Shown: positions 1 through 64,000 of the stretch, piece after piece
Layout: every line of letters starts with the position of its first letter
Numbering within the stretch: the first letter of the stretch is position 1
Assembly (NCBI GenBank): GCA_000389735.1
Contig: APJY01000001.1
Location: 647,064 to 711,063, forward strand
Source: Sulfolobales archaeon Acd1
Lineage (GTDB): Archaea > Thermoproteota > Thermoprotei_A > Sulfolobales > Sulfolobaceae
Reading direction: 5' to 3'
Length of the DNA: 64,000 nt
Notes under the pieces: model-generated
What the model was told of the DNA's origin: nothing
Database searches by the model: none
Seen by the model: the letters and a program-made list of their open reading frames with translations, nothing else
Program-made: the position numbers and the translations under genes

Positions 1-219
1 ATTTACGTCGTTGAGGTACTCTCGGAAAAGTTCGACAGCATGAGCTGCTTGGACAAGATGGAGGTAGTGCTTCACGAGTTGCTCCACATTCCTAAATCCA
101 TGAGCGGCGGCCTGAGGGGCCACAACTACAGCGAGTTCAGGAGGATCAAGAAGTACAGAAAGGCTTTACAGGAGCTCTGCCTTAGCGCGGATCATGAAGA
201 CTGGAAAGGTCAATCCTAG
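1..219 (+). CDS. Putative zinc metallopeptidase (C-terminal part)
   Basis: The first 72 codons of the window are an open frame ending in TAG, so this is the 3' end of a gene that begins outside the window. It carries an HELLH zinc-binding motif followed about 15 residues later by GHNYSEF, a pattern seen in the small predicted metallopeptidases grouped under COG4900 and related phage-type metallopeptidases. The two His of HELLH would bind zinc and the Glu would activate water. The substrate is unknown. It converges on the lipoate ligase gene on the other strand and is probably not part of the sulfur island. The family assignment rests on this motif pair only. Confidence 0.6.
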   Translation: MYVVEVLSEKFDSMSCLDKMEVVLHELLHIPKSMSGGLRGHNYSEFRRIKKYRKALQELCLSADHEDWKGQS

Positions 220-272
220 CTAGTCGTTAATCACGGCGAAGTCAAGGAGATTTCGACGCGAACTTGAAGGGC

Positions 273-1403
273 TTAAATGACTTCCCTTACCTCGGGCTTG
301 TTGAGCAGCTCCTCGAAGGCCTTCTTTAGGTCGTTAACGTCGAAACCGAAGATTACCGGCTTCTCCCTGGTAAAGATCTCGTCCAGTTTGGTGAATATCT
401 GATCCACCGGCGTTCCCTTAAGCGAGTCCTCCAACTTCTCTACGAATCCCTTGGGTGACATGACGAAGAAGTCGCCCGAGATGGACACCTCGTCCAGCTT
501 CCTATCGACTATTTTCGCCGTGATCCTGACGAGCTTCCTGGCCTTGAAATCCAAGTGGCAGACGGCAACGTTGCCCGTTATCTTCACGCACCTCTCGGTC
601 CTGAGGTCTGGGTGTCTGTTGTCCTTATAATAGGTCCACTCCTCCCTCATCTTCTCTTCGGCTAGCTTGTTCCACAGCTCTATCTCCTCAGGAGTCAATT
701 GACTATCCTCGAACTTCACTCTGAGTTCCCTCTCGAACTCCGTCTTAAGCCTCTTCACTATCTCCTCCTCCGGAGGTACACAGCCCAACTCCCTCTTCAT
801 GGAAGTTATCCACTCGTTCATATCCTTAGCCATCTTGTCTCTGAACTTCTCAGACGGAACCCTAATGCACTTGCTCACGAAGTCCGCGTCGAAGTCCAGG
901 AGTATGTTGCCCGCGATGACAACAGCGTTGTTGTGCGTCATAGCTCCGTTGCCGCTTATCTTCCTTCCGTTAACCACGACGTCCTGATCCCTTAAGCTGG
1001 CGTTGAGTCCGTAGCTCCTGAGGACGTTCACGACCGGGGTCAAGTATTTCTTATACAGCGACACTGGGTCTGAGGGAGCCTCGTCCCTTCTGACTACGAC
1101 GAAGTAGTCGAGCTCTCCGGGCGTGATCACCACTGTGCCTCCCCCTATATCCCTCCTCACCACGGGTATCCCGTTGGCCTTGGTGAACTCCAGGTTGACC
1201 TCGAGCCATACCTCCTGATGCACTCCAACGTTAACGAAGGGTTCCCTAGCACTAAAAACCAGGAGGGTGTTCTTGCCTCCCTTGCTCACGTAATCCGCCA
1301 CAGCGACGAACGAAGTGACCATGTGATAGCCGTCCTGCGGCGGTAGCGATACGAACCTCCAGGACATTTCATATCTTCTGAAGAAAAACGAGTTTATATT
1401 CAT
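273..1403 (-). CDS. Lipoate-protein ligase, sLpl-type, next to lbpA
   Basis: Member of the LplA/LipB/BPL catalytic family, which activates lipoate or octanoate with ATP and attaches it to a lysine of an H-type or E2 protein. The lipoyl-AMP motif RRDIGGGT is at residues 83-90 and the conserved lysine lies in NGRKISGNGA (K148). The 376 residues include a C-terminal accessory-type domain (about residues 255-376), so both domains are in one chain, as in the sLpl(AB) ligases described for sHdr bacteria and archaea. It lies 57 bp downstream of lbpA on the same strand and very likely modifies that protein. The start is uncertain: ATG at 1403 gives the longest frame, but ATG at 1367 (MSWRF) fits the usual family N-terminus better. 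Confidence 0.85.
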   Translation of the reverse strand: MNINSFFFRRYEMSWRFVSLPPQDGYHMVTSFVAVADYVSKGGKNTLLVFSAREPFVNVGVHQEVWLEVNLEFTKANGIPVVRRDIGGGTVVITPGELDYFVVVRRDEAPSDPVSLYKKYLTPVVNVLRSYGLNASLRDQDVVVNGRKISGNGAMTHNNAVVIAGNILLDFDADFVSKCIRVPSEKFRDKMAKDMNEWITSMKRELGCVPPEEEIVKRLKTEFERELRVKFEDSQLTPEEIELWNKLAEEKMREEWTYYKDNRHPDLRTERCVKITGNVAVCHLDFKARKLVRITAKIVDRKLDEVSISGDFFVMSPKGFVEKLEDSLKGTPVDQIFTKLDEIFTREKPVIFGFDVNDLKKAFEELLNKPEVREVI

Positions 1404-1460
1404 TGATTAACTAATTTTTTAGTTTTATTTGTATAAAATAAACTAAATTCGGAAAACAGC

Positions 1461-1907
1461 TTAGAGTCTCTTGCAGGACAGCTTCTCTGAGGCTATTATC
1501 TCCTTCATCTTCTGAACCGCCTGATCTCCGGTGTGAAGCATCTTGAGCTCCTCGGGCTTCTCCACCTTCATTCTGACTAGCCATCCCTGACCGTAGGGAT
1601 CCCTGTTAATGATGACTGGGTTCTTCTCAGCCTCGGCGTTCACGTCTATTATCTCCCCAGTAACAGGGGCTGGTACTGGCCCCGCCCACTTGCCGCTCTC
1701 CATGGTAGCTATGGGCTTGCCCCTCTCGACCTTGGTGCCCTTTTTCTTAATCCTTACCTTAACTATTTTCCCCGCCATTGTCTGAGCCACGTCTGTTATC
1801 CCTACAAGGATCACGTCGGCTGACTCCTGCTTAGCCCACACGGTGTTCTTTCCTTCTATGTAGTACAACAGGTTCTCGGGTATCTCACAGTTCGACTCAA
1901 CGACCAA
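1461..1907 (-). CDS. lbpA: Lipoate-binding protein LbpA (GcvH-like, sHdr-associated)
   Basis: This 148-residue protein has the glycine-cleavage H-protein fold. The lipoylation site is ESGK with K73 as the acceptor. It differs from the true GcvH of the window (38687-39103) at the N-terminus (cysteine C7), in a basic insertion around residues 52-58 and in a C-terminal tail ending with C145. Proteins of this kind were defined as LbpA, the electron or sulfur carrier of the sHdr sulfur-oxidation system, which cannot be replaced by GcvH. Its position between the sHdr operon and a lipoate ligase supports this. Lipoylation is inferred from the motif. The role in sulfur oxidation is established for homologues, not shown here. 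Confidence 0.88.
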   Translation of the reverse strand: MVVESNCEIPENLLYYIEGKNTVWAKQESADVILVGITDVAQTMAGKIVKVRIKKKGTKVERGKPIATMESGKWAGPVPAPVTGEIIDVNAEAEKNPVIINRDPYGQGWLVRMKVEKPEELKMLHTGDQAVQKMKEIIASEKLSCKRL

Positions 1908-2022
1908 GGTTAGTCCCTCCCGATAAATTTCTGGCTTTACATTAAAAATCTTTTCAAAAATCAGTAGTTGAAGAATTTGGAGGCGCGCCGGTTTAGTAGC
2001 TTAGCTTAATAATTTAGTTAAC

Positions 2023-2508
2023 TTGAACCATATCGTGACAGAAGTTAAGGGCGACGGAATCAATAAGGTCAAAGTCGGGAACCTTGAGCTGGAAGTAGTC
2101 GGAGAGATCGAGGTAGATGGTAAAATATACAAGGTCGTTAACGTGCCTAACGCCGACGAGTTTCCGGGTTTTCCTCCCTCATGGGACTGGGTAAGGAAGA
2201 GCATGTTGACCTGGAGACCCTTCTTTAAAGGGAAGATGGTTAAGGTGGGCGATATAGAGGTTCCGAGCGTGGGCGACTTCCTGCTGAACTTGGACGAGGA
2301 CATGTACGAGCTGGTGAGGAGGATCTACGAGACCTTCAAGGTGAACAAACCCCCCATTGAGGTCAACGTCAGCGTGGTGGTCACGGACCACATACATGAG
2401 CTGGAAAGGAAGTTGGGCAGGACGTTCAGCGAAGAGGAGATGTCGAACCTCTACATAAGGTACGCCATAGAGCTAGCTATTTTAAGGGACGTTGGTCTTA
2501 TCAACTGA
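2023..2508 (+). CDS. Conserved hypothetical protein, cotranscribed with OsmC-like gene
   Basis: A soluble 161-residue protein without cysteines, signal peptide or membrane segment; I do not recognise the family. The first 45 residues look like a beta-rich domain (alternating hydrophobic KVKVGNLELEVVGEIEVDG), and the C-terminal third is predicted helical. The frame begins with TTG at 2023, while GTG at 2035 is an alternative that would put the start at a typical leaderless distance from the AT-rich element near 2005-2015. Its stop overlaps the ATG of the OsmC-like gene (TGATG), so the two are translated together. It is divergent from lbpA and sits at the edge of the sulfur island, which only weakly suggests a link to sulfur metabolism. 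Confidence 0.75.
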   Translation: MNHIVTEVKGDGINKVKVGNLELEVVGEIEVDGKIYKVVNVPNADEFPGFPPSWDWVRKSMLTWRPFFKGKMVKVGDIEVPSVGDFLLNLDEDMYELVRRIYETFKVNKPPIEVNVSVVVTDHIHELERKLGRTFSEEEMSNLYIRYAIELAILRDVGLIN

Positions 2509-2921
2509 TGCTCACCTTCACATCGGAGGGTAAACTGGAGAAGGACCACGTGACCGTGACCTTAGGGGACTTCGAACTCAAGATAGGCCTGTTAGGCTCC
2601 GGTTTGCCCACACCTGAAGAGGTGCTCCTGGCTTCTGCGCTGTCCTGTCTGATGTTGACCGTCTATTACGTGGCAAGGGAAAAGGACGTCGAAATTAAGG
2701 GAATGGAGGGCTATATAGAGGGTACCATGGACCCCAAGGGATTTCAAGGCCTTCCAGGAGTGCCTCCAGGGCTGTTGGAGGTAAAGTACTGGGTGAAGGT
2801 CGTCAGTAGAAGCGAGAGGATAAAGGAAGTGCTTGAGGAGTCAGAAAGGAGGTGCCCGTTGAAGGACACCTTAACCAGGCCGGTGAAGGTCGAGGTTAAT
2901 TGGGAAATAAAAACGGAGTAA
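2508..2921 (+). CDS. OsmC-like protein
   Basis: A 137-residue OsmC/Ohr-superfamily protein. The signature helix TPEEVLLASALSCLMLTVYYVA carries the first family cysteine (near residue 47), and the second lies in CPLKDTLTRPV near the C-terminus. This is the usual cysteine pair of OsmC peroxidases and of the less characterised OsmC-like thiol proteins. Classic members reduce organic hydroperoxides with lipoyl or other dithiol donors, which would fit beside lipoate genes, but the substrate here is unknown. The start ATG overlaps the stop of the upstream gene. It converges on the 108-residue unknown gene, with 3 bp between the two stops. Confidence 0.8.
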   Translation: MLTFTSEGKLEKDHVTVTLGDFELKIGLLGSGLPTPEEVLLASALSCLMLTVYYVAREKDVEIKGMEGYIEGTMDPKGFQGLPGVPPGLLEVKYWVKVVSRSERIKEVLEESERRCPLKDTLTRPVKVEVNWEIKTE

Positions 2922-2924
2922 TTC

Positions 2925-3251
2925 TCAAAAGCCCCCTTGAGTCTTCAGCTTGTTTATTTCCTGGACGTCGTAGTTGATTTCGTCAAGCTTTCCCTTAAGC
3001 TCCGGAATGGAGTTGAGCTCGTTGATCAACTGGACTAATCTGTCCCAATAGTTCTTGTAGACCACATCCAATTGTAGTCTGTTCATCGCTATAAGCTCCA
3101 AGGTCACCATCAGTTTGCTCGCTAAGCCCCTCTTCTCTAAAAGATCCTCGTTCTCCTCAACGAGACTCCCTAGCCTTTCTATTAGATCGTAAAGGTAGGG
3201 CCTGGTCTCAATCATCTCCCTTTCTCCAGGCTTGACGAGCTCCTCCTCCAT
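2925..3251 (-). CDS. Hypothetical helical protein downstream of sHdrB2
   Basis: A 108-residue acidic, cysteine-free and mainly helical protein of unknown family. It has no membrane segment. It follows sHdrB2 by 62 bp on the same strand and may be the last gene of the sHdr transcript, although an AT-rich stretch (3252-3313) could hold its own promoter. Position is the only hint to function: an accessory factor of the sHdr complex is possible but not shown. Confidence 0.7.
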   Translation of the reverse strand: MEEELVKPGEREMIETRPYLYDLIERLGSLVEENEDLLEKRGLASKLMVTLELIAMNRLQLDVVYKNYWDRLVQLINELNSIPELKGKLDEINYDVQEINKLKTQGGF

Positions 3252-3313
3252 ACAATTATAATAAGCCTGATGCCAAAATAAAAATCTTACTTGATTTATA
3301 AAATAAAAATTGT

Positions 3314-4231
3314 TCAGAGATATCTCTTGAGTACCGACATCGGGTTAGTCAGGTTCGCCGTCAGCATGGCCTCTTCAGGCGAGTGACCGAAGGCGAAGGC
3401 CATGAGCTGCGTGAAGTAGACTACCGGCATCCTCAGGTCCTCGCCGTAGCGCTCGGCTATCTTGTTCATGTTACTCTCTATCGCGACACCTCCTAGCGGA
3501 CAGTCCACTACCAGAATCTCGGCCCCGTTCCTCCTCGCCTCTTTCAGTATCCTAGCCTCCAGGTTGATGGAGACGTCCGGGTCGGAGTACACGTGCGGAC
3601 CTCCGCAACACATCGTCTTGGCCTCGAACGGCACCACCTCAGCTCCTAGGGCCTCGAGTAGCTTATCCATGAACACCGGCCTTTCGGGGTCGTCCTTGAG
3701 CCTCAAGTAGCCTGTCAGCGTGTAGGGCTTCGGCCTAGTGTACAGACAGCCATAGTAGGGGGCGACTTTCAGCCCAGTCAGAGGCCTCTTCACCTTGGAC
3801 TTAATGACCTCGATACCCACGCTGTTGTAGAGGAACTCGTTTACGTGTATCGTCATGAGCTGTAAGTCGTACTTGATCTCTCCCATCTTCTCAAGGTAGG
3901 CATTAACTTTCTCTCTCAGCTTCGGGTACTTGCTCAGGTAGTACTGGGCCCTCGAGAGGGAGTAGTGGCAACCCGGACAAGCCGACATTATGGCGTCGGC
4001 CCCTATTTTCCTAGCTAACGCCAAGTTCCTAGCTGGTAGCAGTAACCCCGCCATGGTGTTGACGTTCTTCACTTCCAGCGCACCGCAACAGTTGTAGTCG
4101 TCAAGCCTCTCGTAGGTAAGCCCCAGGTCTTTAGCAACTAGCGCTAGAGACACTTCGTATTGTTTGGCCATTCCGTCCAAAGCGCATCCTGGATACAGGG
4201 CTACTTTACCGTAGGGAACCTGAGCGCTCAC
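3314..4231 (-). CDS. hdrB2: sHdrB2, heterodisulfide reductase subunit B-like
   Basis: A 305-residue CCG-domain protein of the sulfur-oxidising Hdr-like complex. The first cysteine motif is complete (C16, C48-C49, C85, C88), enough for the noncubane [4Fe-4S] site known from methanogen HdrB. The second has C162, C208-C209 and C244, but the last position of the CxxC is Gly (CPLG, residue 247), so it is incomplete. The start is GTG at 4231, overlapping the stop of hdrC2 as GTGA, which indicates translational coupling. The gene closes the conserved C1-B1-A-hyp-C2-B2 order. By analogy the protein takes part in oxidising a protein-bound sulfane sulfur to sulfite in the cytoplasm. The exact role of B2 is not known. 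Confidence 0.92.
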
Positions 4232-4920
4232 TCCGGCCTCACCTCCTCCTTCATGGCCTCCTCAATTACCTCCCTTATCTTTTCCCAGTTCTTCACCTTG
4301 CTAGGCTTCATGAGCTCCTTGAACAGCCCAGACCTTAACAACGGGCCAGTCATAGTGATCAGGTCTTTCAAGCCCATCTTCACCATACCTTTCTTCACAG
4401 AGGCCGCTCCCAGCATTAGTTCGCTTATCCTCCCTCCGTTGTTCATTACCGTTTCGAAGAACAGCTCGTCGAATACCGTTCCTGGATCCGTGCTTACTAA
4501 GCCGTGCCTCAGCAGGTAGTTGTGAATCGCGTGTACCACTTCCTCCACCAGTACTCCCTTCGGGCACCTGTGAGTGCACTTCTGACAGGAGACGCACCTC
4601 CATATGGAGTTCTGGAGCTCTATTAGGCCCTGCTTGTCTCCCTTCCTAGCTAGGTCTATGAACCTCCTGGGCCCGTATTTCGGGTCGTACTCCCTCATGG
4701 TGCAGCCGGAGGTGCAGGTTCCGCACTGCCAACAGGCGCTTATGGTTACTCCTTCCAGGGTGTTGGCTATCTCGTCCCAGACGGACGGATCGTATCCCGT
4801 CTGTGTTCTCTCTATCATGAAGGAGTTCCAGGTGCCGTCTAGTTCTATCCCGTCTATTACTACCTTATCCTTTTGGATTACTCCCTTTATTATAGACTTC
4901 TCAAGCTCCGGAATTGGCAA
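4228..4920 (-). CDS. hdrC2: sHdrC2, iron-sulfur subunit C-like
   Basis: A 230-residue ferredoxin-like protein with two [4Fe-4S] motifs: C63-C66-C69-C73 ([11 protein letters not shown]) and C109-C112-C115-C119 ([12 protein letters not shown]). It passes electrons between HdrB-type and HdrA-type subunits. The start codon is TTG at 4920, chosen because a strong ribosome-binding site (GGTGATC) lies four bases upstream inside the end of the preceding gene; the two genes overlap by 20 bp. The N-terminal 55 residues before the first cluster have no obvious motif. Neighbours on both sides are sHdr subunits. Confidence 0.92.
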
Positions 4921-5641
4921 GGCGGATCACCTTCAAGAAGGGTTTTAGACCCAAGACGAGGGCTGTAGTCGCGAGATGGGAGGGGAGCAACCCGGCGGCC
5001 TTCTTATCGACCGCCAGGTGCGTGGTGTAGTCCAGATACCTTACGTACGTATACACCGAAAAAACGGAAGTGACGTAGTAGTTATTGTCTGAACTTAAGC
5101 CGAAGACGTTAAGGATTGACCTCAATTCGTTAATAGCCTGGACGAACTCGTCGAAGCTGTGGATGTCGACGTTCTCCTTCAGAATGTAATACATGGCACC
5201 AGTCTTTCTGGCCCCGTTCCATATCCACCTGGTCCACAGCGGATAAGTCTCGGGTTCGATGAAGTGTATGACCTCCCTAGCCATGTCCTCTATGTCGGCC
5301 CTATCCCCACCCTTAACTAGGGACACGAACTTCTCGACCCTTTTTAGGTAAGGAATAGAGGTGTCCTTTAGCGTCTCATAGGCCTGAGAAAGCTGCGAGA
5401 GGCCTGTAAACTGCATAACCTCGTTGAAGTGTTTCTTTGCGTAAAACACGGACTCAAACAGCTTCCTGGCGTCTTCTTCCGTTTTTATTTCCAAATCGGA
5501 AAGAACCCGCGATTTCAATTTCATTGCTTCTAGAATCATTGACAGTGACTCTCTAGGGTTACCACGAGCTGTATTGTTAACGTCTGGTTTAATCATTTCG
5601 TTATAGATATCCCTTACGTAGTCTATATTGAAAAACCTCAC
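4901..5641 (-). CDS. sHdr-associated hypothetical protein (Hyp)
   Basis: A 246-residue soluble, mostly helical protein without cysteine motifs, placed between sHdrA and sHdrC2. A protein of unknown function at this exact position is a hallmark of sHdr operons (C1-B1-A-hyp-C2-B2), and I assign it by that position. The start is GTG at 5641, two bases after the end of hdrA. The conserved place inside the operon suggests it belongs to the complex or its assembly. Nothing in the sequence tells its activity. Confidence 0.85.
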
Positions 5642-5642
5642 G

Positions 5643-6734
5643 TTAATGCTTTACCACCTCAGCTGCGACCTTCCTCGGTGCCTCCTCCCATATGCCCTTG
5701 GAAACGTACTCGTAGGCTTTGATGGCAGCGGCCTGGCCCTCAGTTATTGAGTCAGATATAGTCTTCGGCCCGGTGATGGCTCCCGCCAGGAACACTCCCT
5801 TCCTGGTCGACAGGACTGGGAGCCTGTCCGGGTCCATCGGCCTCACGAAGCCGTGCTCCTCGAACTCTAGGCCGAGGACTTTCGCGACCTGCTTCGAGCC
5901 TAGGCCCAGCTCCATCCCGTTAGCTAAGATAACCATGTCGTACGGCACTACCAGGGCCCTGTTGAGGTTCATGGTGTCCTCTCCCTTGATTACTACGGTG
6001 TCGTTTGGACCCCTCATGAATTCGGATATCCTTCCCCTGATGAACCCTACCCTATAGTTAAGCTGGGCCTTCCAATAGAGCTTGTCCTCCATTAGGCCAT
6101 AAGTCCTTATGTCCATGTAGTAGATGTGGACTACAGCGTCAGGGATCCTTTCCTTTATCTCCATCGCCTGTTTTATGGATACGGCACAACAAACCCTTGA
6201 GCAGTGAGTGTTGCCTACCGTCGCGTCCCTAGAGCCGACACAGAGCAGAATAGCTACCCTCTTCGGGGGCGTTCCCTTAGTGGTGACTAACCTGTTCTCG
6301 GACAGCATTCCCTCGATGTCAGATATGTTATAGATGTTCGGAATGATTCCGTAACCGTACTCGTACTTTCTCCTCGAGTCGAAGTGTTCGAAGCCAGAGG
6401 CGGCTATTATCGCGCCGACCTTCTCGGTGTAAGTCTTCCCGTTCTTGTCCTTAATGGTAACGACGAAATTGTCTCCCTCCTGCTGAACTTTGTCGACTAT
6501 GCTCTCCATGTACCTGGTCTTAACGGCCTCTCCAGCCTTTATCAGGGGGTCTAGAACCTCTGAAGCCGGCCTGAGCTCAGGGAACAGAAGGCTGTACTTT
6601 AACTTCTTAGGGGTCCCTCCCAGATAGCTTTCCCTCTCCACTAGAACGACGTCAACTCCTAAAGCCTGAAGCTCCTTGGTCGCGCTGAGGCCTGCGGGAC
6701 CAGCGCCGATAACAAGGACCCTATTAGCGGGCAT
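5643..6734 (-). CDS. hdrA: sHdrA, flavoprotein subunit of the sulfur-oxidising Hdr-like complex
   Basis: A 363-residue FAD protein. The dinucleotide-binding motif GAGPAG is at residues 10-15 and a second FAD-contacting segment (FLAGA) is near residue 318. An iron-sulfur ligand set is visible at C165, C178, C182 and C183 (CVGSRD...HCSRVCC), as in HdrA. Unlike methanogen HdrA, it lacks extra ferredoxin domains at either end, which is the usual short form in sHdr. In sulfur oxidisers it is the core on which the B and C subunits assemble, and electrons from sulfur pass through its flavin. It starts with ATG and is separated from hdrB1 by 52 bp of AT-rich DNA, so a second promoter there is possible. 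Confidence 0.94.
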   Translation of the reverse strand: MPANRVLVIGAGPAGLSATKELQALGVDVVLVERESYLGGTPKKLKYSLLFPELRPASEVLDPLIKAGEAVKTRYMESIVDKVQQEGDNFVVTIKDKNGKTYTEKVGAIIAASGFEHFDSRRKYEYGYGIIPNIYNISDIEGMLSENRLVTTKGTPPKRVAILLCVGSRDATVGNTHCSRVCCAVSIKQAMEIKERIPDAVVHIYYMDIRTYGLMEDKLYWKAQLNYRVGFIRGRISEFMRGPNDTVVIKGEDTMNLNRALVVPYDMVILANGMELGLGSKQVAKVLGLEFEEHGFVRPMDPDRLPVLSTRKGVFLAGAITGPKTISDSITEGQAAAIKAYEYVSKGIWEEAPRKVAAEVVKH

Positions 6735-6786
6735 TCCCCTTCACCCCTTTTACATCATAGTTCATATAAAAACTTTATCTCTTAAA

Positions 6787-8115
6787 TTAACTTACTTTCT
6801 GAGCCTGTTCTCCCTTATACCACTTGACTCTATCAGGTAGGGCCAGGTAGAAGTCGATCTTCCTGTGAGGCTTGTAGAGGTACTCCGGCTGAGCATTACC
6901 GGCCCTCAGGTCTGCTAAGTACTGCAGGAACTGCTCCTTGTACTCGTCCACTGGCACTCCTATTTTCCTCAGGAACCCTTCAACGTCGGTGGCGTGCCAG
7001 TGGATCTGGCCTATCTTGTAGGGATCGGCACCCATAAGGATGGCGGCGAACTGCGCGTCGGAAAGCACCGGTAAGTTGTAGTTGAACCCGTGAGCCTTGC
7101 CCGCCCACTGGCTCTTGTCAAGCGTCGTCACACACCCTGTGTCAGAGGTCACGAACACGTCAGCCTTGCCCTCCTCGACTGCCGGGATAACCTTCTTGAA
7201 GAGGGCGAAGCTCCTAGTGAACTCCCTCTCGGTCAGGATGTGCCTGAAACCGAAGCCACAACAGTCCCACCAGGTCGAGTAATCGACTATCTTAGCTCCG
7301 AAGTTAAGGACCGTCCCGGTGGGCGGGGCTGGCCTTCTTCCCTGCCATACGTTTGGATCGTAAATGGTGTCGTCGGGCACTAGCTTATAAACGTGGCAGG
7401 GCGTGTGGACGGCGGCCCTGATGTTACTCACGTCGTACTTCTTATGCTGAGCGGCCTTCTTGCTCATAACGAAGAGCCACTCGGAGTAGTGTACAACCTC
7501 CTCGGGGACCACGATGTCCATGCCTAACTTCCTCATGATCGGCCTCAGCTTCTCCCTGATCTGGGGGTAGAGGACTATCATGTTCCTGATCTCCTTATAA
7601 TGACCGAAGGAGGTACCGCAGTGGATGAGCGGGAAGTAGTCAATCTCATATGCCCTCCACATGTTCCTTACGTATACTCCTGCTAGTGCGACCGGGTTGG
7701 AGGCTCCCGAGGCGTGATAGTTCCAGCCAGTGCAGCTGGTCTGGTGAGGCTCGTCCATGTAGTCGATTTCTAGCTTATTCATGATCCAGAACACGGAAGT
7801 CGGGTAGCCGGGTATGTGGCCACACTGACCGCAGCTCTTGTGCTGCCATAGCCTAGTGGTCGGGATCTTCTTCGGTAAGCCGTTTATCGTTTGAGCCTCT
7901 ACGGGGTTGTTGTAGGGTTTAATGTGATGAACTATTATCTCTCCCTTCTCCTCAAGCTTCTCCAATTCCTCTTTAACGTGGGCTATCCCGTGCGGCGTGC
8001 TGTACCTATAGATTACCCTCTGGTAAATCTCGTTCCAGTCGACATCCTCCGCGTAGGGAAAGGCCTGCTTGATCTCCTCATGTAGCTTTTTCTGAATTTC
8101 CCTTTCCTCCTGCAA
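6787..8115 (-). CDS. hdrB1: sHdrB1, heterodisulfide reductase subunit B-like
   Basis: A 442-residue CCG-domain protein, clearly longer than sHdrB2. The second motif reads C240, C285-C286, C328 with Thr where the last CxxC cysteine would be. The N-terminal motif is altered: C95-x-x-C98, C128 and C166 are spaced differently from classical HdrB and there is no CC pair. Cluster binding is therefore likely but not of the standard double type. It begins with TTG at 8115 and follows hdrC1 across a 161-bp AT-rich gap, which could hold a promoter. It is assigned B1 from the conserved operon order. Confidence 0.92.
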   Translation of the reverse strand: MQEEREIQKKLHEEIKQAFPYAEDVDWNEIYQRVIYRYSTPHGIAHVKEELEKLEEKGEIIVHHIKPYNNPVEAQTINGLPKKIPTTRLWQHKSCGQCGHIPGYPTSVFWIMNKLEIDYMDEPHQTSCTGWNYHASGASNPVALAGVYVRNMWRAYEIDYFPLIHCGTSFGHYKEIRNMIVLYPQIREKLRPIMRKLGMDIVVPEEVVHYSEWLFVMSKKAAQHKKYDVSNIRAAVHTPCHVYKLVPDDTIYDPNVWQGRRPAPPTGTVLNFGAKIVDYSTWWDCCGFGFRHILTEREFTRSFALFKKVIPAVEEGKADVFVTSDTGCVTTLDKSQWAGKAHGFNYNLPVLSDAQFAAILMGADPYKIGQIHWHATDVEGFLRKIGVPVDEYKEQFLQYLADLRAGNAQPEYLYKPHRKIDFYLALPDRVKWYKGEQAQKVS

Positions 8116-8276
8116 TCTACCCGCCTCCTGTTCGTTTCCGCGTCTTAATATAAAAACTTTAATATGAATACCTTATATCTAATCTATTTGTTTTAATTTA
8201 TACAAAAACAAAAAACTTAAACGTTTTATTAAATTTTTTAATACAAATTTCGAATAATCTGAAATAAATAAACTTT

Positions 8277-9110
8277 TTACAAATCGAGCCAGCTGTCGGG
8301 CAGGTCTTCCTCCTTGAGCTCCCCATTCATCCATTTCTCCCTAATCTCCTCAAGCTGACTCTTCCTTTCTTCATATATATCGGACACCATGTCGTAAAGG
8401 TCGGGATCGACGTTCTTAATCGCGTCCATAACGCCGGACTCGAACATTATCGTCATCAGCTCCACTGCGGTCTGTAACGAAGCGTGCCAACCTATGTCCG
8501 TCCTCTGTAAGAGATCCACTGGGATAGCCTTCCTGTACACGTCCATGTTCTTAGACTCTTCGACGGCCTGGGGTCCCCAATCTGGGAAGGCCTCAGGCTG
8601 AATCATGTCAGGGGTCACCTGGTTACCAAGCGTAAGCACGGTGTAGAGGACCCTTCTGTAAGGCGCTAATATCTCCTTGGCAGAAGGTAGCGCGAACTGA
8701 ACGGCGTACTCCCTTAGTAGCATGATTAGCCCAGCTATTTCGTTGTTGAACGGACACCTCATTGAACACGTGTAGCACTGGACGCAAGCCCAGACCTTCT
8801 TATTCACGAACTCCCATATCCTGTCCACTGCGTCCCTCATCATGTACTGTATCATTTCCCTGGGCCCGTAATCGTAGAATTTAGCGGCCGGACAGCCTGA
8901 AGTACACACCCCGCAATTCAGACAACCCCTTAAGTACTCGTTAAATCTGAAGTCCGACTTAACGGCCTGCCAGAACTTCCTAGCCAGCTCCCTTTGATCG
9001 GGGGGTAAGGTGTCCAAATTCCTTTCTTCTTCAGTGAGCGCTCCCTGTTCCGGGTAGCTTAAGTCCATGTACCTCGGGTCGTCGGGCAGAGGGATCACGT
9101 TCTGCGGCAA
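8277..9110 (-). CDS. hdrC1: sHdrC1, iron-sulfur subunit C-like
   Basis: A 277-residue protein with two [4Fe-4S] ferredoxin motifs at residues 63-74 (CLNCGVCTSGCP) and 109-120 (CVQCYTCSMRCP), followed by a helical C-terminal region of about 150 residues typical of HdrC. It is the first gene of the sHdr operon. The start codon is TTG at 9110, just downstream of a TATA-like element (9141-9150) in a position giving a leader of roughly ten bases. Function is electron transfer within the complex, known from the family. Confidence 0.92.
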   Translation of the reverse strand: MPQNVIPLPDDPRYMDLSYPEQGALTEEERNLDTLPPDQRELARKFWQAVKSDFRFNEYLRGCLNCGVCTSGCPAAKFYDYGPREMIQYMMRDAVDRIWEFVNKKVWACVQCYTCSMRCPFNNEIAGLIMLLREYAVQFALPSAKEILAPYRRVLYTVLTLGNQVTPDMIQPEAFPDWGPQAVEESKNMDVYRKAIPVDLLQRTDIGWHASLQTAVELMTIMFESGVMDAIKNVDPDLYDMVSDIYEERKSQLEEIREKWMNGELKEEDLPDSWLDL

Positions 9111-9139
9111 TTTAGGTCAGTTATTGTCTATCTGGCGCG

Positions 9140-9152
9140 GGTTATAAATATT
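9140..9152 (-). promoter_or_regulatory. TATA box of the sHdr operon
   Basis: The minus strand reads TAATATTTATAAC here, a good archaeal TATA box about 30-40 bp before the TTG start of hdrC1. No other strong element lies between it and the gene. Confidence 0.5.
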
Positions 9153-9187
9153 AATGTTAAAAAAGTAAATTTATTCCCCAATTGGAG

Positions 9188-9253
9188 TCACTTCTTAGCT
9201 CCAGTAGAGTTGCTTGAGGAAGCTTGCTTCTTTTTGGAGCTCTTGCAGGTCAT
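9188..9253 (-). CDS. Possible 21-residue lysine/serine-rich mini-protein
   Basis: An ATG frame of 21 codons (MTCKSSKKKQ then ASSSNSTGAKK) on the minus strand between the 150-residue gene and hdrC1. A TATA-like element (CCTTAAATA, 9281-9289) lies about 30 bp upstream of the ATG, as expected for a nearly leaderless transcript. The peptide is strongly basic and has one cysteine. It could equally be chance coding in a transcribed leader. Conservation in related sHdr loci would decide. Confidence 0.3.
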   Translation of the reverse strand: MTCKSSKKKQASSSNSTGAKK

Positions 9254-9332
9254 CGTTTTTCTCTTTTATTGCTCTTACAATATTTAAGGGATAGGACACG
9301 TCTAATTAAAAAATTGATGAACTCCGAAAATA

Positions 9333-9785
9333 TCAGAAATTGTAGAACCCATATTGGCTGAAGTAGTTGAGTAGCTCTAAGACGTCCTTGTCCCCGTTCT
9401 TAGTAGCCTTCTCCCTCCACTCCAACAGCCTTTGCTTGATGAGATTAACGTCTGCGGTCTTGTCCGTCTTGTATCCCATCTTTTCTAACATGTACCATAG
9501 CCCTATTAGCCTCCTCTGGCTAGGGAGCGGAACCCATTCGTCGAGGATCACCTTTATGTTGGTGTTGCCTTTCTTGAACACCGCGTCTCTCATGGTTTCA
9601 GTGAACTGGTCCAGGTAGTCTACTATCATCCTTACTTCCTCGTCGTTCATCGCTATCCCGTACTTCTCAGCGACTAGAGTGCAGAGCCTGAAGAGCTTGT
9701 CGATGTTCTGCTTAAGTTCTTCCAGCTCCTTCTGGCTCGCCCCTTCCACCTCGAGCTTTACCTCACCATAATCGAGTAGTACCAT
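9333..9785 (-). CDS. Hypothetical protein upstream of the sHdr operon
   Basis: A 150-residue soluble protein that I do not recognise. It is helical and rich in charged residues, with one cysteine near residue 35 and no membrane segment. It starts with ATG and is the next gene upstream of the sHdr operon in the same direction, separated by 222 bp that contain a promoter and a possible mini-gene. Its place in the sulfur island suggests an accessory role but gives no mechanism. Confidence 0.7.
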   Translation of the reverse strand: MVLLDYGEVKLEVEGASQKELEELKQNIDKLFRLCTLVAEKYGIAMNDEEVRMIVDYLDQFTETMRDAVFKKGNTNIKVILDEWVPLPSQRRLIGLWYMLEKMGYKTDKTADVNLIKQRLLEWREKATKNGDKDVLELLNYFSQYGFYNF

Positions 9786-9911
9786 TATGGTGACCTTGTA
9801 AATGAATTAAATAAACTTTTTTATTTTTTCACTCAAAATATAAAATATCTATTCGTAGGTTACGGCTAACGAGTTAGTAACTCGGTTAATTAACTCGATT
9901 AAAACGCATTC

Positions 9912-10469
9912 ATGGCGGAAACCTTGTCTAGCCTCTTCGAAAGCATCAAAGAAAACAGGATAAAGCCGTCCAAGTCGAAGGGCGTTACGGTCGACGAGCA
10001 TTATTATTACTCGAAGAAAATCGTGTCTTACCTGAAGGATTTCAACGTTAGCGGGATAACGTTCCTAGAGATCAGATGTGGAAACTGTATTCTGGCTATG
10101 AACTCCGAGACTCAGCTGGGCGGAGAAGTGATAGGGCTCGATAAATGGACGGAAATGCCCACCGATACGGAGGTCAAGGAGTATTTGATAGTTTCCAAAA
10201 GCGGCGTTAGTATGGTGGAAGCTCTCGAGCCCTTCCCGTTCAGGGATTCCTCGTTCGACGTGATATACGCACTGCTAGTTTTCTATACCATGAAGAGAGA
10301 GCAAAGGGAGTTAGTGCTTAGCGAAGTTAGGAGGACTCTCAGAAGCAACGGGTACTTCGTGCTTGCAGACGTGTACACTATGAGGAAAGTGAGGAACGAA
10401 GTCGGTTTAAAGGAGGTCTTATACGCTCAAGATCAAGGAATTTACGTTTCGATATTCAGAAAACCCTAA
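9912..10469 (+). CDS. Class I SAM-dependent methyltransferase-like protein (degenerate)
   Basis: A 185-residue protein with the overall order of a type 11 methyltransferase. A motif I-like strand-loop (FLEIRCGNCILA) replaces the usual LDxGxGxG. A post-motif segment with the typical FPFRDSSFDVIYALLVFY follows, then RTLRSNGYFVLADVY (motif III-like). The altered glycine loop makes SAM binding uncertain. The gene stands between divergent and convergent sulfur-island genes and ends 4 bp inside the YHS-like gene on the other strand. Substrate unknown. Confidence 0.6.
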   Translation: MAETLSSLFESIKENRIKPSKSKGVTVDEHYYYSKKIVSYLKDFNVSGITFLEIRCGNCILAMNSETQLGGEVIGLDKWTEMPTDTEVKEYLIVSKSGVSMVEALEPFPFRDSSFDVIYALLVFYTMKREQRELVLSEVRRTLRSNGYFVLADVYTMRKVRNEVGLKEVLYAQDQGIYVSIFRKP

Positions 10470-10648
10470 CTTTCCTTTTCTTCTTTCTCCCGCTTACAGT
10501 TATAAATGAACCTATCAGGTGACTGGTAAAACTGAAGCTGGCATATCTCGGTGTCGAAATAGTAAGTAATGCTGTTCTCGTGAGTGTGTTTATAGGGGGT
10601 GCACTCTGCTTCAAAAAGCCTGTTACATACTGGGCAAACCACCTTCAT
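10466..10648 (-). CDS. Small YHS/TRASH-like zinc or metal-binding protein
   Basis: A 60-residue protein starting with a CPVC motif. Its remainder matches the pattern of YHS domains: CPVC, then YxHxHExxxYYF, xxxICQLQFYQSPDRFI, and two further cysteines (in EICQ and YNCK). YHS/TRASH domains bind metal ions or occur in metal sensors and multicomponent oxygenases. It lies 3 bp downstream of the DUF1641 gene on the same strand, so the two are likely cotranscribed. The small size suggests an accessory or metal-delivery role, which is inference. Confidence 0.65.
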   Translation of the reverse strand: MKVVCPVCNRLFEAECTPYKHTHENSITYYFDTEICQLQFYQSPDRFIYNCKREKEEKES

Positions 10649-10651
10649 TTA

Positions 10652-11263
10652 TTAAGACCTTAAGGCTTTACCAATCTTCTTTAATAAGCTTATCATGGCC
10701 GTCATGGCGAACTTGACGTCAGGGTCGTTTAGGGACATTGTAATTCCCACGAGTCCCTGAGGCTTCGTCTGTGGCAGCTCCTTAGCCCACTCCTTGAGTG
10801 CCGGAGCGGTCTTAGTTATCATAGTGGATAACGCTTCGACTAAGTCCTTATCTGCCATGACGTTGGCTAGTTCGACCAACTTTTGCATGGCCCCGCTCTC
10901 CTGAAGCTTCACCAAACTGTCGAGCATCCTCACCATGCCGTCTACGTCGAGTTTCTGAAGCCTCGTGAGCACGTCCTCGCTGGTGAGCTTCTCGAGGAGG
11001 GGCCAAACGGCCTGAACCTTGGGGAGTTGGTCCATGGAGAACTCTATTATGGCGTCCACTAGCTCAGCCCTCTGAACCGCGTCGAGCAAGTCCAGGCCCT
11101 GCTGCATTAGGTTGAGTAAGTTGTCGAGCTTGCCGGACTTCTCAAGGTTAGTTAAGAGGTTGGAGAGCTTCTCGAGGGCTGGGAGGGCTTCAGCCATTTT
11201 CGCTAGCCTGGAGAGGTTGTCCTCAGAAAGCAACTTGTCTAAGTCCAGCTCTTGGGCCGCCAT
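10652..11263 (-). CDS. DUF1641 family protein
   Basis: A 203-residue, highly helical, leucine-rich protein that fits DUF1641 (COG2427), including the glycine-containing end region (PQGLVGITMSLNDPDVKFAM) typical of this family. DUF1641 proteins recur near Hdr-like and formate dehydrogenase-like genes in archaea and bacteria, but their biochemical role is not established. The gene starts with ATG and is followed 3 bp later by the YHS-like gene. Its presence here supports a link to the sHdr system. Confidence 0.8.
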   Translation of the reverse strand: MAAQELDLDKLLSEDNLSRLAKMAEALPALEKLSNLLTNLEKSGKLDNLLNLMQQGLDLLDAVQRAELVDAIIEFSMDQLPKVQAVWPLLEKLTSEDVLTRLQKLDVDGMVRMLDSLVKLQESGAMQKLVELANVMADKDLVEALSTMITKTAPALKEWAKELPQTKPQGLVGITMSLNDPDVKFAMTAMISLLKKIGKALRS

Positions 11264-11325
11264 GTTCCTTCGGCTTCATTTTTGTTTTTTGGTTTTTATA
11301 GTTTAGTTACTGTTGATTATCGAAT

Positions 11326-11661
11326 ATGCGTTATGTCGTTCTCACGGCCTCGGTGTTAAGTAGGTTCAAGGAAGTGAGCACAAAATTCAAAGACGTTAAG
11401 CTCGTTGTCCCGCTGCTCGCCTTCGCTGAGGCCAAGAAAATGGGAGTCAACCTCGACGAGATATCTGGCGATAACGTTTGGATAAGGGCGTACAGCCACA
11501 AGCCCCCTAAACTCGGAGGCTTGGAGAAACACGATTCTGAGGCCGTACTCTTGGCCCAGGAACTCTCGGCTACGCTAGTTACTGATAACGTCAAGGTGGC
11601 TGAAGTAGCGAGCTCTATGGGCGTTAACGTGATTTTGCTGGACAAAGTGTTGAGCGGCTAA
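11326..11661 (+). CDS. PIN-like domain protein (putative RNase)
   Basis: A 111-residue protein resembling a compact PIN domain. The C-terminal half reads KHDSEAVLLAQELSATLVTDN, which matches the central acidic residues of PIN nucleases (D before the helix and the TDN/TDD motif), and ends in a small beta-alpha unit. The N-terminal acidic residue of the active site (usually near residue 5) is not obvious (MRYVVLTAS), so activity may be lost or altered. A TATA element sits near 11290. No antitoxin partner is adjacent, so a VapC toxin role is unlikely. Confidence 0.55.
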   Translation: MRYVVLTASVLSRFKEVSTKFKDVKLVVPLLAFAEAKKMGVNLDEISGDNVWIRAYSHKPPKLGGLEKHDSEAVLLAQELSATLVTDNVKVAEVASSMGVNVILLDKVLSG

Positions 11662-12209
11662 ATTTGACCCTTGGTTATCTTGTCTAAGGTCTTTAGTATG
11701 GCTATCAGCGGCAAGTTACCGTCCACCTTACGATCTTTATAAATTATTTTGGGAGCTTCGACTATCTTTTCCTTCTCCATCAGTTCAGCGTTGCTCTTCA
11801 GATCGTAAATCTCCAAAGTTACCCTATTGTTGTATATCGCCGCTTGACCCAATGCGTCTATGAGCTCGAGACACTTAATGCAACCCATGTCAACGATCAA
11901 CTTCAGTTCCGAATCCAGGTCCTTAACGTACTGGAGCTCGTTCTGGCCAAGATGAACTAGATCGTTTGAAATCCTCACTAGCAAGTTAAGCATTGCCCAT
12001 GCGGAGTCCGCGTCGATAGAACCCCTGAAAAACAGGTACTTCCTGTCGTTCTTCCAGACCTCAAGTTCAGGCCTAGAACAGCCGTCGTACCTCTCGAGGT
12101 TGACTCCGAAGCTCGCGAGCAGTTGTATTAACATGTTATCGCCGCAGACCCTGACCTTGAGTCCCTTGATGTAGTTGGCGTAGTTCTTAAAGACGGACGA
12201 GTAGCTCAT
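11658..12209 (-). CDS. Thioredoxin-fold protein with CxxC, PDO-like
   Basis: A 183-residue protein whose C-terminal half has the order of a thioredoxin/glutaredoxin fold. It includes the strand LIVDMG followed by the active-site-like CIKC (about residues 109-114), a helix, the strand VTLEIYDL, a conserved cis-Pro region (VEAPKIIYKDRKVDG) and a final helix. The N-terminal half lacks a CxxC but looks like a second, degenerate thioredoxin unit, as in archaeal protein disulfide oxidoreductases. It overlaps the start of the next upstream gene by 4 bp (12206-12209). In a sulfur-oxidation island it may reduce disulfides or persulfides on TusA/DsrE or LbpA, which is inference. Confidence 0.6.
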   Translation of the reverse strand: MSYSSVFKNYANYIKGLKVRVCGDNMLIQLLASFGVNLERYDGCSRPELEVWKNDRKYLFFRGSIDADSAWAMLNLLVRISNDLVHLGQNELQYVKDLDSELKLIVDMGCIKCLELIDALGQAAIYNNRVTLEIYDLKSNAELMEKEKIVEAPKIIYKDRKVDGNLPLIAILKTLDKITKGQI

Positions 12210-12547
12210 AGGAAGTACCTTAGGGTCTCTATCGACTTCAAGCCGTTAATTAGGTTATACCAAAGCTGGTCCTCATCCTTAAACCTCTTTATTATGAGAA
12301 GAGTCGCGCCAGAAAGGGCGTACTCCACGGGAGGTCCCATTACTTGCACCATTCTGGAGGCCCTGGCGTACCTTATGCCCATCTCTACCAGGTCGTCCAA
12401 CGATTCTTTACCTGTAGGTAGTGGAACGGGCAAATATAGGGTCGTCCCTTCGGCCCAGAACTCGTAGTCCATGAAGCGAACTACCTTTTTGTTCCCCTCC
12501 ACCCTGAGCTCGGCCCCCAGTTTACGTAGTTCCTCCTCGACGGGCAT
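12206..12547 (-). CDS. Hypothetical protein coupled to thioredoxin-fold gene
   Basis: A 113-residue cysteine-free protein of unknown family with mixed alpha/beta character. Its stop overlaps the start of the thioredoxin-fold gene (ATGA-type overlap), so the two are translated together and may act as partners. No motif is recognised. Upstream lies a 272-bp region without genes. Confidence 0.65.
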   Translation of the reverse strand: MPVEEELRKLGAELRVEGNKKVVRFMDYEFWAEGTTLYLPVPLPTGKESLDDLVEMGIRYARASRMVQVMGPPVEYALSGATLLIIKRFKDEDQLWYNLINGLKSIETLRYFL

Positions 12548-12819
12548 GACAGTGGTCGCTCCATGTTTACTTATAGTAACGAAATAAAACGGGTTCTGTA
12601 ATGTGATTCCGATTTCACTGAACCGGTCGGCAAACTCAGGTTGCTATTACGTTTTAGGTCACGCCGTTAATAACCTGAGCCAGAACCCTGCTCCTGAGCC
12701 TCGTCGTGAATTCCATTATTGATGAGTCACTGTCAAACGAGATCCACGGCCTTTAAGATTATGCCGTTTAAAAAGTTTTAAAATCCCAAAAATAATCATA
12801 TTAATGAGGCTGATGTTTT
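12548..12819. other. Longest gene-free stretch of the island
   Basis: This 272-bp region shows no open frame of note. It should contain the promoter of the 113-residue gene (minus strand). At 12775-12784 it has a TATA-like element (GTTTTAAAAT) followed by an SD-like GAGGCTGAT, both pointing to the small gene at 12820. Confidence 0.5.
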
Positions 12820-12957
12820 ATGGCGGTTCAAGAGGCTCAGGCGAAATCGAAGGAAGAGCTCATGGTTGAGTGTTTCAAACCGACATCTTTATGGAAGTAT
12901 AACAACGTTGAGGAGTGCCTGAAGGAGTTGGGAATAACCCCGATGAGGTTCAAGTGA
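12820..12957 (+). CDS. Small conserved-looking protein of 45 residues
   Basis: An ATG frame encoding 45 residues (MAVQEAQAKSKEELMVECFK, then about 25 more including NNVEECLKELGITPMRFK). Support comes from a TATA box about 40 bp upstream, an SD-like GAGGCTGAT eight bases before the ATG, balanced amino-acid use and a stop only 3 bp before the convergent H-protein gene. Two cysteines and an acidic helix are the only features. It sits between sulfur genes. Function unknown. Confidence 0.5.
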   Translation: MAVQEAQAKSKEELMVECFKPTSLWKYNNVEECLKELGITPMRFK

Positions 12958-12960
12958 TTT

Positions 12961-13371
12961 TTACCTTACTACCCTTTGGCTCTCTTCCTCGAACAACTTC
13001 CGCGCTTCTTCCAATTTTTTCAGCTTACCGACGTCCACTACGCCTTTTATTTTAAGGATCCATGAGCCGTAAGGATCCTTGTTTATCAACGAGGGATCTC
13101 TGAGCACCTTTTCATTAACTTCAATCACTTCTCCCTCAACAGGAAGCCTGAACTTGCCCACCCATTTAGGGGACTCCACCGAGAAGAGCACTGACCTGGA
13201 CGTCACTTTTTCGCCAGGCTTCTTTACGGTCACTTGGAAGATCTTGCCTGCCATGTACTGACCCAACGAGGTTATTCCAACCGTTACGATGTCGCCTTCC
13301 ACCCTAATCCATACGTGTTCTTCAGGATAGTAAAGGAGGTCCTCAGGGAACTCGAAACCGTTTATGTTCAT
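12961..13371 (-). CDS. Second GcvH-like lipoate-binding protein
   Basis: A 136-residue H-protein-like domain. The modification site is ESPK (K69) in the turn FSVESPKW, framed by the expected beta strands (GITSLGQYMAGKI before, LPVEGEVIEVN after). It is closer to the LbpA of this window (MAGKI, PKW/GKW, NKDPYGSW) than to the canonical GcvH, so it is probably a second sHdr-type carrier rather than a glycine cleavage protein. Members with two LbpA proteins are known among sHdr organisms. It starts with ATG and converges on the 45-residue gene. It is divergent from the HAD-like gene, sharing a 47-bp promoter region. Confidence 0.8.
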   Translation of the reverse strand: MNINGFEFPEDLLYYPEEHVWIRVEGDIVTVGITSLGQYMAGKIFQVTVKKPGEKVTSRSVLFSVESPKWVGKFRLPVEGEVIEVNEKVLRDPSLINKDPYGSWILKIKGVVDVGKLKKLEEARKLFEEESQRVVR

Positions 13372-13418
13372 TATGGGAAAGCAATTTTCATAAATTAATA
13401 AACTTTGTATATAAGCCG

Positions 13419-13913
13419 ATGAACTTCGCTATCTGGCTTGACGGAACGGTACTTAAGGTGGATTTGACGGACCAACTTTACGCCATATACAAGGGAGGAG
13501 AGGCGGAACTCCCCGTCGTAAAGGAGGCCTTCGAGGATTCGCTAGAGTTCCTATCCAAGGTCTCTGGGAAGCACGAGGTAGTGATACTGTCACCCTATAA
13601 TGAAGAAGTTACGGGCGAGATCATGAGGTCCATAGGCCTGAGCTTTAAATACATCGCCAACCAGGGCAGGACGAAACCGAGCAAGGACCCATACGAACAG
13701 CTGTTCTCAGCGTACAAATGGGATCCTTTGGAGACCATAACGATCGGGTCGTCCCCTCTCGACTTACTATCCGCCAGGTTCTACGACTCAAGAATAAAGG
13801 TCGTGTGCGTCGAGAGGTTCAGGGATTGCTCCAGGTACAGCCCTTTCCTATTAGTCAGGGACATGAGGGAAGCGCTGGATAGGCTGATAAGGCTGAGAAA
13901 GGTTCAGCTGTAA
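13419..13913 (+). CDS. HAD-like protein lacking catalytic residues
   Basis: A 164-residue protein with haloacid dehalogenase topology. The motif I region reads FAIWLDGTV, so Trp replaces the nucleophilic first Asp of DxDGT. The motif III lysine is present (GRTKPSKDP), and motif IV reads ITIGSSPLDLLSA, with Ser in place of the first Asp of GDxxxD. Hydrolase activity is therefore unlikely, and a binding or regulatory role is more plausible. It converges on queC with a 10-bp overlap. Confidence 0.65.
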   Translation: MNFAIWLDGTVLKVDLTDQLYAIYKGGEAELPVVKEAFEDSLEFLSKVSGKHEVVILSPYNEEVTGEIMRSIGLSFKYIANQGRTKPSKDPYEQLFSAYKWDPLETITIGSSPLDLLSARFYDSRIKVVCVERFRDCSRYSPFLLVRDMREALDRLIRLRKVQL

Positions 13914-14524
13914 TACCTCGTGGGATCACTGATACCCGCCTGCTTGAAGGCCTCCTTCCTCCTTTGACACTGGCTGCACTGCCCACAATGATACGCGTGG
14001 CCTAACAAACAGGAATAAGTGTCGCTCGGGTCGAGACCGCTCGCTATTCCTAGCCTGAGGAGCATCCACTTAGGCATTAAAGCGAAAGGGGTACTGACCT
14101 TTATCCCTATCATACTTCCGAGCTCCTTCAGCTTCGAAATCACTATTATCCTATCTTTTTCATACTCACAGTCCTCCTTAACCGACGCGATTATGACCTC
14201 GCCGTACCCTTTTTCCTTGGCGAAGGCGATTGCTATCGGCAATATCACCAGGTTCCGATGGGTAATTGGCTCATGAGGCCTGAGCCAGCCCTTTTCTACG
14301 AAGGGTACGCTCACGCCTTTTATGCGGAACACGATGAGCCTCTTCCCTAATTTATCGCATATCGTTTTGCTTGATCTCAACTGCATTCGTGCGGACCTTT
14401 GTCCGTAATCAAAGAAAACGCAGTCGAAACTCTCTCCCTTATTGGTCAAGTAAAAGGCGGCCGACGAGGAGTCGAGTCCTCCACTCATGAGCAACAAGCT
14501 CTTGGCCTTCGATGCGCCGCTCAA
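13904..14524 (-). CDS. queC: 7-cyano-7-deazaguanine synthase QueC
   Basis: A 206-residue PP-loop ATPase that converts 7-carboxy-7-deazaguanine to preQ0, the precursor of archaeosine in tRNA. The PP-loop SGGLDSS is at residues 14-20. The zinc site lies near the C-terminus (CLLGHAYHCGQCSQCQRRKEAF, cysteines spaced C-x8-C-x2-C-x2-C). Length fits the archaeal family. It is not obviously part of the sulfur island. It starts with ATG and its end overlaps the HAD-like gene. Confidence 0.88.
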   Translation of the reverse strand: MSGASKAKSLLLMSGGLDSSSAAFYLTNKGESFDCVFFDYGQRSARMQLRSSKTICDKLGKRLIVFRIKGVSVPFVEKGWLRPHEPITHRNLVILPIAIAFAKEKGYGEVIIASVKEDCEYEKDRIIVISKLKELGSMIGIKVSTPFALMPKWMLLRLGIASGLDPSDTYSCLLGHAYHCGQCSQCQRRKEAFKQAGISDPTRYYS

Positions 14525-14666
14525 TGGGCCAGCCTAACATAATTAAGTTTTTAGATTTATACGTTAAGTTGTCAAAGTTTCATACTAATGTTTGCTAAAG
14601 ATTTCGTTTTCCCTTCGGTCAGTATTCATTTCAACAGTTATTAATTAAGGTAACAAAATCTCCTTG

Positions 14667-15023
14667 ATGTCCTTAGAGAATGAGGCGAAGAAGATCGCCG
14701 CCACTTACGCCAGGTGGCTAAGGAAGCCAGAGGACGCCCTTTTCGGAAAGGACGGTAAGGGTGCGGTTATGATGATGTACGAAAGGCTCAAGCAGGCGAA
14801 GACGATGGAAGAAGTGAAAGAAGCTCTCAATTTAGACCAGTACGCTAACTTGATGGACAAGCAAACGTATAACGACCTCCAGAGGTTCTTGAACGAGTTG
14901 TTGACGAAGGCCTCGCAAATGAATCAAGAGGACGCGGTTAGGTTCGTCCTAGAGGCCTTCAGGTACTTCCAAATCTCGCTATACACAAAAATTGAGAACA
15001 TTAACAAGGGCATATGGGGCTGA
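14667..15023 (+). CDS. Hypothetical helical protein of the sulfur island
   Basis: A 118-residue all-helical, cysteine-free protein of unknown family (MSLENEAKKIAATYARWLRK at the start). A TTG lies directly before the ATG and would add one residue; ATG is preferred. It precedes the TusA-like gene in the same direction by 74 bp. No membrane segment or motif is seen. Confidence 0.7.
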   Translation: MSLENEAKKIAATYARWLRKPEDALFGKDGKGAVMMMYERLKQAKTMEEVKEALNLDQYANLMDKQTYNDLQRFLNELLTKASQMNQEDAVRFVLEAFRYFQISLYTKIENINKGIWG

Positions 15024-15097
15024 TTATTCAAATTTTATATTTTTTATAACATTTGAAATAATGAGTTAGATATAAATCTTAATGATGACTTTAACAG

Positions 15098-15343
15098 TTG
15101 CTTAGAGTCGCCTTGGCGGAAGCCGTGAAGGTCTTAGACTTAACTAAGGTGAACTGCCCAGAACCCTTCATGAGGACAGTCAAGGAATTAGCGACTATGA
15201 AGGAGGGGGTGTTGAAAGTGATGTTCGTCGAACCTCAGTGCTTGTATATGATAATCCACGCGGCCAGGATGCTTAATTGTAAAATTCTGGAGAACAAGAA
15301 CGAGAACGGGGTTTTCGTATTAACCATTCAGAAGAAAGAGTGA
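15098..15343 (+). CDS. TusA-like sulfur carrier protein (variant NCPEP motif)
   Basis: An 81-residue member of the TusA/SirA/YeeD family: beta strand, then NCPEPFMRTVKEL with the sulfur-carrying cysteine (C20 counted from TTG) at the start of the first helix, and a C-terminal strand pair. The motif is CPEP rather than the CPGP of the second TusA (22556), so the two may serve different partners. A TATA box (GATATAAATC, around 15069-15078) lies about 25 bp before the TTG at 15098, supporting a leaderless TTG start; GTG at 15125 is the alternative. TusA proteins carry persulfide or thiosulfonate sulfur in the cytoplasm. Confidence 0.8.
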   Translation: MLRVALAEAVKVLDLTKVNCPEPFMRTVKELATMKEGVLKVMFVEPQCLYMIIHAARMLNCKILENKNENGVFVLTIQKKE

Positions 15344-15471
15344 ATTTTAAGGATTTTATAATAATTTATTTATTTATCATAATTAAAATTAATATTAATT
15401 AAGTTAATAAAACGATCCTTCCTGGAGAGAAATATTAATAAACCAATTTGTTTCTTTTCTTTTGTTAATTA

Positions 15472-16506
15472 ATGACGAGATTTCGCTTCATGGTCGAGAG
15501 GGGACCGCAGGACCTAATACTCGCCGGCGAGGAGGCCTTGCTGGAGTCGGTCAGCAGAGGTGCCGAACCTATACTGAGGTTCGTGATCTTCGACCCTCCG
15601 GCTGTGCTGATAGGCTATCATCAGGCGGTTGAACAGGAGGTGAACCTCGAGGCCGTCAAGAGGCTAGGGTGGAGCGTGGGTAGGAGACCTACGGGCGGCG
15701 GTGCCATCATAATGGGCAGAGACCAGCTGGGCTGGGAGATCTACGCCCCTTCAGAGATGCTCGGCGGGACCCCAGAGAAGGCCATAGAGAAGGGGGCTCA
15801 GGGAGTCATAGCCACCCTTAAGAAGTTGGGAATAGAAGCCAAGTTCAGGCCCAAGAACGACGTTGAGGTCGACGGGAGGAAAATATCGGGAATCGGGGCG
15901 TTCTCGATAGGGAAATTCACGGCCGTAACGGGGACTATACTGGTCGACTTCGACCCCGAGACCATGGTGTCCGTCCTGAGGCTATCGTCGGAGAAAATTA
16001 GGGACAAGTTGATCACCGACTTCAGGAGCAGGATAACGTGGGTCAACAGGGAGCTAGGAAAATCGGTAGAGATGTCACGAGTAATCGGCCTCGCGAGGGA
16101 GTCCTTCGAGGAGGTCCTAGGGGTCGACCTCGTCGACGGGACTTATACGGAATCCGAGAGGAAGCTCATAGAGGAGCTTAGGGCCAAGTACGCCTCCACC
16201 GAGTGGATACACAACCTCAGGAAGCCCCTAACGGGGGACTTGAAGTACGTGGAGAGGAAGTTCCCCGGCGGGCTAGTGAGGCTTCAAGTGAAGTTGCTTA
16301 ACCCCTCAGTGATTGAGGCCGTACTGATAACCGGCGACTTCTTCGTCGAGCCTAAGAGGGCTATACTCGACCTAGAGGCCAGGCTCAAGTGGACTAGGGT
16401 GGAGGACGTCGAGCAGGAGATAAGGGACTGGTACAAGGGGGTGAAGTTCATAGGGATTACGGCGGACGATCTGATCTCCTTGTTCAAGGAGGTGCTACTC
16501 GGATGA
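15472..16506 (+). CDS. Lipoate-protein ligase, first gene of the lipoate operon
   Basis: A 344-residue sLpl-type ligase with the RRPTGGGA motif at residues 71-78 and the catalytic-type lysine in DGRKISGIGA (K137). As in the first ligase (273-1403), the catalytic domain is followed by an accessory-type domain (about residues 225-344), including the LVRLQVKLLNP and ITGDFF segments shared by both. The two are paralogues of the same type rather than LplA plus LipM. Its stop overlaps the next gene by 4 bp (ATGA). In the described pathway the ligase loads octanoate or lipoate on LbpA before LipS1/LipS2 insert sulfur. Confidence 0.88.
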   Translation: MTRFRFMVERGPQDLILAGEEALLESVSRGAEPILRFVIFDPPAVLIGYHQAVEQEVNLEAVKRLGWSVGRRPTGGGAIIMGRDQLGWEIYAPSEMLGGTPEKAIEKGAQGVIATLKKLGIEAKFRPKNDVEVDGRKISGIGAFSIGKFTAVTGTILVDFDPETMVSVLRLSSEKIRDKLITDFRSRITWVNRELGKSVEMSRVIGLARESFEEVLGVDLVDGTYTESERKLIEELRAKYASTEWIHNLRKPLTGDLKYVERKFPGGLVRLQVKLLNPSVIEAVLITGDFFVEPKRAILDLEARLKWTRVEDVEQEIRDWYKGVKFIGITADDLISLFKEVLLG

Positions 16507-17393
16507 GACCCCTGTTCCTTTATGCCCCCAATCTCAAGAAATACGAAACGGACTTCCTCAGCTCTCGGGACGGATGGAGCGCGATATCGGTTACCGGTAC
16601 GGCCTGCGCGTTCAACTGCAAACACTGCGGGAGGGCGATCCTGCGGGGAATGACGGACGGCTCCAGCGAAGAAAGGCTGATTAAGGCGTTGGAGGCCTCT
16701 GTCAGGCGGGGCCACAAGGGGGTAATTCTCTCAGGAGGCTCGACAGCTAGAGGCGAGGTACCGATATGGAGGTTCAAAGGAGTCCTTCAGAAGTACAGGG
16801 ATTCCCTTACTTTCATCGCGCACACCGGGATCGTCAGGAGTGAGGAGATAGCGATGGAGTTCAGGGAGGCCGGGGTAAAGGTCGCCCTATTAGACATGGT
16901 CGGAGACGACGAGACCATCAAGGAGGTCCTGGGACAACCGTTCACAGTTGAGGACTACCTCAACTCGTTCAAGCTGCTCAAGAGGGCGGGACTGAAGGTG
17001 GTCCCTCACGTGATAGTGGGGCTGAGCGTTAAAGGGCTGGAGGGAGACCTCATGTCGTTAGAGCTGCTCAAGGAGGTCAGCCCAGACGCGGTCATAGTGG
17101 TCGGCCTCATGCCGCTGTCGGTGAACTTCAGCAGGCAAGCGTCGCCGGAAGGACTGATGGCTGCGCTGAAGAAGGCCAGGGACGAGTTCTCCGTCCCAGT
17201 TATGCTCGGGTGTGCCAGGCCCAGAGGGGGTGAGTACCTCAAGGTGGAGCAATTCGCCGTTGATTACGACGTGGACGGGATCGCCTTCCCTGAGGAGGAG
17301 ACCGTGGGTTACGCCCAAGGTAAAAGGCAAATCGTTTTTTCGAACGCCTGTTGTGCCAACGTGGTTTTCGACGTTCTGGGGGTGGTGGCCTGA
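16503..17393 (+). CDS. Radical SAM lipoyl synthase subunit (LipS1/LipS2 pair, first gene)
   Basis: A 296-residue radical SAM protein with the CxxxCxxC cluster site at C35, C39 and C42 (CAFNCKHC). The GG-like SAM-contact motif is LSGGS near residue 76. Additional cysteines (GCARPRGGEY and NACCANV near the C-terminus) could hold an auxiliary iron-sulfur cluster that gives up sulfur. It lies between a lipoate ligase and a BioB-like radical SAM gene, the arrangement described for the bipartite lipoyl synthase LipS1/LipS2 of archaea and sHdr bacteria. I cannot decide from sequence alone which partner is S1; published order would make this one LipS1. Overlaps the ligase by 4 bp. Confidence 0.8.
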   Translation: MRPLFLYAPNLKKYETDFLSSRDGWSAISVTGTACAFNCKHCGRAILRGMTDGSSEERLIKALEASVRRGHKGVILSGGSTARGEVPIWRFKGVLQKYRDSLTFIAHTGIVRSEEIAMEFREAGVKVALLDMVGDDETIKEVLGQPFTVEDYLNSFKLLKRAGLKVVPHVIVGLSVKGLEGDLMSLELLKEVSPDAVIVVGLMPLSVNFSRQASPEGLMAALKKARDEFSVPVMLGCARPRGGEYLKVEQFAVDYDVDGIAFPEEETVGYAQGKRQIVFSNACCANVVFDVLGVVA

Positions 17394-18455
17394 ATGCTCA
17401 GGTTGGTCAGTAGTCCAGACTGGGTGAGGTTGAGCTTCGGGGCGGATATGGTTTTAGGATTCAGTTCAGGAGTTTTTTTGAAAAATTATCTAAATACGAC
17501 GATAAACCTCCTGCAGTATTACCCAGACGGCTGTAAGGCCAACTGTGCCTACTGCGGGCAAGCGAGGGAAGTGGCTCAGGGGCCGGATTGCAAGACTCTG
17601 ATAAGGGTGGAGTGGCCGCTGAGGAGACTGGACGAGGTAATAAAGAGGATTAAGGAGAGACAGGGGGATCCTAGATACGGGCTGCAGAGGATATGCGTCG
17701 GACAACTAGCTCATCCCAGAGCGGCTGAGGACTCCATAGAGATAACGAGGAGAATAAGGGAGGCCGGGATCGATCTCTCTATCTCCGAACTGGTCACTCC
17801 AACTTACACCTTCAAGCACCACCTCATAGAGATGAAGAGGGCTGGGGGCGACATGGTCGACGTAGCCATAGACGCGGCCAGCAATAGGTTGTTCGAGGCC
17901 CTCAGAGGTAAGGCGGTGAGGAGCATGCACACTTGGGAGAGGTACATCCAGGGGATCGATGAGGCCGTTGAGGTCTTCGGTAAGGGCAACGCTGGGATAC
18001 ACCTCATTATAGGCATGGGCGAGACGGAAAAGGAGGCCGTTGACCTGATGCTTTACACCCACTCTAAGGGCGCGAAGATAACGCTGTTCGCCTTCTACCC
18101 CGAGCAGGGATCGCTCATGGAGAAAAGGAAACCTGTGCCCCTGAACGTTTACAGGAGGATTCAGCTGGCCAGGTGGCTCATAGAGAACGACCTAGTGAAG
18201 GCCGAGGACTTCACATACGACGACGAAGGTAGAATAGTAGACATAAACGTGCCCAACGACCTCACAATTGACGAAATCGCCCCAGCCTTCATGACCTCGG
18301 GTTGCCCGGGCTGCAACAGGCCTTATTCCAATGAGAGACCGACCATGGCTTTAAGGAACATCCCAGCGTACCCCACTAGGGCTATGGCGATCAAAGCCCT
18401 AAAGGAGACGAAGCTAGAAAGGGTAGTGAGGGTTATATTAAAAGATGTTAATTAA
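17394..18455 (+). CDS. Radical SAM lipoyl synthase subunit (LipS1/LipS2 pair, second gene)
   Basis: A 353-residue radical SAM protein resembling biotin synthase: the cluster site is C47, C51 and C54 (CKANCAYCGQA). A C-terminal CPGC pair (C304, C307) is followed by NRPYSNERP, a plausible auxiliary cluster and substrate-clamp region comparable in place to the end of classical LipA. It directly abuts the first radical SAM gene (TGA then ATG), so both are made together. In Thermococcus two such proteins are both needed to insert the two sulfurs into octanoyl-lysine. No classical LipA is seen in the window. Confidence 0.8.
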   Translation: MLRLVSSPDWVRLSFGADMVLGFSSGVFLKNYLNTTINLLQYYPDGCKANCAYCGQAREVAQGPDCKTLIRVEWPLRRLDEVIKRIKERQGDPRYGLQRICVGQLAHPRAAEDSIEITRRIREAGIDLSISELVTPTYTFKHHLIEMKRAGGDMVDVAIDAASNRLFEALRGKAVRSMHTWERYIQGIDEAVEVFGKGNAGIHLIIGMGETEKEAVDLMLYTHSKGAKITLFAFYPEQGSLMEKRKPVPLNVYRRIQLARWLIENDLVKAEDFTYDDEGRIVDINVPNDLTIDEIAPAFMTSGCPGCNRPYSNERPTMALRNIPAYPTRAMAIKALKETKLERVVRVILKDVN

Positions 18456-19284
18456 GAGGGGCTCACTACTCAGCTTTTTCTCCAGCGGCTTCCCCGCACA
18501 CGTCAGACTGAGGGCAATAGACCTAAGCTCGCCTGACATGATGACGTTTTACTCGCCCGTTTCCGGTGAAGTGGTATCGGTAGAGGAGTTCACCGTAGGG
18601 AGGCCCAACAGGCACGCGAGCGCCCCAAACGACTACGTCATTCTCCTCAGGATCAACGACTCAACGGTGAAGGTACTCCACGTGAAGCCTTGGGTCAGGC
18701 CGGGCGAACTAATAGAAGAGGGAAAACCCATGGGAGAGTTCGTGAGCTCACCTTACACAGCTGGGGACTTCCCCCACGCCCACCTTGAGGGGTTGAGCTT
18801 CAGGTTCAGGAGTGTGACGAACTATGTGGAAAGCAAGGTCGGCAGGGTCGTGGAGGTTGGGCGGGATTACTTTGACGTCGAGGTCTTGGACTACGCTTCG
18901 ATAGGGAGGCTCAGGGGGCTCGGGTGTTGCGGGGGCCTCCTTAACGTTACCTTCCCTTACGCGTGTTACGGAGGCATCATAGGGGGCTGGGACGGAACCC
19001 TCGAGGCTTTCGGCATAGAGCTGGGAGTTCGAGCCATAAGAGTGAGGAGGAACGTTGTGCTCTTCGAAGGGAAGAAGGGCCTATTGAGGAACTGGGAAAG
19101 CGAAGCCTCTTTTAAGGTATTAAGGAACGAGCCCGTTTGCGGAGGAAGGGCGATCTTCGAGGCCGTTTTGTCTTACGGCGGTAGGCCGCGTGTGAGGTTC
19201 TTCTCCAAGTATTCGGGCAGAGTGGGTGACAGGGTTGAGCTCACAAGGCTTGTTAGGCATTATCTGGCACGACAGGTACCTTGA
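18445..19284 (+). CDS. Protein with M23/duplicated-hybrid-motif-like domain in the lipoate operon
   Basis: A 279-residue protein without signal peptide. Residues about 35-120 follow the layout of the M23/LytM and lipoyl-like 'duplicated hybrid motif' folds: FYSPVSGEVVSVEE, DYVILLRIN, a turn with RPGELIEEGKPMGEF, and the HxH of M23 in FPHAHLEGL. The first M23 zinc ligand is not clear. The second half has cysteines in GLGCCGGLL, YACYGG and PVCGG. Translation starts 11 bp inside the second radical SAM gene, so it is firmly in the lipoate operon. It could bind or deliver a lipoyl or octanoyl carrier, or a sulfur source. No function is established to my knowledge. Confidence 0.65.
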   Translation: MLIKRGSLLSFFSSGFPAHVRLRAIDLSSPDMMTFYSPVSGEVVSVEEFTVGRPNRHASAPNDYVILLRINDSTVKVLHVKPWVRPGELIEEGKPMGEFVSSPYTAGDFPHAHLEGLSFRFRSVTNYVESKVGRVVEVGRDYFDVEVLDYASIGRLRGLGCCGGLLNVTFPYACYGGIIGGWDGTLEAFGIELGVRAIRVRRNVVLFEGKKGLLRNWESEASFKVLRNEPVCGGRAIFEAVLSYGGRPRVRFFSKYSGRVGDRVELTRLVRHYLARQVP

Positions 19285-20254
19285 GATCTCCTTCTCCCAC
19301 CCCATGATAAGGGATCTCTCCAAACGGAGGATCAGAGAGTTCATAGAGCTGGCTAGGCAAAGGCTTCAATTCCTGGAGATAAGGCCAGAACCAGCCACTG
19401 AAGAGGATCTGTTGAGGATTCACGCGAGGGAATACGTGACCAAGCTGAAGGAGGTCTCTAAACTCCCTTACGTGGGCTTCTTAGATGAGGGAGATACCGT
19501 TCATTACCCAGGAATCTTTGAGGACGTCCTTTTAGTGCTCGGAGCGACTAAAACCGCGCTAAAGTACAGCGAATTCCTCGACTACGTGTATAATCCGTTG
19601 GGCGGGTTCCACCACGCTACGTACGGCCGAGCCTTAGGCTTTTGCCCTGTAAACGACGTGGCGTTCGGGGCCCTGGAGCTTCTCAGGAGGGGAGCCAAGG
19701 TCGCGATCGTTGACGTTGATGCCCACCACGGCAATGGGCTTGTCGATTACCTTTACGATAAGCCGGTGCTTAAGATAAACGTCTTCGCTTACGACGGACG
19801 CTTCTTTCCAGGTACAGGTAAACCCGAGGAGAGGGGAATCGGGGAAGGTAAAGGCTTCAACTATAACGTAGGCCTGCCCTTGGGCTCAGGAGACGACGCC
19901 TTCGAGGTCGCCCTGAGCCTGCTCCAAAAGGTCGAGGAGTTCGATCCCACTCACGTAATAGTGGTGGCGGGAGTGGACGGTCATAAGGACGATGAGCTCA
20001 AGTCGCTGAACCTCACCTGCAACTCGTATAACCTGCTGGGCCTTAAGGTGGCCAGGCTTAGCAGATTAACAGGGGCCAAGGTAATAGGCTATGGGGGAGG
20101 AGGTTACGGGAGAATGTCCGCTGAGTGTATGGTCGCCTTCCTGGAGGGGCTGAAAGGGATCAGGAACAGGACCGAAACCCCCACAGAGACGAGCAAGGAA
20201 ATCATGGATAAGGTGAAGGGTCTGGTTGAACTGTTCTCCAAAGGCCTTATTTAA
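19226..20254 (+). CDS. Histone deacetylase/acetoin-utilisation family Zn amidohydrolase
   Basis: A protein of up to 342 residues with a complete class I/II HDAC-type active site. It has the HH pair in GGFHHATYGRALGFC, zinc ligands in VDVDAHHGNG (Asp and His) and VDGHKDDEL (Asp), and the catalytic-Tyr loop YGGGGYGRM. These enzymes cleave acyl-amide bonds on lysine or polyamines. The start is uncertain: GTG 19226, TTG 19235 or TTG 19250 are all inside the upstream gene, and the strand beginning IIWHDRY marks the domain start. It is the last gene of the lipoate operon, which makes an acyl- or lipoyl-lysine substrate worth testing. It ends 8 bp inside lpd on the other strand. Confidence 0.8.
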   Translation: MTGLSSQGLLGIIWHDRYLEISFSHPMIRDLSKRRIREFIELARQRLQFLEIRPEPATEEDLLRIHAREYVTKLKEVSKLPYVGFLDEGDTVHYPGIFEDVLLVLGATKTALKYSEFLDYVYNPLGGFHHATYGRALGFCPVNDVAFGALELLRRGAKVAIVDVDAHHGNGLVDYLYDKPVLKINVFAYDGRFFPGTGKPEERGIGEGKGFNYNVGLPLGSGDDAFEVALSLLQKVEEFDPTHVIVVAGVDGHKDDELKSLNLTCNSYNLLGLKVARLSRLTGAKVIGYGGGGYGRMSAECMVAFLEGLKGIRNRTETPTETSKEIMDKVKGLVELFSKGLI

Positions 20255-21560
20255 GGGAATCGACGTCGAGATCGAAGTACGCCCGGGCCGCGTTCACTAA
20301 GGCCTCGCTCAACGAGGGATGTGGTAAGGCAGTGAAGGCTAACTCTCTCACTTGGATCCCCTTCCTTATGGCTAGGGAAGCGATCCCTATTAGCTCCTCT
20401 GCACCGTCGCCGACCACCTCAGCGTATACTATCTTTCCAGAATCGTCTAGACCTAGCGTGACGAAACCTTCCCTGAGGCCCTTGATTATCGCCCTGGTGT
20501 TGGCGTTAAACGGGAAACTCACATATCTCTTGACCTTTTGCCTATCCCCAGCGACAGCAACCATAGGATCAGTGTATATAACCATCGGGACACCTGTGTA
20601 GTCGACCCTTTCGTTTCCCCCGGTTAAATTAACCGCGAGCACCATCGCGTCCAGGTAGGCCAAATGAGCGAGCTTCGCCTGCCTGTTAATTACGTCGCCG
20701 ATGGCGTAAACCCCAGGAACATTAGTCTCTAACTTGTCGTTTACGAGTATTCCGTTTTCGTCGTACTTTATCCCCACATGGTCGCTCCCTTTCGGAATGT
20801 TCGAAACCCTTCCAACGGCGTAAACTATGACATCCCCCTCAAAGGTTCCCTTGTCGGTCTGAACGGAACAACAGTTTATCCTCTTTACGCTAGCCTCTTC
20901 GACGACCTTGACGCCGTCGAAATCGAGGCTTTCGAGCAGGATCCGCCTGGCGTTGTCTGTGAGGAATTTGAGTACCTTTGACCTCGACACGAGCGTGACA
21001 GAACTCCCGAGTCTGGCGTATATCTGGGCCAGCTCTACGGCTCCGACCCCGCCGCCTATGACCACCATACTTGCCGGCACGTAGTTCAATCTCGTAGCCT
21101 CATCTTCACTTATGGCGTTCTCCACGCCCTCCACGTTAGGCCTCTTAGGCGAGGTGCCCGTGGCCAAAACGACCTTATCGGCCTCCACTACGGTAGAGCC
21201 GACTTTCACAGCGTTTCGGGAGGCTAGCTCCGCCTCTCCTTCTATTATCTCCCCGCCCGCGTTCTCTATGAGCTTCCTACCGGCGGAGCTTAAGTACTCT
21301 ATTATCTCGTCTCTTTTTTGAAAGAAATTGTCAAGCTCAATTTCATTGTATAAACCCTTATAATTCGCTATTTCGACTGATCTTGAATATAAAAAAGAGA
21401 CGTCGTAGAGAAAAATGGCCGGAACGCAGCCGTAGTTTACGCACACCCCTCCTATGCGGTTCCTCTCTATCAGTGCTACGCTCTTCCCTCGTCTGGCCAA
21501 CGCTATGGACGCCGCGTACCCAGCGGTCCCCCCACCGATGACGGCTACGTCGTATTTCAT
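20247..21560 (-). CDS. lpdA: Dihydrolipoamide dehydrogenase
   Basis: A 437-residue flavoprotein disulfide reductase. FAD motif GGGTAG is at residues 9-14, the redox-active disulfide GVCVNYGC at C40 and C45, the NAD motif VVIGGGVGAVE near residue 168, and the C-terminal His-Glu pair in HPSLSEAL (H414, E419), which comes from the partner subunit. It oxidises dihydrolipoyl groups with NAD+. It lies 6 bp downstream of a DsrE-family gene and tail-to-tail with the lipoate operon, so its partner here is most likely LbpA, linking sulfur oxidation to NADH. It may also serve the glycine cleavage H-protein. Confidence 0.88.
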   Translation of the reverse strand: MKYDVAVIGGGTAGYAASIALARRGKSVALIERNRIGGVCVNYGCVPAIFLYDVSFLYSRSVEIANYKGLYNEIELDNFFQKRDEIIEYLSSAGRKLIENAGGEIIEGEAELASRNAVKVGSTVVEADKVVLATGTSPKRPNVEGVENAISEDEATRLNYVPASMVVIGGGVGAVELAQIYARLGSSVTLVSRSKVLKFLTDNARRILLESLDFDGVKVVEEASVKRINCCSVQTDKGTFEGDVIVYAVGRVSNIPKGSDHVGIKYDENGILVNDKLETNVPGVYAIGDVINRQAKLAHLAYLDAMVLAVNLTGGNERVDYTGVPMVIYTDPMVAVAGDRQKVKRYVSFPFNANTRAIIKGLREGFVTLGLDDSGKIVYAEVVGDGAEELIGIASLAIRKGIQVRELAFTALPHPSLSEALVNAARAYFDLDVDSLK

Positions 21561-21566
21561 TTACTT

Positions 21567-21947
21567 TCAGAAGAACATTGCTCTATCTGCTTCAAAAAGT
21601 AAATCTATTAATGTCGAGCCTCCCACGATCTCAACGCCGTCCACAACGTCCTCCTCCTTCATATGGCACATGTCCTTCAAGCTCTGCACACAGACGTACA
21701 TCTTCACGCCGTTGCTTTTCGCCATGTCAAAGAAGTGAATGAACGGATTGCCACCCTTCTTTCTCTCCTCCTCCTGCCAGTGCTTATCGAGTAGCTTCGG
21801 TCCTTTTATCATATAGAACACTTCGACCTCGTTTTCCATTGCTGCCGCTATTGAAGACATGAACAGTGGTGCATAGGTCCTGTCGAGATCTTCCGGTCCA
21901 TGTGTGACCACTATAAGGACTTTCCTCTTACCTTCCGCCTCTGACAT
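21567..21947 (-). CDS. DsrE-family sulfur carrier
   Basis: A 126-residue DsrE/DsrF-like protein: N-terminal strand [12 protein letters not shown], a helix, strand [14 protein letters not shown], and a sulfur-carrying loop [12 protein letters not shown] with C86 and C94. In Metallosphaera and relatives DsrE2B/DsrE3A and TusA genes accompany the hdr-like cluster and exchange thiosulfonate sulfur. This one probably corresponds to the DsrE2B type, but I assign only the family. It is divergent from dsrE3A-tusA and precedes lpd by 6 bp. Confidence 0.8.
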
Positions 21948-22069
21948 TATTGATCAATTGTCTCTAAACATTACTCACTTATATTTTTTATCATAAGTTT
22001 TATCCACTAAATTATCTTTTTATTAAATTTAAAAAATAAATGTCTTTGAGTTTAACATAAAATGCAAAA

Positions 22070-22077
22070 ATATAAAT
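22070..22077 (+). promoter_or_regulatory. TATA box of dsrE3A-tusA
   Basis: The sequence ATATAAAT lies about 32 bp before the ATG of dsrE3A inside an AT-rich divergent region (21948-22108). Spacing fits a nearly leaderless transcript. Confidence 0.5.
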
Positions 22078-22108
22078 AGTTTTGCCTATTAATTTGCTAT
22101 GACCAAAG

Positions 22109-22543
22109 ATGGCTGAGAAGTCAGAAGGTAAGAAGAAGCTTTCCATGATAGTCTTCTCAGGAACGATAGACAAGCTGATGCCTGTAGGCATCCTAGCTTC
22201 AGGTGCGGCGGCCGCTGGCTACGAGGTTAATCTGTTCTTCACGTTCTGGGGACTCAGGAACATAACCAAACAGGGAATAAGGAATCAGCCCGCCCCAATC
22301 GACAAGAACTACGAGAGCATGGGCCCAGCTATGATGGCCAAAATGCAGGAAATGAAGTATCCCATGTGGTATCAATTGATCCAACAGGCGAAGGAGGTTG
22401 GAGAGGTTAAGGTCTACGCCTGCAGCACGACGATGGAGTTCTTCGGCATAAAGCGTGAGGACCTTGCCGAATTCGTTGACGATGTGGTGGGTGTAGCGAC
22501 GTTCTTGGACAGGGCGGAGGGCGGAATAGTCCTATTCGTTTGA
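22109..22543 (+). CDS. dsrE3A: DsrE3A-type sulfur carrier
   Basis: A 144-residue protein of the DsrE/peroxiredoxin-like family. A long N-terminal strand-helix (SMIVFSGTIDKLMPVGILASGAAAAG), a mobile central segment (GPAMMAKMQEMKYPMW) and the single cysteine C105 in VYACSTTMEFFGI match DsrE3A, shown in Metallosphaera cuprina to bind thiosulfate and exchange it with TusA. A tusA gene follows at once. Soluble and cytoplasmic. Confidence 0.87.
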   Translation: MAEKSEGKKKLSMIVFSGTIDKLMPVGILASGAAAAGYEVNLFFTFWGLRNITKQGIRNQPAPIDKNYESMGPAMMAKMQEMKYPMWYQLIQQAKEVGEVKVYACSTTMEFFGIKREDLAEFVDDVVGVATFLDRAEGGIVLFV

Positions 22544-22555
22544 GGGGTGACGCTC

Positions 22556-22798
22556 ATGAGCAGCCAAGTAAAGATTGCGAAAACGTTAGACGTAAGAGGG
22601 ATGTATTGTCCAGGTCCCGTGATGGAAACCGCCAAGGCGATAAAGCAAGTCCAGGTAGGGGAAGTTCTGGAGGTGTTAGCTACAGATCCTGCAGCTAAAC
22701 CCGACATAGAGGCCTGGGCTAGGAGGACGGGCCAGCAGATCTTGGAGATAACCCAGGAAGGCGGCGTCACAAGAATCTTAATTAAGAGAGTTAAGTAA
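22556..22798 (+). CDS. tusA: TusA sulfur carrier protein
   Basis: An 80-residue TusA with the canonical CPGP motif (C18) after LDVRGMY. ATG at 22556 is chosen because GAGGGGTGA lies five bases upstream; GTG at 22547, in frame, is the alternative. It follows dsrE3A by 12 bp. TusA accepts sulfane or thiosulfonate sulfur from DsrE proteins and is the likely donor to sHdr. Confidence 0.9.
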   Translation: MSSQVKIAKTLDVRGMYCPGPVMETAKAIKQVQVGEVLEVLATDPAAKPDIEAWARRTGQQILEITQEGGVTRILIKRVK

Positions 22799-22821
22799 GC
22801 TTGGAAAAAGTAAAAACTGGT

Positions 22822-23379
22822 TTATATTTCACTTTTTTCTAGCTTTAGGTTCAGGCTTTCAGCTATTTTTATGTCCGCTGTAACGTGGCTCCTATCCGGT
22901 GCCTGAATCACGTAGGCTCCGATCACGTTACCTGAATATCGGGACTGAGGCTTAAGCAGGTAATATTTGGGCTTCCTCTCAGGTATCTTGATTTTAGTAA
23001 CGTCGATGAGTTGAGTGGTGACTTTCGCTTTTGGAAACACGGCCTTAAGTGCGCTTTCCCCTAGCTCTGCATTGATTTTCTCTAAGTCCTGTAATGACTG
23101 GAAATTCTTGTCCCTGAACTGTTTCACAAGCTTCTCCTCTATCTCGGGATATACCCGCTTGCCTTCTTTAATCGCGGAATAAACTAGTTTAAGCGCTGCG
23201 CAATCCGTGTGAGGTAGATATATCACCTCGTCCACCTGGTCTCCAAGCGACCTGAGCGCTTCCTTAAGGCCGTTCACGTTCGCCCCAGCGTTCCTTAGAA
23301 TTAAGGCGTCATTACCTGCCCTTTTCAGTATTTCTTCGCTTAGCCTATAGTCCATACAAGAAACGATTAACCTCACCAT
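22822..23379 (-). CDS. Beta-carbonic anhydrase-like zinc protein
   Basis: A 185-residue protein with the beta-carbonic anhydrase zinc site: C8-x-D10-x-R12 (SCMDYR), and H57-x-x-C60 in PHTDCAAL. RNAGANV fits the conserved loop between them. The rest, especially after residue 100, diverges from classical enzymes. CS2 and COS hydrolases of Acidianus and bacteria belong to this superfamily, so a role in carbonyl sulfide or carbon disulfide use is possible next to sulfur genes. Carbonate chemistry is the default. It converges on tusA. Confidence 0.7.
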   Translation of the reverse strand: MVRLIVSCMDYRLSEEILKRAGNDALILRNAGANVNGLKEALRSLGDQVDEVIYLPHTDCAALKLVYSAIKEGKRVYPEIEEKLVKQFRDKNFQSLQDLEKINAELGESALKAVFPKAKVTTQLIDVTKIKIPERKPKYYLLKPQSRYSGNVIGAYVIQAPDRSHVTADIKIAESLNLKLEKSEI

Positions 23380-23559
23380 TTAGAAATGACTTCTCTTAAT
23401 AGGTTCAAAAAGTTTATGTTAGTTTAAATCGATTTAATCATGCTTAAATTAGAATTATTTCATTACGGGTAGATCTTTCGAGAATAATTAAGATAACCAA
23501 CTAAAAGAGTTACCTAAAAATAAACCGATACATTAATACATTACCCGTCGAGAGTTATC

Positions 23560-23590
23560 TTTATATAGCTCTTACCTCTCGAGAGGTCAC
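23560..23590 (+). promoter_or_regulatory. Promoter with 14-bp palindrome before the SpeD-family gene
   Basis: A TATA element (TTTATATA, 23560-23567) is followed by the perfect palindrome ACCTCTCGAGAGGT (23574-23587), then the TTG start at 23591. The palindrome lies between TATA box and start, where a repressor would block transcription. Confidence 0.45.
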
Positions 23591-24019
23591 TTGAGGGTAG
23601 TAAGAGCGGAGATGGGGCAGTCCCTCCTCCTGAGTGAAACCCCCAGTTCAAATAACGACGTCAAAGACAGGATAGTAGGAAAACACGTTTTTGGGAACCT
23701 ATATGGAATACCGCGCGAAATAGCAGCGAACGAGGAACTCCTCTACGAAACAGTAAGGAAGGCGGTAGAAGTCGCCAACATGAAGCTAGTGGAAATGAAG
23801 TCCTGGAAGTTCGGTGGTAAGAAAGGCGGGGTCTCGGTGATAGCTCTCGTTGAGGAAAGTCACATAGCGGTTCACACGTGGTTGGAGTACAACTACGCTA
23901 CCGTTGATGTATACACGTGCGGAGAGCACAGCGATCCACAGAAGGCGTTCGACCTGATCGTCTCTGCACTAAGGCCTGAGAGGTACCAAATGTTCTACGC
24001 GGATAGAAGCTCAGAGTGA
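23591..24019 (+). CDS. SpeD-family pyruvoyl decarboxylase, probable arginine decarboxylase
   Basis: A 142-residue S-adenosylmethionine decarboxylase-type proenzyme. The self-cleavage site is EES90-HI, where S90 becomes the pyruvoyl group, with H95 and C110 (YTCGEH) as the processing and catalytic residues. Crenarchaea have two such paralogues; in Sulfolobus solfataricus the one beside HMG-CoA synthase (SSO0536) was shown to be an arginine decarboxylase. The same neighbourhood here (HMG-CoA synthase, thiolase, DUF35, HMG-CoA reductase, glyA) makes that assignment more likely than AdoMet decarboxylase, but it rests on synteny as I recall it. The TTG start at 23591 suits a leaderless transcript from the TATA box at 23560. 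Confidence 0.78.
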
Positions 24020-24235
24020 GCTGGGAGTCGTCATCGGTCTCGTTCGGACTCCTCATCACCAAGAAATAGCGTTTTTCTATTGCTGAACGTATTCCCTCAT
24101 GAGGATGTAATAACGTTTCCTTACCTTAAATTAATATATATTTTACTCTTACCGTGATAGACATTTGTCTATGTGACTGATAGACTATAGTTGATTTTTA
24201 ATTCCCGCTAACCTTAACGAATCTCTGGTTATAGC

Positions 24236-25282
24236 TTGACAGGCTCAGGAATAGTCGGATGGGGGACATACGCCCCCAAACCGAGAGTTAGGGTCTCAGA
24301 GATCGCCAACATTTGGGGCTTCGAATTAAGGGTTCCAACGGCATTAGGCCTCGAAGAGAAGGCAGTCCCTGAGCCCGACGAGGACAGCACAACCATCGCG
24401 TGGGAAGCTACTAGAAACGCGTTCAAAAGGGCTGGAGTAGACCCCTCAGAAATCGGGCTCGTGCTGTTCGGCTCTGAGTCTAAAGTTTACGCGGTTAAAC
24501 CGACTTCGACCATTCTCCTTGACGCTTTCGGTATATCCTCCAAATCTTTAACTGTCGACTTGGAATTCGCCTGCAGGGCGGCTTCAGCCGGATTAAGGCT
24601 GGCGTCGTCGATGGTGGAAGCCGGTCGCGTCAAGTACGCTTTAGTGGTAGGGGCTGACGTCGCTCAGTCCAACCCTGGCGACGTGCTCGAACTGTCCTCT
24701 GGCGCGGGCGGTTCCGCGTTCGTGATAGGTCCCTCAAACGAGTCCGCAGCGGTAATCGAGGACTCCTTCTCCTTCACGACGGACACCCCTGACTTTTGGA
24801 GGAGGGACGGAATGCCTTATCCCCTACACGGCGAAGGCTTTACGGGGGAACCAGCGTACTTCTACCACATAGAGAACGCGGTCAGAGGGCTCCTGGAAAA
24901 GGGGTATAAGCTCTCGGACTTCAATTACTTCGTCTTCCACCAGCCTAACGGGAAGTTCCCCTTTCAGATGGCGAAGAAGCTTGGCATACCTGAGGACAAG
25001 GTGAAGCCGGGGATCGTGGTGAACCGTATAGGCAACCCATACAACGCTTCCGCCCTTATGGGCCTGGCGAAGGTGCTGGATATAGCTAAGCCAGGTGACC
25101 TCATCCTAGTCGCTCCTTTCGGTAGCGGAGCAGGAAGCGACGCTTACGCGATCAGAGCTACGGAGCTCGTAGAGGAGAAGAGGAAACTCGCGCCGACCAC
25201 TGAATACTACCTCAGCCTCAAGAAGCTGGTGGGCTATTCGTATTACAGCAAGAACGCGAACAGGCTGAAGGTGTACGAGTGA
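24236..25282 (+). CDS. Hydroxymethylglutaryl-CoA synthase
   Basis: A 348-residue archaeal HMG-CoA synthase of the mevalonate pathway for isoprenoid lipids, condensing acetyl-CoA and acetoacetyl-CoA. Visible active-site residues are E81 (GSESKV), the nucleophile C113 in DLEFACRAA, and the His in FVFHQPNG. The TTG start at 24236 gives the expected N-terminus ([10 protein letters not shown]). Its stop overlaps the next ATG (TGATG). In methanogens this enzyme forms one complex with a thiolase and a DUF35 protein, encoded side by side as here. Confidence 0.92.
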
Positions 25283-26370
25283 TGGTCGTTATAGTAGGGG
25301 CTTCAATTGTTCCGATTAATAGGTACTATGAAAGCTCGGCCGAGGACTTAGCCTTCGAGGCTTATAAGGGCTTAACAGGTGAGTTGAAGGACAGGCCGAA
25401 GGCCGACGTAGTGGTTATTTCCTCCACTTACGCTGAGCTCTCAACCAACTCCGTAAACTTAGCCAACAAGATAGCGAGTTATTTAGGGCATCAAGGTTCG
25501 GCCGTCATGAGGGTAGAGGCGGGAGAGTCCGGAGGCCCCGCGGTTTACACAGCCTTCTCCCTCATTAAATCAGGGATAGCTGACAGCGTGCTTCTTATCG
25601 GCGTTGAGAAAATGGCGGATCAGCACGGCAAGACTATCCAGGAGTATACGGCGAGGGGGCTGAACTACAAGGATTACCTGGCCGGAATTATGCCCGTTCA
25701 TTACGCCGCTCTGATGATGAAGAAGTACATGGAGGTCTACAAAGTGGACTACGACTACTTCGTTAACTGGCCCGTTAAGATGCACAGCTACGCCGTCGAG
25801 AACCCTATGGCCATGCTGAAGTTCAAGGTAACGCCGCAACAGGTCAAAGACTCCTCAGTCATATCGGAACCAATAAGGCTCTATGACACGGGAGCGAGGG
25901 GAGACGGAGCGGCTGTGGTACTCCTAACCAGCGAGGAAGTGGCGAGAAAGTACTCGGATGACCTAGCCAAGCTGCAATCGGTGAAGGGCTCCTCGAGTGA
26001 CCTGGAGGTCAGTACTTCAGCCATGGCTGTTAGGGATCTTGCCCTCAAACTGGGCGATTCCGTAAGGGACTATTACGTACAAGTTCACGACTCGTACAGC
26101 GTGGCTGCGGCCATCCAGCTCGAAGATTTAGGTTTGCTACCCAGGGGCAGGTCTTTAACTGAGCTTGACTCCGTCGAGGTGAACTTGGAAGGTGGACTGA
26201 AGGCGAGAGGTTATCCAGGCGGGGCGACAGCTGTTTATCAGCTCGCTGAGATCTACTTACAGCTCACTCAGAAGTTCAAGGGCAGGACTACGTCGAAGGA
26301 AAAGGCACTAATGATTAGTACCGACGACCTGATGACCGTGGCTTACGGCGCGAAGGTGATTAGGGAATGA
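25282..26370 (+). CDS. Thiolase-fold protein of the HMG-CoA synthase operon, catalytic residues missing
   Basis: A 362-residue thiolase-superfamily protein. Where archaeal thiolases have the nucleophile (VEAACASGG), this one reads VEAGESGGP without cysteine. The GHP motif is GYPGGATA (His to Tyr), the HDCF motif is HDSYS, and no CxG cysteine is found near the C-terminus. It therefore looks unable to make acetoacetyl-CoA and may serve as a structural partner in the complex with HMG-CoA synthase and DUF35. ATG at 25282 overlaps the upstream stop, and a GTG just before it is in frame. Annotation as acetyl-CoA acetyltransferase would be tempting but is not supported by the residues. Confidence 0.8.
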   Translation: MVVIVGASIVPINRYYESSAEDLAFEAYKGLTGELKDRPKADVVVISSTYAELSTNSVNLANKIASYLGHQGSAVMRVEAGESGGPAVYTAFSLIKSGIADSVLLIGVEKMADQHGKTIQEYTARGLNYKDYLAGIMPVHYAALMMKKYMEVYKVDYDYFVNWPVKMHSYAVENPMAMLKFKVTPQQVKDSSVISEPIRLYDTGARGDGAAVVLLTSEEVARKYSDDLAKLQSVKGSSSDLEVSTSAMAVRDLALKLGDSVRDYYVQVHDSYSVAAAIQLEDLGLLPRGRSLTELDSVEVNLEGGLKARGYPGGATAVYQLAEIYLQLTQKFKGRTTSKEKALMISTDDLMTVAYGAKVIRE

Positions 26371-26768
26371 AGATCTTCCCCCCGCAGATCTGGAGGCTGA
26401 AGGAGGAGCTCTACTCGATCGTCTTCGGGAAGTGTGAAGATTGCGGAGAGATCATGTACCCTTACAGGCCAGTCTGCAGAAAGTGCGGTTCGATGAGAGT
26501 CATTAAAGTTAAGAGCAAGGGATACGGAACCCTGATTAGGTATACGATAAGTTACCAGCACAGGGAGGGTTACGAAAAACTATCGCCTATGATAGTGGGT
26601 AGCGTATTATTGGACGAAGGGATAGAGATAGCGGCACCCATCTCGGCAGATCCCGAAGAGGTGAGGAAAGGTATGAGGCTTCAGGCTGCGTTAAGGAAAT
26701 ATTACGTGGATTCTTCAAATGGGCTGATAGTTTATGGCATTAAATTCAGACCTGCAGACCAGGATTAA
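26367..26768 (+). CDS. DUF35 OB-fold/zinc-ribbon protein (thiolase-HMGCS scaffold)
   Basis: A 133-residue protein with an N-terminal rubredoxin-like zinc ribbon (C23-x2-C26, C37-x2-C40) and a C-terminal OB fold, as in DUF35 (COG1545). In the archaeal thiolase/HMG-CoA synthase complex the DUF35 subunit bridges the two enzymes and shapes a shared CoA site. It overlaps the thiolase-like gene by 4 bp and the HMG-CoA reductase gene by 35 bp, so all four are probably translated from one mRNA. Confidence 0.9.
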
Positions 26769-27987
26769 CGAGGTAGTCGAGCGTATTGTAAGGGGCGAAA
26801 TCGACTTCCATAAGGTTGACGAGCTTTTGGAGGGCAACGCAACCGTAGTCGCCAGGAGACTAGCCCTAGAAAGGCTCACGGGAACTTCCCTTCCGAATAT
26901 AGGATCCACAGTTATAGACTACGACGAGATCAAGAACAGGAACGCGGAGAACGTTATAGGGGCAGTTCAAGTCCCCTTAGGGATAGTAGGCCCGTTAGAG
27001 GTGAGAGGAGACTACGCCAAGGGAAGGTTCTATGTGCCTCTCGCCACGACTGAAGGCGCCTTAATAGCTAGCGTTAACAGGGGGGCTAAGGCCGTAACCG
27101 TCAGCGGCGGGGCCCGCGTAAAGATCGTATTTGACGGTATGACCAGGGCTCCAGTGTTCGCCCTTGACAACATCGACGAGGTTGTCAGGTTCTTGGAATG
27201 GGTGAGTTCCAACTTCCAGGAGATAAAGAGGGTCGCGGAGAGCACGACCTCCCACGGTAAGCTTGTGAAGATCGAGCCTTTCGTTCTCGGGAACAACGTG
27301 TGGTTGAGAATGGTCTACGAAACTGGAGACGCCATGGGAATGAACATGGCGACTATCGCCAGCGAAGCCGTGTGTGACTTCATAGAGAGCAACTTCCCTC
27401 AAGCGAGATGTGTTGCCGTTAGCGGGAACATGTGTAGCGACAAAAAGCAGTCCGCTGTTAACGTCCTTCACGGAAGGGGTAAGACGGTAGTGGCTGAAGT
27501 CCTCGTCCCTCACGAGGTCGTCACTAAAGTCCTCAAATCGGATTCCCAGCTTATACATGAAGTCAACCTGAGGAAGAACTGGCTAGGGGGCGCGCGGGCT
27601 GGTACGATTTACCAGTTCAACGCTCATTTCGCGAACATAGTTGCAGCGATTTTTCTAGCGACTGGACAGGACATGGCACAGGTGGTGGAGAGTTCCATGG
27701 GCTATACCTGGACTGAGGTCAGAGAAAACGGGCTGTACATAGGCGTCACGCTCACTTCCCTCGAAGTCGGCACTGTGGGCGGCGGAACGAGGCTACCCAC
27801 TCAGAGGGAAGCCCTGTCGATAATGGGAGTTTATGGTAGCGGAAACCCTCCTGGAACTAACGCGAAGAAGTTCGCGGAAATCGTAGCAGCCACCGTGCTA
27901 GCGGGTGAGCTGAACCTGCTAGCGGCATTAGCTAATAGGGAGTTGGGAAGAGCTCATAAGAGGCTCGGGAGAGCGGTCAAAGTCTAA
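26734..27987 (+). CDS. hmgA: HMG-CoA reductase
   Basis: A 417-residue class I (archaeal) 3-hydroxy-3-methylglutaryl-CoA reductase forming mevalonate with NADPH. Catalytic residues are E107 ([15 protein letters not shown]), Lys in [14 protein letters not shown], Asp in TGQDMAQ and H408 near the C-terminus (RAHKRLGR). The ATG lies 35 bp inside the DUF35 gene. It is the committed enzyme for archaeal membrane lipids. Confidence 0.95.
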
Positions 27988-28082
27988 CGGTTTTATTACC
28001 TTTTGGTAGCCGTGTTTAGGAACCTTAACGATAATCGTAACATTAAACAAAACTTATATCGGTAGTATAGCCTCGTTAGTTC

Positions 28083-29372
28083 ATGCAAGTTCCTCCGGAG
28101 CTCCAGAAGGTACTCGACTTAACGAGAGAGCAGAACAGGTGGAGGAGGACTGAGACAATTAACCTAATAGCGTCGGAGAACGTGATGAGCCCCTTAGCGG
28201 AGAGCGTTTACATGAGTGACTTCATGTCCAGGTACGCTGAGGGGCTTCCTTTTAAGAGATATTACCAAGGGACGAAGTACATCGACGAGCTGGAAGCCCT
28301 GACGAACCAGCTATTAGCCGAAATTTCCAAAGCTAAGTTCGCAGACGTTAGGCCAATCGCAGGAACCATAGCTAACGCCGCTGTCTTCAGAATTCTAGGG
28401 GAACCAGGCGACAAGGCCCTGATAGCCCCTGTTCAAGCCGGATCCCACGTTAGTCACACAAAGTTCGGCACGCTTGGGGCCCTTGGCATTCAGCACATAG
28501 AAATGCCTTATGACGAGGAGAACATGAACATTGACGTTGACAAAGCGATAAAGATGATAGAGGAAGTGAAGCCCAAGTTCATAGTGCTAGGGGGTTCGCT
28601 CTACCTGTTCCCTCATCCATTGAAGGAGCTCGAGCCGCACGCTCACGCAGTAGGCGCGAAGATTGTTTACGACGCGGCCCACGTTTACGGACTTATAGTA
28701 GGAGGGCAGTGGCACAACCCCCTTGACGAGAAGGCCGACTTCTTGACAGCCTCCACGCACAAGACGTTTCCAGGCCCACAGGGAGGTGTAGTGCTCTCCA
28801 ACAACGAAGAGCTCTTCAAGAAGGTTCAGAAGACTATATTCCCGTGGTGGGTGAGCAACCATCACCTCCATAGGATTCCAGCCACGGCGGTCACATCCAT
28901 AGAAATGAAGTATTTCGGCCGAGAATACGCGTCACAAATCGTAAAGAACTCAAGGGCTTTGGCGGAAGCGCTAGCAGAAGAAGGCTTCAAAGTAGTGGGT
29001 GAGCATTTAGAGTACACGAGGAGTCACCAGGTCGCGGTGGATGTAAGGAAGCAAGGAGGCGGTGCAAAATGCGCCAAGTCGCTTGAAGACGCGAACATCA
29101 TCGTTAACAAGAACCTGCTACCTAACGATCCGCCCAGCGCGGTGAACGACCCTAGCGGTCTCAGGTTGGGTGTTCAAGAAATGACCCGATATGGGATGAA
29201 GGAGGACGACATGAGAGAAATAGCGAGGCTCATGAGGCTCGTCCTAATAGACGGCGTCAACCCTAGCGAGGTTAAAAGAAAAGTCGTTGAATTCAGGAAG
29301 AACTTCCTGACCGTGAAGTACACGTTTGACGTGGTCCCCGAAAGCCCCCTTAAGATACCGATGTTGATCTAA
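28083..29372 (+). CDS. glyA: Serine hydroxymethyltransferase
   Basis: A 429-residue PLP enzyme that interconverts serine and glycine with a folate-like C1 carrier. N-terminal [13 protein letters not shown] and the PLP-lysine segment [12 protein letters not shown] are typical. It would supply or use the methylene-pterin of the glycine cleavage system encoded at 38.7-43 kb. ATG start about 95 bp after hmgA, with an AT-rich promoter region between. It is convergent with the uspA-gap-pgk operon. Confidence 0.94.
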
Positions 29373-29389
29373 AACTACACTTCACGCCT

Positions 29390-29803
29390 TCACCTAACGA
29401 CGATCACTGTTGCGGGAAACTCCAGGACCAACGATAGTGCGGTTGAGCCTATTAACCTTACCTCATTCATGGAATTCCCCTTGGAGCCTACTATGACTGC
29501 GTCATACTCTTCTTCGGTTGCGAGATTCAGGATCTCGTTGACAATGCTGCTCTCCTTTAGGCTTACCCGTCTATACGTGAATTTCACGTCACGAAAGACC
29601 TTCATCGCTTGAGCCCTAACTTCCTCTACGTCGTCACAAACATCGCATATGTAAACTGCATGAACTTCTGAGCCGTATCTGTAGTTGAAATCCTTAGCCA
29701 AGGCTAAAGCTTTCTTCGCTAGACCAGAACCGTCAAAAGGGACTAGAACTTTTCTGAACCAATAGCTTACCTCGTAAGAAGGCTCGCTTATCTCCTCATT
29801 CAA
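29390..29803 (-). CDS. Universal stress protein (UspA family)
   Basis: A 137-residue UspA domain with the ATP-binding motif GSKGNSMNEVRLIGSTA near residues 106-122 and the usual N-terminal strand KVLVPFDGSGLAKKAL. It overlaps the end of the GAPDH gene by 8 bp and is likely the last gene of the pgk-gap transcript. Role: nucleotide-binding stress regulator, precise function unknown. Confidence 0.85.
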   Translation of the reverse strand: MNEEISEPSYEVSYWFRKVLVPFDGSGLAKKALALAKDFNYRYGSEVHAVYICDVCDDVEEVRAQAMKVFRDVKFTYRRVSLKESSIVNEILNLATEEEYDAVIVGSKGNSMNEVRLIGSTALSLVLEFPATVIVVR

Positions 29804-30830
29804 TAAGAGACCCTTTCATTATCTGAAGGGTTGCATTAGTTATTTTTATCGACTCTTCAGCGGACGCTAGTCCCATAACAGCCCTTATGGCGTCTATGTT
29901 CTCGGGAACCACTATGGACTCCTGGTGCACGGCATAAATCAAGAACAGTTCGTTCCCGTTAACGTAGACCGAGTCCTCAAATACTAGGACTTCCGGCATG
30001 TCGTTCCTATAGCGGCCTAAGTCCCTGACGAATTCGATCGCTTCCGCCGTTGATGTGATCCCCGCCTTCTTGGACTGAACCATGACTATCCTCGGCGTGT
30101 TCTTTAGGGCATCAATCACCTGCTCCCTCTTCACGTTACTTGACAAGGTTATGTTCATTGAATGTACATGCATTAAGGTCGTTGGAACAACGACGGCGGT
30201 GGTTATGATGTCGAGCCCCTTAAACACTGTCTGGACGTCTTTCGCATGATGGCTCGGAACGTTCACGGAGTCTAGGACTATGGAGTTTATGGGACCCCTC
30301 TTCACCTCCTTTGGATCCGCTGCCCTTCTTATCACTACACCTCTAGCCTTCACTATTGAAGCGACCTTCGAGTTGATTGTGCATAATATCCTTAGCATAC
30401 CGGTCGTATTGCAAGAGACCACCCTGGCGTAGTTTTTGTTCAACGCCTCGTCGTAATTGCATAGGGCTGAGAACGAGACCTCCGCGACTTCCGCCTTTTC
30501 TCCGCCCTGGAATATCGCCTTCTTTTTGAGTTCGACGTACTTGGGCTTGTATTCAGCCCCCACCCCGTTGGGAGTCGCGTCTACTATAACGTCGACCTGT
30601 TTGAACAACTCCTCTAGCGTTCCAGCAATCGGGATCCCGGCCTGCTTAAACCTCTCTGCCTCGCTTTCGGGAACGTAGAGCTTTATTCCCTTCTTTACGG
30701 CTGACCAGGCCTCGTAGTTAGGACTCGTCTTCGATACGCCAATCAGTTCCATATCGGGCTGTAACCTGACAGCGTCCGCTACCCTTTTCCCAATGGTACC
30801 ATAACCGTTTACGGCGACCCTCACCTTCAT
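29796..30830 (-). CDS. gap: Archaeal (type II) glyceraldehyde-3-phosphate dehydrogenase
   Basis: A 344-residue archaeal phosphorylating GAPDH. The NAD(P) motif NGYGTIG is at residues 8-14 and the catalytic cysteine C140 in VVSCNTTG. It interconverts glyceraldehyde-3-phosphate and 1,3-bisphosphoglycerate, mainly in gluconeogenesis in Sulfolobales. It overlaps pgk by 4 bp (ATGA), and the pair is a standard archaeal operon. Confidence 0.95.
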
Positions 30831-32065
30831 ACTTTCACCTCGGTTGAAGTTCTGCTTAAGGCTACTAACGCGGGTAATTTATCTCCTGCCAAGAAGAGGA
30901 GCAGGGCTCCCCCGCCCGTCGATATGTGAACCTTCTTCGGATCGGTCTTCATACCTCCTAGGACGCTTATCATATGCCCTCCGCCGACTATTACGAAAGC
31001 CTTACTCTCCAAAGCTGCCTTAAGGATTTTCGCGCTACCCTGCTTGAACCTTTCGTCCTCTATCACTCCCATCGGGCCCCTCAGAACGACGACCTTGGCC
31101 TCTTGTATTTCCTGCGAGTACTTCATGATTGTCCTCTCACCTATGTCCTTTATTACGCCATGAACGTCGTTAATTGGGTAATCGTTAACCTTCCCGTCTT
31201 CCTCTGTTCTGAAGTCGACCGGTATTTCCACGTAATCCTTTATCAGGGGCATCAACTCTTTCGCTCTCTGAACTTGAGAAAGTAATCCCTTGTCCTCGAT
31301 TACCTTCAGGTTCTCTTTGCTGAGCTGATACCCCTGGGCCAGGGCCAGAACTTCGGCTAAAAGTCCTCCCGTCAGAATCTTGTCGGCCGCTCTTTTCTTC
31401 ACGAGGTTTTCTACTATTTTGAGCGAGTCTGGAACCTTGCCTCCGCCGAGGACAAAGACCTTGGGCCTGTCAGGCTCGTTGAATATCTTACTTAAAGCGG
31501 ATATCTCCTTTTCCATCACCCTTCCTGCCGCGGAGGGCAAGACCAAAGGGAAGCCTACCAGAGACGGCTGACTTCTGTGGGCTGTCGCGAATGCGTCGTT
31601 AACATAAACGTCGACCAACGGCGCTAGCGTCTTCACTATGAACGTGTCCTTTTGGGCCTCTATCGGCCCTTCAACCGTTTCCTCTGAGATCAGCCTGAGG
31701 TTCTGTAGCATTATTGCCTCTCCCGGCTTTAGGTTTCTGATCCTTTCCCTGCTGTAGGGACCGATAACGTCGTCAACGAACTCTATCTCTTGACCCACGT
31801 ACTTAGACATCACCTTCGCGTGTTCTTCTAGCGAGATGAAGTCGTCATCCCCCGGCCTCCCTTGGTGGGAGATTATCACGACGCCTGCCTTTTTGTCGAT
31901 AAGCTCCCTTATAGTAACTGAGTGCGCTTGAATGCGTGAGTAATCTAAAAGTTTCTTGGTTTTCTTGTCAACAGGCGAATTGATATCTACTCGGACAATG
32001 ACCTTCTTTCCAGACACATTAATGTCATCAAGAGTGGGAACATTCATGTCAAGGACCTTTATCAA
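30827..32065 (-). CDS. pgk: Phosphoglycerate kinase
   Basis: A 412-residue PGK. N-terminal substrate-binding residues are in RVDINSPVD and SHQGRPGD, and the C-terminal nucleotide-binding segment is in [15 protein letters not shown]. Catalyses ATP-dependent exchange with 1,3-bisphosphoglycerate. The long frame starts with TTG at 32065; ATG at 32047 (MNVPTLDD) is a good alternative. Coupled to gap by overlap. Confidence 0.94.
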
Positions 32066-32120
32066 AAGCGAGCCACCGTACTAATCTCGCGGAAGGGTAA
32101 AATATTGTTTATGAAGGCTT

Positions 32121-32855
32121 CTAACAGTAATTCGGGACTTTGGAGAGCGAATCCCAAACGATTGGATATACTCTCAACCTCTTGAGGCTCTTAATCCTCA
32201 CGGTAATCCCCTGGTAGGACGGCGTTACGCTCACGTAATTCGGTTCGGTAAAGTAAGTGAGCGCCTTCACTAGGTCACGGAAACCCGAGTAGTCTAAGTC
32301 GACGCACTTAGCGTTTATCACTAGTTCGTCGCCCACTCTACAGTATCTTGATATTGAACACTTTCCCATTACACTGATTGTGGAGCTCAGGAAATCCTCA
32401 ATATTATAAGGCAGTTTCTCGCCATGGATATTAACAGGATAGAGTAAGTTATAGAAGTACCCGTCCTTCTCTTTTTCTGGGAACGCTAGAAGGTGAAAGA
32501 ACCATAACAAAAGGGCGTCCTCCCTCACTAACCTCACTTCCTTAACGAAGACCTTGCTAAATAACGACGTCAAACTTCCTTGAACGTCGGCGAACCTCCT
32601 CGTTAAGGGTGTGACCACCATGGCCTTGACTTCAGTCAAGTCCTTAAGCTCGCTGTCTATCGCGAAATATAGCGAGTAGACGTGATAAGGTTTGAGCTTG
32701 GCCTTGACGAAGGCCTTCCATATCCTCTCCAATATCCAGGCCATCTTCGGGTTCTTGATCCTAATCCACTCGCCGAAGTCATCGCTTATTATGGCTCTCT
32801 CGCTCTTGTCGTCCCTCCTGAACAGTCGGCCAAACAAGACTGTCACTAAATCCAT
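32121..32855 (-). CDS. Hypothetical protein upstream of pgk
   Basis: A 244-residue protein of unknown family, soluble by appearance, with a hydrophobic stretch around residues 115-125 that is too short for a clear membrane span. Three cysteines cluster near residues 165-185 (GKCSISRYCRVGDELVINAKC). It precedes pgk by 55 bp in the same direction and may share its transcript. Confidence 0.65.
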   Translation of the reverse strand: MDLVTVLFGRLFRRDDKSERAIISDDFGEWIRIKNPKMAWILERIWKAFVKAKLKPYHVYSLYFAIDSELKDLTEVKAMVVTPLTRRFADVQGSLTSLFSKVFVKEVRLVREDALLLWFFHLLAFPEKEKDGYFYNLLYPVNIHGEKLPYNIEDFLSSTISVMGKCSISRYCRVGDELVINAKCVDLDYSGFRDLVKALTYFTEPNYVSVTPSYQGITVRIKSLKRLRVYPIVWDSLSKVPNYC

Positions 32856-32985
32856 TTAGGCATGCGATAAGTTATTACTCTAAGTTTTATTACTCACAAT
32901 AAAGCGTGCATATAACACGCGACGTAATCGTTTCAATTTTATTTTATCAATTAAAAATTATTGAAGACCGAAACTAATTTAGCGA

Positions 32986-33058
32986 TAGCCGGGCGGGGAT
33001 TCGAACCCCGGTCCCAGGGGCCAAAGCCCTGGATCCTTGACCGCTAGACGACCCGGCT
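32986..33058 (-). tRNA. tRNA-Gln (TTG)
   Basis: Reading the minus strand gives a 73-nt cloverleaf: acceptor AGCCGGG/CCCGGCT with discriminator A, T-loop GGTTCGAATCC and anticodon stem CAGGG/CCCTG around loop CTTTGGC, so the anticodon is TTG (Gln). No intron and no encoded CCA. Confidence 0.95.
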
Positions 33059-33233
33059 AGAGGAAATTTCTGTTTTGAGGTCTTAAAGCTTCGGTTCGTG
33101 CTTTTGAACCATGAGAGCCTGGCTGTAGATTAATTAATCAATGTTGACACATTATGGCTAACTTTCAATAATTCATTTACACCGATTCACTGAATTTTCT
33201 TGGACTTCGAAAACGAAATAGGAAATGAAAGAG

Positions 33234-33306
<73 letters not shown>

Positions 33307-33459
33307 AATTTTATGCATATGCTGTAGTCTCTTAAAGCTTTCCTGCATGGCGGGTACGAATAGCTAACCTAAAACAACCTAACGGTTTATAGAACGCTGA
33401 TCCTTCGATGAAAACTGAGGACTCTCAGATTTTTATCCCTAGACGCCATAATTTCGTAC

Positions 33460-33558
33460 GCCGCCGTAGCTCAGCCGGTAGAGCGCCGGCCTCGTAAACG
33501 CTAACGCAAAAAGGGTCCAGAAAGCCGGTGGTCGCGGGTTCAAGTCCCGCCGGCGGCT
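33460..33558 (+). tRNA. tRNA-Thr (CGT) with 26-nt intron
   Basis: Acceptor arms GCCGCCG and CGGCGGC with discriminator T. Anticodon stem CCGGC/GCCGG, loop CTCGTA-A with anticodon CGT (Thr). A 26-nt insertion at 33497-33522, directly after position 37, is the canonical place of archaeal tRNA introns removed by the splicing endonuclease. The mature tRNA is 73 nt. Confidence 0.93.
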
Positions 33559-33680
33559 TCTTTCAAGTACTTCTCTAAAGCCTCTCTAATTACGTCGCTT
33601 CTCGACAGTCTTCTGTTCAGAGCGTAAACGTCTAGCCTCATTAGAAGCTCTTCCTCAATTTTGAAGGACACAATCCTCAT
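33540..33680 (-). CDS. Small ribbon-helix-helix (CopG-like) protein overlapping tRNA-Thr
   Basis: A 46-residue frame on the minus strand (MRIVSFKIEEELLMRLDVYA, then LNRRLSRSDVIREALEKYLK and six more residues). The pattern, a beta strand VSFKIEEEL followed by two helices with SRSDVIREALEKYL, is a textbook ribbon-helix-helix DNA-binding fold. The last residues are encoded by the antisense of the tRNA-Thr 3' end, so the genes overlap by 19 bp in convergent orientation. ATG start. Likely a dimeric DNA-binding regulator; target unknown. Confidence 0.7.
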   Translation of the reverse strand: MRIVSFKIEEELLMRLDVYALNRRLSRSDVIREALEKYLKEAAGGT

Positions 33681-33770
33681 TTCCCTCTTATAACAAATAG
33701 CCTCTCAGATTTCATGAGTATTACCCAGCTAAAAGTAGGTAAGAGGGGGTAAAACGAAAGTATCCCTGCC

Positions 33771-34832
33771 TCAAAGTACGTCGTTTAAAATCTCGTCTAT
33801 AAAGCCCTTTATCTCCTCGCTGTCGTCGGGGTTCTCCAAGAACCCTCTTACGATGATCGCGTTGGCCTCTCTTTTACTGAAGCCCCTGCTTTGAAGGTAG
33901 AATAGAAGGTCCTCAGGGACCTTCATGGCGCTGGCCGAGTGCTTGGCCGTCCTCACTTTTCCGGTTTTGACTTCCAACATAGGTACCACTATGGTCTTGG
34001 CCTCCTGGCCCTGAACGTAGGACCTCCCGATTATGGACGTGCTTGAATCGTAGGCGTTCTCAAGGATCGAAGCGACGCCTCTAATAACGACCTGGGCGTT
34101 CCCAAACGCCGCGCCCTTCATAGTGCCTTCGCTTACGCTCTCAGGGCCGTTATGATAGACGTTTATCACGTTATCGATGGAGCCCGCTTTGCCCAGGGAT
34201 CTTATTAGAAACTTACTATTCGCTCTCTCACCTAAACGAACCTCCGTTTCCAGTCTTCCCGCCTTCGCTGTAGAGCTCACCAAGTTCAACTCGATATTGC
34301 CGTTATTAACGATCCTGAGTCTCCCGAACACCAGCGACGTAGCGTCTGAATCCGCTATCAGGTTTATCTTCGCCGTGACGCCTTTCGGTACCTCCAATTC
34401 TATCAAGAAGGCCGACAACGAACCGTCACGAGAGTTCGACTTAATGGTTATCTCAGCGGAGTCCCTCACGTAGACCTTTAGGTTAGCGGGTACCAGCGCC
34501 CTCCCTTTCGCGTTTAATTCGATCCTCCCAGTACCAGAATGGTGTGAAACCTTCCTTAATGCCAGGGCCTCTACGAGAGGTACTAGCTTCGTGTCGTGCG
34601 GGAACTCGGAGCACACGCTCTCCGCTTCCTTGACGTCGCTCAACGTAACTGACACGCCGTCCGAACTGAGCGTGAGCTCTGCCGTCTCGAACTGAGACCA
34701 ATCGGTGTAATGCTTTACTGTAGGGGAGTCGTTCACCCTCTGATACGGTAAGGCTTCGAATTCTTTGAGTAATTTCTTTCTCTCGCTAGAAAAAATCATT
34801 TTATCTGTTATATCTAAGCCGTGAATCCTCAA
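33771..34832 (-). CDS. sufD: SufD, Fe-S scaffold complex subunit
   Basis: A 353-residue SufBD-family protein. The right-handed beta-helix core and the C-terminal helical end (SRGFSKREANAIIVRGFLENPDDSEEIKGF) are typical of SufD. It overlaps sufB by 4 bp. With SufB and SufC it builds Fe-S clusters, which are needed in quantity by the sHdr subunits and radical SAM enzymes of this genome. Confidence 0.88.
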   Translation of the reverse strand: MRIHGLDITDKMIFSSERKKLLKEFEALPYQRVNDSPTVKHYTDWSQFETAELTLSSDGVSVTLSDVKEAESVCSEFPHDTKLVPLVEALALRKVSHHSGTGRIELNAKGRALVPANLKVYVRDSAEITIKSNSRDGSLSAFLIELEVPKGVTAKINLIADSDATSLVFGRLRIVNNGNIELNLVSSTAKAGRLETEVRLGERANSKFLIRSLGKAGSIDNVINVYHNGPESVSEGTMKGAAFGNAQVVIRGVASILENAYDSSTSIIGRSYVQGQEAKTIVVPMLEVKTGKVRTAKHSASAMKVPEDLLFYLQSRGFSKREANAIIVRGFLENPDDSEEIKGFIDEILNDVL

Positions 34833-36271
34833 GCCACAGCACCCAGCTTCTCAAGCTCCAGCTTAATCACCTTGTTGAGAACCGTTGCGTACTCGAACGG
34901 TAGCTCCCTCATTATATCGTCGATGAAACCGAGCACCAACAACGAAGTGGCCTCCTTTTCGTCTATCCCCCTGGTCATCAGGTAGAATAGTTGATCCTCG
35001 TTCATCCTGAACGTATGGGCCTCGTGAGCGACTTCTGACTCCTCCTCGAACACCTGATTATGGGGATAAGTGTACGCCTTTGTCTTATCGTCGAGCATCA
35101 GGGAGTCGCATTTGACGAAGGCCTTAGCCCCCTTAGCTCCCTTGTTCACTCTTATCAAGCCTCTGTAAACGTTAATCCCTCCGTTGAAGCCTATGTTTTT
35201 GTTGACCACCTTGCTCCTCGTGTTGGGAGCAACGTGAATCATTTTTGAGCCGCTGTCCTTCCACTCCCCGTTGCCCGAGGCCATAGTCACGACTAGGCTA
35301 GTCGAAGTCGCTCCCTCTCCCCTCAGTATCGTAGAGGGATAGACGAAACTGTACTTGGAACCTAAGGATCCTTCGACCCATTCTACGGTCGCGTAACTGT
35401 CAGCCCACGCCCTCTTGTTGTTGAAGTTTATCACGTTCTTGCTCCAGTTCTGGACGGTCGTGAACTTTATATGGGCTCCCTTCTTAGCGTAGAGCTCGAC
35501 CGCCCCATCGTGGAACGAGAACTTCTTGAACTGCGGGGCGCTACAGCCCTCGATGAAATGTATGTAAGAGCCCTCGTCAGCGAGGAGCAAAGTGTGCTCG
35601 AACTGTCCTTCCATCTCGCTACCTATCACGAAGAAGCCCTCGACCGGATAAGTTACCCTAACGCCCTTCGGCACGTAGACGAAGACTCCCCCGCTCCATA
35701 AGGCGGTATGAAGGGCCGCGAACTTGTGGTCTGAAGGCGGGAATATTTTAGCGAAGTACTCCTTCATTACGCTTTCGTACTTATGAATAGCCTCCTCAGG
35801 GGGCATCATTATCACTCCTTTCTTCTGAAGCTCTGACCTAACGTTGGTGTATATCGGCTCGGATTCGAATACAGCGACTAGCCCTCCTAAGAACTTCCTC
35901 TCGCTCTCGGGAATCCCCAACGCCTCGTAGTACTTTTTGATTTCGGGGGGAACCTCGTCCCAACTGCTAACTCTCTCCGCTTCGGGCCTAACGTATATCT
36001 CGAGTTTGGACACGTCCAGCTCGGAAAGGAACTCGGGCAACCAGTTAGGGGTAGGAAGCCTCTCGAACAACTCAAGGGCCTTAAGTCTTAGCCTGGTCAT
36101 CCACTCGGGCTCCTTCTTAAGCTTAGAGATCTCTTCCACCACATCCCTCGTGAGCCCGGATGCTACGACCCTTTTCTTGAACTCAACAGCGTCTATTCTA
36201 TTGTTCTTAGCCTCAACAGCCGCGTTCAGGATCTCGTTCAGATCTACGCTGTACCTGGCCTCTTTGTCCAT
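34829..36271 (-). CDS. sufB: SufB, Fe-S scaffold complex subunit
   Basis: A 480-residue SufB with the conserved core segments EGCSAPQFKKFSFHDGAVELYAKKGAHIKF and GEATSTSLV-type beta-helix strands, and the C-terminal DQLFYLMTRGIDEKEATSLLVLGF motif. ATG at 36271 is preferred over GTG at 36283 because AAGGTGAGG lies six bases upstream of it. The first 91 bp of the coding sequence are duplicated in inverted orientation immediately upstream (right arm 36309-36430), where sufC should be. Confidence 0.92.
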   Translation of the reverse strand: MDKEARYSVDLNEILNAAVEAKNNRIDAVEFKKRVVASGLTRDVVEEISKLKKEPEWMTRLRLKALELFERLPTPNWLPEFLSELDVSKLEIYVRPEAERVSSWDEVPPEIKKYYEALGIPESERKFLGGLVAVFESEPIYTNVRSELQKKGVIMMPPEEAIHKYESVMKEYFAKIFPPSDHKFAALHTALWSGGVFVYVPKGVRVTYPVEGFFVIGSEMEGQFEHTLLLADEGSYIHFIEGCSAPQFKKFSFHDGAVELYAKKGAHIKFTTVQNWSKNVINFNNKRAWADSYATVEWVEGSLGSKYSFVYPSTILRGEGATSTSLVVTMASGNGEWKDSGSKMIHVAPNTRSKVVNKNIGFNGGINVYRGLIRVNKGAKGAKAFVKCDSLMLDDKTKAYTYPHNQVFEEESEVAHEAHTFRMNEDQLFYLMTRGIDEKEATSLLVLGFIDDIMRELPFEYATVLNKVIKLELEKLGAVA

Positions 36272-36430
36272 TTGTTTCCTCACCTTATTTTCTTTAACGG
36301 AGCTTTAACTCCGTTAAAGAAAATAAGGTGAGGAAACAAATGGACAAAGAGGCCAGGTACAGCGTAGATCTGAACGAGATCCTGAACGCGGCTGTTGAGG
36401 CTAAGAACAATAGAATAGACGCTGTTGAGT
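36181..36430. repeat. 122-bp perfect inverted repeat with 6-bp loop (foldback)
   Basis: The left arm 36181-36302 and the right arm 36309-36430 are exact reverse complements, separated only by CTTTAA. The left arm is the genuine 5' end of sufB and its upstream bases; the right arm replaces the body of sufC. A perfect near-contiguous palindrome of 250 bp is unstable in cells and typical of amplification or assembly foldbacks. Confidence 0.9.
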
Positions 36431-36483
36431 ACTTCCTTCCCTTCGACCTCCACGTGGAGGTTTTCGACTACTAGATCTGCCAT
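36280..36483 (-). pseudogene. sufC: Truncated sufC: start kept, ATPase body missing
   Basis: The frame starts at ATG 36483 behind a strong ribosome-binding site (GTGAGGTGAGC) with 18 residues that match the SufC N-terminus (MADLVVENLHVEVEGKEV). At 36430 the sequence switches into the inverted copy of the sufB start. The frame happens to stay open to residue 67 and ends with KAPLKKIR, stop overlapping the sufB GTG, which may be the true SufC C-terminus. The Walker A, LSGGE and Walker B parts of the ABC ATPase (about 220 residues) are absent. Either sufC was lost through a foldback rearrangement, or the assembly is wrong here. Confidence 0.75.
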
Positions 36484-36494
36484 ACGGGCTCACC

Positions 36495-37502
36495 TCACTT
36501 ACTGATGTTCTGTAATTCGTTTTCTAAGTTATAAACGAACCTTTCTAAAAGTATTATATCGATAGAGCATTTCAAACTCTCATAAAACATCTTATTTATC
36601 TTACGGAGTTTTGTGCTTAAGGGGTCGGGTATTTGAGCAATGATGTTCTCGGTCTCTTGGAGCAATGATAAGCCCGTGATAACCTTCTTTATGCTACTAA
36701 GAAGCACGCTCATAACCGCGACGTCCTGCACGTCGTTATATTTACTTAACACATTAATCAGTGCGGACTTCTGAGCCTCATCCAACTTTACGTTATTTAA
36801 ATTCGCCTTCAGCTCCTCTAGCTCGTAAAAGACGTCCCTTATGCGCAAGATTATCATTAAGGTTAGGTAGTTCTTCGTCGTGACCCTCACGCTTATCTCT
36901 CCATTGAGAATTTTCCTTAACAAGAGGTGATACACCTTCTCCATTTCGTCCGAGCTAATTGGTTCCGTAGGTTGTTTCAAGCTCAGTAGAGAAATTATTT
37001 CGTCTATTTTTCTTGATAAAATGGTTATTAGCCTCTTTAAGATAGTCTCAGTGTACAATTTCATATCGTCGACAATGTACTCTAGCTTGATCGAGTTCTC
37101 TCCAGCTAATTCAGAAAGCTCAAGTCCAAATAATTTGTCCACTTCATTTAATATCTGGTCTTTTACCTTTATTATTTGATCTTTTTTGTCAAAATCTAAA
37201 ATGATTTCTTCAAATCCTAGGTCGTAAAGGCTTTTCACCACGGTCACGGGGTCTAGCTTTATTTGCGAAAGGTCAACCCTCGCTACCTTCCTATTTTCAT
37301 CCTGTTTAAACCTCTCGCTGACGAGTCTTAAGCTACCGTCGTTCAACATTTCGATGAGGATTTTATCCCCAGGCCTTACGCCCCACTTTGTCACCCATTT
37401 TTTCGGAAGCGTGATGAAAAGGGACGTAGAGCCTAACTTCTGAACCTTCCTAACCTCAAAGCCGTGGTCCTCCCTTTCTTTCCTCCTAATCGATTCGCTC
37501 AA
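36495..37502 (-). CDS. AbrB-like/PhoU-domain regulator
   Basis: A 335-residue protein with an N-terminal SpoVT/AbrB-type swapped-hairpin DNA-binding domain (RKVQKLGSTSLFITLPKKWVTKWGVRPGDKILIEML, about residues 18-55) and a long helical C-terminal part resembling PhoU. Archaeal proteins of this architecture are thought to regulate phosphate uptake or stress genes. ATG start. It is 11 bp upstream of the sufC start in the same direction, so it may be cotranscribed with the suf genes. Confidence 0.85.
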   Translation of the reverse strand: MSESIRRKEREDHGFEVRKVQKLGSTSLFITLPKKWVTKWGVRPGDKILIEMLNDGSLRLVSERFKQDENRKVARVDLSQIKLDPVTVVKSLYDLGFEEIILDFDKKDQIIKVKDQILNEVDKLFGLELSELAGENSIKLEYIVDDMKLYTETILKRLITILSRKIDEIISLLSLKQPTEPISSDEMEKVYHLLLRKILNGEISVRVTTKNYLTLMIILRIRDVFYELEELKANLNNVKLDEAQKSALINVLSKYNDVQDVAVMSVLLSSIKKVITGLSLLQETENIIAQIPDPLSTKLRKINKMFYESLKCSIDIILLERFVYNLENELQNISK

Positions 37503-37565
37503 TCCGCTCCCGTCACAATGTTATTGTAAACACAGTTTAATAACTCTTTCTAACTGTAGTATAAA

Positions 37566-37940
37566 TTAAGTTTCTCTGATTATTTTTTCAATTTTAATCC
37601 TAACGAAGTTCTTAACCCTATTAACAGTCATGGATTTAGGATCTACCTCCGTTGGCAGACTCAACTTGACGTAATAGGTCCTTCCTTGTGTACTTTCAGC
37701 TGATACATACAAGGTATTATTTATGATAGAGACCTTCAATGTATTGGGGTCGCTGAGAGGAAGGTCTACAACTATCTCGTACCACCTGCCGTGATCTATG
37801 ATAGAATAGAGGGGTCTCTCGTACTCTGGAAAGAGTCTTCTGAACTCGGAGTTTATCTCCTCCTCCGCCTGCCTTATTTCCTCCTCAATCCTCTTCGAAA
37901 GCAACCTGATCATTTCCTCCAGATCTCTGAAGACCGGCAT
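37566..37940 (-). CDS. Small heat shock protein (Hsp20/alpha-crystallin)
   Basis: A 124-residue Hsp20. A charged N-terminal helix (residues 5-40) is followed by the alpha-crystallin domain (YSIIDHGRWYEIVVDLPL through YVKLSLP) and the final RIKIEKII, which supplies an IxI-like assembly motif. It prevents aggregation of unfolded proteins. ATG start, 6 bp after the PAC2 gene in the same direction. Confidence 0.85.
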   Translation of the reverse strand: MPVFRDLEEMIRLLSKRIEEEIRQAEEEINSEFRRLFPEYERPLYSIIDHGRWYEIVVDLPLSDPNTLKVSIINNTLYVSAESTQGRTYYVKLSLPTEVDPKSMTVNRVKNFVRIKIEKIIRET

Positions 37941-37946
37941 GGCGCA

Positions 37947-38690
37947 TCACGTGTACGTCATAGGCCCTCTTCCAGGCATGTAGTTCCTGAGCTCTTGTTT
38001 AGTCTGCTCCATCAGCCCCCTTATTTTAGACCTGATCTCCTCCGCCTCCTTGTGGAGCTCGCTTACATCGATCGTGAAGCCGATGTACTTCGAAAGGAAC
38101 TGTAGCACAGTCGCCGATGCTTCGGGATCCGGTATGTCGAGGAAGGAGTCCACGACGAAGACGGCGTTCCTCACCCCCCTAGACTTGCTTAATAGAAGGA
38201 GGGGAGCGTATGGGCCTACCATATAGCCATCCCCAAACGGTTTGAGCTCCTCAAATGCCGAAAGGTTCTTGGCGACCTCCTCATCGCTCGCTATGTAATA
38301 CATATTAAGCTTCTCCAAGTCCAACCTGTTAGGAACAGGTACGCCAGTTATCGATATGATCTCGTCTATTCCCAACTTCTGGGCGTAGTCAACGATTTTC
38401 GACGATACGGGCCCCACCATATTAGACTGTAAGGCTACCCAGGAGTGAAAGATCACCACGTTTTGCGCGTGATAGAACTGAAAAGGCGAGACGGCCACGC
38501 TGTTCGAGACATAGGCTATGGGGAAACCGCCCTTGGAAACCAAGCTAGCGAAAGGTCTCATGTTCAAACTCCTGATAAGGAACTCCGTGGTTATCACCCC
38601 CACTAGACCTGCGTCAGGATAGCCAACTACCATGTATGAGGGTCTTCCGAGCGTGGGCACGGATATCTCTTCAATCTCGAGCTCTGTCAT
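37947..38690 (-). CDS. PAC2-family protein (proteasome assembly chaperone-like)
   Basis: A 247-residue member of the PAC2/DUF75 family (COG1938 type): N-terminal [23 protein letters not shown], a central ITGVPVP, and [23 protein letters not shown]. These features are typical of archaeal homologues of proteasome assembly chaperone 2. The C-terminal helix is amphipathic. It overlaps gcvH by 4 bp, so it is co-translated with the glycine cleavage genes, an association without known reason. Confidence 0.85.
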
Positions 38691-39103
38691 AGTCCCTCCC
38701 TTTGTTTTATCGTTTGAATATATTTATCTGGCGTCAGAAGTCTCTCCTTCTCCTCCGGTTTACTCATTTCGATTACGAATATCCACCCCTTCCCATAGGG
38801 GTCCTGATTTATCAGTTCTGGGCTTAGAGCAAGTTCATCGTTGACCTTGAATATCCTTCCGCTCAATGGCGCGTAAATGTCAGAGGCCGCTTTAACGGAC
38901 TCTATGCTGGCTACAGCCTCCCCTGCTTGAACCTCCCTGTTGGTCTCAGGCAATTGAACGCCCACTATGTCCCTGAGCTTCTTCTGTGCATAATCAGTGA
39001 CGCCCACAATCGCAGTGTTACCCTCGAGCTTGACCCACTCGTCGGTTTCCGTGTAAAGCCTATCGTCTAAGATTACGTACTTGCCAACCCTTATCTCTCC
39101 CAT
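38687..39103 (-). CDS. gcvH: Glycine cleavage system H protein
   Basis: A 138-residue canonical H-protein. The lipoylation lysine K71 lies in [15 protein letters not shown], and [11 protein letters not shown] is the standard N-terminal signature. It carries the aminomethyl group between P, T and L proteins. It lies 9 bp downstream of gcvT. It is the only one of the three H-like proteins here with the true GcvH pattern. Confidence 0.94.
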
Positions 39104-39112
39104 TTTCTCACC

Positions 39113-40156
39113 TCATATAAGCGGGAAGTCCGAGAGTTTAACCGTGATCCTCCCGGTTCGAGTTTCAGCCTCTAAGCTCATGCCCAGGAAGAAGTGATCC
39201 GAACTCACGTAGCCCATTCCTATTACCCTGTTGAGATAAGGAGAGTGCGTCGAGCTCGTCACTTCGCCTATTTTAGTGTCCCCGACGTACAGCCCTTGAC
39301 CATGCCTGGGCAGTTTCGTTTCGCCCTTCTTGGCCTTGAGGCCCACCCTTAACCTCTTCACCCCCGCCCTTAGTTGCTCCTTAAGCGCTCCACTCCCAAT
39401 GTAGTCCCTGTCCAAGTCGAAGATCCAGTACCTGGCCTCGATCGGCGTAACGTTCTCGTCGATGTCCTCGTCGTACAGGACGAAACCCATCTCCTGCCTT
39501 ATACTGTCCCTCGTGATTAGCCCGGCAGGCCTGACGCCAAGCTCTATCAGTTTCTTGACGAGTGCTTCGGCGTTTGATGGATCAGCCCATATCTCTACGC
39601 CGTCCTCTCCAGTCCATCCTGACCTGCTGAGTAAGAAGACGTTAACCCCAAGGAAGTTCACGTTCATCACGAACCTTAAGGGATCTAGCTCGGGTTTAGG
39701 AACGGATTTCCAAACTTCCCTTCCCTGGATAGCGAGCATGACGTACTTGAACGTGAGGTCCTCTACCGAGAGGGACGAGTTCCTTCTGATCCACGAGATG
39801 ACCTTTTCTCTATTTATTGCGTTTGTAACAATTAGGAACTCCCTTTCGCTCACTCTATATCCCATGAAGTCGTCTATGAAGCCTCCCCTATCGTTCAGAA
39901 AGGCCTGAGGTCCGGTCATCTCGTTCTCCTTAAACCTGGAGATCCCCTTCGTCGTTAGGTAATCGAACTCCCTTGGGTCACCCTCTACCTTAAGCCTCCC
40001 CATGTGACTCAGGTCAAAGAAGGCGGCGGAGGTTCGAACTGCTAAGTGCTCGACCCTATAGCTACCGTAACTCATGGGCATTTCCCAGCCGGCGAACTCG
40101 CCGAAATTAGCTCCTATTTGCTCCTCTATCCGCCTCAAGGGTGTCTCGAAGCGCAT
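39113..40156 (-). CDS. gcvT: Glycine cleavage system T protein (aminomethyltransferase)
   Basis: A 347-residue GcvT. Folate/pterin-binding features include the N-terminal GEFAGWEMPMSYGSYRVEHLAVR and the FFDLSHMGR motif, and the later SRSGWTGEDGVEIW. It transfers the methylene group to the pterin carrier and releases ammonia. The start overlaps the possible extended frame of gcvPA on the other strand; gcvT and gcvPA share a short divergent promoter region (about 32 bp with ATG 40189). Confidence 0.93.
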   Translation of the reverse strand: MRFETPLRRIEEQIGANFGEFAGWEMPMSYGSYRVEHLAVRTSAAFFDLSHMGRLKVEGDPREFDYLTTKGISRFKENEMTGPQAFLNDRGGFIDDFMGYRVSEREFLIVTNAINREKVISWIRRNSSLSVEDLTFKYVMLAIQGREVWKSVPKPELDPLRFVMNVNFLGVNVFLLSRSGWTGEDGVEIWADPSNAEALVKKLIELGVRPAGLITRDSIRQEMGFVLYDEDIDENVTPIEARYWIFDLDRDYIGSGALKEQLRAGVKRLRVGLKAKKGETKLPRHGQGLYVGDTKIGEVTSSTHSPYLNRVIGMGYVSSDHFFLGMSLEAETRTGRITVKLSDFPLI

Positions 40157-40188
40157 TAATAGTACGTGGGCATCCGTGTGATAAAACT

Positions 40189-41520
40189 ATGAGTTTCAGG
40201 AACTGGCTTCCCAACCTCACACGTGTCGATGAGATGCTGAAAACCATAGGCGTCTCTTCGGTGGACGAGCTCTTCAAGGACATCCCTGAAGAACTCAGGC
40301 TGAAAAGGCCCCTTGACGTGGGCTTCGGAAGGGCCTTGACGGAGCCCGAGATAATCAAGACGATAGAGATGCTCAGGGGAAAGAACGTGAGTTTGAGGTA
40401 TCCTCCGTTTTTGGGAGCGGGTGCTTGTCCCCATTACGTCCCCGAAGCCGTGAAGTTCATAATATTCAGGTCGGAGTTTTATACGGCTTACACTCCCTAT
40501 CAGCCAGAGATCTCTCAGGGATTACTGCAGGCCCTTTACGAGTATCAGGGCATTATGGCGGAACTGTTGGAAATGGAAGTCGTCAACGCCAGCTTGTATG
40601 ACTGGAGTACAGCACTAGCTGAGGCCCTCCTGATGGCCGTGAGGATAACGGGAAAGAACAAGGTTGTCGTGCCCGAGGCCATGAACGTCTACCATAAGGA
40701 AGTAATTAGGACGTGGCTTTACGGCAGAGGGGTACGGATCGTAGAGGCCCCATATGACAAGGAGAAAGGTACCACGGATTATTCAAATGTTGACATGAGC
40801 GACGTGGCCGCGATTTACGTTCAGCAACCCAACTTCTTCGGCGTGCTAGAGCCAGACCCCGGTATCGTAACAGACCTTGCGAAGTCACATAACGCGATCT
40901 CAATAATGGGGATCTCCCCGCTGGCCGCCTCCATTTTTAAGCCCCCCGGCGAGCACGGTTTCGATTTAGCTGTATCGGATGGTCAAGAATTAGGAATTCC
41001 TCTGAACTTCGGAGGTCCTTACGTCGGGGTTCTGGCCTCCAGGTGGGACGGGAGGCTAGTTAGACAGATGCCCGGCCGGATAGTGGGGGAGACCGTAGAC
41101 GCCCAGGGCAATAGGGCGTACACGCTGGTGCTTCAGACCAGAGAGCAGTTCACGCGAAGGGAAAAGGCGACTTCTAACATTACGACCAACGAGTCCCTAA
41201 TGGCCATTGCCGTTGCGGTTTACGCTTCCCTCTTAGGCTATCACGGGCTCAGGGAGCTAGGCAAGGAAGTTTTCAACAGAAGTCACTACGCTTTAGAGCG
41301 TTTCACCAGGGCGGGAGCCAAGAAGGCTTTCAGCTCGGAGTTCTTCGAGGAGTTCGTACTCGAATTCGATAAGGACTACGACAGGATAGCCGAAAGCCTC
41401 TTACTCAGGCGAATACACGGCGGGTTTAAACTCGATAACAGGAGAGCGTTGTTCTGTGTTACTGAAGTTCACCCGAAGGAGGCAATAGATGAGGTGGCTG
41501 AGGTGATAGAGAACGCCTGA
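40189..41520 (+). CDS. gcvPA: Glycine dehydrogenase (decarboxylating) subunit 1
   Basis: A 443-residue P-protein alpha subunit, the half without the PLP lysine in split archaeal systems. ATG at 40189 (MSFRNWLPNL) is chosen; the open frame extends to 40141, which would overlap gcvT and has no support. Conserved segments are RYPPFLGAGACPHYVPEAVKFI and TPYQPEISQGLLQALYEYQ. It forms the glycine decarboxylase together with subunit 2. Confidence 0.93.
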   Translation: MSFRNWLPNLTRVDEMLKTIGVSSVDELFKDIPEELRLKRPLDVGFGRALTEPEIIKTIEMLRGKNVSLRYPPFLGAGACPHYVPEAVKFIIFRSEFYTAYTPYQPEISQGLLQALYEYQGIMAELLEMEVVNASLYDWSTALAEALLMAVRITGKNKVVVPEAMNVYHKEVIRTWLYGRGVRIVEAPYDKEKGTTDYSNVDMSDVAAIYVQQPNFFGVLEPDPGIVTDLAKSHNAISIMGISPLAASIFKPPGEHGFDLAVSDGQELGIPLNFGGPYVGVLASRWDGRLVRQMPGRIVGETVDAQGNRAYTLVLQTREQFTRREKATSNITTNESLMAIAVAVYASLLGYHGLRELGKEVFNRSHYALERFTRAGAKKAFSSEFFEEFVLEFDKDYDRIAESLLLRRIHGGFKLDNRRALFCVTEVHPKEAIDEVAEVIENA

Positions 41521-41551
41521 GAAGTGGAGGCAGGCCAAGTGGAACGAGAAG

Positions 41552-43018
41552 TTGATCCTGGAAACCGGATCCCCTGAGAGAGTGGGCTTCGTCGTTGATA
41601 AATTAGGCGTCGAGTACCCGCTCCCCCAGGCCCTTTTAAGGTCTAACCCGGCCGAAATACCGGGTCACACCGAGCAGGAGGTGGTGAGACACTACGTAAG
41701 GCTTTCGCAGATGAGTTACGGAGTAGACACCGGGATGGTGCCTCTTGGGTCTTGTACCATGAAGTACAACCCCAAGGTCGAGCTAAGGGCGTTAGAACTA
41801 ACTGAAGGACATCACCCCCTGGAGAACGAGGAAACGGTTCAGGGGATTATGGAGATGCTTTACTTAATGCAACGCTGGTTAGCGGAGATCACCGGAACGG
41901 ACGAATGTAGCCTTCAGCCTCCTGCGGGGGCAGCTGGTGAGCTGAGCGGGCTGCTCATAATGAAGAAGTATTTCGATGATAGGAACGAACAGAGGGACGA
42001 GGTCTTGGTGGCCGACACGGCACACGGCACGAACCCGGCTACCGCCGGTATGCTAGGAAAGAAGGTCGTCTATATAAGGTCGAATAATGAGGGCTTGCTG
42101 GACCTAGAACTCCTTAAGAAAGTCGTTTCCTCCCGGACTATGGGCCTAATGCTCACGAATCCCAACACGCTTGGACTGTTCGAGGAAAACATCCTCGAAA
42201 TCGCCAAAGTCGTTCATTCCGTCGGGGGTTTACTGTACTACGACGGGGCAAACCTGAACGGTATATTGGGCATAGCTAGGCCTGGTGACATGGGCTTCGA
42301 CCTGGTTCACCTCAACCTCCATAAGACCTTTGCAGTTCCTCACGGCGGAGGAGGGCCGGGGGCTGGGGCGATCTGTGCGAAGGGAGATCTAGTTAACTAC
42401 CTCCCGTATCCGATAGTCAGGAAGGAGGGCAGACGTTACGTTTGGTTCCGTCCCGAGAGGAGCATAGGGAAGATAGCGACCTTTTGGGGTAACGTCGGTA
42501 ACGTGGCTATAGCGTTCTCTTACATTTTAGGTCTAGGACCTGAGGGGTTAAGGAAGGTCGCGGAGCAGAGCGTCCTAGCAACGAATTACCTTATAGCCAA
42601 ACTAAAGGGCTTAAACGGACTTACGTTAATGGCCCCCCATAGGCCGAGGAAGCATGAGGTGGTTTTCAGCGCTGTCGAACTGGCTAAGAGGACTGGAGTC
42701 ACTGCCAACGACGTGGCCAAGGCGTTACTTGATAGAGGGTTTTACGCTCCGACAATTTATTTCCCGCCGATCGTCGAGGAGGCCCTGATGATAGAGCCCA
42801 CCGAGACCGAGCCTATAGAGGTTCTAGACGAGTTCGCCAATGCTCTAACTGACATAGTGAGGCAGGCGTTCGAAAACCCCAAGCCCCTCCAGGAGTCTCC
42901 CAGAAACACGAGCGTTGGTAGGGTAGATAACGTGAAAGCTAACCATCCGAGCACCATAACACCGAGTCCTAGGGTTAAGAGGCTTAGGGAGAAGGGCCTC
43001 TTAGGCCCGCTAAAGTGA
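41552..43018 (+). CDS. gcvPB: Glycine dehydrogenase (decarboxylating) subunit 2
   Basis: A 488-residue P-protein beta subunit with the PLP lysine in HLNLHKTFAVPHGGGGPGAGA. The first canonical start in frame is TTG at 41552. However, the codons before it (41525-41551) read WRQAKWNEK, matching the N-terminus that archaeal GcvPB proteins usually have, yet AAG stands where ATG would be expected and no ATG, GTG or TTG is present before the upstream stop at 41507. The true start may thus be non-canonical, or there is a mutation or base error. Confidence 0.9.
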   Translation: MILETGSPERVGFVVDKLGVEYPLPQALLRSNPAEIPGHTEQEVVRHYVRLSQMSYGVDTGMVPLGSCTMKYNPKVELRALELTEGHHPLENEETVQGIMEMLYLMQRWLAEITGTDECSLQPPAGAAGELSGLLIMKKYFDDRNEQRDEVLVADTAHGTNPATAGMLGKKVVYIRSNNEGLLDLELLKKVVSSRTMGLMLTNPNTLGLFEENILEIAKVVHSVGGLLYYDGANLNGILGIARPGDMGFDLVHLNLHKTFAVPHGGGGPGAGAICAKGDLVNYLPYPIVRKEGRRYVWFRPERSIGKIATFWGNVGNVAIAFSYILGLGPEGLRKVAEQSVLATNYLIAKLKGLNGLTLMAPHRPRKHEVVFSAVELAKRTGVTANDVAKALLDRGFYAPTIYFPPIVEEALMIEPTETEPIEVLDEFANALTDIVRQAFENPKPLQESPRNTSVGRVDNVKANHPSTITPSPRVKRLREKGLLGPLK

Positions 43019-43064
43019 ATTTGATTATTATCGAATCGGCTCAAGTTAGTTTTAGGCATTCGAA

Positions 43065-43475
43065 TTAAGAGAAAATTATTGAAAGGTATCCTAAATACGG
43101 TATAGCGATATAACGGCCATTAATGCTAAAGACCTGACCTATGATATCGTTCAGAGTTATCCCGTTAGGCGGTTCTATGCCTAACTGATTGTCCGGCAAA
43201 GGATTGGTATAAGGATCCGTGCCCTTCGTTATGTACTGATTATTATTGTAGGAGACGACCTCGTGAATTACGTAACCTTTCCCATTGTTGTAGATAACAA
43301 TTGATCCTATATGAATCGTGTTAAGTTCGGGTTTCGTGTAGAAAACCATGTAACCATTTTGAAATATGGGATACATAGAAACGCCCTCGACGCTCGCCGT
43401 CCTCAGCGTTCCTGATAGTGTTAGACCATAGAAGATTATCAAAATTAGTATTATTAATACGTCAATCTTCTTCAT
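43065..43475 (-). CDS. Signal peptidase I (archaeal, S26B type)
   Basis: A 136-residue membrane-anchored signal peptidase. An N-terminal transmembrane helix (residues 4-24) precedes the catalytic Ser in VEGVSMYPIFQNG (about S34) and the His in YVIHEVVS (about H71). Archaeal enzymes use Ser/His with an acidic residue, here probably in TKGTDPYTNPLPDNQ. The start lies 14 bp inside the zinc-ribbon gene. It removes signal peptides outside the membrane. Confidence 0.88.
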   Translation of the reverse strand: MKKIDVLIILILIIFYGLTLSGTLRTASVEGVSMYPIFQNGYMVFYTKPELNTIHIGSIVIYNNGKGYVIHEVVSYNNNQYITKGTDPYTNPLPDNQLGIEPPNGITLNDIIGQVFSINGRYIAIPYLGYLSIIFS

Positions 43476-43800
43476 CCTCGAAGTCCTCCTTGTCTAAATC
43501 GCTCAAGTCAAGCTCTATGACTTCACCCCTATCCCTTTCGTTCTCGCCCTCTTCAGAGGCTATCTTCTTTACCCCCTTCTTTCCCTCCACCTCTACGCCG
43601 GATCCTCCCGCCCTTATTTTAGAGACGACAGCCTTCCATTTATGACCATTAGGGCATGAGAAGGACCCCATAACGGTTATCGTAATCCTCCCCTGGGCGT
43701 CGGGAATGGGAGATATAAGTTGCCACGTCTTTTCAGGTTTCTCGACCCTAGTGCCACACGTTGGGCATACGTAAGGGTCTTGCTGTTTCTTTCTCGGCAT
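43462..43800 (-). CDS. Zinc-ribbon protein with acidic C-terminal tail
   Basis: A 112-residue protein. Residues 12-62 form a zinc ribbon (CPTC near the start, then FSCPNGHKWKA where Cys and His close the site). The last 35 residues are highly acidic (DLSDLDKEDFEDEED). Such an architecture is reminiscent of small archaeal transcription- or chromatin-associated proteins, but I do not recognise the family. It precedes and overlaps the signal peptidase gene. Confidence 0.7.
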   Translation of the reverse strand: MPRKKQQDPYVCPTCGTRVEKPEKTWQLISPIPDAQGRITITVMGSFSCPNGHKWKAVVSKIRAGGSGVEVEGKKGVKKIASEEGENERDRGEVIELDLSDLDKEDFEDEED

Positions 43801-43809
43801 TTTGAGTGA

Positions 43810-44121
43810 TTAGATCTTCACATAATATAAAAACGTCTCGACCAGAGCTAACACTACCTCAACGAGCAGCACGGCACCGACCTTTTCTAAGCCGCCTCGC
43901 TTCAGCACCCCAACGTAAAGCAGTGGTACCGAAGTAAGCAAGAGTAGTAAAAGGGCAATCAGGCTAGGCGAGTAGGCCCAAATCACGAGAAGCGGAGCCA
44001 ATATCCAAACTCTCCAGAAGGCCTGGCTCGACAGTTTGTGCTCTAGGACCCGCCTGTAGGTTGGGTAAGCTAACGCGTAAAAGAGACTGACCGTAAGCGG
44101 AATCCATGGATCGCTCAGCAT
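43810..44121 (-). CDS. Small integral membrane protein
   Basis: A 103-residue protein with about three predicted transmembrane helices (residues 6-22, 36-66 in two segments, and 78-100). No signature motif. It is divergent from enolase and 9 bp upstream of the zinc-ribbon gene in the same direction. Function unknown. Confidence 0.65.
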   Translation of the reverse strand: MLSDPWIPLTVSLFYALAYPTYRRVLEHKLSSQAFWRVWILAPLLVIWAYSPSLIALLLLLLTSVPLLYVGVLKRGGLEKVGAVLLVEVVLALVETFLYYVKI

Positions 44122-44158
44122 TTATAATCGAATCTTTGCAACCAATTTTAACATCGCG

Positions 44159-45418
44159 ATGGAGAAGCCGTTCGCGATCAGGAGGGTTAAGGGGTTCCAG
44201 ATAGTTAACTCTAGAGGGAACCCGACACTTCGTGTTCAGGTAGTCACGGAATCTGGAGTTTCGGGTTTCGGAGATGCGCCTGAAGGCGCCTCAAAGAGCG
44301 ACAAAGAAGCCGTTGAACTGAGAGACAAGGATTACAGCGTAAGGACTGCGGTCGATATAGTCAACTCGATAGTGAACGAAACCCTGAGGGGTTTTGACGT
44401 AAGGAATCAAGTAGCCATAGACGAGACTTTAGTGAAGCTCGACGGGACTGAGAACAAGTCAAGGATTGGAGGGAACGTAACAATTGCTACATCGATCGCC
44501 GCCCTTCACGCCGGGGCGAAGGCAACGGAGCAGGAGCTTTTCAGGTATATAGGGGGCTCAAGGGTTCGCCACATACCGGTACCCTTGCTCAACGTCATCA
44601 ACGGGGGGAAACACGCTGGAAACGAGCTGAAGATTCAGGAGTTCATTATCATCCCGTATGGTTTCTCGAGGTTCGCAGACGCCATAGAGGCTTCTACAAG
44701 GGTCTACAGGACTTTGAAATCGTTGATCGCCGAAAGGTACGGGAAGCTTTACACGGCTGTGGGTGACGAGGGAGGCTTCTCGCCACCCCTGAGGCGAACA
44801 AGGGATGCCTTAGATCTCTTAATGGAGGCGATTAGGAGGTCAGGGTACACGGACCAGGAGTTCAAGTTGGGGCTCGACGCTGCATCAAGCGAGTTCTACA
44901 ACGAGAATAAGGGCGTTTACGAGATTGACGGAGAGGTCATGGACAAAGGAAAACTGCTGGAGTTCTATGTACAGTTAGCGAATGAATACCCGCTGGGATA
45001 CCTCGAGGATCCCTTCCAGGAGAACGATATGACGAGTTTCGCGGAGATCCAAAGAGCTATACCCAACGTGATAGTGACTGGTGATGACCTTTACAGCACC
45101 AACCCTAAGTACTTGAGGGAAGGGATCAAAATCAACGCTACTAAGGGTGTCATAGTCAAACCTAATCAAATAGGAACGGTTACGGAGACCATAGAGTTCG
45201 CCGAAATAGCCAAGTCGCACGCGATTAAGACTGTCGTTAGTCACAGGAGCGGTGAGACGGAGAGCGCTTTCGTAGCTGACTTATCCGTGGGATTACAGTC
45301 CGACTTCATAAAGACTGGCGCTCCCGCCAGAGGGGAAAGGACGGCTAAGTATAACAGGCTCATTGAAATCGAGGAACTTTACGAGTTAAGATTCCTCGGT
45401 AGACAAGCCTTCTCATAA
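44159..45418 (+). CDS. eno: Enolase
   Basis: A 419-residue phosphopyruvate hydratase. Conserved parts are the N-terminal INSRGNPTLRVQV, the Mg site residues in TAVGDEGGFSPP, LEDPFQEND and TGDDLYSTN, and the catalytic Lys/His region VSHRSGETES. It interconverts 2-phosphoglycerate and phosphoenolpyruvate. ATG start right at a leaderless-type distance from an AT-rich element. Confidence 0.95.
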   Translation: MEKPFAIRRVKGFQIVNSRGNPTLRVQVVTESGVSGFGDAPEGASKSDKEAVELRDKDYSVRTAVDIVNSIVNETLRGFDVRNQVAIDETLVKLDGTENKSRIGGNVTIATSIAALHAGAKATEQELFRYIGGSRVRHIPVPLLNVINGGKHAGNELKIQEFIIIPYGFSRFADAIEASTRVYRTLKSLIAERYGKLYTAVGDEGGFSPPLRRTRDALDLLMEAIRRSGYTDQEFKLGLDAASSEFYNENKGVYEIDGEVMDKGKLLEFYVQLANEYPLGYLEDPFQENDMTSFAEIQRAIPNVIVTGDDLYSTNPKYLREGIKINATKGVIVKPNQIGTVTETIEFAEIAKSHAIKTVVSHRSGETESAFVADLSVGLQSDFIKTGAPARGERTAKYNRLIEIEELYELRFLGRQAFS

Positions 45419-45523
45419 CTTTTATATTTTTAATGAATAGGAAATTTAAGAGGAATTTATCATTATTATTAAATTAAAATATACTTACTTAAATAACTTA
45501 AAACTAAGAAAGCTCTGTAAGCT

Positions 45524-45772
45524 TCACGGCAGTAGAACTCCTACAATCACCATGAACACTGCCACTACGAGTACAATCGTCACGAACTGTCTGAAAGGCA
45601 TGTTGGGGACTTCTTTGATAGCTTTCATTATTCCATACGTTATCCCTATTACCAGCGCGAGAAGTAGTATCGAAAACCCTATTACTATTAGTCCCTCCGA
45701 TAGGCTATTTGCGTTAAATTGGAACAGCTGTCCGAACTGTCCGACTACGTTCTCTAACGTCTGTAACGACAT
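45524..45772 (-). CDS. Small two-helix membrane protein
   Basis: An 82-residue protein with two hydrophobic helices (about residues 30-49 and 61-81 counted from the ATG at 45772). ATG 45772 is preferred to GTG 45790 because GTGAGGAG lies about nine bases upstream. It is divergent from the cdv operon, sharing a 155-170-bp promoter region with it. Function unknown; some cdv loci have neighbouring small membrane genes, but no link is shown. Confidence 0.65.
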   Translation of the reverse strand: MSLQTLENVVGQFGQLFQFNANSLSEGLIVIGFSILLLALVIGITYGIMKAIKEVPNMPFRQFVTIVLVVAVFMVIVGVLLP

Positions 45773-45945
45773 CAAAGAGTCTCTCCTCACATGAGTAAGT
45801 TAAAAGGATAAATCGCGTGATACCTTTACTTTTGTCCGCCAATGATGAGGGTTAAAAGCGCTTAAAGGTGCTGAGCCCCTAGCATCTGAGGCGGCTTTTC
45901 CCTTTTAAACGATAGACATTGTAGTACCCATTTCGAGGTATTACC

Positions 45946-46665
45946 ATGACAGTACCTTCTGAAAGTCTGGTAAAGTCGGTAGGGCAGCTGATAAAGGACG
46001 TATATGGACGTGAAGTAGGTTACATAGTCAGTGTAAACACGGAAGTGGACGCCTCGGTTACCGAGGTCGCCATCGCCAGGGACTCGACGATCATGGTTGT
46101 GGATCCCTCGAGGTTCAAGTTGGAAGGCGATACGCTAGTTATTATACCAGAGTGGAAGGCTGAGACCCAAAAAGTAACGAGCAGTTTAGATAAGATAAGG
46201 AGGAAACTCAAGGCCCTGGAGGAGCTTTACAACAGAGGAGAAATAGATCGCTCTGACTACGAGGAGATGAAAAGAAAGCTTAATAGCGAAAGTAACAAGT
46301 TGAAAGAAAGTGTTTCTAAACTGAAATCGACTCTGAAAAATAGACTCTCAGAGATAGACGAACAGCTGATGAAAATCGAAAGGACATTGATATCTCTTAA
46401 GATCGGCTACCTATCGGCCGAAATAGATGAAAGAGCTTACAAGAGCTCCCTGGAACAGTTGAAGAAAATAAAGGAGAGCTATATTCAGGAAAAGGACGAC
46501 ATTAGAAAGACCTTGGACAAACTAGATAGCATGGACAAGGAAAACGTCACCGAACTAAAGCCCGTAACACCCGTCAACCTAACGCCGGAGCCCGTACAAC
46601 AGGGCGAGGCTAAGAAGCCCGAAATACCTAGCGTTGTATCAGTAAAGGTCTTAAATACGCTGTGA
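45946..46665 (+). CDS. cdvA: Cell division protein CdvA
   Basis: A 239-residue CdvA, the membrane-associated filament that recruits ESCRT-III in Sulfolobales division. An N-terminal PRC-barrel-like domain (residues 8-65) is followed by a long coiled coil (about 70-200) and a short C-terminal tail (IPSVVSVKVLNTL) that in Sulfolobus binds the winged-helix domain of CdvB. First gene of the cdv operon. Confidence 0.93.
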   Translation: MTVPSESLVKSVGQLIKDVYGREVGYIVSVNTEVDASVTEVAIARDSTIMVVDPSRFKLEGDTLVIIPEWKAETQKVTSSLDKIRRKLKALEELYNRGEIDRSDYEEMKRKLNSESNKLKESVSKLKSTLKNRLSEIDEQLMKIERTLISLKIGYLSAEIDERAYKSSLEQLKKIKESYIQEKDDIRKTLDKLDSMDKENVTELKPVTPVNLTPEPVQQGEAKKPEIPSVVSVKVLNTL

Positions 46666-46687
46666 AAGGTAAGAACTCTTTTTGACT

Positions 46688-47527
46688 ATGTTTGATAAGC
46701 TTTGGGATAACGACGATAACATATGGAGGAAGCTTTGGCCTTTCAGTAACAACAGAGGTTCGAAAAATCTTAAGGATAAGATCGGTGACCTCGTGTTCAA
46801 AATAAGGGAACATGAGACTAAACTAGAAGAGCTCATAGTCCAGATGAAGAGAAGAGGCAAAGACCTCTTCGATGCTGTGGTGAGGGCCCAGAGGGAGAAT
46901 GACACCGGAAGGGCCGCTATATACGCTCAGGAGGTCGCCAACGTAAGGAAGATCATTAACGCTCTTACCACTGCGAAGCTAGTGTTGGAGAAAGCAAGAA
47001 TAAGATTAGAAACCGTCAGGGACTTGGCGGAAGCTGGCTACACGCTCCAATTACTCGCTGACGCTTTCAAGGCGGTAAGGGACGAGATAAGGCCAATAGC
47101 TCCTAACATCGCTATCAGCCTCGATACGCTTGTCTCGAGCGTTAATGCGATGAGCTCTGAAACCTCCACGCTTGGCGGAGTGGTATCCAACTATCAGCCT
47201 GTGATCACAGAGGAAGCGAAAAGGATCCTTGAGGAGGCCAGGAAAGAGAGCAACGAAAAGGTCAGCAAGGAGTTCCCAGACCTACCTTCCGAAGTCCTTT
47301 ACGGCTTCCCATTACCCCCTAAGACCCCCTCAACCGAAGCTTCTGTGAAGATTCCTGAACCCAGTACCCCGAGCAGGCTGAAGGACGCCCTGTACAATAT
47401 AATACTTCAAACGAACGGCGTTGTGGATTTGAATTACGTCTCGAGCCAATTGAAGGTCCCGAAGGAAGAGGTCTACAACGCTCTCCTTGAGCTAGCAAAG
47501 GAAGGGAAAGTCGCGATCGATACCTGA
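46688..47527 (+). CDS. cdvB: CdvB, ESCRT-III homologue
   Basis: A 279-residue ESCRT-III protein. The helical core spans residues about 25-180. A proline-rich MIM2-like motif ([11 protein letters not shown], near 205-215) binds the MIT domain of CdvC. The C-terminal winged helix ([43 protein letters not shown]) binds CdvA. ATG 46688 is chosen; a TTG six bases upstream is possible. It is 22 bp after cdvA. Confidence 0.93.
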
Positions 47528-47538
47528 GGTGCCGATTC

Positions 47539-48651
47539 ATGAGTGCGGCGGTCACTCTCGAGGACTTAGTGAGAAGCTACGCTTTGAGAGCCGTGAAAGC
47601 AGACAAAGAAGGAAAAAAGGACGAGGCGATCTATTATTATAAAAAGGCGATAGAGGGACTTGGCCAGCTTATAACCCTGTATCCCGACTCACCGTTCAGG
47701 CAGGCCTACGAGCAAATGATTAACGAGTACAAGGCGAGAATAGACGCCCTTCAGAGGCTGGTACCAGCTAATGATGACTCCGAGCAAGGGGCGAACGTAG
47801 AGGACTTCATTGTCAAGGAAAAGCCGAAAATCACGTTCAACGATATCGTTGGCCTGGAGGAGGCTAAGGAGGCGCTGAGGGAGGCTATAGTGTATCCGTC
47901 CAAGAGACCAGACCTGTTCCCGCTGGGCTGGCCCAGAGGGATACTCCTCTACGGACCTCCAGGTAACGGGAAGACCATGTTGGCTGCGGCCGTGGCGAAC
48001 GAGATAGACTCCGTATTCATGCAAGTGGACGCGGCCTCAATAATGTCCAAATGGTTGGGTGAGGCCGAGAAGAACGTTGCCAAGGTATTTAAGCTGGCGA
48101 GGGAGACCTCCAAAAAAGAGAACAAGCCCGTCATAATATTCATAGACGAAATAGACGCCCTACTGGGGACTTTCTCCACCGAGAACGGCGGCGAAGTCAG
48201 GGTGAGGAACCAGTTCCTTAAGGAAATGGACGGCCTTCAGGACAAGTCGGAGAACTTCAGAGTCTACGTGATCGGTGCTACCAATAAGCCATGGAGGCTT
48301 GACGAACCGTTCCTAAGGAGGTTCCAGAAGAGGATCTACATACCGCTCCCAGACGAAAGGATGAGGGTGGTCCTCCTCAAGGCCTATACCCAGAGGATCC
48401 CCCTCGACCAGTCTGTGGATTTGGTTGAACTGGCGAAGAGGTTAGACGGCTATTCAGCCAGCGACATTAAGGACGTTGTTCAGGCCGCTTACATGAGGGT
48501 GATTAAGGAGATGTTCAGGAACGGCTCCGATAAACCCCGTAACTTAACAATGGAGGACTTCTTGGAAGTGTTAAAGGCGCGTAAACCGTCCTCCAGCCCT
48601 GAGCTAATTAAGGCCTATCAAGCGTGGAGTGAGAAGTACGGGGCACTCTGA
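47539..48651 (+). CDS. cdvC: CdvC, Vps4-type AAA ATPase
   Basis: A 370-residue AAA+ ATPase that remodels CdvB filaments. The N-terminal MIT domain covers residues 1-75. Walker A GPPGNGKT is at 139-146, Walker B IIFIDEID follows near 206, and arginine-finger residues are in [10 protein letters not shown]. It ends 21 bp before the convergent topA. It is 11 bp downstream of cdvB. Confidence 0.94.
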
Positions 48652-48672
48652 TCAGATACCCCAGGGTTGTCC

Positions 48673-50673
48673 TCACCGATCGGTTGGCATGACTCTCATC
48701 AAGTCCTTCACGTATTTTCCTACGCTTTTTGATTTCAAGAGTATCGATATAGCTTTTTCTCTCTTCATCCCTCGTTCTTCCCAAACCTTGAGGGCATCTT
48801 CTAGGTTCCTTTTGGCGATGTAATGTATCTCGCACAACCCATCTTTATACTCTGGTAAATCGCAGAGCTTACATTTTCTCCTAGCGTTTAATCCGAGAAA
48901 CTCCGCTAGCAATATACCTATCGATTCCTTGTTTTTCTCATAGACACTGATTAGTCCCTTCAGGATCTCTAGGGTTTCGCTCCTGACCTCGCTGACGGTC
49001 TTCTTTCCCTTTCTTATTTCCTCTAAATCACGCTCCAATTTCCTAGTGAGCTCCACGCTAGTGAGGTGACCGAAGTAGTCCTTCAAAACCTTAGACACGG
49101 CGAAGCCCAACGGGGTATGCACGACCTTGCCCCCTGATAACTTGACGTATCCCCTCGTAAACAATGTCTCAATTATCCTTCCTCTCGTAGCCTCTGTGCC
49201 GATCTCGACTTCCTCCATCCACCTCAAGAGGCCTATCCTGGAGTAAACTTCTGGGGGCTTGGACATTACCAACTCCACTCTCGCTTCCTCAATTATCCCC
49301 CGATCTCCTTCCTTTACCTCAAGGAACTCCTTGGTCTCTTGAACCGACACGTAAGGGTATATGAGGAGCCAGCCCTTGAAGACGACCTTCCTGAAATTAA
49401 GTACAACAACGTCACCTGTCCTGGGTATCGAGAGTCTCACGCTCCTGCTAGAAACTCTGGCATCGCTACTGACGCTCGCCAAGAAACGTCTCACTATGAG
49501 CTCGTACAGCTTGAACTCCGCGCCCTTAATCCCCTTGGGCTTCTCCCCTGTTGGGTATATCGCTGGGTGCGCAGGGTCATCCTTTTCACCCTCACGGGGG
49601 ACGGGGTTGCCTCTGTTCAGCTTATTCGTTAACTCGACTAGCTTGCCGAAAACGTTGCTTAACGAGTGCAGGATCTCCCTTATCTCGAGGCCTCTCGGTA
49701 GCTTTTGGCTGTTAGTCCTAGGATAGCTAATTAGGCCGTCTAAGTAGAGGTTTTCCGCCAACCTCTCGGTCCTATAAGGCGACAGCCTCAGAATCCTTCC
49801 GGCCTCAGCCTGGAGGTCTCCCAGGTTGAAGGGAGGAGGTCTTTCTATCGCGACTTCGTCGTCCTTAACACTCACAACTACGATTTGAAGACCCTTAAGG
49901 CTCGAGGCGTAGTCCTTCGCTTCGTCCATGTTCTCGAACTCCCGCTCTAAAGTTGCCTTAACGGTTTGCCCCCCGAATCTGATCTTCAACCTGATTTTGA
50001 ACTTCGGAAGGGGAACGAAGGTGAGCCTCCTCAACGCCGAGTCGACAACATGCTGTAGTAAGGGGCTCTGAACCCTGCCGGCACTCAGGATCATCCTCTT
50101 ACCTGTGGCCAACTCTAAGGCTCGCATCAGGGCCCTACTGACGTTTATCCCCCACAGCCAGTCCACCTCGTGCCTCGCGAGTCCAGCGTTCGTCATCTCG
50201 TAATCAGGGGGCATCAGGTTGCTGAATGCTTTGACGAGTTCCTGTTTAGTTAGGGAAGAAAATTTAGCTCTATAATATCTAGTGGTTTTCCCTATATATT
50301 TTATGATAGTATAACCTATTACTGAGCCTTCTATATCGTAATCACAAGCGTTGATGAACTTAGAGGCCTTCGATGCGAGGTACTCCAAAGCCATGACGTA
50401 CTTCTTCGTGTAGTAGGATGCCTTATCGATCTGCCAAAGGGGTTTCCAGGAGGTTTCGAAAACCGGAAAACCAGGGGGACCCCCCAGCCCAAATAAGTGG
50501 CCGGCGGCGGGGGCTACGACGTGCCTTTCGCCCTTGTAATTGAACACCCAATACTTGACCCCGAACTTCGTGCAAGTCTTGTAGTTGTCGCTTAACGCCT
50601 CCGCTATCTTCTTTGCGCTCTTGGCCTTCTCAGCTATTACGAGAGTGTAACCCTCCCCAGGATTACAGCTCAT
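48673..50673 (-). CDS. topA: DNA topoisomerase, type IA
   Basis: A 666-residue type IA topoisomerase (archaeal TopA/Top3 class). The N-terminal Toprim domain (YTLVIAEKAKSAKKIAEAL, acidic residues in NACDYDIEG) is followed by the breakage-joining domain with the catalytic Tyr in DGLISYPRTNSQ. A small C-terminal cysteine region (RRKCKLCDLPEYKDGLCEIHY) forms one zinc finger, fewer than in bacterial TopA. It relaxes or decatenates DNA. The start overlaps rpoK by 11 bp. Confidence 0.92.
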   Translation of the reverse strand: MSCNPGEGYTLVIAEKAKSAKKIAEALSDNYKTCTKFGVKYWVFNYKGERHVVAPAAGHLFGLGGPPGFPVFETSWKPLWQIDKASYYTKKYVMALEYLASKASKFINACDYDIEGSVIGYTIIKYIGKTTRYYRAKFSSLTKQELVKAFSNLMPPDYEMTNAGLARHEVDWLWGINVSRALMRALELATGKRMILSAGRVQSPLLQHVVDSALRRLTFVPLPKFKIRLKIRFGGQTVKATLEREFENMDEAKDYASSLKGLQIVVVSVKDDEVAIERPPPFNLGDLQAEAGRILRLSPYRTERLAENLYLDGLISYPRTNSQKLPRGLEIREILHSLSNVFGKLVELTNKLNRGNPVPREGEKDDPAHPAIYPTGEKPKGIKGAEFKLYELIVRRFLASVSSDARVSSRSVRLSIPRTGDVVVLNFRKVVFKGWLLIYPYVSVQETKEFLEVKEGDRGIIEEARVELVMSKPPEVYSRIGLLRWMEEVEIGTEATRGRIIETLFTRGYVKLSGGKVVHTPLGFAVSKVLKDYFGHLTSVELTRKLERDLEEIRKGKKTVSEVRSETLEILKGLISVYEKNKESIGILLAEFLGLNARRKCKLCDLPEYKDGLCEIHYIAKRNLEDALKVWEERGMKREKAISILLKSKSVGKYVKDLMRVMPTDR

Positions 50674-50932
50674 TGTTTTTCAGCGAAACTAGCTCGATCT
50701 TACCGTTCGGATAAACCCTCCTGATAGTTATTGGGAGTACTCCCGACTCGAGCTCGGCTTCAGCTATAGAGAACACGTCGTCCTTGTTCAACTTACTTAC
50801 ATCTATGAAGGGGGGAGCCCCGAGCGCAAGCTGGAGCGCCCTCGCCCCTATTACCCTAGCCCTTTCATATTTTATCAGCCTGTTTTTCCAAGCCTTAGCG
50901 AAAACCTCGTTGAAATTGAACTCCCCAGACAC
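50663..50932 (-). CDS. rpoK: DNA-directed RNA polymerase subunit K (Rpb6)
   Basis: An 89-residue RpoK. The diagnostic core is LIKYERARVIGARALQLALGAPPFI, followed by the C-terminal ITIRRVYPNGKIELVSL. It stabilises the clamp of RNA polymerase. It overlaps topA by 11 bp, indicating one transcript. Confidence 0.93.
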   Translation of the reverse strand: MSGEFNFNEVFAKAWKNRLIKYERARVIGARALQLALGAPPFIDVSKLNKDDVFSIAEAELESGVLPITIRRVYPNGKIELVSLKNNEL

Positions 50933-50972
50933 CGAAATTAAAAGAACTCTAACGGGGAATTAAAAACTCTCT

Positions 50973-52085
50973 TTACCATTCGACCTCTGACCTGAGAGGT
51001 TCAGGAAGTTCACATTCCTTTGGAAGGACGTACTCGACGCTCCTACCCAGGATCTCGAAAGTGGCCTTAAAGAGCTTATTTACCGCCCTATCATCGACCA
51101 CCCCCAACAACCCTACCCTGACTATCTTCTCCCGTAACTCACCCATCCCTGGTGATATTTCAATACCCTTCTCCTTAAGCTTCTCCCTAAAGCCTCTTAT
51201 GGGGGGTTCTCCCGCTACCACAGTGTTGGAGAAGTTCTCCTCGTTCCCCAGGAGGTTGAAGCCCACCTCTGAGAAAACTTTCCTTACGATTCTGGCGCAG
51301 GCCTCGTGCCTCTTCCACCTTCTTTCCTTACCTTCAAGAAGCATTAACTCGCTTGCCCTAAGCGACGCGTTGAATACGCCTACTGAAGGGGTGAAGGGGG
51401 TTTCGTTCTTGTCCTGAAACCTCAAGTGTAACGATAGGTCCAAGTAGCTCGGCAATTCTTTAGTTTCCAAGTCCTGTAGTCCCTCCTTGCCTAACGCCAC
51501 AAAGGCCGCGCCTGGTACTGAGGCTAAGGCCTTTTGACTGCCCGTGGCCACAGCGTCTATTTTCCACTCGTTAACGAAGAGGGGATAAGCGGCGAAGCCC
51601 GAGACGGAATCGACAAGTAGTTTCAGGCCCCTCTTCTTTACCTCCTTCGCCACCTCTTCCAAGTTCCTGAAGGCTACCCCAGTGCTCGTCTCGTTGTGCA
51701 CTAATGCAACTGCCGTAGCTCCCTTGGTGAGGTCTAAAGCCTCCTTGATTTCCTCCAGGGTGAACCAGCCTCCCTGAGGTTTTTCAAAGACCTTCAGTTC
51801 AACTCCTCTCCTTCGTAAGCTGTCCATCAGCCTGTTGCCGAACTCTCCGTAAGTGAAGCCTACTACTTTTTCTCCCCTCTTAGTCAGTGAGAACACCATA
51901 GCCTCCACAGCTAAAGTACCTGAACCAGTGAGCAAGGCCACTCTTTCCGCCGAGAACAGGGCCTTCAGGTTGTCCTCGAGGCCCCTGACGATGCTTCTGA
52001 ACTTCTCAGACCTGTGATTAACCAGGAGCGTCGCTGCCTGAAGGACGCTTCTCGGAACGTTGACTGGACCTGGAATTAGCATCAT
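50973..52085 (-). CDS. Class V aminotransferase (serine/alanine-glyoxylate type)
   Basis: A 370-residue PLP aminotransferase. The PLP lysine lies in [19 protein letters not shown], and the N-terminal [16 protein letters not shown] and HRSEKFR are typical of the serine-glyoxylate/alanine-glyoxylate subgroup. It is 1 bp downstream of serA, so the pair probably makes serine (3-phosphohydroxypyruvate or hydroxypyruvate route). Which keto acid it uses cannot be read from the sequence. Confidence 0.88.
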
Positions 52086-52086
52086 C

Positions 52087-53019
52087 TCAAATCAACCCCA
52101 ATTCCTTCATGGCGGAGATCAGGTTATCTGCCGTCATTTGTGCAACCCTAAGCTGGGCTTCCTTAGTTTGAGCGCCTATGTGTGGTGTCACTATCACTTT
52201 TGGATGCTTAAGGATCTCCCATTCCCATTGCTCTTTTGGGGGCTCGTTCCAGAAAACGTCGGTAGCGTAAACACCTACTTTACCTCTGTTTAGGTTCTCC
52301 AACAATGCGGGTCCGTCAACGACTGCTGCCCTACTCGTGTTAATGATTATCACGCCCTCTTTCATCAGATCGAAGGCCCTAGCGTCGAGGATTTTCGGAG
52401 GATTCTTGCCTACAGTAACGTGCAACGAAATGACGTCGGATCTCCCCAGCAGATCCTCCATATCGACCACTTCAGCCCCCATTTGCTTAGCTCTCTCCCT
52501 GACGTCCAATACGTCGTAAGCTAGTACATGCATTCCTATCGCTTTAGCAACCTGGGCCACCTTGCTCCCAATCCTTCCGAACCCGATTATACCAATCGTC
52601 TTGCCAGCCAGCTCTATTCCTTGAGTTTTCTTGAAAACCCCGCTCTTAGCTAATGCTATAGACTCATACAAATTCCTGGCAGCTGCAAGTAGTAGTGCTA
52701 TGGTGAGCTCGGCCGCAGAATCAGTGGACGCGCCGGGAGCGTAAACTACCTTTATTCGTCTTTTGTCGGCCTCCTCAGTATCGATGTTGTCAAGACCTAT
52801 ACCAGCCCTGGCGATGAGCTTGAGGTTAGTACCCCTTTCGATTACTTCCTTGTCCACTTTAGTCCTACTCCTCACTACGAGTATATCATAGTCCTTTATT
52901 ATATCCAGAAGTTCTTTCCTTTCAATATCTGGTCTGTAATCTATCTGTACATTATATTGACTTAGTTTTTCTATAAGAAGTTTATCGACAGGGTCAGTGA
53001 TGAGAACCCTAACGACCAT
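52087..53019 (-). CDS. serA: D-3-phosphoglycerate dehydrogenase-type 2-hydroxyacid dehydrogenase
   Basis: A 310-residue D-2-hydroxyacid dehydrogenase without the C-terminal ACT domain. The NAD motif is [13 protein letters not shown]. The substrate/catalytic residues are in [18 protein letters not shown] and [12 protein letters not shown] (His). Short ACT-less forms are usual in Sulfolobales. Coupled to a class V aminotransferase, it fits serine biosynthesis; a glyoxylate/hydroxypyruvate reductase role is the alternative. Confidence 0.87.
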
Positions 53020-53229
53020 TTAAATTCACCCCTAGTCTATAACTAATTTTAAAAATTTACTGATGTGATGAACAAAGTGAAAGAAGAGAGAAAGAACAAG
53101 CGTTCAGCTCGACCAACTCTTGATCCTTTCTTTCCTCCCGAAGAGTTAGACCCACCTCGAAGCCTCTCATTTTTGCGTCTGACGTTGTATCCGCTATTAA
53201 TTTAAAAACTTTTCACAAGACAAACTTCC

Positions 53230-53853
53230 TCATTTCAGCACGGTGCCCGTCTCAATGTGCCATATGAAGAGGTCTAAGATCCCTACCGACATGCCGAGCT
53301 GGTGAGCCAACCCCTTCAGCTTCCGCTCTATTTCTAAGTACCTAGACCTCGTTAACGTCTTAAAGGGTCTCACGAGTCCAGAATTTATGGAGAACCTCAT
53401 TACGTGCTTATCCACGATGGCCAAATCGAAGTAGCCCACGTTCCTTAGGAAGTGGCTAGCCTCTTTCATCCCGATCCCGTAAATTTCGTTGGCCAAAACC
53501 TCCCTCGCCAAGGCTTGACTTCTATCCGCCAGGGGCTTTATCCACGACTTTACTCTTCCGCGATATTTCACCAGATTCTTGAGATACTTTGCCTTAAGTT
53601 CATAGAACCTATAGCCTCTCTCTTCTAGAACCTGTTCGAACCTGTAAGTCCCCTTATCGAATTCCTCCATCACATAACCTAGAACCTTGTAAGCAGACAC
53701 GAATGATGAGTTAGCGGTCAAAACGCAAAGGACGAGCTCCCTGAACCAGACGTCCTCGTCGGCGATGTTATTCAGTTTGAACTCCTCGACCCTCTCAAGC
53801 ACTAGCGCTCTTAGCCTTAGATTTTCGACTTCTTTTCTTAGCCTTTCTAGCAT
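53230..53853 (-). CDS. ogg: 8-oxoguanine DNA glycosylase/AP lyase (archaeal Ogg2)
   Basis: A 207-residue helix-hairpin-helix glycosylase. The hairpin with catalytic Lys is in NEIYGIGMKEASHFLRN, and the catalytic Asp in FDLAIVDKHVMRF. Length and the C-terminal Lys end match the archaeal Ogg2 class, which excises 8-oxoguanine. Its start lies 59 bp inside the upstream lysine-rich gene. Confidence 0.88.
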   Translation of the reverse strand: MLERLRKEVENLRLRALVLERVEEFKLNNIADEDVWFRELVLCVLTANSSFVSAYKVLGYVMEEFDKGTYRFEQVLEERGYRFYELKAKYLKNLVKYRGRVKSWIKPLADRSQALAREVLANEIYGIGMKEASHFLRNVGYFDLAIVDKHVMRFSINSGLVRPFKTLTRSRYLEIERKLKGLAHQLGMSVGILDLFIWHIETGTVLK

Positions 53854-54490
53854 TGCTCTCCGAACTCTTCTTCGACTTCTTGCTTTTGCTCCTCTTCTTT
53901 TTAGTTTTAGTTTTAGATTTCTCCTTTAACGGAGAGACCTTAACGGCCTTCTCGCCCGAGAACTCGGACCTAGTTACTGTTATCGATCTGCCGTCACCCA
54001 GCTCGATTATCACGAATGGGTACTGAAGCTCTTGTGGATTCACATTCAGGCCGTATGCTATCAATTCTTGGTTACCAAAATCTATTTTATCTAGAATTGG
54101 CTTTTTTTCTTCTATTCTACTTATCACCTCTTCTGTAATCTCTTCCTGGACTTTTTTCTCGGGCTCTGATTTTACTGGTTCTTGCACTTGTTCTTGAGAT
54201 GTGGTGCCACTGGTCTGGGGTTGAGTAACTTCTTGTTTCACCGCCTCCTTCGGAACGTAGACCGCCACTATCCTGAGAGGGGACACGAACGGCTTGGCGG
54301 CGGGTACCCCGTTCACGTACTCATCCGCTCCCGCTATTATCCTCGTTATCCTGTCCTTGACGGTGTAGCTCTCTAACTTCTCCTTGTCAAGAGCGCTTTC
54401 CTCGTCCTTTTCCTGAGTTACAGCAATGGCATAAACGCCAGGGACAAGGGCCTTTTCCGTGTAAGTATAGGTTATTATGTGAGCCTTCAT
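53795..54490 (-). CDS. Hypothetical protein with Lys/Ser-rich basic tail
   Basis: A 231-residue protein. The N-terminal 90 residues look globular (MKAHIITYTYTEKALVPGVY). A Gln/Glu/Pro-rich linker (95-130) follows, then a second small domain containing FVIIELGDGRSITVTRSEF, and a tail of about 45 residues made of Lys, Ser and Arg repeats. The tail suggests binding to nucleic acid. It overlaps ogg by 59 bp in another frame. Family unknown. Confidence 0.65.
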   Translation of the reverse strand: MKAHIITYTYTEKALVPGVYAIAVTQEKDEESALDKEKLESYTVKDRITRIIAGADEYVNGVPAAKPFVSPLRIVAVYVPKEAVKQEVTQPQTSGTTSQEQVQEPVKSEPEKKVQEEITEEVISRIEEKKPILDKIDFGNQELIAYGLNVNPQELQYPFVIIELGDGRSITVTRSEFSGEKAVKVSPLKEKSKTKTKKKRSKSKKSKKSSESNARKAKKRSRKSKAKSASA

Positions 54491-54601
54491 CGTCAGGGGT
54501 TAGATGGAGTCCGTTACCTAAAGTCTTTTGTGGGGTAAGCCTAGTATAAGCCCCTCTCGGACGGTTAAACATAATAACATGCCTAAAGACTCTCCAGCCG
54601 C

Positions 54602-54820
54602 ATGAGCGTAAGGATAAAGGGCTCGAATGCGTACGGTCACCTCGGCTGGATAACTAAGTATTGTAGAATCTGTAACAGGAAGCTGAAAGTGGGTATAGAC
54701 GTTGTCTACAAGTGCCCTAAGTGCGAAAAGGTTTACAACGCCTACTTCTGCGAGGCCGACGCTAGAGGCCTTCATCATAAATGCCCGTACTGCGGCACCG
54801 AACTGGTGCCGGTGGCTTGA
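54602..54820 (+). CDS. Small double zinc-ribbon protein
   Basis: A 72-residue protein dominated by cysteine pairs: YCRIC, YKCPKC, YFC and HKCPYCG, enough for two zinc sites. Ribosome- or transcription-associated functions are common among such archaeal proteins, but none can be assigned. ATG start; an eight-codon frame (54579-54605) ends across this ATG. Overlaps the next gene as TTGA. Confidence 0.7.
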   Translation: MSVRIKGSNAYGHLGWITKYCRICNRKLKVGIDVVYKCPKCEKVYNAYFCEADARGLHHKCPYCGTELVPVA

Positions 54821-55107
54821 CTCAAATCAGGAAGTTCTTTATTGATAACCTTTACCTCTTTTCGCTGATCGGGGACAACCTTTCTTATGTCGATCTAAAC
54901 ATCGACGCTGAGGTGGACGAATCCGGTTGGAAGGACGTTAACATATCTTTCCCGCACGGAAGGATAGTTAAGCTCCTAACATGTAGGTCCAGGCTTTACA
55001 ACAAGATCTGCGGCGCTATAGTGGAGTTCAACAAGCCGATTGATACAAGCTCCCTGAAAACAATCTATGGTGAAATAGTTCAGGCCATCCGAAGCACTAG
55101 GGGGTAA
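54817..55107 (+). CDS. Hypothetical protein coupled to the zinc-ribbon gene
   Basis: A 96-residue alpha/beta protein of unknown family. TTG at 54817, overlapping the previous stop as TTGA, is the likely start; a longer frame to 54781 only re-reads the zinc-ribbon gene. Two cysteines lie in LLTCRSRLYNKICG. It converges on the 77-residue gene with a 28-bp overlap. Confidence 0.65.
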   Translation: MTQIRKFFIDNLYLFSLIGDNLSYVDLNIDAEVDESGWKDVNISFPHGRIVKLLTCRSRLYNKICGAIVEFNKPIDTSSLKTIYGEIVQAIRSTRG

Positions 55108-55313
55108 CCCTTTTCTTTCAAGAGCGAGCTCAGTCTGTCCAGTAAGTTAACCAAATCCTGAGGGTTAACAGACTGTATGATTATGTTCACCTCGTACCGC
55201 TGTAACTCGATGAAAAATAAAACCTCGAGAAGGGTGGTTGTGGAATATGAGCACAGAAAACTGCTCCCTAGCTTAACGACCTTATCGCAAACTGCTTCCA
55301 GGGATTGTTTCAT
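55080..55313 (-). CDS. Hypothetical protein with possible AUA-initiated N-terminus
   Basis: From ATG 55313 the frame encodes 77 residues, mixed strand-helix, unknown family. Twenty-four further codons upstream (to 55385) also look coding, with an alternating strand FKVSAEVAVRG and helix PEDVRSLFDI, but contain no ATG, GTG or TTG. An ATA at 55385-55383 stands six bases after GGTGA. A 101-residue product starting there, just before the stop of the preceding gene, is plausible. Confidence 0.55.
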   Translation of the reverse strand: MKQSLEAVCDKVVKLGSSFLCSYSTTTLLEVLFFIELQRYEVNIIIQSVNPQDLVNLLDRLSSLLKEKGYPLVLRMA

Positions 55314-55371
55314 AATGTCAAAAAGGGACCTTACGTCCTCCGGCCCCCTAACCGCTACCTCAGCGCTGACT

Positions 55372-55773
55372 TTAAACGGCGTTATTAGCGTTCACCCTTT
55401 TCAACTCTATCTTCAAGTTTTGAAATATTGTCCTAACGATTTCGACGTGTTGCCTCTTCCCGTATAACGTGTAAAGTTTTAGCTTCCTATATTTCAACTC
55501 TGAGATCACCTTACCGTCCTCCAGAACCAGAATCCTCCCTACGACCCGGCCGTAGAGGTTCTTCACGAACCTCATGAACACGAAAGTTCCTTTATCTGGA
55601 ATCCTAATCCTCAACGCCTCTCCGACCACATAAGTAGGCCTAACTTTTTCTATCACTTTATAGTCTTTATACTCAGCTATATTGCCGTTCTGATACTGGA
55701 ATATTAATGTTCTTATAGCATGTTTATTCGTTTTACTTCTAGAATTTTCTAAAATCAACTCCATCCTTAACAC
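55372..55773 (-). CDS. Conserved hypothetical protein next to the GGR-like gene
   Basis: A 133-residue basic protein, strand-rich (GTFVFMRFVKNLYGRVVGRILVLEDGKVISELKYRKLKLYTLYG). I do not recognise it. The start overlaps the end of the flavoprotein gene by 35 bp, indicating one transcript. No cysteine motif or membrane segment. Confidence 0.65.
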   Translation of the reverse strand: MLRMELILENSRSKTNKHAIRTLIFQYQNGNIAEYKDYKVIEKVRPTYVVGEALRIRIPDKGTFVFMRFVKNLYGRVVGRILVLEDGKVISELKYRKLKLYTLYGKRQHVEIVRTIFQNLKIELKRVNANNAV

Positions 55774-56731
55774 CCTTTAACGATTCGAGTATTCCCTGAG
55801 GATCCACCTTGTCCTCAAGGTAAGCGTCGATTAGGACTTCGCTCTTCATAAGAGTCTCCAGCAACTTCCTCCTCGAAGGGAGTGAAGATTTCCTGTACAG
55901 GCTCAAAAGAGCTCTCTGAACGGCGATCTGAGTCTCGATCCTCCTTAACCTCCTGTCCTGGTTCATTAACTCCTCGAACTCGTCCTTATTGCTGGCCCTT
56001 TCTAACGCTCTATACGCTACCTCAGCTGAAATTGCGGAGGGCCTTATCCCCTCCCCGCTAAGAGGGTAAACTAGACCCCTAGCTTCTCCTATCCTTAAGT
56101 CCTTCCTTTTGGGTGCGCCTATAGAGATGGGGGCTCCCCTAAGATCGAGTATTTCTGCGTCCGGGAAGTTCTCCTTAATGTAACCCGCCAGTAATGCCCT
56201 AGAGTTCTTCTCCTCGAGGAACCCCGCGCCCACGTTAAGCTTCCCCTCTTCTGAAGGGAAAACCCAGTAGAATCCCGTATACTTCGTATCGAACTCGAAA
56301 ACCGCGACGTCGGAGAACCTATTGGTCTTAATGATCGCCCTAGTCGTGTAAACTACCTCCCTGTCCATATCATAAGGTCCTTTCGCATCTATGATGAAAT
56401 CGTGTCTCTTAACGTGCTCCGGCCTCTCGATCCTCACATAGGCCCTCATCCTGTTTATCCATTCCCATTTATCTATTACAACCCATTTGGTTCTTGAATA
56501 ACTAATCTCGGAAATCGGTCTGCCGTCAAGCTTAAAGAGGAACCTCTTTATCCTGAACTTCTCCTGCCAGGGCACCGGGGGCTCGTATACCTTCGGGACT
56601 ATATCGCCACACGGCTTCGAATATTTGGGTACTATATCATACAAGGTTACCTCGTAATCTTTGGCCCTCAACTGGTAGGCCAGTAACGATCCTGATACCC
56701 CTCCCCCCGCGATCCCGACGTCCTTTCTCAT
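55739..56731 (-). CDS. Geranylgeranyl reductase-family flavoprotein
   Basis: A 330-residue FAD protein. Features are [16 protein letters not shown] at the N-terminus, the KPCGD motif near residue 40 and the GGR signature [17 protein letters not shown] around residue 155, followed by [10 protein letters not shown]. Members saturate isoprenoid chains of archaeal lipids. A GGR-like flavoprotein (LipT) has also been reported with LipS1/LipS2 systems, so a role in lipoate assembly is a remote alternative. It is divergent from valS with 45 bp between. Confidence 0.8.
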
Positions 56732-56776
56732 TATACTTTTAGCCTCAACGCCTTTACTCTAATAAAGACGAGTCGC

Positions 56777-59239
56777 ATGATCAGCGAGCAAGAAGTCCTT
56801 CAGAAGATGAACGAATGGCCGAAGCATTACGATCCTTCGACGGTTGAAAGGAAGTGGCAGGAAAGGTGGCTCTCAAAAGAGTACTACGAAAAGGTTTTCA
56901 GATTCAGGGAGGAGGATGTCGTTTCTCCCGTCTTCGTGATCGACACCCCTCCCCCGTTCACTAGTGGAGAGCTCCACATGGGCCACGCTTACTGGGTTAC
57001 AATAGCGGACGTAATAGCGAGGTTCAAGAGGCTCGAGGGATATAACGTGTTGCTCCCCCAAGGCTGGGACACCCAAGGGCTTCCCACCGAGCTGAAGGTG
57101 CAGTACAAGCTGGGTATACCTAAGGAGAAGAAGGATCTCTTCCTCCAGAAGTGCGTGGAGTGGACGGAGGAGATGATATCCAGAATGAAAACAGCCATGA
57201 TAAGATTAGGTTACAGGCCCGAGTGGGAGAGGTTCGAGTACAAAACGTACAGCAACGAGTACAGGACAGCCATTCAGAGGTCACTCATCAAGATGTACGA
57301 GATGGGCCTCGTAGAGATGAGAGAAGGTCCGGTAATATGGTGCCCAAAGTGTGAGACCGCGTTAGCCCAAAGCGAAATAGGCTACCTCGAGAGGGAGGGT
57401 ATCCTGGCATACATTAGGTTCCCCCTGGCCGACAGTTCGGGCGACGTAATTATAGCCACCACGAGGCCCGAACTGGTTGGAGCCACTCAGGCAATAGCCG
57501 TCCATCCGGAGGACGAGAGATACAAGGGCCTCGTCGGCAAGCAAGCCGTCGTTCCACTCTTCAACAGGAAAGTCCCCATAATAGCTGACGAGAGCGTTGA
57601 GAAGGAGTTCGGAACAGGAGCCGTGATGATTAGCACTTATGGTGATCCTCAGGACATCAAGTGGCAGCTGAAGTACAACCTCCCCGTCACCATCCTTATC
57701 GACGAAAGGGGACGTATGAAGAACACCAACGGGTTGCTCGACGGCCTTAAGGTGGAGGAGGCTAGGAAGAAGATGCTTGACCTCCTGAAAAAGGAGGGCT
57801 ACCTGGTTAAGGTGGAGAAGATTAAGCATAACGTCCTCTCACACACGGAGAGGAGCGACTGCCTGTCTCCAGTGGAGTTCCTTGTTAAGAAACAAATTTA
57901 CATAAAGATTCTACCGTTCAGGGATAAGCTACTCAACGAGTACAAACGCATGAAGTTCCACCCTGAAAGGATGTCTTACTATTTAGAAGAATGGATAAGG
58001 AACCTCGAGTGGGACTGGAGCATTTCGAGGCAGAGAGTTTACGGTACTCCCCTGCCCTTCTGGTATTGTGACAACGGTCACTTAGTACCGGCTAGGGAGA
58101 ACATGCTGCCAGTGACGCCAGAGAAGAGCGAGCCTCCAGTCGACAAGTGCCCCGTCTGCGGGGCTTCTCTAAAGCCGGTAACCGATGTCGCTGACGTATG
58201 GATAGATTCTAGCATAACGGCGCTTTACATCTCAGGCTATTTCGGCAACCCAGAGAGATTCAAGAGGACCTTCCCGACCTCGTTGAGACTTCAGGGAACT
58301 GACATAATCAGGACGTGGCTATTCTACACTCTCTTCCGAACGCTCATCCTAGCCGGAGATATTCCGTTTAAGGACGTTCTCATCAACGGCCAAGTCCTGG
58401 GGCCCGATGGCACGAGGATGAGTAAGAGCAAGGGCAACGTGGTCAGCCCGTTGGACAGGATAGACGAGTTCGGGGCCGACGCCATTAGGCTAACGTTACT
58501 TGACGCCAGGATCGGTGACGACTTCCCGTTCAAGTGGGAGAATGTTAGGGGGAAGAAGCTCTTGCTACAGAAGCTCTGGAACGCGTCTAGATTGGCTTAT
58601 CCGTTTATAGGCAAGAAAAGGTTCGAGAAGCCCGAGAGGCCGCACCCGATTGACGCTTGGATCCTGGCCATGCATAGGAAGTTCGTCGAGACTGTCGTTA
58701 ATGCCTACAGGAACTACGACTTTTACGTCGTCGTTGAGCAAATGTATAGCTACTTCTGGCAAACGGTCGCGGATGAGTATCTAGAACTCGTCAAGTATAG
58801 GCTGTTCCAGGAGGATTTGTCGGCATATTACACGCTATCCAGGATCCTTAAGGACATCATTGTTCTCCTCCATCCGATTGCTCCTCACATAACTGAGGAG
58901 ATTTACTCGCTGATGTGGGGCGACAAGATCAGTGTGCAGCTGGAGAGGCTTCCTGACGTGAGCGATATCGAGTATGATAAGAGGTTCGAGGAATTCGACG
59001 CCAAGCTAATGAGCCTTACCTCAGCGATAAGGACCGCGAAAATAAAGAACAGAATACCATTGAGCGCTCCGGTCAAAGTCACAATAAGGGGACCTAAGGA
59101 TCTCTTAGAGTTCTCAAAGTCGATCGAAACGGACTTGATGAGGACCTTCCGAATCGAAGAGATATCCTACCAGGAGGGGGAGACGTTAAGCGTGGAGCTC
59201 TCAGACCATGGGAGTCTCAGTCACAACTCAGCCGCTTAA
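56777..59239 (+). CDS. valS: Valyl-tRNA synthetase
   Basis: An 820-residue class I synthetase. The HIGH motif is HMGHA ([10 protein letters not shown]) and the KMSKS motif RMSKSKGN. The editing domain includes [18 protein letters not shown] zinc-binding segment reads [23 protein letters not shown]. The archaeal form lacks the C-terminal coiled coil of bacteria. It charges tRNA-Val. Its end overlaps the aminotransferase gene by 12 bp. Confidence 0.95.
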
Positions 59240-60427
59240 GATCTCATCAACGAACTCTTTTGTTCTCTGTACTCCCTCCCTTATGTCGTTTTCGTCCAGA
59301 GCGAAACTTAGCCTGACGAAGTCCTTGCCTACTTTAGGGGAGAACACCTCGCCTGGGATGGTAGTGACTCCCTTAGACTGAATGAGGTTTACGGAAAAGT
59401 CCTTCGAGGTCCACCCTTTCTTCCTTAATATCTCGCTAATGTTAGGAAACATGTAGAACGCTCCTCTAGGTAATGAGACCCTTACTCCCTTGACCTTCTT
59501 AAGCTCGCTGAACATGACGTCCCGTCTCCTCTTGAACAGGTCTATCATTTGCTTAACCAGATCGAAGTGCTGGAAAGCGGCTAATGCACCCTTCTGCGCG
59601 AAGCTCGTCGGGCACGTATATATGTTGGCCGCTAGAGCTACAGCCTTCCTGATCATTTCCTCCCTAGCGACCAAATACCCCAACCTCCAACCAGTCATGG
59701 AGAAGGTCTTACTGAACCCGTTCACGTAAAGTACGAACGACCTCCAATCCGAGTCCTGAAGGACGCTCCTCATTTGTCCCTCATACACAAAGTAATCGTA
59801 AATCTCGTCGGAGAGCAGCCAAACCCTTTTCTCCCTGGCTATCCTCACGAGTTCCTCCACTTCCTTAGGCGAGAACAGTGTTCCGGTGGGGTTATGAGGG
59901 TTATTGAAGACTATCATTCTGGTTTTCGAAGTGATTTGACTCTCAATGGATTCTATGTCTAGGGAGAACCCCGACTCCTCGCTCCACCTCATCGGGACGT
60001 ACTTGACCACCCCACCGAGCATCTTCACGACTTCGGCATAGGAATAGAAACTAGGGTCTGGGATGATTACTTCGTCCCCAGGGTTTACGGTCAACAGGAA
60101 GGCCAAGAAAAGCGCCGTCTTAGCTCCGGGAGTAATTATGACCTCCTCTTTCCTAACCCTGTCGCCATACCTTTCGGTCAGATGTTCCGCGACCTTCGAC
60201 CTCAGTTCGTCTATCCCAGCCGCAGGGGTGTAGCCGGTGAAGCCCTCCTCTAAGGCCTTAATTGCCTCGTTCCTTATCGGCTCGAAGGTTGGCAGATCTG
60301 GCTGACCTATTCCGAAATTGATGATCCTAAAACCCTTCTCCTTAGAGACATTCCTCGCGAGATCGGAGTAAACTAACGTCGACTCCCCTGACACTACCTC
60401 CGCGTACTTCGAAAAGCTAAGATCCAC
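59228..60427 (-). CDS. aspC: Class I/II aminotransferase (aspartate aminotransferase type)
   Basis: A 399-residue fold-type I PLP enzyme. PLP lysine is in [16 protein letters not shown], with PHNPTG and the C-terminal [10 protein letters not shown] (Arg for substrate carboxylate). It resembles the Sulfolobus aspartate aminotransferase. It follows trpC by 10 bp in the same direction, so a role with aromatic amino acids (as last gene of the trp transcript) is also reasonable. Confidence 0.87.
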
Positions 60428-60437
60428 GCGTCTCGAG

Positions 60438-61187
60438 CTATCTTATGAGTTCTTTAATCTTTTCTGGATCCCTCATTAAGGCCGTTCCGATCAAGAATGC
60501 GTCGGCCCCGCTCTCTTTTAGCTTTAATAACTTATCCTTATCCGTCACGCCGCTCTCCGCGACCCTTACTATTCCTTCGGGAACCTTTTTGAGAAGTTCA
60601 GACGCTTTATCTACACTGACCTCAAGGCTGTTTAGGTCTCTCGCATTGACACCTAGTATTTTAGGATCGCAACTTAAGGCCATTTCGAGGTCACCTTCGT
60701 CATGCACCTCTATCAGCGGGGTCATGTTGTAGCTAAGGACGTAGTCGTAGAGATCACACAGCTCCCTCTTCGTCAAGATCCTCGCAATTAAGAGGACCGC
60801 GTCTGCTCCTAGGTTATAGGCCGTATCCACTTGCTCTTCCGTCACGACGAAATCCTTAAAGAGTATAGGAATCCTGACGTTCTGGGCGATTTTCTCTAGA
60901 ACCTCATAACTGCCGCCGAAGTACTTGGGTTCTGTGACCACGCTTAACGCTACGGCACCGTTACGTTCCATGAAGGTGGCGTATTCCACCGGATCCCTAT
61001 TCACGTCTAGACCGGAAGGTGATTTCCTCTTGTACTCGGCTATTATCGGGTTTATCCCCTTCACCTTAGCGTTCATGATGCTGGAGATTAAGACATAAAT
61101 CGGCCTTCTTCTGGTCCTAGAGATATAGCCCCTGTTATAGGCCTCGGATATCACGTCGTTAAGCCAGCCGCTAACGTACCTGGGCAC
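60438..61187 (-). CDS. trpC: Indole-3-glycerol phosphate synthase
   Basis: A 249-residue (beta/alpha)8 barrel matching Sulfolobus TrpC. Catalytic residues appear in [10 protein letters not shown] (Lys), PILFKDFVV (Lys), [10 protein letters not shown] (Glu) and VAESGV (Glu). It closes the indole ring in tryptophan synthesis. It is 4 bp downstream of trpG. Confidence 0.95.
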
Positions 61188-61191
61188 GCTT

Positions 61192-61773
61192 CTAAACCCT
61201 ATTAAGGAAGTTATATAGGATTTTCTTACCGACAGGGGTACCGACGCTCTCCGGATGGTACTGGACTCCGAATATCCTATACTCGACGTGATGTACCCCC
61301 ATTATCTCATCGTCGTCGAGCGATCTGGCGTCCACCTCCAGGGGGTATTTTACGTTATCTATAACAAGGCTGTGATATCTCATGCCCGTGAACTCTCGGC
61401 TCACCCCCATGTACAACGGTGAGTTCTCGAAGTGTCTTATCCTGCTGACTTTACCGTGCTTTGTGGTTCTCGCCCTCCTTATAGTTGCGCCGAAGGCATA
61501 ACCTATCGCCTGATGACCTAGACATACTCCTAAAATCGGAACGCGTTTACCGAGAATCTTTATGACGTCCAGGGCCACCCCTATGTCTTCCTTCTTATCG
61601 GGCGAACCTGGGCCTGGCGAGATTATTATTCTGTCTGGATTTATCCTTTCAATACCACTTAGGCTTATTTCGTCGTTCCTTACCACTATCGGATAACTTC
61701 CCAACTCCCCAATATACTGGGCTATGTTGTATACAAAACTATCATAATTATCTATAATTAACGTGATATCTAT
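61192..61773 (-). CDS. trpG: Anthranilate synthase component II (glutamine amidotransferase), AUA start
   Basis: A 194-residue class I glutamine amidotransferase with catalytic Cys in [14 protein letters not shown] and His/Glu in VQYHPES. The first ATG, GTG or TTG in frame is TTG 61704, which would remove the conserved N-terminus. The full domain begins at ATA 61773-61771 (then [15 protein letters not shown]), aligning with the Met of Sulfolobus TrpG ([13 protein letters not shown]). GGAGGTGAT stands five bases before the ATA, and the ATA overlaps the trpE stop (ATAG). An AUA start is therefore the best reading. Confidence 0.88.
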
Positions 61774-63077
61774 GCGGTATCACCTCCCGCTATTCTTAAA
61801 GCCTTCATCTTGAACTCGGTCTCATAATATTCATTCTCCGGGATCGAGTCGTAGACCAACCCGGCACCTGCCTGGATCCTGACCTTATCGCCGTAAAAGA
61901 AAGCGCTCCTTATCGCTATGGCGAATTCGGCGTTGGAGTTGACCGAAAAGAAGCCCACTGCGCCGGCATAAGGCCCCCTTTTATAGGGCTCCAACGTTTC
62001 GATGAGGTTCATGGCGAAAGGCTTGGGGGCACCGCTAACGGTTCCCGCCGGAAACGTCGCCTTTAAGACGTCGTAAGGAGTAGCGTTATTCCTTAGAGTG
62101 CCTATAACCCTGCTTACGAGGTGTTGTACGTAGCTGTATTTCTCTACATAGAGTAAGTCGGGGACCTTGACGGATCCCAAGTAACTCACCTTCCCGAGGT
62201 CGTTCCTAGCCAAATCTACCAGCATGAGGTGCTCAGCCCTCTCCTTTTCGGAGTTGAGTAGTTCCCGTTCCAGAGCGAAGTCCTCTTCCGGTGTCCTACC
62301 CCTAGGTCTGGAACCTGCGATCGGGTAACTCTCTATAACGCCGTCCTGAAAACTGAAAAGGGTCTCAGGACTCGCTCCTACTAGCCTCCTTTCGCCGAAC
62401 TTAAGGTAGAACATGTAAGGCGAGGGGTTAACCCTCCTGAGCCTGGCGTAGAAGGTAAGCGGGCTTCCCTTGAAGGTATAGTAGTAGAACCTGGATAGGA
62501 CGACTTGGAACGCGTAACCCGACCTTATATACTCTAGGACTTCCCTCACCGCTTTTTCGAACTCCTCTTTGTTCATTGACTCGAACTCCTTTTTCAGACT
62601 GAACGCGTCGCCTACCGAACACCCTTTCTCAACGACGTCACCGTACACGTATGCCCTGCCCTGATAGTGATCGTAAACTACCATGTTCTCTGGGACAAAG
62701 AACTCAAAGTCCGGCCAGGGCTCGAGCTCTGGCTTAATGTCCTTGATCTTCTCCCAGTACCTTACTGCGTCATAGCTGACGTACCCTATCGGTCCTCCTC
62801 CGTACTTCCCCGGAAGCTCGATTTCTTCTGACTTTTTTACTAGTCTGCCGAATACCTCTACGGGATCGTGGAACTCCATGCTGATGGTACCCGAGGTCTT
62901 TCCTTTCTTAGCTTGGACGTGCTCCTTAGCTCCCCACGCCACTATCGAGAACCTGGTTTGGTTCTGGGGTCCTTCTAGGCTCTCTAGAAGCGCCGCGACC
63001 TCGTTTTCGTTTTCTACGCAAGTGAAGAGGCTGAAGGGGTCTGGAATATCCGAAGTTTTCCTAATGTTAACTGGCAT
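61770..63077 (-). CDS. trpE: Anthranilate synthase component I
   Basis: A 435-residue chorismate-using TrpE. Conserved segments are [46 protein letters not shown] and [14 protein letters not shown]. It makes anthranilate with ammonia from TrpG. Its last codons carry the trpG ribosome-binding site. It overlaps trpF by 11 bp. Confidence 0.95.
61779..61787 (-). promoter_or_regulatory. Ribosome-binding site deciding the trpG start
   Basis: The minus strand reads GGAGGTGAT, a near-perfect match to the 16S rRNA anti-SD of Sulfolobales, five bases before ATA 61773. It supports initiation there rather than at TTG 61704. Confidence 0.7.
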
Positions 63078-63663
63078 CCTTCACCGCCCTGATTAGACGT
63101 TTCATCTTCTCGAAATCCTTTTTTGCTGGACTGGACTCGACCCCACTCGAAACGTCTATCCAACCCGGATTCAGGCTTATGAACTCGTAAACGTTCTCTG
63201 GCGTCACTCCGCCTCCTATTCCTGCGTCTGGTCTCAAGTCCAAGAGCCTCTTAGCCATGCTAAGGTCAACCTTAGTGCCCTTCTTGGCGGAATCTATCAG
63301 GACTAGGGCGTCGAGCGTCCGGTTTATCAGGTTAAGGTACTCGACGCCTTCAATAGATGAAGGGACGTAAAGGATGAACTTGGCAGAATACGTTGTGAGC
63401 TCCTCCATCTCCTCCCTAGTGAGGACCTTGTGAACCTGAACGTAGTCCGCGACTTCGATCACGTCTTCAAACGAGGTGCTCAGCTTCACCGCTACGAGGG
63501 GACTGTCTACCTCGCCTTTAACTAATCTCAAGAATTCAGGCTTAACGTATCTAAGCATTCCTGGCTGAACAACGAATCCGAGCATGTCCGAGCCTAACCG
63601 TTTGGCCATAACCGCGTCTTCCAAGTGAGTAATCCCACATATCTTGGCCTTCACTTTACACAA
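63067..63663 (-). CDS. trpF: Phosphoribosylanthranilate isomerase
   Basis: A 198-residue barrel enzyme with the catalytic Cys in KICGITHLEDA and Asp in LIDSAKKGT, and the phosphate-binding end GIGGGVTPENV and IDVSSGVESSPAKKD. It rearranges phosphoribosylanthranilate. It overlaps trpD by 8 bp. Confidence 0.94.
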   Translation of the reverse strand: MCKVKAKICGITHLEDAVMAKRLGSDMLGFVVQPGMLRYVKPEFLRLVKGEVDSPLVAVKLSTSFEDVIEVADYVQVHKVLTREEMEELTTYSAKFILYVPSSIEGVEYLNLINRTLDALVLIDSAKKGTKVDLSMAKRLLDLRPDAGIGGGVTPENVYEFISLNPGWIDVSSGVESSPAKKDFEKMKRLIRAVKDAS

Positions 63664-64000
63664 CCTCTACAAGTTTCTTCAATTTGCCAACGTCCCCGTG
63701 GGATGAAACTACCCTCGTTATGGTCTCAAGCCCCTCGTTTATCACCTGGTCGGCCAACTCCGCACCGTCCTCGATAGATTTCGCCTTCGAAGCTACGAAG
63801 GTCGCAACTGCCAGGTTGGCCTTGACAAAACTTCGTATATATTCGTCCTTACCCTTAATCGCCCTTAAGAACCTCACTACCGAATCGACTGGGTCACTCA
63901 CTACTAGCCTCTGGATCGGAATGGGTTCCCTGATCCTTAGGCTCTCCAGGTCTATCTTGAGCTCTTCGATTGAACCCCCCTTAATCAAAACAGCGTGCGT
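63656..64000 (-). CDS. trpD: Anthranilate phosphoribosyltransferase (C-terminal part)
   Basis: The frame is open to the end of the window, so the gene continues beyond it. The visible 114 residues (THAVLIKGGSIEELKIDLES at the cut end) correspond to the C-terminal part of TrpD, with the long helices SVVRFLRAIKG and FVKANLAVATFVASKAKSIEDGAELA. Position before trpF fits the Sulfolobus order D-F-E-G-C. Confidence 0.85.
   Translation of the reverse strand, partial: THAVLIKGGSIEELKIDLESLRIREPIPIQRLVVSDPVDSVVRFLRAIKGKDEYIRSFVKANLAVATFVASKAKSIEDGAELADQVINEGLETITRVVSSHGDVGKLKKLVEVV

Follow-up and report, generated by a model that had tools for sequence, protein, structure and literature searches.

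Five consecutive genes, all on the + strand and either overlapping or directly abutting, lie in the window (the whole 64,000-nucleotide stretch of DNA that was analysed), and a gene for a lipoate-binding carrier is found upstream of them on the opposite strand:

12961..13371, − strand: LbpA1, lipoate-binding carrier and proposed substrate (GCV_H, 1.5e-31; ESPK acceptor motif at residue 66)
15472..16506, + strand: Lpl, lipoate/octanoate:protein ligase of the sLpl type (PF21948, LplA-B_cat, 2.2e-42)
16503..17393, + strand: LipS1-like radical SAM lipoyl synthase component (NF053742, 5.4e-55; CxxxCxxC)
17394..18455, + strand: LipS2-like radical SAM lipoyl synthase component (NF053743, 2.2e-69; CxxxCxxC)
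18445..19284, + strand: ORF4, M23-like metallohydrolase-type protein (invariant residues, gene order, model)
19235..20254, + strand: HDAC-L, HDAC-family Zn deacylase-type protein (PF00850, 4.2e-57; invariant catalytic residues; own clade)

From Lpl through LipS1, LipS2 and ORF4 to HDAC-L, the intergenic spacings are −4, 0, −11 and −59 bp. The last value applies to the annotated HDAC-L start, GTG 19226, and becomes −50 or −35 bp if the start is TTG 19235 or TTG 19250, the two codons that match the starts of relatives. The coordinates, the spacings and the matches to family profiles confirm the tightly packed five-gene lipoate operon that a first-pass annotation of the sequence had described. 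An orthologue of Lpl (62–67% identity) occupies the same place in 8 other Sulfolobaceae genomes that were checked. The radical SAM CxxxCxxC motif is at residue 35 in LipS1 and residue 47 in LipS2, and both proteins score under the equivalog cut-offs of their families (LipS1, 186.9 bits against a cut-off of 230 for NF053742; LipS2, 234.1 bits against 270 for NF053743). LipS2 is 71–81% identical across Sulfolobaceae, and the copies in all Sulfolobaceae operons score under the NCBIfam equivalog cut-off, so this LipS2 branch is divergent.

In a search of 147 genomes of the order, full-length ORF4 homologues were confined to Sulfolobaceae, being present in 21 of the 22 genomes of the family, and ORF4 lies immediately after LipS2, with LipS1 upstream of LipS2, in every genome that has an operon-type LipS2 (21/21). 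Identity among these ORF4 proteins is 46–59%; gene order kept in 21 genomes at this divergence indicates that the linkage is not due to chance, and conservation on this scale rejects the idea that the operon is an oddity of one organism. A tree of 54 HDAC-family proteins from the 22 Sulfolobaceae genomes contains three well separated clades, of which HDAC-L forms one, with 19 members. Sixteen of the 19 genes directly follow ORF4 and the other three (in G011, G059 and G072) are elsewhere within the sHdr island, where they adjoin TusA, DUF1641, thioredoxin-like and DLD genes; among the 19 members in the 22 genomes, none was found outside a lip/sHdr neighbourhood. Two genomes of a single genus (G032 and G042) have an otherwise complete operon without HDAC-L, which is therefore not indispensable, and Sulfolobus acidocaldarius seems to have no HDAC-L. 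These counts come from one family and are not independent samples; within it, the co-occurrence that the first-pass annotation had proposed to check is borne out for the ORF4 clade, which always adjoins LipS2, and the HDAC-L clade is not located mainly away from lipS genes, the outcome named there as adverse. The HDAC-type Zn deacylase that had been noticed in a lipS operon is thus, like the M23-like ORF4, a stable member of the LipS1/LipS2/Lpl operon.

HDAC-L matches PF00850 (Hist_deacetyl) at 194.2 bits, against a curated cut-off of 27.9. All of the motifs first reported for it are present, namely (numbering residues from the TTG 19250 start) the HH pair H121/H122, the DxH motif D157/H159, the third Zn-ligand Asp D243 and GGGGY with Y286. 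These residues are invariant in 19/19 HDAC-L proteins, as are the tunnel Phe residues F131/F186 and the rim Asp D82, which we take to correspond to the position of HDAC8 D101. The gate position is Leu in 19/19, as in HDAC6 CD2, whereas polyamine deacetylases have Glu; a role as a polyamine deacetylase was therefore rejected, the Glu expected at that position being HDAC10 E274 (PMC10622836). Bacterial sub-cluster 1b deacylases and HDAC6 are among the solved structures nearest to HDAC-L in both sequence and fold; one of these nearest structures, RwDmhA (9gkw), has octanoic acid in the tunnel of its crystal (PMC11532494). HDAC6 is inhibited by bound (R)-dihydrolipoic acid (PMC10622836), and human HDAC11 is reported to hydrolyse lipoyl-lysine (as cited in PMC10622836); together, these three cases provide precedent for lipoyl or octanoyl deacylation in the HDAC family. 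The HDAC-L sequence would suit lipoyl- or octanoyl-lysine and acetyl-lysine alike, and the Leu gate argues only against polyamine deacetylation.

ORF4 matches no profile in Pfam or NCBIfam searches. Its HAHLE motif, noticed in the first reading, is real and corresponds to an M23-type HxH (H111-A-H113-L-E115). An alignment with distant Thermoproteota homologues (16 diverse sequences) has only 16 invariant columns, which include H19, D26, K76, D63, H79, H111, H113 and E115. Among these is a full M23 set consisting of H19-(x)6-D26, H79 at 32 residues before the HxH, and H111-A-H113; M23 enzymes are defined by H(x)nD, a His ~30 residues before HxH, and HxH itself (PMC9662197). Nine of 10 distant homologues match PF01551 at E-values of 1e-5 to 0.02, under the curated cut-off, and ORF4 itself has no match to it; a profile search of solved sequences gave a LECT2 match for ORF4 at E 0.017. 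M23/LytM structures are the best matches to a predicted model (pLDDT 71, built from just four sequences), with E-values from 1.4e-3 and none past 0.001. No signal or membrane-like segment was found in the ORF4 sequence, at variance with the extracellular cleavage of peptidoglycan by M23 enzymes, and to our knowledge Sulfolobales have no peptidoglycan. The several Cys residues that had led to the suggestion of a sulfur donor are present and are not conserved, being replaced in several family members; that role is unsupported and was rejected. With variable Cys and an invariant M23-type metal and catalytic set, ORF4 looks more like a second metallohydrolase, and the fully invariant set also makes it unlikely that ORF4 is an inactive scaffold mimicking a lipoyl domain. 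On these sequence grounds we conclude that ORF4 probably acts as an M23 metallohydrolase, though it scores under Pfam membership. A conserved operon carrying two intact zinc-hydrolase-type genes suggests that the lipoate arm is not only made but also removable or proof-readable.

The lipoate module is linked to LbpA and sHdr genes: LbpA1 lies ~2.1 kb upstream of the operon, and the island also contains genes for an HdrC1-like protein (8277-9110), TusA, DsrE and DLD. A second lipoate ligase adjoins a second lipoate-binding protein, LbpA2 (window 273-1403 and 1461-1907, both on the − strand), so that one island holds two carriers and two ligases. A QueC-like protein (window 13904-14524, −) is also encoded in the sHdr islands of further genera (L111, L124, L125). 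The DUF1641 protein beside the sHdr genes (window 10652-11263, −) is 203 aa long, that of Metallosphaera javensis (L113 8778-10031) is 417 aa with extra internal repeats, and in several relatives a DUF1641 gene lies beside HDAC-L. Most Sulfolobaceae genera have a second LipS2-LipS1-ligase set elsewhere in the genome, ~30% identical to the window set, and others (g4, g5 and G125) have LipA. One such unlinked set, at L092 7978-10457 (G000 contig C3), is ~30% identical and is probably a general lipoyl synthase (LipS1b/S2b). The operon is not the cell's only lipoyl synthase, as LipA or a LipS1b/S2b set was found elsewhere in the genomes checked; with the general synthases located elsewhere, the window operon looks dedicated to LbpA1, as an extra lipoylation system tied to that carrier. 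This fits what is known of sLpl ligases, which are specific for sHdr carriers (PMC10332631, PMC6067878).

One genome of the family, G125, the sole sampled member of its genus, has retained the sHdr core (its HdrC1-like protein is 78% identical) and is without operon-type LipS2, ORF4, HDAC-L and, on grounds of identity and position, an LbpA1-type carrier. A match to LbpA1 of at least 56% identity is present in 21 of 22 genomes; the best match in G125, a lipoate-binding protein at 51%, lies beside another ligase, its own, and the genome has LipA instead. LipS2, ORF4, HDAC-L and LbpA1 thus travel together and are separable from sHdr itself, in what is one event only. The missing carrier of G125 would fit Sulfodiicoccus acidiphilus, a species reported to have lost two genes for lipoate-binding proteins (PMC11323534).

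Beyond the family, a sample of 398 genomes of the phylum contains distant ORF4 homologues in 18 genomes outside Sulfolobaceae. In one of these (G318, locus L201) the homologue is within a tight LipS2-Lpl-ORF4-LipS1 operon which, belonging to a separate archaeal lineage, is independent support for a lipoate role of ORF4; at two further loci (L203, L207) the homologue is ~1–4 kb from a ligase. Distant homologues in three other families (L204, L205, L206, L208) lie, in divergent orientation, beside thiolase and HMG-CoA synthase genes, so the wider ORF4 family is not lipoate-specific. In the window, too, HMG-CoA synthase/thiolase-like genes (24236-26370) lie within a few kb of ORF4. Counted by genome, ORF4 and LipS2 co-occur outside Sulfolobaceae (11/18 vs. 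55/360, p 2.5e-5); counted by family, the association is weak (p 0.06) and is therefore not taken as proof. Neither HDAC nor ORF4 is present near sHdr-type LipS2 at eight loci outside Sulfolobaceae (L193-L200), so the five-gene form looks like an elaboration of that family.

The reading that we favour, tentatively and at somewhat less than an even chance, is that the operon is a lipoylation module of LbpA1 with built-in deacylation by HDAC-L and a second metallohydrolase, ORF4. By homology to characterised systems, Lpl would load the lysine of LbpA1 with octanoate (or lipoate), and the two sulfur atoms would be added by LipS2 and LipS1. HDAC-L, a putative Zn lysine deacylase, would hydrolyse the acyl-lysine amide on the carrier; it might thereby clear dead-end carriers that bear octanoyl or half-thiolated (mercaptooctanoyl) groups or, alternatively, free lipoate that could be ligated anew to another carrier, LbpA2 for example, and ORF4 may be a second hydrolase, of the M23 type, in the same pathway. 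That incomplete carriers arise is plausible: in E. coli, expressed LipS1/S2 stalled and left mercaptooctanoyl-LbpA (PMC10332631). That carrier deacylation is a reversible switch is a more speculative version of this reading. The most far-reaching proposal, a lipoylation cycle with its own eraser, in which HDAC-L would be the first prokaryotic HDAC-family delipoylase and, with the M23-type hydrolase, would edit or switch off the LbpA arm and so control archaeal sulfur oxidation, we regard as unlikely. Counting against LbpA1 deacylation, the canonical HDAC-L active site is also compatible with plain acetyl-lysine, and the strong linkage is all within one family.

The main rival casts HDAC-L as a deacetylase of acetyl-lysine in proteins, one that keeps acetyl groups off the acceptor lysine of LbpA or an active-site lysine of Lpl and removes no lipoyl. 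Most classical HDAC-family enzymes are deacetylases, and AcuC with acetyl-CoA synthetase is a comparison case for a deacetylase serving Lpl or LbpA. Such a role would agree with the canonical tunnel residues and rim Asp, with the HDAC6 CD2-like gate and with the adenylate-forming ligase in the module; however, no acetyltransferase gene was recognised adjoining HDAC-L, the genome already has two other HDAC clades, and HDAC-L linkage tracks the carrier and LipS2, not a general acetylation gene. We consider this rival rather doubtful. It is improbable that HDAC-L and/or ORF4 instead feed the ligase with octanoate or lipoate cleaved from small amides or from protein breakdown products: in archaea lacking ACP, the ligase is thought to take only free octanoate or lipoate (PMC10332631), and RwDmhA, among the nearest solved structures, is an HDAC-family small-molecule amidohydrolase, but no donor amide is known and the invariant D82 at the rim is a better fit to a peptide backbone than to a small molecule. 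There is likewise little probability that the hydrolases have no role in lipoylation, being genes for housekeeping or for chromatin/protein turnover that came into the sHdr island by drift and were kept by co-transcription, a reading that accords with the restriction of strong linkage to one family, with the two operons that are missing HDAC-L and with the copurification with chromatin proteins of a Saccharolobus HDAC homologue, possibly of another clade (PMC12796447), and is opposed by HDAC-L genes that remain in the sHdr island when outside the operon, by the joint absence of both genes with LbpA1 and LipS2 in G125 and by the ORF4 homologue in the independent L201 operon.

If a dedicated eraser or proof-reader is indeed encoded in the synthesis operon, lipoylation of the sulfur carrier would be a modification that can be controlled or edited. 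It would also explain what becomes of carriers left incomplete at the octanoyl or mercaptooctanoyl stage, and would assign a function to each of two uncharacterised genes that almost all of the Sulfolobaceae examined retain, cultivated Metallosphaera included.

Lipoate assembly by sLpl(AB)-LipS1/LipS2 is established in sHdr sulfur oxidisers (PMC6067878, PMC10332631), and the window operon shares with that system a ligase, LipS1 and LipS2 encoded close to LbpA and sHdr genes. Where the bacterial clusters have lipT, the window operon has HDAC-family and M23-like genes. The 2023 paper on that system makes no mention of a deacetylase, deacylase, amidohydrolase or amidase, and the 2018 paper none of a deacetylase; neither HDAC nor ORF4 is described in bacterial lipS clusters in these published accounts, and no description of an HDAC-L/ORF4 pair in a lipoate operon was found in the freely readable literature, supplements apart. 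Delipoylating enzymes in the literature found are sirtuins, Enterococcus Lpa and human HDAC11, none of them archaeal. Only the proposed reaction, removal of lipoyl from lysine, is common to HDAC-L and the known lipoamidases CobB/SIRT4 and Lpa (PMC5596343, PMC2753649), which belong to unrelated families (NAD-dependent sirtuins, and Lpa with an amidase domain). ORF4 shares with the M23 metallopeptidases LytM and LECT2 the H(x)nD motif, the spaced His and the HxH (PMC9662197) and, going by the predicted model, may share their fold; it differs from them in being cytosolic by sequence, in coming from a wall-less archaeon, in scoring below the Pfam cut-off and in having an extra C-terminal half of ~160 residues. 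HDAC-L shares its fold and all of its Zn and catalytic residues with the classical Zn deacylases (HDAC6, HDAC11 and sub-cluster 1b HdaH/DmhA; PMC11532494), and is distinguished from them as a Sulfolobaceae-specific clade tied to lipoate genes.
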